Source: Sphaerosporella brunnea
Lineage: Eukaryota; Ascomycota; Pezizomycetes; Pezizales; Pyronemataceae
Direction of reading: 5' to 3'
NCBI GenBank assembly: GCA_008704415.1
Contig: VXIS01000396.1
Span: 1-39,316 of the forward strand
DNA: 39,316 nt
Below are positions 1 through 39,316 of this stretch, piece after piece. The translations under genes were made by a program, and so were the position numbers. The notes under the pieces were generated by a model. It was given only the letters and a program-made list of their open reading frames with translations, had not been told where the DNA came from and did no database searches. Position 1 is the first letter of the stretch; each line of letters begins with the position of its first letter.

Positions 1-333
1 ACGCTCTCGTGACCGCTTTGTATGCCTAAGAGCCAGGCACCATCTGAGATGGCGTCTACGGAAGCCTGTGGCACCTGTCCACCGGGCCTTGAAGCTATAA
101 AGCCGACTGTCCGCCCGCGCCACCTTTTCCGCTACATAGTACTGCCAACCCCCCCCCACCCCCCACGACGACAAACTGCGGTGCACCACCGCTGGGATAT
201 GACGACGATATAGCTGCTGTGCTGCTGCAGTCTTGCTCTGGAAATAGCGGTCACAATACGATCGGTTCATCATCAGCACTCGGAAACGAAAAGCACACAA
301 TTCCCCCGCCGGGAAACGTAAACCACAGCCAAT
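1..333. other. Spacer and 5' region of the GH3 gene
   Basis: No convincing coding sequence. It contains a C-rich run near 150-165 and a TATAAA at 96-101 that may serve the downstream glycosidase gene. Short open frames here have no recognisable protein features. Confidence 0.5.
96..101 (+). promoter_or_regulatory. Possible TATA box of the GH3 gene
   Basis: TATAAA lies about 235 bp before the ATG at 334. It fits only if the 5' UTR is about 200 nt long. No transcript data support it, so it is a positional guess. Confidence 0.3.
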
Positions 334-3149
334 ATGGGCTCGCACGTCAGCAAGCCCTCCGCGCCAGAGCGGAGAAAGCAAAGCCTGCCGAAAAGGCGGA
401 GGACGACGACGACGGGCGCGAAGGTTCAGGAAGTAGTGGAGATTTCGGCAAGTCCGAGGGTCAGAGAGTTGATGTCGAAATTGACGCTGGAACAGAAGGT
501 TCGTCTTCCCTCCCTCCCCTCTTCTCGCCGGACTGATCACCCGCCAGATATCGCTGCTGGCTGGCCAGGACTTTTGGCGCACGCAGGAGATCAAAGAGCT
601 GGGAATCCCCGCATTGAAGGTCACCGACGGCCCGAATGGGGCTCGTGGCCAATACTTCACTGATGGCACACCGGTTTGTTTTCTGATGGAATGGCCGCTT
701 TCTCGCGCTGACGGTAAAAAGGCTGCGCTGTTCCCCTGTGGCGTCTCGCTGGCCGCGACCTGGAATACCGAGATATTGCATGCCGTCGGCGGAGCCCTGG
801 CGGAGGAAACGAAAGCACGCCAGGCACAGGTGCTCCTCGCCCCCACGGTCTGTATCCATCGATCCCCCCTTGGAGGCCGCAACTTCGAGTCCTTCTCGGA
901 AGACCCCTTGATTATTGGAAAGCTCGCGTCAGCCTACATCACCGGACTGCAAGAACGGGGGGTCGGCGCCACGATCAAGCATTTCGTCGGGAACGAGCAG
1001 GAGACGTGGAGGATGACGGTGAACTCGGTGGTCGAAGAAAGGCCGCTGAGGGAGCTGTACCTCAAACCGTTTGAGATTGCGATCCGCGAAGCGAAACCCT
1101 GGGCCGTCATGTCCTCGTATAACATGGTCAACGGTACGCATGCCGATATGAACGAGTTTACGCTGAAAAAGGTCCTGCGGGGTGAATGGAGATATGAGGG
1201 GTATTTCTTCGCCCGCCTGGGAGATGCACCTCGAGGCTGATGAGGTTTTGTAGGATCGTCATGTCCGATTGGGGCGGAACGAACTCCACGGGGCCATCCA
1301 TCAAGAGCGGTTGCGACCTTGAGATGCCGGGTCCAACCAAGCTGCGCGGGAAGAATGTCATGGAGGCCATCGAGAAAGGGGAAATCACAGTGAGGGATGT
1401 GGAGGAGTGCGCAGCGCGTGTTCTGACCTGGATCGAGAAGTGTGGAAGATTCGATCTGCCGTGGGAGGAGCCGGAGGAGAAGTCGATTGATACCGCCGAA
1501 ACACGAGCGTTGATACGGCAGGCTGCGACCGAGGGGCTGACATTGCTGAAAAACGAGAACAATGCTTTGCCCATCGGCCCGGATGTGCGAAGGATTGCTA
1601 TTATCGGTCCGAATGCGAAACAGCCGATTGCTGGCGGCGGCGGCAGCGCCAGCTTGAAGCCGTATTATCTCACCACTCCGTACGATTCGATCACAGCGAT
1701 AGCCGGCGACCGCACAATCCTATATGCCCCAGGAGCGCAAACCGAAAAATGGCTCCCATTGGCGTCCAACAACTGCACAACACCCTCTGGAAAGCCTGGT
1801 GTAGTCCTCGAGTTTTACAAGGGCGACAAGTTCGAAGGCACGCCCATGTTCATCCAGAACCGGCCAAAAACAGATCTCTTCCTCTGGGACAACGCGCCAA
1901 AGGAAGTCCTGCCCAAATACTCCTTCCGGGTGAAAACTCAAATCGTCCCGGAGACGACCGGGAATCACACCTTTGGCCTCTCCAGCGTTGGCCCGGCAAA
2001 GATGTACATCGATGGCGAGCTGCTCATCGACAACTGGGATTGGACGGAAGCGGGCGAGGCCATGTTTGACGGCTCAATAGAGGAGCTCGCTTACTGGCCA
2101 ATGGTGGCTGGACAAACGTACGCCATTCTTGTCGAGAGCACCAATGAAGTTCGCCCTGCCGCGAAGACAGGTCCCACCTATGGATACGGAGGCTGCAGGA
2201 TCGGCTTCGCCGAGCGACCAAACACAGATTTTGTGGCCGAGGCCGCAAGGATCGCAGCCAGCGCGGATGTGGCGATCGTTGTGGTCGGATTGGATGCGGA
2301 GTGGGAGTCAGAAGGCTATGACCGGCAGAGCATGAATCTCCCGAAGGATGGAAACCAGGATCGCCTGGTCGCTGCCGTGGCGGAGGCCAATCCGCGCACC
2401 ATCGTCGTCAACCAGTCCGGCACTCCCGTCACAATGCCTTGGGCGGACGATGTCCCTGCGATCCTGCAGGCCTGGTACCAAGGACAAGAGGCTGGAAACG
2501 CCCTTGCAGATGTCCTGCTGGGCCAAGCAAGCCCGAGTGGAAAACTCCCGGTTACTTTCCCCAAGAGGCTGGAAGATAACCCCACGTACCACAATTGGCC
2601 GGGAGAAGACCGCCGAGTGATTTACGGTGAGGGTCTTTTCGTCGGTTACCGCCACTACGACCGCGTGAAAGTGGAACCGCTCTTCCCCTTCGGCCATGGG
2701 ATCACCTACACCACTTTCGAGTACGGGACCCCCACAATCAGTGCAACCGTGCTTCCCGAGTCTGGAAATATCACCATCTCCGTACCAATAACGAACACCG
2801 GCAAGGTCAGCGGCAAGGAGACCGTGCAGCTGTATATCCGCGACGTGAAATCCCGATTACTGCGGCCAGAGAAAGAGCTGGCCGCGTTCGGGAAAGTGTC
2901 GCTGGAGCCAGGGGAAACCAAAACGGTAGACCTGTCGATCGACAAACATGCTGTCGGGTATTACGACCCGAGCTTGTCGAGCTGGATCGCAGAAGAGGGC
3001 GTGTTCGAAGCGTTGGTGGCGGCATCGTCGGTAGATATCAAGTAAGCTTCTAGGATGCCCTCCTCTCGACCGAAGCCGTCAATCCGCTGACATGTTCCAG
3101 GGGAACCGTGGAGTTCAAAGTCGCGCAGTCGTTTACTTGGCTCTTCTGA
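334..3149 (+). CDS. Beta-glucosidase, glycoside hydrolase family 3 with PA14 domain
   Basis: Predicted exons are 334-498, 548-673, 722-1200, 1254-3041 and 3101-3149, giving 868 aa. Introns are 49, 48, 53 and 59 nt; the second is in frame and ends in AAG after a good GCTGAC branch site. The last intron is supported because it restores the usual GH3 end, SFTWLF. The family hydrolyses terminal beta-D-glucosyl residues of oligosaccharides. Visible motifs are KHFVGNEQE, the nucleophile Asp262 in MSDWGG, LLKNENNALP, a PA14 insertion at roughly 400-575, WESEG near 607-611 with the likely acid/base Glu, FPFGHG, and a C-terminal fibronectin-III-like domain. No signal peptide is visible, so an intracellular enzyme of the bglH/I/J kind is likely. 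The basic N-terminus before MSKLTLEQK is unusual; a start at that inner Met is possible. Confidence 0.93.
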
Positions 3150-3826
3150 TCGGAAGAAATCAAGATTTCTGGTTTTGTTAGATAGGAACTGTAGGAATAC
3201 ACTGGGGGTTCGGATGTGATATATGGGGTTTGGACGAGGTCGTTTATAGTTGTAAGCTCTGTTTTTCGCAGCGTGGGTTCTTGGTTTAAAATACAGCATC
3301 TTCTGTTTGCGAATTCCTTAGCTTTTTGGATCCTTCGACTTCCAGCCGGAAAGTGGGCTTAACTTAGACCTCGGATGTTTAAAGCGCTACGTTTGAGACG
3401 CGAGACGTCGATCGAACTGTGTGGCGTCAGCAAGCGGAAAGCCTACTAATTAACTAGAGGACTGATGAACAATCAACTGCGTCATAAACGCTCACTCATT
3501 TGGATGCTTGCTTGAAGACAAAACCACAACCCTTCCATTGCATGGTTTTTCGGAAGAGCCTAATAGAGCGCTGTGCTCCATCGTCGCAATGACATCCCGT
3601 AGCTAAAAGTCTCTTATCAAAGGTTTGAACATCCTCGGTACTGATTATTGTTAAATACAGCCCCATTTGTAGGAATCACCTCACTGTATGATCGTGCTGG
3701 TATCACGTAATATTGAAATTTGAATCGAGGCGATGAAGTCTGGGGAAAGAACCTGTGAGCGTTGCCACCGCTTGGCATTCATGAATATCTAGAGACGGAA
3801 TGTGTAATAAATGTACGCATGCAGTC

Positions 3827-3891
3827 CAGTGTTCCTAATAGCCGGCCCAACAAGCCCGGCTGTGCGGGCAGGCTGACTATTAGGAACACTG
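3827..3891. repeat. 15-bp perfect inverted repeat with extended stem
   Basis: The left arm 3827-3841 (CAGTGTTCCTAATAG) is the exact reverse complement of 3877-3891. Inside the arms, GCCC/GGGC and CC/GG pairs extend the stem imperfectly. Total span is 65 bp. It touches the dispersed repeat copy at 3907-3990, so it may belong to the same or a nested small element. It is not next to the 3' end of a gene. Confidence 0.7.
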
Positions 3892-3906
3892 ACGCAGTCT
3901 ACCAAT

Positions 3907-3990
3907 ACTATGGCAGGCCCTCCGCCCATCCCCCCATCCCCCCACCCCCTCCCCCCCAATCCTGATATGGTCTCATGCGTCAACACCCCG
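3907..3990 (+). repeat. Dispersed repeat family, copy D (short, degenerate)
   Basis: This copy shares TATGGCAG-GCCCTC, then CCCAATCCTG, ATCTCATG-like and GTCAAC segments, in the same order, with copies at 9023-9145 (reverse), 27899-27978 and 36784-36894. It appears internally deleted between the CCTG and GTCTCATG blocks and expanded in C runs. It is the most diverged member. Confidence 0.45.
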
Positions 3991-5853
3991 CCAGGGCCAT
4001 CACCATCACTTCACGGTGGGCTCCATTCGGGAGGTAAACATTCCACTCGTCGAAACTCAAACCCAAGAGCTGTCATGAGCATAGCGACGGATACGGCTGG
4101 CGAATTTTGTGGTGAGGTGGTACTCGCCCGCAATCAAGCAATGCATCGGCGACAGCGTTCAGCAAGCGATGAAGCCCACCTCCCGGGGAATGTACGGCTG
4201 TGGGGTAATTCCACACCATTGGTGACGGTATGATGCCGGCAGCCTTAAACCCTCCAACTCTGCACCTCCTTCAGTTCAAGGTGCTGCAGGGAGCTTTTCA
4301 GGTGGCTTGGTAAGCCTTCTCAGCAAATTGTTTGGTCCCATAAACATCTCCTGATGCATAAGACTCTAGAATAACCCTGTCTTCCCAAAGCAGCGTAGGT
4401 GGTACGGCTTCGAGCGTAGCAGGGGCCGTTTCTCGGAGCGTACTGATCATGGGGCTCTAACCATAGTTCTTCCTCGTATAGACCACAGTGGCATCGCGAT
4501 GGGCCACCGAACGCTTCATGGTATATATACTGATTGTTGTATGGTTTGAGAGTGGCGTTTGGCAGATATGCAGTGTCGCAAGGTCAAATGTAAAGTATTT
4601 GAGGCGTGCGCACTTAGGGTGATTGTAGTTTTGACGTCGACGCAAGGCATCGCTGACAGGGAGCTAGCCGCTGTCTTTTTGTTGAACGAAGTGCACGCGG
4701 GTTTTGCCTCACTGAAAATCAATTTTTGCGCTAATGTGGAAACAGATAGAGCTTTTTTTCAACTGGCTGCCGAGAATGATCGTGGTGGGGTCCTTCTTTG
4801 AGCCCAGCTTGTGTCTGTAGGTGACGTGACGGTAGTGAGCCGCGGCCAGAACAGAGATGGCGAGTAGCGATGGTGGTTGCGATAGGAACTGGTGTGGCTA
4901 GAAAATGTTTGCAGTAGGTTGTATATCTTGGATTCGGAGGAGGGTTTCAGCCAGGTAGTATGTAAGTGGCCACGCGAGGTCGGGAAGGATTAGGCATACT
5001 TCCACAGCTAGAGTATGTCGGCTGGTTTCCTATACCACGCCCTCTCCAACTAGGAGCGGAGGGTTTTGGTTTTGTGACATTTCTTTTTGCTGCAACTGCG
5101 TTGTCACTGTTGGTTTTTTCGTGCTTTGAGCATCCTCTATTGACTTGGAGAAACAGTGTGTCATGCCTTACAAATGAAAAGCGATCCAACTGTGCCAAGC
5201 ATGAGGCGGTTCATGGACGGGAGAGAGCTCCAGAGGCCGAGTGACGTTCCGTGAGCGCCATGGACACTGTCAACGGTCAGAGCGAGAGTAGCGAGTGGCG
5301 GCGTTACACCGCACCTGCGCTTAAACGAACCTCCTCGATGTTTGTTGTCCGAGCACCTTCCAGCCGCACGAACCCCGACGGCGATGCCTCCGCGCCCCCA
5401 TTCAAGACGGCAGTTCAAGAAGGTTTCTGCAAAATACATATGTAATTAATTAAGGAGAGGAAAGCTCGAGCACAGAGCACAGAGCACAATAGGGCAACTC
5501 GACGCATGGCACTCGATACAGTACTCTACTCTGCTATACATAGTATCGCGGCAGAGGCGAATCACCACGGCTGAGGATGCCAAGTCTGGGCGATGCAAGT
5601 GCACGTGGGGGCCGAAAACGTTTCGACTTTCACGACTTCACAGTGTCGATGTTCACAATACCGGCGAGATGCCACAATACAGATGGTGCGAGACCATACA
5701 ACATCCTGGAGCATCAGGGTCAGGGCTGGACTCATTTGGGACGCGCACGTGGCACGCGCGTCAGTGTGGAGATGCTACAGCTGCCATAAAATCTTTCATA
5801 AATCCCCGACCGCCATGTACTAAGTATGTTCTCCCCCTTACAGCTCTTCCACG

Positions 5854-7485
5854 ATGCTTCATTTACTCTCATTGGTAGTGAGCGTTTGCGCCCATCTCGT
5901 TCACGGTGCCGCGCCGCAGACACCATTGCACCATTCCGATTACACCTCAATATCGCCCTCCGAGAGCGCTTCAGTATCAGATAACAACCCCTCTTTCATC
6001 TTCCGCTCTGTCAACGGCCTCCTCCGCCAGCTTCCCAATACCTTCTCCCCAAACGGCTTCTCTGTAGTCCCCGCGACAATACCCGCGTTTACGAACCTCT
6101 ATCATGCACGCAAAGACTCCGGGCCCATTCCCAAAGTCGAATGGGTCGCCTTCGACGCCGAAATGTCGTACGGAATCATGGGTGGCCGCGGAGGTGAGAC
6201 CTGGATGCACACATACATGACTACACGGGATGTGCGAGTGCTGGTATTTGATGGCATGAGTGCGGCACTCATGGGCGAGCGGGGCACGCTGGATTCGCAG
6301 AAAGTGTTTCTCTATGGGGAGGTGAAGAATGACACCGGGAGGCGGCCCGGAAGAGAAGGGGGCGGAGGGCATGGAGAACCCGGGCCCGTCTTTGATGAAT
6401 ACACCCGCGCAGAAGATTTGTGTAGATGGGCCGCGTCGCTGGAAGGTGCCAGGATCGAGGGCTTCGTGCGGATGAATGCCGGATTCGAGGCGGTGTGGTG
6501 CGACTTCGAAAACAGCGACAGCTGGAAGCTTGTTTCAAAATTGAATGTCACTGCCCCCGCGAAAGCAATAGATAGACTCCTGGATACTCCGCCTGATCGT
6601 CGACCCCCAGGAGGTCCTCCATATGGACCACCAAGGGACGGACGTGGAGTGCCTTGGTCCAACGCGGCAGTATGGGAATGGATTCGCTCGGCCACCTGGC
6701 ATTATTCACTCTCCCCAGAGTCGAGGGTCATTCCCGATACGTGTCGTTTCTTCACCTATTACTCTCCCGACTTCGCTTCCTTCCCCCACGACCTCACCAC
6801 TCGCAAGGACTTTTCGCACCGCTTGGTCAACGTTACCAAAGAAGACGCCGCCGCATTCAAAGCGCAGATCGGCGAGAGCCTCGTCGCCACTGACATGCCC
6901 TGCTCAGGCCTCGACTGGCAGCGGGTAACACAGGACATCATGGAGCGTTACGGCGGGCGGATCAAAGAGCTTGAAATTGTGCTGTCTTCGAACACTACCA
7001 ACGCTACCACGAAGGCCGAAAAAGCGGGGATCTTGGCTTTTGGCGGCATCATGCCGTTTGTCTCCGATTCTAAGCGAGACGGCGCACAAGAACGGTGCAG
7101 CACTGCGTACACCGCGTTTATTCCCGAAGGTTCATTATCGCCGCAAGAGGTCCTGCTGCGGCACACGGTAGAGCAAGTAGTCGGCAGAATCTGTCAGCTG
7201 TTTATCAGCGTGTACTTTGAGCAGTTAGAACATCCACCGTCGGAGTATGGGGTGCTCGGGTGGAAGAGGAACACTGTGGAACTAGTGGAATGGCTTGATT
7301 GGGATATGTGGCGACGATGCGAGCGGCAATGCGCGTGGGATGAAGTGTGTGCGGTCCCGCTGTGGCCGGTGCTCGGAATGTTTGATTGGGATGAGAGAAT
7401 TACGCCCGAGTGTGTTAATAGCACTGTGCTGCAGAATCGGAGGAGGTCGCCGCCCGGAAAGAATTGGGCGGTTTTGCATGCATAA
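5854..7485 (+). CDS. Secreted glycoprotein of unknown function
   Basis: A single-exon frame of 543 aa. The first 18-19 residues form a classic signal peptide (MLHLLSLVVSVCAHLVHG, then AAP), so the product is probably secreted or cell-wall associated. There are several N-glycosylation sequons (NDT, NVT twice, NTT, NAT, NST). A conserved-looking core reads VEWVAFDAEMSYGIMGG, then TTRDVRVLVFDGMSAALMG and LDSQKVFLYGEV. I recognise this pattern from uncharacterised ascomycete secreted proteins, but no enzyme function is known to me. A Pro/Gly/Arg-rich linker lies near 247-270, and the C-terminal quarter has Cys-rich, Trp-rich segments. Codon use is GC-rich, like the flanking genes. The next gene is convergent. 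Confidence 0.85.
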   Translation: MLHLLSLVVSVCAHLVHGAAPQTPLHHSDYTSISPSESASVSDNNPSFIFRSVNGLLRQLPNTFSPNGFSVVPATIPAFTNLYHARKDSGPIPKVEWVAFDAEMSYGIMGGRGGETWMHTYMTTRDVRVLVFDGMSAALMGERGTLDSQKVFLYGEVKNDTGRRPGREGGGGHGEPGPVFDEYTRAEDLCRWAASLEGARIEGFVRMNAGFEAVWCDFENSDSWKLVSKLNVTAPAKAIDRLLDTPPDRRPPGGPPYGPPRDGRGVPWSNAAVWEWIRSATWHYSLSPESRVIPDTCRFFTYYSPDFASFPHDLTTRKDFSHRLVNVTKEDAAAFKAQIGESLVATDMPCSGLDWQRVTQDIMERYGGRIKELEIVLSSNTTNATTKAEKAGILAFGGIMPFVSDSKRDGAQERCSTAYTAFIPEGSLSPQEVLLRHTVEQVVGRICQLFISVYFEQLEHPPSEYGVLGWKRNTVELVEWLDWDMWRRCERQCAWDEVCAVPLWPVLGMFDWDERITPECVNSTVLQNRRRSPPGKNWAVLHA

Positions 7486-7756
7486 GCACACTTCACGGTT
7501 CTTCATTTGCTTCGATATATAGACTTTATAGAGATATCCTGGATCCTTTATGCAGCGTTCTTCAAGCCACCGTTATCTACAAGTGCCTGTTGTATTCCAT
7601 AATCAAGGAACCGACGGTTACCGCGCCATGTAGTTGCCCTCGTTCGCCGTTTGAATAGCTCGGATCATTGCAGAAGTCCTCAATGAACTGGAAGCTGCCC
7701 CGATGCACTAAGCCATCGCTTCCCAAATGCAGTAACACGTCCTATCAACATCAAGC

Positions 7757-8218
7757 CTATATCCGACTCAAGTACCCATCCGCAAAACGTACCTTCCTCG
7801 ATTCAGGCGCCCGCACCGGCAAGCAATCCGCAAGATCAATCTCGTCTCTGTTCCTTCCGCGCCACAACTGCGTAGAGCTCCTGCAGCCATCACTACCCAG
7901 AGATCTGGACTCGACACCTGCTTCCTCCCCAAAACTCCCCCTCCCCGCTTTCCCGCAAACTCGCTCCTCTGTAGCCACCGCCCCGACTGTACTCCTGTCC
8001 TCGGAACTCTCCCCGGTTTCCTCCGCCTCCGCAGCCTCCGCCTCCGGGTCCTGCAAATGCCTCCCAAAACGCCGCCGCCATTTGCAGAAACAGAAACAAC
8101 ACGCTGAGATTATGACCATGGCGAAGGCGGTGATGCTTATACCGATGCCGATTCGTTGGTTTTTCATGTCATTGGGGTCGGGTAGGGAATCGGTGGCCAT
8201 GGATATGAGTGTTTCCAT
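7757..8218 (-). CDS. Small single-pass membrane protein, hypothetical
   Basis: Frame of 153 aa counted from the ATG at 8218 (METLISMATDSLPD). One strong transmembrane segment follows at about residues 22-44 (IGIGISITAFAMVIISACCF), followed by a basic stop-transfer KWRRRF. The rest is an acidic then basic cytosolic tail. A short extracellular N-terminus with one membrane span resembles many orphan fungal membrane proteins. The frame stays open upstream to 8455, but that stretch looks non-coding. A 191-codon frame on the opposite strand overlaps it and lacks any protein-like feature. No homologue is recognised. Confidence 0.5.
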   Translation of the reverse strand: METLISMATDSLPDPNDMKNQRIGIGISITAFAMVIISACCFCFCKWRRRFGRHLQDPEAEAAEAEETGESSEDRSTVGAVATEERVCGKAGRGSFGEEAGVESRSLGSDGCRSSTQLWRGRNRDEIDLADCLPVRAPESRKVRFADGYLSRI

Positions 8219-9815
8219 TGTGAACTGGTGGGGTGTGGTTTGAGGGATGAGGGAAAGAGGGATTGGGTCCGAAGGGCTGGTGTGTTTGTTTAATAGGGCA
8301 TCGGGAGCTGAGGGCGGGTGGTAGCATGGGGCCCCGAGGTATATATACGTAGGATTGTCGGCTTCATGAAAGTTATGCGCAGGTGGGCATCCGGAGCTCG
8401 AGGGAGGTTTGCAGATCGCCATGTATCTAGCTAGGGCAGAGATGAGAAAAGCCATTTATATGTTCCGACCCGTTGGCAAGAAAATCACTTGGCCAAGAGG
8501 CCGGCCCACTTAGCAAGTGGCCTAGCTCTTGACCAAGAGCAAGCTTTACAATGAGGCCATCAACTTGGGCAAGGGGTCGTCGCCAGTTGTTCAGCCATGT
8601 GGCGATGCCTAATCCTCCGCCCCACTACACAACTGCACTGTGTAGATACTTGTTCTCCCTCTCCATCCCCTCAAAAGGCCCCCAGAGTCTCCGCGTGCGA
8701 TGTTAAGGCACTAAACTTCTTGTTGCACCTTCAAGTTCCCATTACGATTCATCTTCATGTCGGTCTTGGGCTTCCGGTGTAGTATTTACAGAGCATATGT
8801 CGTCGGGGCGAGGGTGTGAGCGTCAACGTCTACATTGGCGGGGGTGCCGTCTACACCAAGCCGCGTAAGCCACGCAGCCTGAGGCTTTTGGCAAGGAAGG
8901 AGAAGGAAAAGGAGAAGCAGCAGGCTTCAAGTTCTGGTGTGGAAGGGTGAACAGGGGGGTTCTTTACGCTTGTCTTTGTTTTTGTTTTTGTTTTCGGCTC
9001 TAGGCAGAGGGGCGGGGGAAGCGGGTGGCCGCAGTTGACCCATGAGATAGCATCAATACGGGGGCAGACAGGATTTGGGTGTGGATGAGTTGAGGGTCTG
9101 CCATAATCTACAAAGGTTGCATGCGGACAACAAACTTGATTACACATTGTTCTGCTTACGGTCCGACAAGATGAATTTACGGACAGCACTTTGGCTCGAT
9201 AACGAATGGATGTGCAAACAAATGGGACGAAAAAACTTTCCACTTGCCGACCAGACTGGCCCCATCACCAGGTGAATCACCTTCTCACTGGGCCATCTCA
9301 CGGTCAGGTCTCTTGAGCAAGTATATATGTTCCGGCCCGTACGCGACCAAATCCCGGTCGCGACTCGTACGTCTCCACGTCACGACTGGTATTCCCGCTC
9401 ACGAACGTCTACTGTACCCTTTCAAAGACTCTACATCGAGCTCAGGTTTGTCCAGATGGGCGAACCAATAAAAAATACGAGTAACAGAAGGTGGAGGAGA
9501 ATTTTTCCCTCTGATACGCTTTCGTATCCAATGACTCGCTTCAGCCCATATGTTGCACAGGACGGTTTTCCCCATACAAAATGCTCTTTATGACCTGCTA
9601 TTCAGACTTTCGCAAATTCACACGTAACTTCATTCTAATTCCCGCTTCCCCTTCTGCTGCACTTAGCCTAACTAGCTCGATCCTTCCGCCCTGTGAAAAA
9701 AACCGAAAGTCTAACTTCGCCTCCATTGAGCCTTTCTAGCTGATCATTAGACTTCGATCGACATTGTCAGAAGGGCAAGATGTATACCTGGTGGGCGTGT
9801 GGTAGACAACCGTGT
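8219..9815. other. Spacer with a dispersed repeat copy
   Basis: About 1.6 kb without a convincing gene. It holds dispersed repeat copy A at 9023-9145, a TTTTTG-rich tract near 8976-8997, and imperfect palindromic CTCTTG/CAAGAG words around 8488-8545. Nothing else can be supported. Confidence 0.45.
9023..9145 (-). repeat. Dispersed repeat family, copy A
   Basis: Read on the minus strand, this copy runs TAATCAAG, TTGTCCGCATGCA, TATGGCAGACCC, ATCCTGTCTGCCCCC, TATTGATGCTATCTCATG and CAACTGCGGCCACCC. About 47 bp of its inner part matches 27931-27977 with only two differences, and the whole length aligns to 36784-36894. No coding capacity. Both ends grade into unique DNA without obvious inverted repeats. 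Confidence 0.7.
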
Positions 9816-10694
9816 TCATCCTCGCGCGAGTAGATCTTCAATGGCAGTGCACTTCCATATGGAAGCAATGGCCAGCGCTGATTGACCTCTTGGATCGTTA
9901 GCCTTGATGTCCGCACCGTGGTCGAGGAGGAGCTGGACGATAGCCTCGTGGCCATTGGCTGACGCATGATGCAGTGCTGTCCAATGTTCTTTGTCCTGTG
10001 TGTGTGGGTCTGCTCCGCGATGGAAAAGCAGTCGAACTGTAGCCTCGTGGCTGCTTCGATCAAGGACGTCCAGCTGGCATCACGCAAACTCTCAGAGGCG
10101 GCCTCGTATTTCTCCTCAAACCTAAGCTTAAGGAGCAGCTCGACTTTTCCAGGGTGCTTCTTCGGGACAGCTATATAGAGCGCATCAGAAACCGCGTCCT
10201 CTGGTACAGGTTGTCGTTCTAAAAGGTTCCGTACGCCAATTTCATGACCCTCCGAAGAAGCTTGAATGAGCGCTTTAGTGACATCCAAGCAATTATCTTT
10301 TACCGTCCAAGTCAGAAGCCTTGTGTACCCTTCACAAGCGAGGATACATTGTCCGTGTGGAACACATACATCCGTGGCAAAAGCTGCAATAGCTGGTGCA
10401 TTCGAGTGATTGACTATGAGGTTGCACTGTAGGAATATTTCTAACTCAGCCGCACTGCATAGCTGATTGAAGTATCGACTGGGTAAGCTGACTAAACTTG
10501 CGACGTCCTTGTTCAAGCGTATCGAAGGTTGGATGGTTCTCCGAGGTGACGGTCGACTTCAGGGGGTGGTATTGCATAGCTGAGCAGGTGTGGCTAGGGT
10601 CATCGCAGAAAGCCAGGAGTGTGTCGGTGTTATCCGGATTACCCAATTCTCCAGATTTCGATTCTATTTTGTTGATGAATTTGAGACAGGTCAT
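9816..10694 (-). pseudogene. Ankyrin-repeat protein, frameshifted remnant
   Basis: Coding similarity runs across three minus-strand frames. Frame 1, from the ATG at 10694, reads MTCLKFINKIESKSGELG to about 10505. Frame 2 continues with CSAAELEIFLQ, GYTRLLTWTVKDNCLDVTK and LIQASSEGHEIGVRNLLERQ to about 10050. Frame 3 then gives clear ankyrin repeats (HEATVRLLFHRGADPHTQDK, WTALHHASANGHEAIVQLLL, DHGADIKAND) ending at a TGA at 9816-9818. The shifts fall near 10500 and 10045-10060. Neither junction looks like an intron of normal size for this genome. Ankyrin arrays of this style are typical C-terminal parts of fungal NLR-like or F-box proteins, but no NACHT domain is present here. I infer a decayed gene; a sequence error could explain one shift, less easily two. 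Confidence 0.7.
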
Positions 10695-11132
10695 GGTTGC
10701 CGTGGTTGTTGCTAAGGACAAGGTAGTTTGTGTTGATTGGAAACGCTGCGAGAGGCTTAGTTAATCAGAATGTTTCCAGGCCAAAGTTGGAAACAACGGG
10801 GGCGACAGAATGACGACGCCTTGAAGAAAACCACACAGCTGTAGCGTGGCTTTCTTGGCGTCTCCTGAAAAGTTGATATCACCGCTACAGGCAATAAACT
10901 CACTCCGAATCGAGCCGCAACTCTAATATAAATCCCGATATATCTCCAACATGCAGTTGATCTGGCATTCAACTATATCATGGGACACGCCCAGGGTAAC
11001 ACAGAAAACCATTGGCGTCTACTGAGAATCTGCTCGAACCTGTGGGATTTTTTGACCATCATGCTTGAAATGTGGAAGTAGTTACAGGACCGAGTTCATT
11101 GTCTGAGGCAACTTTGCGCCACCCGTCCCGGT
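10695..11132. other. Spacer upstream of the ankyrin pseudogene
   Basis: No gene recognised. It should include the former promoter of the ankyrin remnant and the 3' flank of the small gene ending at 11133. Confidence 0.4.
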
Positions 11133-11583
11133 TTATTCCACCGTCTCACGCTGCGCATCGGGAGCAGCATTTTCAACAACCACGGATAAGTCTACCCTGC
11201 GCTGGTCGACCCCATCGGAAGCACCCACATCGGGAATCTTGAAGACATAAACGCCGTCCTCTTTGACCTAATTTGTGACGTTAGAACAGACTTTCTCGGT
11301 GTGGAGAGACGGTTACTCACCCATGGGCACGGGAGAAGTTTGAACGTGATGTCGTTGGCCGGTGTGGAGATAGGTCCTTTTTAAGTTCGTTCTGCAACAA
11401 CAACAACAACAACCACCAGCGAGCGAAGTCCTCCGCCTCTTTAAAAGCCGTGATTCTTCCGGGTACGGAGTTAGCAGTGGCGGCCGGGGTCGAGAGAATC
11501 TCGTCAGATGTCTCAAGGGCCGGCGCAATAAACGCGCTCAACAGCGCACCGGCTTCCTCCTTGCTGCGTTTCCGAAGTGGCAT
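11133..11583 (-). pseudogene. Small conserved-looking protein gene with an apparent 1-nt frameshift
   Basis: Starting at the ATG at 11583, the frame reads MPLRKRSKEEAGALLSAF, continues to FKEAEDFARWW, a run of Leu, and QNELKKD. The next frame carries on with PISTPANDITFKLLPCPW. An intron at 11268-11320 (GTGAGT, TCTAAC branch, TAG) and a phase-0 final exon at 11133-11267 (VKEDGVYVFKIPDVGASDGV and on) follow. The two halves join sensibly if one C has been lost after AAAAAGGAC near 11370-11376. The Leu run is encoded by a CAA/TTG microsatellite at 11396-11415 that probably expanded in place. It resembles a small fungal protein of roughly 140-150 aa of unknown function. It could be a young pseudogene or a single assembly error. 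Confidence 0.6.
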
Positions 11584-12343
11584 TTGGGTCGGCGGTGATG
11601 GTGATGCAGAGAGCGTAAGTCCAAAGAGAAAGCGGAGCCAGTTCGAACGGCCACAACAAAGTCTTCGCTAGGTTTGCACCTCATAGGTTCACACCTACGA
11701 TGCGGTCCTAGGGGTCCAAGCGAAAACCCACACTCTCGTGAATCCCCACGATGGCTTCATCTCAACCTACTGGAACGATCTCTACAGTCAGCCGAGCCCC
11801 ATGTATCACTCACCATCCCCTCTTGTTATAAGGCAGAAGGTTTGAAGTGCACCGAATATCACTCGGCCCGGTTACTTCGGCAGGATGCCATGTATCCCCC
11901 GCAATATCGTCATATACCGTATTGTCGCGTATCAATACTAGAGGGATCCGGCAGGGCTTAACTTTTTGACGCTGGTGCTGGCGGCACCAGGGGATGCGAA
12001 AAGGTGATTTGTGGAGAGCAAGCTGGGGACGACCCGGAGCAGCAGATATTTAGAGTTCGGGTTGCGAGCCCCAGGGCTTAAGCGCATAGAGTTCCCAGGC
12101 TGCTTAACGGCATGTAAGTGCGTCATTGGAGAAAGGAACATCTACCTATCGTTGTAGCGCTGAGGATAGGAATAAATGTACTTAGAAAAGTTACTAACTT
12201 GAAGCTTCAGAGGGGGTACTAGCTCTCAGCCCTCACACTCGTTGTAGCACGGTAAAGCAAAGCCTTCAAAATCACTAATCGAAAAGCACAACCACCTGCT
12301 ACAAAGAAAGCCCCTCGAAAAACGGCCACCACACAACGCAACC
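11584..12343. other. Spacer
   Basis: No coding region, RNA gene or repeat could be supported. Immediately upstream of 11583 the frame stays open with a hydrophobic stretch, so an earlier start of the minus-strand gene is conceivable. Confidence 0.35.
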
Positions 12344-13046
12344 ATGCAGAACGGGCACTTTTCTCCCTCCAACTGGCCCTTTGCGCCAGAAAATGTGAAC
12401 ACGGTGTCCGTTACCAACGTGCAGGCCGCACCGAACAACGATTCGTTTTCGGTGCCTTCGGACCATACCAGCAGCAGCAGCAGCCAAACGCTTTCAACGG
12501 TTACCAGTGGCAACAGCCCTGGCGGTCCCCTGGTTCTAGGCTCTTGCCCCCCCCCCCCCAACCACCAGGCCTGGCCGGGCCCTCGGTGGCTTGGAGGCCC
12601 CCGCTTCCGCGCCCGCCTCTGAAGCTCCCCACGCCGCCCGTTGGCGTTAATATCATGTTCATCCGGGCCCCGCCCGGCAACCAGAATGATTACCATCGCC
12701 CATTCGTGTTCCCGGTGCACCAGGGCACAACGTGGATGGATTTGGCCAGCGGCCACTGCCTGTGCGACCGCGAAACGCGGCTCACGCCAACGCCGTCTTC
12801 GAGCATTGGCACACCGGCCTTGCGCCTGACTACTCGCTTGCCAACGGGGGGGTGACGGTCAATCCCGGCGCGCTGTTCGCGGGCTTTGCGCCTGGCCAGC
12901 AGATGCCCAAGCCCCGGAAAGAACACCAGCAAAATCGTCCTTGCGCTGAACTGCCTCCCGATGGTGACCATGAGCGGTTCATGAGGGAAGGATTACATTT
13001 GAGCCGGTGTATATACCCACACCCGTGCCGAGTGCGCGTTTCGTGA
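12344..13046 (+). pseudogene. Doubtful degenerate coding region, Pro/Gln-rich
   Basis: GC-rich stretch with protein-like text in all three plus frames. Frame 1 from the ATG at 12344 gives MQNGHFSPSNWPFAPENVN. Another frame gives FGAFGPYQQQQQPNAFNGYQ. After a 13-C run (12547-12559) a third gives VGVNIMFIRAPPGNQNDYH and VFPVHQGTTWMDLASGH. Later text reads FEHWHTGLAPDYSL and VTVNPGALFAGFAPGQQMP. This looks like one old gene broken by several shifts, with the C run and a CAG microsatellite as likely slippage sites. No family is recognised, and a non-coding GC-rich origin cannot be excluded. Confidence 0.3.
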
Positions 13047-13243
13047 TTCTGTAACCTCCTTCAATTATGTATAGTTAAGGGAAAGTGATAGCTAGTTACT
13101 TCCAAGTACAGTGCATCTCCCGCCCGGAGGGTAAGGATTACAGGATATTATGCCGGTACACGGGAAGAACTTCCCAAGTATGGTCGTCGAGTCAGAGCTA
13201 TGGGATGTACCCGCATTACCGGATGAAATATTTACCATTACCA

Positions 13244-13489
13244 CATTGCCGTAGAATCCCGGTAATAACGCAGTTGCGTGGCCTGAAAAGTACGCTGGGA
13301 ATAGATCGACGTCTGTACGGCCATCAAAGTAAAAAATACCCGGGCGCTGGGAGACGGGAGACGGCTTGGCCTACGTTGGGCCGTTCCTGTCGCCGCTGTT
13401 TAAAGTCTGTTCAGAACTCGCCCGCACTATACAACACACTTTGGGGGGCCGCGCAACCTGCGCTATTACCGGGATTCTACTACGGTATG
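13244..13489. repeat. MITE-like element with about 40-bp imperfect terminal inverted repeats
   Basis: The left arm 13244-13283 contains GAATCCCGGTAATAACGCAG then TTGCGTGGCC. The right arm 13447-13489, reverse-complemented, contains GAATCCCGGTAATAGCGCAG then GTTGCGCGGCC. The arms match over about 40 bp with a few single-base changes and small gaps. Total length is 246 bp. It has no coding capacity, and I could not find a clean target-site duplication. GGTAAT/ATTACC words recur just outside both arms, so the original element may have been longer. Confidence 0.65.
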
Positions 13490-13692
13490 TATGTATTACG
13501 CACTTGCAATTACCCAAGTCTACATACTTTTTTCCGCCAAACCTTGATACTAGGGCTCTTGGTACCGGTGTAGGTAGGTTAATCAACGTTTGCCCTGGTA
13601 ATCAATCTCTCACTCGACGTAACCCTCGATCCTACTTTGTACGTTGCGGTTCATAAGGAGATAGTCAATCATGAATCATCAGCTCAATGCAT

Positions 13693-15480
13693 CTAGAGCA
13701 CAAGCCTAACGCCGACGCCATTTCCCGAATACATAGTAATCTTGGCATCGAACGTGACCGGCTGGCCAACAACCTTCGGATCCTCCTCGAGCACCGCAAA
13801 CGTCTGCAGCATCCTCGCCACAAAGTAAGACGCATGGGTAAGCGCCATTTGCTCTGTGCGGCAGCGTCAGCTAGGCCAGCCCGGGAAGCGAGATGCAAAC
13901 ATACGCCCTAAGCAAATCCTGGGACCGCCATTGAACGGCAGCCAGCCCCATCCGATTTTCCGAACCCTCTCCTCGCCCCAGCGTTCCGGCCGGAAACTGT
14001 CGGCGTCGTCGCCGTAGAGGTCTTTGCGGCGGTGAAGCGCGAAGAGGCTGTAGATTACTTTTTCGCCCGGCGCGAGAGCGATGGGGCTGCTGCCGTCGGC
14101 GCCGCCGCCGTACGGGAGCGTGGTGTATTTTGTTGCGCAGCGCGTGTTGGCGTGCAGCGGCGGGTAGAGGCGCAGGACTAGTCTGTCGTCAGCGTAGAGG
14201 GGAGGGGAGAGGATGGAGGGCGGGGACCTTCGTGCAAAACCCAGCGGAGGTAGGTGATGCTTCTCAGTTCTGCCTGGGTGGGGATCCGATCACCAATGGT
14301 TTCGCGAATTGCCTGTCGCAGTTTTTTCTGCGCCTCCGGATGGCGCGCGAGGCACAGCGTGGTCCAAGAGAGCAACGAAGCGGTCGTGTCGCGTCCCGCC
14401 AGCATGACGCTGAGGACTTGGTCTTGCAGCACCCGGGGATCCTGAGAACTCTCCGAGAGAACCTCCATGAACACGTACCGTTTCTTCTTGCCGTCTTGCG
14501 GGGTGCCGGCGGTGCGAAGCTGGATTGCACGCTTTACGTAGCGCTGCACCTGCGTGTGGACGATGCTGCAGGCGTCACGGAAGAAGCGCGGGTTGTAGAC
14601 CCAGTAGAGGTTACTCAGTGCCCATCGGATGGCAATAACGCTCTGGGCGACGTCGAACGCGCCGGTAAAAGTCTGCACCGCCAATCCGCTGCCATCGTCT
14701 TTCCCCTCCTCCTCCAGCGCACCGACGGCATTGCCGAGGAGGAAGTCGGAGGATGCGTCCATGGTCAGCTTCTGGTACATCGTTTGCATATCCATGCACC
14801 GGTCCGCCGGGATGGTCTCTTCGATCCGTTGCTTCATCCGCGTGAAAAAGATTTCGAGGCGGTCGAGGTCGGCGACTGCAGCGCGGTCGAAACTGGGGCG
14901 CAGGAGCGCGCGGGATTTGGACCAGGCCGGGCCGTTCTGGGTGAAGATGGCTTCGGTGCCGAGGAGGGCGTGCATCGCGTCTGGCACCTGTCAGTCTCTT
15001 TCAACTCCCAGCCCGACAGACAGATCCAACCGCGATCGGTAGCAAGTCCAAAGTCTGTGGCTCGTCAGCGTACACTTCTTCCACGCAGCCGGGGGTAGGG
15101 TGGATAAGCACCGTCAAATTGCGTCGCCAACACCGCCTGAATGTTTCTCTGGTCCCTGGTAATGATCGTGCGCGTGCCGAACAAGCTATACGCCCACGTC
15201 TCGCCGAGAGCATCGCACATCTGCACCATGCGCAACGGCAGCCGCTGCGCTTTACTGGCTTTGACGGTCGCCAGCTGCCCGCGCAGGCCAAAGGTGTACC
15301 ACGGCTCCGGGCGCATGGGAGGGTCTTCGCAGCGCCGCCCATTGACGGTGCAAATCTGAGACTTGAGTTAGCCATTGCGGCTTGAATTCGAAGCTGGGAG
15401 CTCACCCGCTTGGCGTTGTGGGAGATCCATCGAAAGACGAATGCTCCGAGCAGCAGCGAGATTGCCGCATAGAGGATCAT
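13693..15480 (-). CDS. Cytochrome P450, CYP52-clan-like monooxygenase
   Basis: Predicted exons on the minus strand are 15480-15406, 15355-15112, 15054-15031, 14980-14228, 14177-13905 and 13853-13693, encoding 509 aa. All introns are 50-57 nt and most have GCTGAC/GCTAAC branch sites. The third exon is only 24 nt. It begins with an N-terminal membrane anchor ([16 protein letters not shown]), so the enzyme is likely ER-bound. Other motifs are [19 protein letters not shown], the I-helix AGRDTT (309-314), K-helix Glu365-Arg368 in HEVLRLYP, FRPERW, and haem ligand Cys454 in [12 protein letters not shown]. This resembles the alkane/fatty-acid hydroxylase clan (CYP52 and relatives), acting with NADPH-P450 reductase. 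The substrate cannot be read from sequence. The donor of the fifth exon's upstream intron (GTCCCC) is weak. No biosynthetic core gene is adjacent. Confidence 0.92.
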
Positions 15481-16075
15481 GGTGTGTTGGTGGACAGTGG
15501 TTCCATCACCACTTGTTGGGATGGCGGACGGGAGTGTGTTATGTATCTCTGGTATCGCGTTGGCGGCTGAGAAAGGACCAATGAATGTTCAGCATGATCA
15601 ATCCCAACAATTCGCCAATTCAGCCCTGTAACAATTGCCAACGAATGACTCCCAGCTGCAGCCAAGCCAGGTACGGCGATTCCTCCGACGAAAATTTTTC
15701 CATCGACTCGAAACGGCGGCACGGCAAGCTGCAGGCGCATCGAAACGAAAACTTGGCATTCAGTATCAGCGTCCAATTTCGGATAGCTGCAGTAAACCTG
15801 GCGAAGACATGTGCACTCACTCGCACAGCGTGCTTATGAAAGCAAAAAACAATGCATCCAAAAGACCGTATGCCCGAAGGGAAATGACAGAAAAGAAAAG
15901 CAAAGCAACGACCCAAAGCAAAGACGCAAAAAGGAATAACCTCCCCGCCAAAACGCACAGGTGCCTCTAACAAAGTGCTCAAGTAACCCCATCCAACAAA
16001 CACCGACCCCGAAAACACCAGCACACTGAAAGCCCCAAGGAAAAACAGAAAAAAAAAAAAAAAACGCCGTTCCAC
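15481..16075. other. P450 promoter and 3' flank of the histidine kinase gene
   Basis: Both neighbours are on the minus strand, so this 595-bp spacer should hold the P450 promoter and the kinase 3' UTR. A 16-A run lies near 16049-16064. No gene is supported. A frame beginning with many Phe residues is simply this A run read backwards. Confidence 0.5.
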
Positions 16076-19000
16076 TCAATTAGTAGTACCACTGGACAAA
16101 CCCTCATCCAGCGTCCGTTCCAACGCCTTAAAACTCACCGGCTTGACCATAAACGAGTCCACACCGGCCTCAAACGCTTCCCTCTGAACGCTTGTCGCGG
16201 CAAGGCCGGTGAGCGCCACGATCAAGCTCTTTTTTTGTCCGGCTTCCGCTTCGAACTGTCGGATCTCTCGTGTGGACTCGATACCGCCCATCACGGGCAT
16301 TTCTGTTGTAAGTTAGCTTGCGTTATCTTCTGTTGCGGGGGGAGGGGGGGCGTACGCAGATCCATCAAGATAACATCATACCCGCCCTTCTTCTCCGTCG
16401 CCTTGACCTTCTGCAAAGCCTCCAATCCATCCGCCGCAACCTCAAACGGATACCCCTTTCTCTTCAGAAACGTCGTGAGCAGCATGAGATTGATCTTGTT
16501 ATCCTCGACCGCCAGAATCCTGGGAAGCTGCTTCTCCTCCTTCGGCAGCCACGAGTCGGGGCCCGGAATCGGAGGCGTAGAAGGCGTGGTAAGCGTAGAA
16601 CTGGTAGAGCGTGTCAACCGCTGCTCGTCATCGTCATCGTCGTCGCTATCGGTGCTGCACGATTCCTGTGCGGTTTCATAGTCGGTGTCGGTGCACAGTT
16701 GCTGTTGCTGCCCGCGCAGTATCTCCTCCAAGCAAAACGCCATAGCCTTCTCCAGCTTCTTCGGGCCGCAGGGCTTGCGGACAAATGTTGCGGCGCGGCC
16801 GTAGAAGCGCGATGCTCCGCCGTCCATGGGTGGGTGGCCGCAAAGCACTATTACCGGCGCCGTTCCGCCCGCAAGAGACTCAAGAACTGCTGCCTGCCCC
16901 TCCTCATCGGGCGTTTCATTGACGATGACGATATCCGCCTGATCCGCCGCATCGTCATCGCGGAGCACCCGCATCCCGAAGTAATCCCTCGCATACCTCT
17001 CGATGCTCGCCCTCAAAAAGTTCGCCGCCTCGCCGGTGGGACAAAGCCGTTTCGTCTTGACGAATCTCTTGAACCCTTTCACCCCGAGCTTCAGTCCGGC
17101 AGTATTGCTTCCACGCTTGAGCTGAGCGTTGAGATTCAACGCCGCCGGCACACCGGGCACCCGGTGGAGCAGCGGCACCGACACGGTGACCTTGGTGCCC
17201 TTACCGACCTGCGACTTAACGTCGATCTTCCCCCGCAAGACCTCGACGATCTGCCGCACGATCGACATGCCGAGCCCCGCACCAGCAGCCAGCGGGTTCT
17301 CCTGCGAAAACGGCGTGAACAGCTTCGTTTTCAAAAACTCCCTGCTGATCCCCTTGCCGGAATCGGAGACCGAGATGCGCACCATCGCCCGCGGGTTCCC
17401 GTGCGCATCGGCCTCCATCTCATCGGCGCGCAGCCGCACCCGCACCCACCCGGCGTCGGTGTACTTCATCGCGTTGCCGGCGATGTTGTTGATTACCCTC
17501 TTCAGCGCGGCCGGGTGCGTGAGGAATACCCACCCGTCGCGGCGGTGGTCGATATCCAGGATCACGGTGATTTGGCTGCCGTCCTCGCGCTGCAGCAGCT
17601 GCTGCTGCGTGACGGGTGTTTCTGGCATTCCCACCACGGGCGCAGCAGAGGACTGGAACTCGGACCCGAGACAGACGCCCTCGATGATATCCTGCACCAA
17701 CGCCCCGAGATCCGTGTCCACCATCTGTGTGTACTTTGCCCCGGCCCCTGGCTTACCGATTGCGGCGGGATCCGCGACTGCTTTTGCCGCTGCCGCTGCG
17801 TCCCCGCCGGCGCTCGGCCGCCGCTCCGTGTTGGAGAGGCTGTTGAGCTTTTGGAAGTCGAGAACGTGGTTGATAGTATCGAGGAGTGTGCGGCCGCAGC
17901 TGACGACTGTGTCCACGAAGCTCCGTTGGTAGGCGTCGAGGGAGCTTTCGGCGAGAAATTCGGCGGAAGCGAGGATACCGTGGATAGGGGTGCGGAGCTC
18001 GTGGGAGATGCTGGATATAAACTCGCCTTTTGCCTTATCCGCTGCAAAAAACCATCAGCTCCACATGCCCCCAGAGAGGAGGAGAGGACGGGGCGGGGTA
18101 ACCATGGAGGATATTCAACCTCGTTGTCTCTGCCAGGATGCAGTTCGCAACGGCAGTGACAAAGCTGCCCTCGACGTCGCCGGTGAATGTCCTGGTCGCA
18201 CTGGTCCACGCGAAACACACCGCAAACAGCTTTCTGTTGTGATCCCACAGCGGAACGAGGATGACGGATTTTGCGCCGGGGAGGAACCGCCGGAGGATTT
18301 CGTCGGTGCGCGATAACGCCTGGGGTGGCGCATCGCTATCGTCTACGTGGGCCACAATCCTGCCATACTCGTTGTCCTCCACCAACTCATTCAGCGCCTC
18401 CTCGCTGAGCTCTCCCACGTCGAAGCCCAGCTGCTCGAATGAGTCGTGGCGGGAACTACAGCCACCGGCCGTTGCGGGCCCCCAACTATTCGAGCTCCCG
18501 CCGGCAGTGGCATAACCCAGGATCCCGCTGCGGCGCCGGCAGGCCTTGGGGCGTTCAGCGCGCGTGGCCTGCTCCGCCTCTTTATCGGTGGAGATGTGCG
18601 AGAACCCGCAGTTGTGGGGCCGATCGCACTCCGCTTCGGAGCCAAAAAACCCTTCGAGGTCGCCGTCGAGGAATACGACGTCTGCGTCGATGCCGTTGCG
18701 GATCAGGCTTGCGGCGCGGAAAAACATGGCGCGGAACTGCGGCTCGAAGGAGGACGTCTTTTCGTATGCCGATTTCCGACGAGGGGCGCTTTGGTCCGAG
18801 GACGAGGAGGAGGTGCCTGAGGTCGAGGCGCTCGAGTCGAAGTAGGTGCTCGTTGTGCAACTGTCATCGCGGGCACTGCTGGCTGGTGGGGTTAGCTGGG
18901 CGCCGGAGTAGAGGCAGATCGGCGGTGAGGGTGTCGGGAGCGGATGGTCGGTGGAGAGGATAACAGTTTCCATCAACGACAGCTCGGTCGGATCCTCCTC

Positions 19001-20251
19001 CTCCTCAGCTATCGGCACAACAACAACTGGGAGACTGGGTCTACGCTCTTCCGCTTTCCCTCGCTCGAGAGCAGTGGTCGGATTTTGCTTCTGGCTTTCG
19101 ATCTGTGCTTGCAGACTCTCACGTTCCTTCTGCCATTCCCTTTCCCGCTCCTTGATCATCTCGGCGAATTTCCGCTGCTGGAACATCAGCCGTTTTTCCT
19201 CCACCTTTTTTTTCCGCTCCAGCTCCTTGATCCGCCGTTGCTCCAGCATCCCCAAGTCTAACAGCCTTCCATCGCGGCGCTCCGTCATCTCCACGCCTTC
19301 CCCCGGGAGAAACCCTTCCGCGATGAACCTCGACAGACCCAGCTCCATCGCCTTGCTCTTCTTGATATCCCGCTCCCCCTGCTTAGTGACCAGATAGTTC
19401 ATGACGATGTCCCCCAGCTCACACAGCCGCATTTTCTCCTCCTCGCTCAAGCCGTCGGGCCTGGGTTCGGGATCCATCACGCACAGCGTACCGATATTAA
19501 CGCCGTTCTTGGTCCGCAGCGGCACAGCGGCATAGAACCTGTTGTGCGGCCAGCCCTTCACGAACGGCGCCACGCACAGCTGCTCGACCTTGCTCATATC
19601 CGGGATCTGGTTCAGCAGCGGCTGGTCGTCGGCCGCCTCGGGCTCCGGCGGCACCATGGAAACCGTGCTGAGGCAGAGGCTGTTGGCGGTCGGAAACGCC
19701 GTGCCGGCGCCTAGCCAGAGGTGGTCGCCGGGGTCGTGGGTGTGCGGCGCCGTGATGCTGAGGGAGCGAGTGGCCTCCGCCACCACGTAGCCCTGCGAGC
19801 CGGCGATCATGGTGACCATGGCGCGCTTCGCATTCAGCACGCGCGCGGTGTGGTTCGTGATCATGGCCAGCAGGGGGTCGTAGGAGGAGACCAGGTTCGG
19901 ATGGTATTGGTAGTCCGGGTGGCCATTAGTGGCGCAGGTGGTGTCTTTCCACGGGTCGATGCTTTGCTTGAGTTCTGCGGCTGCCGGTTGCCAGTAACTT
20001 TCGGAATTTCGTTGTGAGTTTCTGCCTGGATAAAAAAACAAAACAAAAAACAAAAAAACCCCCCCCAAAAACAAAAAAACAAAATAACTGGTAGACGGAC
20101 GGATGCTGGCTTACTTGAAGACTTCGCGGATCCGGAGCGAGCGGTGGCAGTCTCCTTGATACCCGTCGTTGTTGTTGTTGTTGTCGTTGTCGTTGGGCTC
20201 TAGCTCCTTGCTGCCACTACTCCCCGTGCCCGCGCCCGAGGCGACGACCAT
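16076..20251 (-). CDS. Hybrid histidine kinase with GAF domain and C-terminal receiver
   Basis: Predicted exons are 20251-20115, 20021-18103, 18041-16356 and 16302-16076, giving 1322 aa. The last intron (53 nt, GCTAAC branch) restores the phosphoacceptor motif MDLQMPVMGG. Domain order is a disordered Asn-rich N-terminus, a GAF domain (about 85-290; FYAAVPLRTKNGVNIGTLCV), a charged coiled coil (about 330-400), a low-complexity Ser/acidic segment, and a second GAF-like region before the kinase. Next are the H-box ISHELRTP with His699, the HATPase (NNIAGNAMKYT, DSGKGIS, GAGLGMS), and a receiver at about 1190-1316 with Asp1199, Asp1246, Thr1279 and Lys1301. It should autophosphorylate and relay phosphate to a separate HPt protein of the Ypd1 type. 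No membrane segment is seen, so it is probably cytosolic. All key residues are present. The ligand of the GAF domain is unknown. Confidence 0.94.
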
Positions 20252-20327
20252 GGTGGTGGTGGTAGTAGTAGTAGTAGTAGAAGTAGTAGTAGTAGCAGTG
20301 ATGATGGTGGTGCTGCTGCTGCTGCTG
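20252..20327. repeat. Compound trinucleotide microsatellite 5' of the kinase start
   Basis: Tandem GGT, GTA, ATG and GCT triplets lie directly next to the start codon of the kinase gene, so they form its proximal 5' UTR or promoter. A related AAC-type run is translated as the Asn tract in exon 1 (near 20166-20195). Copy number probably varies between strains. Confidence 0.8.
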
Positions 20328-21084
20328 ATACCAGTGGCCTATCCGTCGTGGTGAATTACTATTGCCTCCACCAGTTACTTTGCCGCGTCAGCCTAGATTT
20401 GGAAACCCGCTGTCGAAGGGAGTAAGCGAATCCAGTTCCTTCTCGCGCGAGTGTGCGGGAGAGAGAGAGCGGCGGATATAGCAGTTGAAGGAAGGAAGAA
20501 AGAGAGCCAAGGTCTGGTCAAGTGCGTTGCTTCCCGATCGCGAAATCAAGTCGACGCCACTTCTCGCATGGGCCGATTTTTGTCTGATGCTTGCGGGCTT
20601 GCGGATATTTTGTCTACATATGCATAGGGGGGGGGGGGGGAGGCGAGGAGCAGCTATCGACTTTTGCCTTGCTGAATCCGAGGCCCCCACCCCCAGTGCA
20701 AGGGGGGAAATTGGATTCTACCATGTATTACCACCATGTGCACACATCGGCAGTAACATTGGGGGCCATTATTCCCAGAGATAAAGAAAACCCGCTGGGC
20801 TAGTCGAACCCCCATCGATCGCACACAACCTGTAAACAAACAAAACATCGACATCGATGATCTTGCACCCGCAAATCGAGCTTTGTCGATCTGGACGGGG
20901 CTTTCCCCGCAACCCGGGATGGCAGAGACCATCGCTTCAAGCCCCCCCCCCCCCCACACCCACGGGTAATCGACAAGTAATTACCCCGGATCCAGTTTGA
21001 CAAATAATATAAAAATAAAAATAAAAAAATGGATCACTCAGGTCTTGGGAACTGTTTCATTGTTCTGTCGGTTATTTGCCTGTA
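20328..21084. other. Kinase promoter region with 14-G and 14-C runs
   Basis: No gene. A G14 run at 20627-20640 and a C14 run at 20942-20955 lie about 300 bp apart as reverse complements of each other, but their flanks do not match, so they are not arms of an inverted repeat. The stretch 21008-21029 is A-rich. Confidence 0.5.
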
Positions 21085-23979
21085 CTAGTACTTGTGCTCC
21101 GGACCCACCGGTAATCCACCACCACCACCACCACCACCACCACCGCCCCCTCCGCCGGCTACGCCCAACACTTGCATTCCCGCAAACACAGCCTGTAGCG
21201 ATTGCACCGCAATCCCAAAGATGGTGGAAAGCACCACTATCCTGGAGAAAAAAAATGCACTTTCGTCAGCGGTGAAGGAAGGCTTCACGGGCGTGTGGTA
21301 TAAATGGCGGAAGTAAGAGACAGACATACCAAAAGCTCCACCACACCAAAGTTTCTCTGTCGTCCCTCCACATCGCTCTCAGCCCCTTCCCGCGCAGCAG
21401 CAGGTCCTGCAGCCTCACCAGGCGCTCGCCAAACACCGGAAAGTCGGTGGCGAGGTAATACAGATCCCTCGGCTTGGTGCCCTCGGGGTCGAGGAAGAAG
21501 ATATTCTCGAAGCCGGCATTGCCGGCGGCCATTCCCATCTCGGTGAAGACGCGCCGCGAGTCCTCGTCGCCGGCAAACAGCAGGCGGTACGTGTGCGCGA
21601 TCTCGATCAGCACGCGTTGGTAGTGGCGGAACCCCATTTTGTACAGCGAGGACCCCTCGCCGGCGGCCGCGTGCAGCTGGCAATACGCTACGTGCGCGTA
21701 GATCTTGATCTCCTTGCGCCCGCCGTCGAGGTTGACGGAAAGGTGCTCGCTGATCTCCGACGTCCACACAAACGTCATGTTTTTCCACCCGCGCAGCTGC
21801 GCCGCTGTGACCTCTGTGGGCGCTAGCTTGCAGTTTTGCAGCCGTTCGCCTGGTGCGGGCGCTGGCAGCAGCGGACGCACCAGATCCTCGATGCGATCGG
21901 AGCCGATCATTGCGAGGGGGAGGGGGGTGCTGCCGTCGATATCCAGCACCGGGGACAGGTCGAGCATCAGCCACGCCTCGATCGCAAACACGAGGAGCTG
22001 GTACGGCAGCGTCTCGGTGGCGGCGGTGGTGGCTTGCCAGGCGTGGTCGTTTTTGGGCAGTCTCACGCAAAGCTGCTCGTCGTGGATCAGGCGGAACGCC
22101 TCGAGCGAGTACGATTGTCTCAGCGACTTCGCAACCAGCGCCAGATGTGAGACCAGGTAGTCGAAGGGCCGGGGCCAGGCCTGCAGCTGCTGCTGCTGCC
22201 GTGAAACCTTCAGATCCAGCTGCCGCAGGTATGTGCGTTGCAGGGGCTCGGTGCGACTGTGGCTGATGGCTGGCCCGAAGAGCTCTTCGATGAGATTTGG
22301 GGCGCAGCGGTCGCCCCCGCAGGAGGTGGCAGCCCCACCAGCACGGCTGAAGAAGGGCAGGAAACCCAGCCGACCACCGGCGGCCCTGGACGGAGCATTG
22401 GGATGCGGGAAGACACTTCTCTCGAACAGATCCGGCGGCGGTGAGCATTCGACGCCCACGATGCCTCCCAGCTCTGCGTACGGCGGCAGTGTTGGTGACG
22501 GTGGTGCGCTGTTATTACGTATGCGTGGGGGCATTTCTTCCCCGATGGGGAACCCAGATTCCAAATCCAGCCCCGGAGGCGCGCGGCGTCGGCGGCGGTG
22601 CTGCACCAGCTGTCGCCAGAGTCGCGTCGCGCGCTGCGCTGAAAATCTCGAGCGGGCGCTTTGGCTGCTGATGCCGCCGAGAAACGCCCGAACGCTTTGC
22701 ACGTAGCTTTCATACGTCGATTCTGCGGACATTATCGCCTCCGGCAAGGGCTCGACGGAATATCCCGTCGCCGGATACAGCCCGTCGTACCGAGATATCG
22801 CTTCGGGGAACGAGCACGGGTTTTCGGAGGGTGTCACTTCCATCCCTGGGTCGGCGACTACAACTTCGGGGCCAAAGCTGTTGGTCAGACAAGGTAAGCG
22901 AGTGCTGCCTTGTGAGTCAACCGCTTCTTGGATGTCGTTCTCAGATATGACGCTTTCGCAGTCTTGGTCCGAAGGAGCGACTTTTGCATTAAGGTCTTTC
23001 GGAAATCAGCCGAAGGCTTCACATGTATAGAACCTGTGCCTTACATTCTCTAATACCATAGCCAGTCTCGGTGTCTTCACATTCTGGCGTCTCTTCACTC
23101 GGCGGCGGTACCTCATTCTCCAGCCGCGAATGAAGCCGTTGAATGAAGCTTTTGATCCTGCTGATAGAGCCCACACGGCCCCTACCAATACGCGGCCTCG
23201 TTACATCGTAGTCCTGTGATGATGATGGAAACGATCCTTCGGGCTGCTGAACAGCGGAGGTTTGAACGCCGACTTGCCTGACGGGCATCCGGTACAACGA
23301 AGAATCGGATGAATCGAGTTCCACATCCTCGAGCTCTTGAACCGGGAGCTCCACAGCCTCCAGCCCCGTCGCTGGAAGCTCTGCGACCTCTACGGAAGCT
23401 TCTTCGACCGCAGCTTCACAAGCCGAGTGAGAATCTGTGAAGCCATGTTCAGTCAAAAGCGTAGTTGATATCGCGGGGACATACCGCTCACGCTCCGCCA
23501 CTCATGTTCGTTAATGAATATCCTCGGCGTTACCGGTGTGAGACTAGCGTGCAATCGTTTATCCTCCCCCTCCACCACCTCCTCCTCCTCTACGAATTGC
23601 CCGCCAACTCCATCCAATGCCAGCTGCGCTTGCGGCGCCGCCGCCTGCGGGAACTTCCACTCCCAGGGACTGGTCCGCCCATCCGCAGGCGAAGAAACGC
23701 TGCTCCGAGACCATATTGACGAAGCGACGCGCGAGCCCCACGAGAAGCTGCAGGGCGTGTACACCGACGGCGACAACGGCGAGAGACCGGTTGGCGAGCT
23801 GAACTTGGACACGATACCGGACGGGAGCAGCCTCAGGAGCGACGACGACGTTGGGCTGAGCTCGGAGGGACTGCCGGTGCCATTGGCGGCTTCGGCGATG
23901 GGCTGGAGCTCGATTGGCCTGGAGTCAAACTTGGTGATGAGCTTGGGCGGGGTGGGCTTTTTTTGCTTATTGGTGTTAG

Positions 23980-24013
<34 letters not shown>

Positions 24014-24049
24014 GGTGGTGGCGCTGCTGCTGTTCTTCATGCTCGCCAT
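21085..24049 (-). CDS. Conserved-looking fungal protein with poly-Asn, poly-Gly and a C-terminal membrane segment
   Basis: Predicted exons are 24049-23485, 23434-23045, 22995-21330 and 21241-21085, encoding 925 aa. The exon 2/3 junction uses donor GTAAGG at 23044; a donor 12 nt earlier keeps the same frame. The N-terminus has a run of about 11 Asn from an AAC microsatellite, then a Ser/Pro-rich disordered region. The folded part is in exon 3 (about 520-870), with segments such as LVFAIEAWLMLDLSPVLDID, NMTFVWTSEISEHLSVNLDG and GRKEIKIYAHVAYCQLHA. A single hydrophobic helix at about 866-892 (WWSFWIVVLSTIFGIAVQSL) sits near the end, followed by about 14 Gly from a GGT repeat. It resembles uncharacterised ascomycete proteins that end in one membrane helix. 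I cannot assign a function. Membrane attachment with most of the protein in the cytosol is inferred. Confidence 0.8.
21115..21160. repeat. Coding CCA/GGT microsatellite (poly-Gly tract)
   Basis: A run of CCA triplets passing into CCG/CCC triplets encodes about 14 consecutive Gly near the C-terminus of the 925-aa protein. The purity of the CCA part indicates recent slippage. Confidence 0.85.
23976..24014. repeat. Coding GTT/AAC microsatellite (poly-Asn tract)
   Basis: Consecutive GTT triplets on the plus strand encode the N-terminal poly-Asn run of the 925-aa protein. Similar AAC/GTT-type runs occur in the kinase gene (about 20166-20195) and, as CAA/TTG, in the small gene at 11396-11415. Confidence 0.85.
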
Positions 24050-24935
24050 GTTCGTGTTCTCCACGTTGCGAGTCGGCCAGCAAAATGTCTCGGAGCTCTG
24101 TCGACACGACTTCTTAAGAACGGAGCTGACGGTGACACTGCGCTGCACAGCCGCCCAACAACCTGCGCGCAACGCGCAACCGTTGTGCCTTGTCGCAGCG
24201 ACGCACCTAACCAGCCTTACGCGCGGAACGGGCCCCGAGCAACGCGGAACAGCTTACGTCATACGTGCCGGTGAACCTGCAAATCGAGGCCTGCTGGGAT
24301 CGGGGGGTTGGTGTGTGCGAGTGCGCTCGCTTCTGCGCCGTGCGATTCCGCCTTGTGCATGCAGATAGGCTGCAACCGGAGCAACGCCCGCGCCGATGGA
24401 AGCGGAAGAAGGCGTGCCCCTAGCTAGCAACTTCGCCTTGTTCTCCAACACTGCACGGTTACGAAGTTTGAGACTGGCCGGCCTGGCTTGAGTGTGCGTG
24501 CTGTAGGAAGGCGGGCTTGTGTCGAGTCGATGGAGTACTTGGGGTACTCGGCTGTAGATGTCGCTGTGAATGAGAAGGCCGCTTTTGTACCTGTCGGTCT
24601 TCTCCAGCAAGAGGGATGCTGCAAAGAGCCAGCATACGTAAATTCGTATGTAGAGTATATGGTTGGGGACTCCTAGTCACTGTGGGATTTCTGACATTTG
24701 TCCCCGGGGAGGGTCCTATTTTCTCAACAACCAGGCAGAATTCGGAAATTCTGAGTTAATCAAAGAATCGTATACCATGGCAGAGAGCGGTGGAGGCTGG
24801 CCCCGAAGGACGGGCGCGTTTAGGCACCCACGCTTCTTGTGTCACCCACGGGCAGATAGGGACTTGCGAGTGAGAATTTGTGATTAACGCATTCACCCTG
24901 CCGGTCGTGAGGGCGTGCTGGGGGGCTGTGTCTTT
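24050..24935. other. Spacer between two minus-strand genes
   Basis: It holds the 3' flank of the LRR gene and the promoter of the 925-aa protein gene. Upstream of 24049 the coding frame stays open to about 24172 but has no ATG. No other gene is supported. Confidence 0.45.
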
Positions 24936-26390
24936 CTATTCCCAGTACATCCCATTTGGCGGCATCAGCACACCAGTCTCAGGATCCAAGTGCCCCCCGG
25001 CAAACAAACCACTCGACATCAGTGCATCATACGTCTCATCCTCTGGATCCGAGTATTCCTCCTCTTCCCAATCGCTCTCACCATCCTCCCCCTCCTCCTC
25101 CTCCGCGATGCCGCTCTCGCCGGGTCCACCCATGTATCCTCCCCCAAGCACCGGGTTACGCTCAACCTTCACGATAGCCCCCTTCCAATAGGTATAAGCC
25201 GCGGTGGAACCTACCACGACCTCCAACCCTTCCCGCTCACCGGACAGCCTCATGCAGGCGGCAAAGCTGAGGCCGTCTTGGCCTGTGAGATCTAGCTTCT
25301 TGAGACCCCTGGCAACACCGTTCGAACCGCCAGACTCGCCGCTCCCGCGCAGGAGGAGGGTGATGGAGCCTTTGGTCTTCAGTTTCCCTGAGCGCGACGC
25401 TGCGGAGCAGCCCGCGATGCGCAGCAGCTCGAGCTTCGAGAGCTTGGTCAGCGCGACGTGGAGGCTGGCGTTGGTGAGCTTGCTGGCGCCGCGGAGCGAC
25501 AGCACCTTTAGTTCCGGGCAACAGGTGACGAGGTCGCTGATGCCGGCGTCGGTGAGGCGGGAGCTGTCCAAGACCGCCACCGCTGTGAGGGCGTTGCAAA
25601 GGGCCGGAAGGGTGGTGATGGTTTGGAGGTGCGCGCTGCAACGAAAGCGAGTGTCAACGCGGTTAGCTGACGAGCAGACAAAGGATGTGTTTATTATTCA
25701 CACATACTCTCGGGCTTCGAAAGCGAGCTGGAAGCAAACTCCCCGCAAACCAGGGCGCGTGAGACCGGCCGGGTTCCAGTCCTCCGTGTGGGCCCAGGTG
25801 CACATTTGAGGAACTGCGGGCGTGTCTTCGTGGTAGGGGGTGTAGCTAGCCATTGCGAGTGTATCGGGAGATGTCTTGGTGGTTTCCCGACTGGATGAAG
25901 CGCGCCCGGCCCCGCCACCACGGGGAGGGCCGCTGTATCGGGCTGTCTGCTTTGTTCTTGGGCCGGTCGGAGCTGGAGTATTCGATATTTCTTGCTGCGG
26001 TTGCATCTGGCTGCTGGAACCTCGATTGGAAGCGGGTACCGATGCATACGCAGCACGGCCGGCTCCGCCGCCACGGGGAGGGCCGCTGTATCGGGCTGTC
26101 TGTTTTGTCCTCGGGCCGGTAGAAGCCGAAGTATTCGAAACCTCAGGCCGCCGCTGTTGCACTTGGCTGCTGGGAGCCTCATTCAATGTAGGTCTTCCCG
26201 TGAATGCTCCACCCTTTCCGCGGCCGCGGCGAGCGGTTCGTCCCCGACGTGAAGCATTCGATTGTTTCGGGGACTGATGTGACGTTCCGGCTGCATGTAC
26301 AACGAGTCCTCCCATCACACGGCGTTCCGTACTCTTGCTATCGTCGCTGCATTCGCCGTAAGGCATCTTGCGGTCAGTGGTTGATACCAT
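24936..26390 (-). CDS. Leucine-rich-repeat protein with two histone H3-tail-like peptides and an acidic C-terminus
   Basis: Exons are 26390-25708 and 25635-24936, with a 72-nt intron (GTATGT...GCAG), encoding 460 aa. The basic N-terminal part (about 45-165) contains GRGKGGA (56-62) and two copies of PRTKQTARYSGPPRGGG (93-109 and 144-160), a near match to the histone H3 N-terminus with Lys4 kept and Lys9 replaced by Tyr. Then comes a segment with MCTWAHTEDWNPAGL, and AMN1/F-box-type leucine-rich repeats (LTDAGISDLVTCCPELKVLS, LRGASKLTNASL, LELLRIAGC). The end is acidic (EEEEGEDGESDWEEEE) and closes with HLDPETGVLMPPNGMYWE. The LRR part likely binds a protein partner. Basic histone-like and acidic segments together suggest a nuclear role; that is inference. 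No F-box is visible. An inner start at Met9 is possible. Confidence 0.82.
25899..26171 (-). repeat. Tandem duplication encoding two H3-tail-like units
   Basis: Two coding units, 26171-26052 and 26018-25899, each about 40 codons, are offset by 153 bp (51 codons). The 23-codon cores (26120-26052 and 25967-25899) encode identical peptides and differ at seven third positions only. The first half of each unit has several amino acid differences, such as Ser for Pro and Arg for Gln. Confidence 0.9.
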
Positions 26391-26487
26391 TGAGCGTGAA
26401 TGGTTGCCAAGTAGACGAGGAGAAGGTGGTGGAGAAGTGGAGAATAAGCGGGGTGTATGTAACGATGAGAGCTCCGTCCTCGCGGGA

Positions 26488-26496
26488 AAACCCTAA
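26488..26496 (+). promoter_or_regulatory. Telomere-like box (telo-box) upstream of the LRR gene
   Basis: AAACCCTAA, within AAAACCCTAACCC, lies about 100 bp before the ATG at 26390. Short interstitial telomeric motifs are known promoter elements bound by Tbf1/Teb1-type or other Myb-domain factors in fungi and plants. A single occurrence could be chance. Confidence 0.3.
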
Positions 26497-26925
26497 CCCT
26501 TTCAGATCACGCGCTTCTCTGCTTCACTAAGGGTCCTCAAGGTTGCTTTTCATTAGCATTAGAATAGAAAAGACAAGGTGCGGTCGCACATGTCCGTGGC
26601 CAATGAGAAAGGCCAACTCGCTTTGTAACTTTGAGCGACCCAGTTGATGCATTTTGTAGAATGGTAGTACCGAGTGACGGATGTGTTTCGCGATGTTTTT
26701 TTTTTTTTGCATCCCGAGTCGGCAGTTTCGCCCGACGTTTGTTTTAATCATATTGCATTCGGCCGCTTGCGGCCATGGCATATAGAATACAGAATCACCG
26801 CCGCCCCTAGGCACGTGGCCTACTGTGGGGTCCGCTCCTCTGAGAAAAAGAAAGAAGACAAGGAAACAAAGAGGAAACGAGCATATATCGCACCACGACA
26901 AAGGAGACAGATTCAGGCCCTAATT

Positions 26926-26989
26926 GGCCGCATTCAGGCCGCATTCAGGCCGCATTCGGCCACATTCAGGCCGCATTCGGCCACATTCC
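26926..26989. repeat. Minisatellite, six units of 10-11 bp
   Basis: The units are GGCCGCATTC(A) and GGCCACATTC(A/C), in the order 11, 11, 10, 11, 10, 11 bp. The same GCATTCGGCCGC word occurs once outside the array near 26755. A 14-bp word, TTTCGCCCGACGTT, is found both at 26726-26739 and directly after the array at 26992-27005. Confidence 0.85.
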
Positions 26990-27127
26990 GCTTTCGCCCG
27001 ACGTTCCCTCGCACACCAGAAACTTGATCCTCTCGACACGACGCCTTACCAAAATGCCCACCACACCACGATTGTTTCCGGATTATCATTGCCCATCTTG
27101 CTAATGATCCCTGCGCGCTTTCTCTCT

Positions 27128-27166
27128 CAACTCGCTTTTTTCGAGTTGAAAGCAAAAAGCGAGTTG
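27128..27166. repeat. 13-bp perfect hairpin
   Basis: CAACTCGCTTTTT (27128-27140) pairs exactly with 27154-27166 around a 13-nt loop. No gene end lies next to it, so a transcription terminator role is not supported. Confidence 0.7.
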
Positions 27167-27898
27167 GACGCTAACAGGAGCGCCCGGCCAATGGAAGAAC
27201 CTTGTTGTGCCCCCGGATTCGAGTGCATTTCCTAATGAAATCCAACTTTGGGGACCCTTAGTATGAGCCCTTGCTCGAAGCCCTGGGGGCCAGAATTGGC
27301 GAAAAAACGGCCCGGTGTGTAGGTGTCCGATAGGAGGCTTAAATAGCCTCTAGATTACAAAGCTTGAGAGAGGTATAAAACTTTGTCTGGGAGAAAGCAA
27401 CTCGAAGAGAGATCGATGAGAAGCTAATGGGACTCGAAGACGAGATTTTGGGGATTGGAATGGAAGCGCCTGGGCCATTGGGTACCGGTAGGACTGATGG
27501 ACGTTGAGGAAATTAAAAAAAAAAGTCTCCTCATTATCCATCACTTGGTCTCGGCGCAACTTTTTGTTTTTTTCTCAGTGTAAGCTCTGTCACGCTTTCA
27601 GAATTTATGGCTTAATAACGCTGTTAAAGCTCGTATGTATTATAGACCCTAGCTGCTACCTTCCCAACAAGTCATAAGATACTGTTTTCGGCTCCGATAG
27701 GCTGGCTGACTTGGTGGCCTGATACGTCCGATGAGTTTCTATGGATCCGGGAAGCCGATTCTTCGGTTCCGTCGAGAACTGGGAGACTTCTGCAAACAGT
27801 TGCTGAGGTTGGAACTGAAATTATGGGTATTGAGTAGCCGCATTTTTTTTTATTTTTTTTATTTTTTTTAATTTGTATATTTGTATACGACCGCGAAC

Positions 27899-27978
27899 GA
27901 TAGACCCCCTACTCATCCCCTTCCTAAGCCTGTCTGCCCCCTTATTGATGCTATCTCATGGGCCAACTGCGGCCACCC
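27899..27978 (+). repeat. Dispersed repeat family, copy B
   Basis: Matches copy A almost perfectly over TCTGCCCCC-TATTGATGCTATC-TCATGGG-CAACTGCGGCCACCC, with more diverged sequence on the left (ATAGACCCCCTACTCATCC). It directly follows T-rich runs, so the upstream half of the repeat is missing or replaced. Confidence 0.7.
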
Positions 27979-29315
27979 TAAAATTGAGTAGCCGCTTCTT
28001 CGTGTCAAACCGACATGCTGGCAGCTCAATCGCTGGATTGTTGGCCTGTCTAATATACTCCACCGCCTTAATAACGCGTTAACTTTTACTCGTCCTCCAA
28101 TGTTCTGGATATATCACACAATGGCTAATATTACAATTCCGCCTCAATTGTAAGATGCAATTTAGAGACATACTATATATCTCAGAGTGGATAGTACATA
28201 ATGCTGTACGTAGTCAGAATCCAGGCCTAAATTTAATGATAATTTCTCCTTTGTACAATAAAAATATGTGCTAATTTGTACTTAAAAAAAAGTGGTATTC
28301 TGATTTGTCAGGCTGGTTTTGTCGATGGGAGATCTTCATCTTTCAGGGATTCGCACTCACACTGAGAGTTTGTTGAAGAACGTCCCATGTCACACTAGTG
28401 GCTCGTCTCGAAGTCTGAAAGAACAACACCAGTTGGTATGAACAGAGCTTGCTGATGGCGTGACGTTGAAACGGTGATACTCAGTCAATACACCGGTGTG
28501 TGGAGGAATACTTGCCATGGCAGCAAGTAGTTGCGCTGAGGGACTTTCCGCGGTTCGGCTCGGCTAACTCACGTTACTTTCTCACTGTTGTCGCGAAGCC
28601 AAACCAAGGTTCTTCAGGTCCTAGCGATGAGCCGGTTTTGTTGATTAGCCGATACAGCATAGGTATGCCACCAGCCACGACCGTTGAGGGTTGTGCAACC
28701 GCATCCTATGGTTCGTAAAAGACACGCCGGGGGCGCCTCCGGAGGTAGAGAGCGGTAGTGCAAAAGGAGTGGAAGATAGGCTGCGGCGGGACGCGGCGAG
28801 TTGGGAAGACGGGCTGCGCGAATCACCGAATTATGGATCACGGGGTCTCACGCGACACGGTAGGTTGGATAGACCAAAGTTTGGAGTGGTAGACTAGACT
28901 TTTCGGCCCTGGGAATAGTTTTGCATATTTGAAGTTAAAACAATCTTTTCCCGTCAGCTAGATTTCTGTGCAACTCGGGATAACCTGATAGTCTTCGCAA
29001 GCGGCGTCCCTTACCGTCATGTTGCCCACGTCAGGTCATAGAACAAGTATATATCCAAGTCCTTCCACAGTTCTTCCCTCTCATCCTCAACATATAGCAG
29101 CGCGCACAGTGCCAATCCTCCGGCAACAAAACAATTGCTCCATTCCAGCCCTCCAGTAGCGGTTAGTCAGCATGTTGAAAAACTCTGAGACCAAAAACGT
29201 GTAGAGAACAGCGCGCATATGTGGGCAAAACTGCTGGGATCGGTGACAAACTCGATTCTTCTTGAACTCTATGGACTGAAGATTGACATCCCGCTTGCTA
29301 GCTAACATCAGTAAA

Positions 29316-30188
29316 CTAATCGTCTTGCTCCTCCGGCTGCCGGTCGCATATTTTTTTCACTAATTCCCTTTGCTTTTTTTCCAACATGCCAACGGAGGCG
29401 CCTCCCCTCACCAGCACCCTAACAATCTCCTGCATCACCTCAGGGTCGCCTCTGGCCCTCCCCAGCGAAATATACGGGCCAAAAACACAGCCCAGAGGCG
29501 AATGCGAATAGTATCCCACACCCACTATAGTCGAGTCCGCCCCATGCTCCATCAGCAGCGCCACAATCCTAGGATCCTGTCCATACTGCACCGCATAATG
29601 CAGCGGGGTCATGCCCTGAATCGTGCGGGCATTAACATCGGCGCCACTTTGAATCAGCAGCTTCAGGGGTTTATCGGGCCTGTCCGGCTCAATGGTATGG
29701 ACCTCTGAGGCAGCGTGTAGCGGGGTGCGGTTAGTTCCATCTCTCGCATCGACGTCTGCTCCGCGAGCCAAAAGTAGCTCCATCACTTCCACCTCCTCGG
29801 ACAGATACCACCGCGAAGCCGCCAGGTGAAGCCTAGTGATCCCGCCGAAACCAATACGCATGTTTGGGTCCATGCCCGCGGCGAGGCTGAGGGTGACTTG
29901 GCGTGCGTTGCCCATCCACGGACTATTTCGCCAATGATTGAACGGATTGTCGACGTCAATGGTTATTGGTGTCGCGATAGCGAGGGCTCGTTTGTACAGG
30001 GAACGGAGAAGTAAGCGGTACAGGGCGTGGTCGGTGCGGACGAGAGCGTGAAGATCGAGGAGAGGGAGGTGCTCGGCGATGGTGAGCATGAGCTCTGGAG
30101 GGATGGTATTCAGGGTTAGACACATGTTGAGGTGGCGTGTGGGATGATCACGAACATCAGAGGGGGGAAGCAGAATATCTATGGGCAT
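29316..30188 (-). CDS. F-box-like protein with ankyrin repeats
   Basis: A single exon of 290 aa. Residues 25-60 (LNTIPPELMLTIAEHLPLLD, then LHALVRTDHALYRLL) look like an F-box, the segment that binds Skp1 in SCF ubiquitin ligases. Four or five ankyrin units follow: GGITRLHLAASRWYLSEEVE, VMELLLARGADVDARDG, NRTPLHAASEV, LLIQSGADVNARTIQG, MTPLHYAVQYGQDPRI and VALLMEHGAD. The C-terminus is basic then acidic. F-box plus ankyrin is a very common fungal combination, taken to select substrates for ubiquitination; the substrate is unknown. A second possible start is the Met in NMCLTLNTIPPELM. The neighbouring NLR pseudogene is divergent. Confidence 0.85.
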   Translation of the reverse strand: MPIDILLPPSDVRDHPTRHLNMCLTLNTIPPELMLTIAEHLPLLDLHALVRTDHALYRLLLRSLYKRALAIATPITIDVDNPFNHWRNSPWMGNARQVTLSLAAGMDPNMRIGFGGITRLHLAASRWYLSEEVEVMELLLARGADVDARDGTNRTPLHAASEVHTIEPDRPDKPLKLLIQSGADVNARTIQGMTPLHYAVQYGQDPRIVALLMEHGADSTIVGVGYYSHSPLGCVFGPYISLGRARGDPEVMQEIVRVLVRGGASVGMLEKKQRELVKKICDRQPEEQDD

Positions 30189-30761
30189 CGGTCAAGGAGA
30201 GTGACTCATTGGACCTGAAAAAGGCAGCCAGAAAGTTAGCGTTTAGTTTTGTGAGTTTGTTTTGCTGCAGTCTGAAGAAAACAGCGTTTTTGGCCTCCGA
30301 GTCGTACAAAGAAAAACTTCGTCCGAGGCATATATACCGACATGGCTCCTATTAATGGCTCAAACCAGTAGGGGGACAATTAGAAGGAGAGATATGAAAG
30401 AAGCAAAAGGTGTTTTCTGTGGTGCTGCTCCGTCCTGCGCGCGACGAGGGGCTATTTCGGCGGGAGCGGGGTATTCCTGATAGGAAAGCGGCGTACTTTA
30501 AACAAATGAAGCCTATCGCAACACCGGCTCCCCCGCCCAGCAGTCGACATATTATTAAAGTTTTTGAACCATACATTTCTAGATACCATAGTCTGTTAGT
30601 CAGCCACAGGTGGCGTACTCGCGTGGCAACACTGTCAAAAACCACCCACTGGCGGAATTTAGTCTCCGTGTGCACCATACTGAGACAGGTCATTGATAGA
30701 CACCTACCGCCTCAGCGATAATCGCTTCTCGAAACGTTTCTGGAGGAAATTTTGACAAGCC
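30189..30761. other. Divergent promoter region
   Basis: It lies between the ankyrin gene (minus) and the NLR pseudogene (plus). A TATATACC-type word near 30331-30338 may serve the minus-strand gene. A frame at 30410-30721 is open but featureless. Confidence 0.4.
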
Positions 30762-33084
30762 ATGGATGACAGGCACCTAGATGAACTACCTGCTGATCCC
30801 ACTGAAGCTTTGAAGTCGTTGTTATCTTTCCACCCTTCAAAATATATGGAATGCTCTCAGGCAAGCTCTTCCCAAGGCAGCAGCTTTAGACCGACACGGA
30901 ATTTGACCTTTGTTTTCGATCTCGTCAGTCCACCTGTTGAAACCGAGAGAGCGCTAATGGATACTTTCCGTCAAGTGATGACAGTCTTGCGGCGATATTA
31001 CCGGACGGTGAGATTTCTGGTCACAAATCCACCAATGACAGGTGGCCTTGGGTTGCAACATCCATCAGAGATTCTCCTCGAATACGATAAATAAAGGCAA
31101 GGTCTGTGCAGCCCGTGCTTTTGGACAGGATCAGCTGACATCATCACGACTGTCTGAAGACCCTCCGATTCAATAACACACGGTATCAGAAAATCTCCAC
31201 ACACTATAAACATGCGTTTGAGTGGCTCTGGGAGGATCCAGAGTATTGTGCTTGGAACTCTTCTGAGCACTCACGCCTTTTGTTCGTTGAAGGAAAACCG
31301 GGAAGTGGTAAAAGCATGCTGCTACGATACTTTACGGATCACTTGCGAAGGGATGGAGCCGTTATCGCGAAGTTCTTTTATAGCCACCGGGACGGAGAGC
31401 TGGAGAGAAATCATCGCAACATGTTGCAATCCTTACTTTACGACATTCTCAAAGAGGATGAATCCTTCTTCATTCATTTTCAACAAGCGTATCGGGATCT
31501 CAAAGGTGCTAACTATGACTGGCGGACTTCTGAAACCTGGCCTTATGGAACCTTGAAGAACACCCTGCACGCTTGCCGAACACATCCGCTAAAACGAAGG
31601 CTTTTCCTGATCGTTGACGCTATGGACGAGTCCGACAATGCTGACAGGGCGGATATCATCCACTTTTTATGGGACTTATCGGTTCCTACTGAAAAGGAAT
31701 GCGTCATAAAAGTCTTCCTTGCAAGTCGACCAATAAACGAACAAGATCCAACAAGCGAAGGCCATCGAATCCCGTTGCAAGCCGAAAACAGGAACGATAT
31801 TGAAAACTACACACGTGCGTTCCTCCAGAAGCCAGTATTCCATACCGTTCGGGACACGGCTTGGGTCAAGGACTAAATCGTTGACAGTGCAGATGGGATT
31901 TTTCTGTGGGCACGATTGGTCGAAGATGAGTTGGTACACCTTGTGACGAAAGGCACAAGGCAGGATAAAGTAAGGGAGTTCCTGAAATCACTTCCTAAGG
32001 GACTTGAAAGCTATTATGAGTACATGCTTGAACGATTGAACAGCGGCAGCGATGATGATGACAACGTCAGAGATGGCACGCGGATTCTTCAGCTCTGTTT
32101 GCTCTCTCATCGTGCTATAGAGCTCTTTGAGTTAGACCACGCCCTTGCGATCTCCGGCGAAGCACAGGACACTCCTTCTGACTTGCCGTTTTGGGAAGAT
32201 GAGAGGCCAACAGATATTGAAAAGCGATTGACGTATTGCGCTGTGGAAACCAGAAATATTCTACCCTTAGCGGTAAGTCCATCGTTCCACGTGGTATTCG
32301 TATGAGCTGAATTTATCCTTCCCTCCAGGCAGTGTGGGACCTACCATTCTCCAAGTAATGTACCAGACAGTGCGCGAATTCTTCCTCCGCCCTCATGACG
32401 CCGTGATTCGGTAACGTCTCCAAGCTGCCGCAAATACACAGTATGCACGAACGGTGATTCGGACAACGTGCAGCAAGTGTTCAAGCCTCCATCACCAGGA
32501 ACTGATAAACAAGCCCCAATACCTTACAGGTGATTAGAGCCTCGAAGATTCGGACCCAAGGATTCGGACACCGAAGGTTTTCATATGTTTGTTCGATACC
32601 TGAACAGCAGACCATTTATTAAGTACTCGCTGGAATACTTGACAGCGCCAAAGAGCGATGTTGGTCCAGGCATCCAACAGCTCTTTTCGAGTCGAGCCAC
32701 GAGTATTCAGAATTGTTCACCGTCGGCAGCCTTTTGTCTCTTCAAACCATTGATCCATTCCAGCGCGGATGCTGACAACATAAAAAAGTTGATCACTTGC
32801 TCGCAGTTGCTGCGGAGGGAGGTTATGTTGTAGCGGCCGCCAACTTGTTGACAGCAGGTGCAGACTATGGATCCGTTAACAAGCGCAACTATACAACGCC
32901 GCACCAGGCAGTCTGGAACGGGGATAGGATCGCATTCTGGATACTCCTCGAGAGGGGAGCCGACACCGAGGCTGCGGCCAGAGATGGCGACTACAACCGC
33001 TACACGGCGCTGCACCTGGCAGCCTGGGACGGGCACGCAGCCACGGTCCGGGTGTTCCGCGATCGAGGTGCCGCCGGGAACTAG
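30762..33084 (+). pseudogene. NACHT/ankyrin NLR-type gene, decayed
   Basis: From the ATG at 30762 the text reads RNLTFVFDLVSPPVETERAL to LLEYDK and stops at 31092. In another frame NKGKVCAARAFGQDQLTSS continues. A third frame from about 31160 gives LKTLRFNNTRYQKISTHYKH, the Walker A FVEGKPGSGKSMLLRYF, Walker B-like RRLFLIVDAMDES, and VKVFLASRP-type text. It meets an in-frame TAA at 31874-31876 and continues in the same frame with IVDSADGIFLWARLVEDELV. An intron at 32273-32328 looks intact (GTAAGT...CTCCAG). After it, PTILQVMYQTVREFFLRPHD is out of frame and ends at a stop. Further fragments are FVRYLNSRPFIKYSLEYLT and ankyrin text (YTALHLAAWDGHAATVRV). Such proteins are STAND NTPases linked to non-self recognition and cell death in fungi. 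At least three frame breaks and several stops make a functional product unlikely. Confidence 0.85.
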
Positions 33085-33880
33085 CTCGTCCCTCTGCTTC
33101 CTCTGGTTTTTTATATCTCTGTGAGGTGACTCCTCGAACCTTCTACATATTAGCCATAGCTGGATGTATTCTAGCATCGTTGCGGGAACGCAACGGCCAG
33201 ATTAAGTGCCGTTTTATGTGGGGGTTTTTCCATGGTGCGAGTGGAAGTTATAGTCGCCTCTTTGGCCTATGCTAACAAAACTATATTTCATGAAAGCAGG
33301 TTATTCGTGGGCGATTATCAATGTACAGATGCATCTTCTGTTTTTCTTTTTGTTGGGTTTAAAGTTCAATGGCAGTCTGAGGTGGTGTGTATTATACAAG
33401 TACGGTAGAGCTGTTTTGTTCTCGCTCGAATAATAAAACGCCTTCTGAAATTTTGGGTGCAGCCTTGAATATGGTGTTACTGCAGATCCAACTTTTCCGG
33501 TCCATTCCTCGATGTCAAAGCCGCGGGTTCCGCGATGGTCCCCGGCTTTTAAGCAACTTGGAGGTAAGGCCAAAGTCTCTCCTTGCAATACCACCGTTTC
33601 CCAGGCTTTGCGTTTGCGCACAGAATTGTCGACCGAGGATACCTTCTGCACCGAGACTGGTTTGTATCTTGGAATGCTCTTTAGTTTCCACAGTTTCTGA
33701 CTGAGGATGGATGTCTCGTACCTTTCCTACGGTAGCTATTGATGATATCAGAAATCCGCATCAGAGGTTCGCTCGAGGTAGCAAGTATCCGAAGATATGA
33801 AACAAGGCTGTTTAAATCATCGGAGTCAGTTCACATTTGCACTGGGAATCGGATGTTTACACAGCAGGAAGAGGGTTCTG
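33085..33880. other. Spacer left of the TIR element
   Basis: No gene supported. A 116-codon frame on the minus strand (33301-33651) looks mildly protein-like but has no recognised motif. Confidence 0.4.
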
Positions 33881-35751
33881 TTGCAGGCCAGTCGCGGTTT
33901 TAGGCTGCCTGATACCCGAGCAGCCTAGGCCATTGAAGGGTCCCGACTGGGCCAAACCTGCGTCCGTGTTCGCAGCGCTCTCCCTGAAGGTTACTATATA
34001 GGCCATGGTATTGTACTGCGGGCGAGGCGGGCGGGGTTAACCGCACCCGTCCAACACAGATTTAGAGAAGTCCGCAACCGTGGTAACACCGCGCCCGCAC
34101 TCGCCCTAGGGTTCAATAATTTGTAGTGTAAACGGCAGGACGTATATGGTGCCATCTGTGGTGCCGCCTATAGTGACACCCACCCACCAAAGCTTTATAT
34201 TGCGCGTCACCACAGTATTCGTGTCCTTTATACTACAAATTCGTGTCTTTCAAACTACAAGTTCGTGTCTTTTACACTGCACAGTTCGTGTCTTTCAAAC
34301 TACAAATTCGTGTCTTTCAAACCACGAGTTCGTGGCCTTTAAACCACGAGTTCGTGGCCTTTAAACTACGAGTTCGTGTCTTTCAAACTACAAATTCGTG
34401 TCTTTTAAACCACGAGTTCGTGGCCTTTAAACTACGAGTTCGTGGCCTTTACACTACAAATTCGTGTCTTTTAAACCACGAGTTCGTGGCCTTTACACTA
34501 CGAGTTCCTGCAAAAATGCCACGATAAACGCCACGATGCTAGTCACGATGGATGCCACGATAATTGCCACGATAAAAGCCCGTTAATTGTTCAATATAGA
34601 CGATCTACAGGATCAAGACAAGCGCCACTACATTTGACACGACGACTCCCACCACGGCGTTCTACAACATAGCCGGACTTCCTTGTAGCGAGATAGTGAA
34701 GGGGTGGAGACCGTCCGGGAAGCTTTGTTCCGTTGGTTGAAGTTCTGGGTCTGGGAAAAGTTAGCTAAGTTCAGCAACAGCATGAGTAGAAACTGACGGG
34801 GGCAGCAGCGGGAATGGGGTAGCGGGATCAGCTGTGTTCCGCTGCCTGTTAACTCCAGTGAGCTCTAGAAGCAGCACGATGTCAGCGGAATTGACTGTTC
34901 TGCTGCGCGTGGAAACTCACCCGTGGAGCACGAAACAAGCAGAGTGATGGCTGATGAAGGATGATTGGTGTTGAAGAATGATTGGTGTTGAAGGTTGAGG
35001 AAAAGAAAGGATGGAGAAGCGGAAGGCCGGAAATTTAAAGATGGGACAACCGCGGAACCTCCCGTCCCCTCAAATGGGCTTAGCTTTCCTCCAAATGTGG
35101 TGTCGTTCGTCGTGGCGAATTCGTTCTTGATGTGTCTGCTGCACTTGATTCGGTGTGCCGTTTATCGTGGCGTTGCAAGCACGAACTGTGTCGTGACCCT
35201 TCCTTTTATCGTGGCTTTGACACCCCGGGTGGTGTATTTGGCACGACACTTTCTCTATGCCACGACGATAAGAGGTTTTGTAGTTTAAATGGCACGACTT
35301 TGACACCGCGGTGTGACATTTAAACTACGTAACAGGCTTTTGTGGTGCCCTTTAAACCACACCACACCAAAATCTTGTACCCTAGTGCTCGCATCACCTC
35401 CGCACCGACAGAAACAATGATATGATCTAAAGACTTTGTTTGATTTGGTGCTCGCGGCAGGAAAGTGTGGTGCGGTGCAGATCCAGAAGCCAGACACCGA
35501 CTCCATAAATTCTTTGTTACGCGAGGTTATGTTCAAGTTAGGGGCGGCGGGGGTGCGGCGTTGTTGTGGCGGCGTGGCATGCTACATATTGTACAGAAAT
35601 TCTCAGTCGTCCCCAACGAGCCTAGGCCAGTGGCGGTTATTTTCACCAGATCCTTGGGGAGCCTCAGCCAGCCGCGTTTGTATGGGGGCCCCAGTCCAGC
35701 CGCGGACAGTAGGCGGTCCGGGGCTGACCTAAAACCGCGACTGGCCTGCAA
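33881..35751. mobile_element. 1.87-kb non-autonomous DNA transposon-like element with perfect 24-bp TIRs
   Basis: The terminal repeats 33881-33904 and 35728-35751 are exact reverse complements; the outer 16 bp are TTGCAGGCCAGTCGCG. The flanks 33873-33880 (GGGTTCTG) and 35752-35759 (TAGTTCTC) agree at five central positions and could be a decayed 8-bp target-site duplication, as made by hAT elements. No transposase-like frame exists inside. The interior has a 22-bp tandem array (34218-34504), a cluster of CACGAT words (34519-34574), and reverse-orientation TATCGTGG and TTTAAACTACG words at about 35110-35370. The two subterminal regions therefore face each other. The TIRs are certain; superfamily assignment is tentative. 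Confidence 0.75.
34218..34504. repeat. Tandem array, 13 units of 22 bp, with internal palindromes
   Basis: Twelve units are 22 bp and one is 23 bp. The consensus begins TTCGTGKCYTTYAAAC and ends YACRAR. Where a CCACGAG end meets a TTCGTGG start, each junction forms CCACGAGTTCGTGG, a 6-bp inverted repeat around 2 nt. TTTAAA is also self-complementary. Units of two types (TTCGTGTC and TTCGTGGC) are interleaved. There are no spacers between units, so it is not a CRISPR. Confidence 0.9.
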
Positions 35752-37257
35752 TAGTTCTCTCAGTGCGCATGCATCCAACTTTATTCACTTCAGGAATTGC
35801 CCTCTCGGGCGAAACCACTGCATATTTTGACTGACGGGTTGACAAGGAGGTTTATCGTATCAGAGAAATCGCGCCTCTTTGTGTGGCTGGTTTCCTTGAG
35901 CGCCAATTCCCAACGCTATGGTTTTACATCACAAGTGTTTCGACCCCATTGGCGAGGCGATGTAAATGAGGTGGATGCTCTCCACCCCGTGGCGGGACGC
36001 GACCATATTCAGTGAGTAAAGTGAGTAAACCCGGAGGTTTACCGCCGGTGCATCTATGCGAAAATGCAGAGCGATATTGTGTTGTAGGTGAGTATACTCA
36101 AGATCAAGTCGTTACGTTTCCCCCAACCACCGGCGCAGGCGCTGCCTCATGCGGCATGCGCGCCAGCCCTCGAGGAAGATGGGGGGGGAGGGAAGATCAC
36201 TCGTTTTTTTCATTTCATCGTTTTTTTTTTTTTTTGTTTTTGCTCCAAGGGGTCTGCATTGTGCCCAACACTCGATCTCATTATCTAATGCTCGAGGTAA
36301 ATCCCCAAAACGGCGACTCAGCAGGATAATAGTAATGCCTATGTAATTACCGGCGCCAGAAAGACTGCTGTATATTCTTGATCATAAAAAGAAAACCTAG
36401 CTAGTCTGGTACTGTGCGATCTTCCTCCGTACCACTTTTACCTCGAAGCCACAAAGAATGCCCCAGCTATATGCACATGAGCTCATGCACGGCGCTGCGC
36501 ACTCTATTGACTTTCGGAGACGGACCGGACGCTCCCGCTCAAAGAAATGAGGTGTTTCGTCAAGTCGCTTGCCGGCTGCTTCGCATTGAATAATGTCTGA
36601 GCTTTGCTGGCGATGTGTGAAACTTTGCTGTAGGGCTGAGTAAAATTGAGGCTAAATTTAGAAAAGCGCACAGCTACCTATTGTAGGTATTATAGGTAGA
36701 GGACGGGACACCAGTGTGATCTCGGCAAATAGGAATTGCAACTGTGGGGGATCACAGAGTGACACTCGGTGGGCCTGTGTGTGGTAATCAATTGTATTGT
36801 CCTGTCCGCATGCAGCCTATGCGGGCTGTGGCAGACCCCTGCCATATGCTGTCCGCCGCCTTATTGATATTATCTCATGCGTCACCGGCCACCCACTCGG
36901 TGCGTTTTTCATTGTTGTGTCACCGATTTCAAGTCTAGTAACTCGTACTATATAGAGTAATGCTGCTGAGCAACCAATTGGATTCAATTCGATTCATCAA
37001 TAAGAGAGTGCTAACCGATGAACTGTCATCGAGAAATAGGCAGACAGTATTACCCAAAGGAGGGCAAAATGAGCAATTCTCAAGCCAAAAGAGGGAAAAA
37101 TAGACACAAAAACATATCCCTTAGCTATCCACACAAAGGAAATGTGCCCACACACTATCGACTCCTTTCCAAGAGTTCGCATGCTAAAATATCCTGGATG
37201 ATCTACGAACATTAGGAAAAGGATCCGGATACGCTTACAAAAAAAAGGTGAACGAAC
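35752..37257. other. Spacer right of the TIR element
   Basis: About 1.5 kb with no supported gene. It has a T-rich run near 36222-36235 and dispersed repeat copy C. The last few hundred bases are the 3' flank of the galectin gene. Confidence 0.45.
36784..36894 (+). repeat. Dispersed repeat family, copy C
   Basis: Carries GTAATCAATTG, TGTCCGCATGCAGCCT, TGTGGCAGACCC, TTATTGATATTATCTCATG and CGGCCACCCA in the same order and spacing as copy A. Differences are mostly single-base changes and one short gap. Confidence 0.65.
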
Positions 37258-37746
37258 CTAGTCATCGTTTGCGACCATTTTGGCCAGGGAAGAGTAGGTG
37301 GAAAAGGCTAGAGGGTTGGAGAAAGGAGGAGTCTGGTCGGGGTTCCGGTTGTAACTGACGTTATCGGCATTGGCCTGGATTCTCTTGTTGTAATAGTGAA
37401 CGGTGTGATAGTCGAAAAGAATCTGGAACCGGTCTCCATGATTGTAGACGGTGATGGTGGTGTTGGGACCACTGAAAGCGCCCTTAAGAACAATCCGCTC
37501 CTCAGCGCCCCAATTTCCGTTAGCCGTCTTGCTGTTGAAGACGACGGCATTCTCTTTGCGGCGGATGGAGATGTGCAGGAGGATATCGTTTCCATGCTTG
37601 AGGTTGATGGCTGTGTTGTCGATCTCGCTGGTTCCGGTTTTTGACGGATTCAGGTCGAGGATGGCGGAGTGGAAGACTATGATGCCATCCGGCTTGAACT
37701 CCTGGCTCAGCTTAACGGTCTGGTCGAGGTTGAGGAGGTAGAACAT
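37258..37746 (-). CDS. Fungal galectin (beta-galactoside-binding lectin)
   Basis: A single exon of 162 aa, the size of a one-domain galectin and without a signal peptide, as usual for this family. The carbohydrate-binding signature is complete: His58 and Arg62 in LLHISIR, Asn71 in VVFNSKT, Trp79 in GNWG, and Glu82/83-Arg84 in AEER. Later strands read TTITVYNHGDRFQILFDYHT and VHYYNKRI. The best known relatives are fruiting-body galectins of mushrooms such as Coprinopsis cinerea. They are cytosolic, bind beta-galactosides and act in defence against fungal-feeding animals; whether this protein does so is unknown. The gene stands alone in an AT-rich spacer with its own TATA box. All sugar-contact residues seem intact, so it is probably functional. 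Confidence 0.93.
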   Translation of the reverse strand: MFYLLNLDQTVKLSQEFKPDGIIVFHSAILDLNPSKTGTSEIDNTAINLKHGNDILLHISIRRKENAVVFNSKTANGNWGAEERIVLKGAFSGPNTTITVYNHGDRFQILFDYHTVHYYNKRIQANADNVSYNRNPDQTPPFSNPLAFSTYSSLAKMVANDD

Positions 37747-38720
37747 GGTGAGCTATGGACTGCTGTAGCTGGCTCGCGGCCCTGCAGTCAGCGCAAACTC
37801 TCGGCCTTGCTAACAGATGCGCGTTTTATCAGAGAAGAAGCCTCTCGGCGGTACTTGCCTTGAGGTGGGAAGGATGCTTTTGTTTTGGTAACTGCGATTC
37901 AGGATAGAGTGTTTATGTGATGGATGATATCTAACAGAGGGACTCGCCAGAAGGCGCAATGGCCCCCCTTTTATACCACGATGGATAGGAAATCCGTTTT
38001 CCATTGTACTGCCTCTTTCACCGCCTCTTGATGGGGGTTGTGATATCATTTCTTTTCCAATGACCAACATAAACTCTCACGAAACCTGATTTCTGCAGCG
38101 ATCATGCTCATCGACGGAAACGGCCACACAGCTGAAACAGAGGGATTTACGCATCGCCATGCAAGAATCGCCTTACAAGCAAGTCAGATTGTGATGGACG
38201 TGTGCGAGTCCAGCAATATTATAGATATATCAGCCCCAGTACGCGGTGTCGGATTGGGGATAACGTCTGCACGGGGTTTTCTGTTTGGCTGAACAGCTTT
38301 TGGATTGCGACCATTTCAGCCCCGGGGGGGGGGGGAGGTGGCGAAGTCCAAAGCAACGAAGAGAAACGAAAAGCAGGCGGCGATTTTATTTGTGCAGAAA
38401 TACCTCCCAGAGAAGCAGAGCAAGTGAACCAATCGCCCTTGGGAACCAGTTTACTAAGTTACGTTACGCGGCGCGGGCCGAATAGCGGGGTCGAAGGAAG
38501 CGGGGCGATCATTGATGCTGACGGTTGCACAACACCAACAACTCATTTGTTTACCCAAGGAGGGTAGGCAGAGACCGGAGACTCACTGTCACGATCACCG
38601 AGGGGAAAAAAACAAAAGCCCCACCCCAGCCATTCATAGGTAATTCCTTGGTTGGACTATGGGGATCTGGCAGGATTTGAGTTCCTGGGGCTGGTGTGCC
38701 GGCACTGGGAAAATGCGAAG
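37747..38720. other. Galectin promoter region and spacer
   Basis: It contains the TATA box at 37969-37975. A run of 11 G lies at about 38323-38333. No gene is supported in 38100-38720; the frames there are short and featureless. Confidence 0.45.
37969..37975 (-). promoter_or_regulatory. TATA box of the galectin gene
   Basis: On the minus strand TATAAAA is followed by a GC-rich stretch (GGGGGGCC), about 225 bp upstream of the ATG at 37746. The sequence is a strong match, but the distance requires a 5' UTR of nearly 200 nt or an untranslated intron. Confidence 0.5.
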
Positions 38721-38918
38721 ATGTGATTTGTGGGTTCACTGCCTGTCGTGAAGCAGAACTTCAGCTGGAGTGAACGTTTCATATGCTCGTGGCCGGCATT
38801 TAGAGCCCAAAAAGGCAGAAGAATGGCTGCCGCGAGTCAATGCCGGTCACGAGTATATTAAACGTTTGCGCCAGCTGAAGTTCTGCTTCACGACAGGCAG
38901 TGAACCCACAAATCACAT
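38721..38918. repeat. Fold-back element with 80-bp arms
   Basis: The left arm 38721-38800 and right arm 38839-38918 are reverse complements. The outer 48 bp are identical (starting ATGTGATTTGTGGG). The inner 32 bp differ at only a handful of positions, mostly A/G or C/T. The loop is 38 nt. Weaker similarity continues outwards on both sides for at least another 50 bp (TTGGTG, CTGGG, ATGCG words), so the original element was probably about 280-300 bp. It has no coding capacity. Confidence 0.85.
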
Positions 38919-39316
38919 ATCCGCATGTAGTTACCCAGTTTCCCGCAGCACCAACCTTAGAAACAGAAACACTGTATACGTAGTAGAGACAGTTGATCGC
39001 CCCGAAAGATTGAACGCCTCGTTAGGCGCCAGGCCTAATTAGTCATGCATCAGGATCGATGATCGATCTACCGCATAAACCCAGAAGCAAGAGACTCGAC
39101 GGCGCGAAAAGAGTATTAGGAAAAGGAGTGAGGTGGTGGTGGAATGTACTGCCTGATTCGCAGATTTTATGCAGTGGTCAACCGGCAGCCGAGATCTCAA
39201 AACGCGCGACCGTGACCGGCAACGGCGCCGCAACACACTCGGGCAGTAAAATTTCACTCGGCTCCCGATGCACATTGCTATTTTTCGCCCACACCTCACG
39301 CCTTTTCCTACTACTC
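38919..39316. other. Window end, no gene recognised
   Basis: It includes the weakly matching outer flank of the fold-back element up to about 38965. A minus-strand frame (39039-39299) has no protein-like features. Confidence 0.4.

Follow-up and report, generated by a model that had tools for sequence, protein, structure and literature searches.

The window analysed here, contig C330 of the soil fungus Sphaerosporella brunnea (Pezizales, Pyronemataceae), is a stretch of 39,316 nucleotides, and its minus strand carries a gene of two exons that, once the intron is spliced out, encodes a protein of 460 amino acids. This protein combines an N-terminal tail containing a repeated motif with a leucine-rich-repeat (LRR) domain, an acidic stretch, and a conserved C-terminal peptide. 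The features of the gene are listed in Table 1, together with three neighbouring regions to which Pfam domains were assigned.

Table 1. Features of the motif gene and of neighbouring regions, in window coordinates.
Feature	Position	Strand	Remarks
Glycoside hydrolase 3 C-terminal domain with PA14	1240-3042		neighbour (Pfam)
GAF and histidine kinase/response regulator frames	16294-20074		neighbour (Pfam)
Ankyrin-repeat frame	29319-30188		neighbour (Pfam)
Exon 1	26390-25708	-	open frame from ATG 26390; arginine-rich, predicted-disordered N-terminal tail with motif repeats, and start of LRR domain
Intron	25707-25636	-	72 bases, GTATGT...TTGCAG (GT...AG); splice agrees with P0001
Exon 2	25635-24936	-	remaining LRR domain, acidic stretch, conserved C-terminal peptide
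Earlier unit, likely degenerate	26196-26249	-	RRGRTARRGRGKGGAFTG, residues 48-65; placed by eye
Core copy 1	26052-26120	-	TGPRTKQTARYSGPPRGGGAGRA, residues T91-A113
PRTKQTARYS, first	26085-26114	-	residues 93-102
Core copy 2	25899-25967	-	residues T142-A164; same 23 amino acids as copy 1
PRTKQTARYS, second	25932-25961	-	residues 144-153
LRR domain, FBXL type	25134-25808	-	spans intron; boundaries approximate, carried over from P0003 model
Acidic stretch	25035-25109	-	residues 404-428

The splice junction, across FEARDAHLQT, is supported by the public S. brunnea protein model (P0001, 263 residues), which is 100% identical to the gene product over 250 residues. P0001 starts at Met180 of the 460-residue frame, so the tail is absent from it, and its last 13 residues disagree with the frame (24936-25060, minus strand), probably through an alternative splice. 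Judging from the sequences of its relatives, P0001 seems to be incorrect at either terminus. The longer frame is probably right because the C-terminus of the S. brunnea read-through frame, LDPxTGxLMPPNGxYWE, is common to the relatives P0003 (Wilcoxina mikolae) and P0006 (a metagenomic protein), and because P0003 and P0007 (Tirmania nivea, Pezizaceae) are in frame upstream of the Met180 position. The position of the intron seems to be conserved as well, since P0006 has a 22-residue insertion (residues about 75-97) where the S. brunnea intron sits, and this insertion resembles an unspliced intron in frame. RNA-Seq has been produced for a published S. brunnea genome, which is not necessarily this assembly (PMC6908789). 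If translation instead began at Met180, the repeats would form a 5' leader and the tail would not exist as protein, as could be read from the models of P0001 and of P0002 (Pyronema domesticum), both of which begin at that position. This is highly improbable, given that the differences between the motif cores, read in the 460-residue frame, are all silent and that six relatives (P0003, P0005, and P0007 to P0010) are in frame through the Met180 position, with Met found there in 0 of the 6.

The LRR domain was assigned to the FBXL type on a sequence profile for FBXL2 and FBXL17, although the list of similar folds comprises FBXL proteins along with many other LRR chains and, with FBXL17 and FBXL2 tied, does not separate the subfamilies. 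The LRR fold is shared with FBXL17, FBXL2, and KDM2B, from which the S. brunnea protein differs in that no F-box was detected and that it has, in addition, an acidic tail and an N-terminal tail with repeats. A Pfam search at E values up to 1 gave no F-box match in S. brunnea, P0003, P0006, or P0007. In the structural model of P0003, residues 1-70 form a block with pLDDT of 28-34, only one short helix (77-86) precedes the LRR domain, and the LRR blocks reach pLDDT of 68-94; the tail is predicted to be disordered and the LRR domain to be FBXL-like.

The initial annotation had reported that PRTKQTARYS occurs twice in the tail, with only silent differences between the two 23-codon cores, and both observations were confirmed: the cores differ at 7 nucleotides, 7/7 of them silent (dN 0, dS 0.43; Fisher P = 1.1e-4). 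The figure of about a quarter that it gave for the share of silent changes is slightly low, as single changes in the S. brunnea core are silent in 30-33% of cases; the probability of 7/7 silent changes in the core is 2-4e-4. As also reported, the flanks diverge: of 19 aligned flanking codons, 9 keep their amino acid, and 63% of the nucleotides are the same. When a neutral simulation allowed the run to be placed anywhere in the 42 aligned codons, an equally long silent-only run arose with P = 3.5e-4. This simulation, along with conservation across relatives, supports the proposal that the peptide is under selection. The earlier, likely degenerate unit was recovered as a second match, 62% over 26052-26252.

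Each S. brunnea copy matches seven consecutive residues of the histone H3 tail (RTKQTAR). Matches to H3 over 7 or more residues occurred in 25/400,000 shuffles of the core (about 6e-5) and in 19/60,000 shuffles of the 179-residue tail (3e-4), rates that precede any correction for the number of proteins and of famous peptides scanned. The match is therefore suggestive and not decisive, being rare per protein but not across many proteins and many peptides. In scans of the S. brunnea genome (50.6 Mb), RTKQTAR was found in uninterrupted DNA only at the two window copies. The true H3 gene, located on C445 (L014) and encoding the tail ARTKQTARKSTGGKAPRK, was missed by this DNA pattern because an intron between Gln5 and Thr6 separates RTKQ from TAR. 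As regards a possible origin of the motif DNA from an H3 gene, the R2 and S10 codons are AGA/AGG and AGC in the motif vs CGC and TCC in this H3 gene, and motif positions 11-17 are without a match to the H3 that it encodes. A pattern for QTARYSG gave three genomic sites, comprising the two in the window and one on C169 that lacks GPPRGG, and the reversed QTARYSG pattern, used as a control, gave one. Searches for S. brunnea paralogues with P0002, P0004, and P0011 as queries returned only the window gene, a weak match on C17 (E 0.58, containing stops), and a homologue of the C-terminal part of P0011 on C33 (L018, C33:107454-107735; E 9e-7); visual inspection of the three forward frames revealed no motif in this homologue or beside it.

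At least 11 proteins (P0001 to P0011) were collected for comparison, in searches part of which scored only those candidates, roughly 8,000, that had the most words in common with the query. P0002, P0003, P0006, and P0007 are LRR relatives; the P0002 model is without a tail and no tail is visible in P0006, whereas P0003 and P0007 retain the LRR domain with degenerate motifs only. Four metagenomic proteins (P0005, P0008, P0009, and P0010) are short frames in which a basic start is followed by the motif and the first part of the LRR domain; they contain what exon 1 contains and stop about 13 to 50 residues beyond its end. With the motif masked, and against a database limited to the sequences collected here, they match P0007 (P0010, E 3e-15; P0008, 3e-15; P0009, 2e-14; P0005, 2e-8) and, more weakly, S. 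brunnea (P0010, 7e-7; P0009, 1e-6; P0008, 7e-6; P0005, 0.014). Seven LRR-linked proteins thus have a visible tail: S. brunnea, P0003, P0005, P0007, P0008, P0009, and P0010.

Two further proteins carry the motif outside a visible LRR context. P0004, from a JGI metagenome, consists of repeats only, with six motif copies spaced 52-55 residues apart by variable spacers. It matches the S. brunnea unit and spacer at 57% over 89 residues, and at 53% over 72 residues (E 0.001) with the 12-mer QTARYSGPPRGG masked. P0011, from a metagenome-assembled genome of Pyrenula ochraceoflavens (Eurotiomycetes), carries the motif three times (KQTAKYSGPPRGGA, KQTARYSGPPRGGA, and KQYARYSGPPRGGS) along with a degenerate copy, RQTARRGGG. 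Once its residues 166-330 are masked, P0011 shows no similarity to the rest (the best E being 2.2 when the database held only the sequences collected here), and it is in this sense unrelated to the LRR family; when the 12-mer alone was masked, P0007 and P0011 matched at E 0.087, which might reflect a slightly longer shared segment. Comparison of P0011 with solved structures gave weak matches only (best E 0.13), and Pfam and NCBIfam gave nothing over the cut-off for P0011, P0007, or P0003. By eye, the P0011 N-terminus is SAP-like; the Pfam search found no SAP domain there.

Across 18 copies in 8 proteins, the motif unit is R-x-[KR]-QTARYSGPPRGG, 15 residues in length, and the exact 12-mer QTARYSGPPRGG is present in 12/18 by hand count. 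These copies are not independent, as P0004 contributes six and P0011 another four, and 6 of the 8 proteins are metagenomic or metagenome-assembled predictions, several of them partial. Copies were collected with an anchor that fixed Q5 and limited the next five positions (6-10), which thereby excluded the PRTKKAAR of Wilcoxina; because of this anchor, the count at Q5 holds by construction and those at positions 6-10 are favoured. Matches to H3 at positions 1-10 number 1, 16, 8, 12, 18, 17, 16, 17, 0, and 17 of 18, and at positions 11-17 there are 0 or 1. Positions 11-16, untouched by the anchor, are G17, P17, P16, R16, G17, and G16 of 18, so that the half of the motif unlike H3, GPPRGG, is conserved as strongly as the H3-like half. 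Position 4 is Lys in 12/18 copies and Arg in 6/18. Position 9, where the anchor permitted only Tyr or Arg, is Tyr in 16/18, Arg in 2/18, and Lys in 0/18, and no other residue was seen there by eye in the 8 motif proteins. These per-position counts indicate that RTKQTAR in S. brunnea represents a single local variant of a wider motif. No copy was found in viral or prokaryote contigs, and the motif had no match in solved structures. A literature search with motif strings (e.g., QTARYS and ARYSGPPRGG) found no motif-bearing paper, and no description of H3-like repeats in fungal LRR proteins was found among the matches listed.

The resemblance to H3 had been read as a bait or substrate for H3K4-type writers, readers, or erasers, a proposal that was to fall if relatives kept the LRR domain and lacked or scrambled RTKQTAR. 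Such relatives were found: among the seven LRR-linked proteins with a visible tail, the peptide is intact in S. brunnea only. Lys4 is lost in 4/7, being Arg in P0005, P0007, P0008, and P0010, and the peptide is scrambled in 1/7, P0003, where a Lys stands in the altered setting PRTKKAAR; P0009 retains Lys4 as RQKQTAR. What speaks for the bait is the exact RTKQTAR in S. brunnea and in 4/6 P0004 copies, and the Lys4 of two-thirds of all copies. PHD-type readers recognise a free N-terminal Ala, and its absence, recognised in the initial annotation, extends to every copy; those of S. brunnea are internal, as is the single copy with Ala at position 1. For the human enzyme MLL4, as distinct from a fungal one, the substrate motif outlined in PMC12551112 calls for Arg or Lys at +5, a position that is Tyr in S. 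brunnea, although the other positions of that motif are satisfied. The Arg4 copies, the scrambled relative, the missing free Ala1, and the +5 Tyr make it unlikely that the partner is an H3K4 writer, reader, or eraser; the H3K4 mimic was rejected on the relatives' sequences, and we give it almost no probability.

A second reading would place the mimicry at H3 residues 5-10, with QTARxS lying in an H3-tail groove (of a chromodomain-like protein, or of an H3S10-type kinase or its reader) and Tyr in place of Lys9 blocking methylation. R2, Q5, T6, A7, R8, and S10 match H3 in 16-18 of the 18 copies (a count that the anchor fixes at Q5 and favours at 6-8 and 10), the Pyrenula protein has them in 3-4 of its 4 copies, and the MPP8 chromodomain is described as contacting H3 through Q5, T6, A7, R8, and S10 around Lys9 (PMC3192050). 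However, position 9, which is read by the aromatic cage, is Tyr or Arg throughout the collected copies, GPPRGG is equally conserved, and Wilcoxina has KKAARRG. With no Lys at position 9, a methyl-lysine reader is doubtful, although the residues contacted by MPP8 are kept, and we consider this reading improbable. The R-x-S of the motif could presumably also serve as a kinase site. A search for HP1 (chromo shadow domain) gave no match in the S. brunnea genome, but as it gave none in the control genomes either, this absence carries no weight. Histone mimics of the EHMT/G9a type resemble the S. brunnea protein in having a short H3-tail-like peptide within a non-histone protein, but their defining feature is a lysine that takes the H3K9 position and can be methylated (as outlined in PMC10611923), and position 9 of the motif is never Lys. 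The interdomain linker of BAZ2B, like the predicted-disordered S. brunnea tail, is basic and disordered, and its sequence is similar to the N-terminus of H3 (PMC5663869); it is described in the same source as regulating its own PHD finger, whereas the S. brunnea segment is fixed and repeated in sequence and its protein has no PHD finger by Pfam.

The likeness to H3 could also be a coincidence of composition (R, K, T, A, and G) in RGG-like repeats that bind nucleic acids or form condensates. RGG/RG-rich tails are basic, glycine-rich, and likely disordered, as is the S. brunnea tail, which includes PPRGGG and RGRGKGG, and the first 30 residues are arginine-rich in P0003, P0005, and P0007 to P0010, although in P0007 the tail taken as a whole carries no net basic charge. 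The shuffles that reproduced a 7-residue H3 match are further consistent with coincidence. Such tails usually drift in residue order, in contrast to the motif, whose order is fixed over the 12-mer in most copies while the spacers diverge. An order fixed over a dozen positions would be easier to explain by a specific partner than by a loosely ordered RG-rich tail, and we regard the compositional reading as possible yet rather unlikely.

The preferred reading, to which we give slightly better than even chances, is that the 15-residue motif, repeated in the tail of the S. brunnea LRR protein and in the Pyrenula protein, is a docking site for a shared partner. The motif is repeated, its cores diverge only silently in S. 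brunnea, it is conserved across relatives, and it recurs in a second protein; the constant residue order, the lack of amino acid change between the cores, the multiplication, and the reappearance on another scaffold argue for a linear motif to which a folded partner would bind. Docking is likelier than a fake H3K4 tail because most of the relatives found keep a longer, largely non-histone peptide, often without Lys4. In such an arrangement, a folded partner, possibly nuclear, would bind the linear motif in the predicted-disordered tail, additional copies would add avidity, and the LRR domain would act as a separate arm holding a second ligand. The H3 likeness (R2, Q5, T6, A7, R8, and S10) may reflect a partner with an H3-tail groove, whereas it is unlikely that the peptide stands in for a methylatable H3K4 or H3K9. 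The bolder proposal, that a portable pseudo-H3 peptide which cannot be methylated (RxKQTARYS-GPPRGG, with Tyr for Lys9) serves ascomycetes, in arrays of at most six copies and on scaffolds unrelated to one another, for capturing some protein that has an H3-tail groove, appears quite unlikely.

As this case illustrates, seven residues shared with a well-known peptide can be misleading as long as relatives have not been compared. A peptide of 12-16 residues that is fixed amid diverging surroundings, multiplied, and recurrent in another fungal class is a strong sign of a binding motif. If the partner does read H3 tails, the repeats would constitute a natural array of unmethylatable H3 decoys; if it is no H3 reader, they would still represent an unnamed fungal docking motif.
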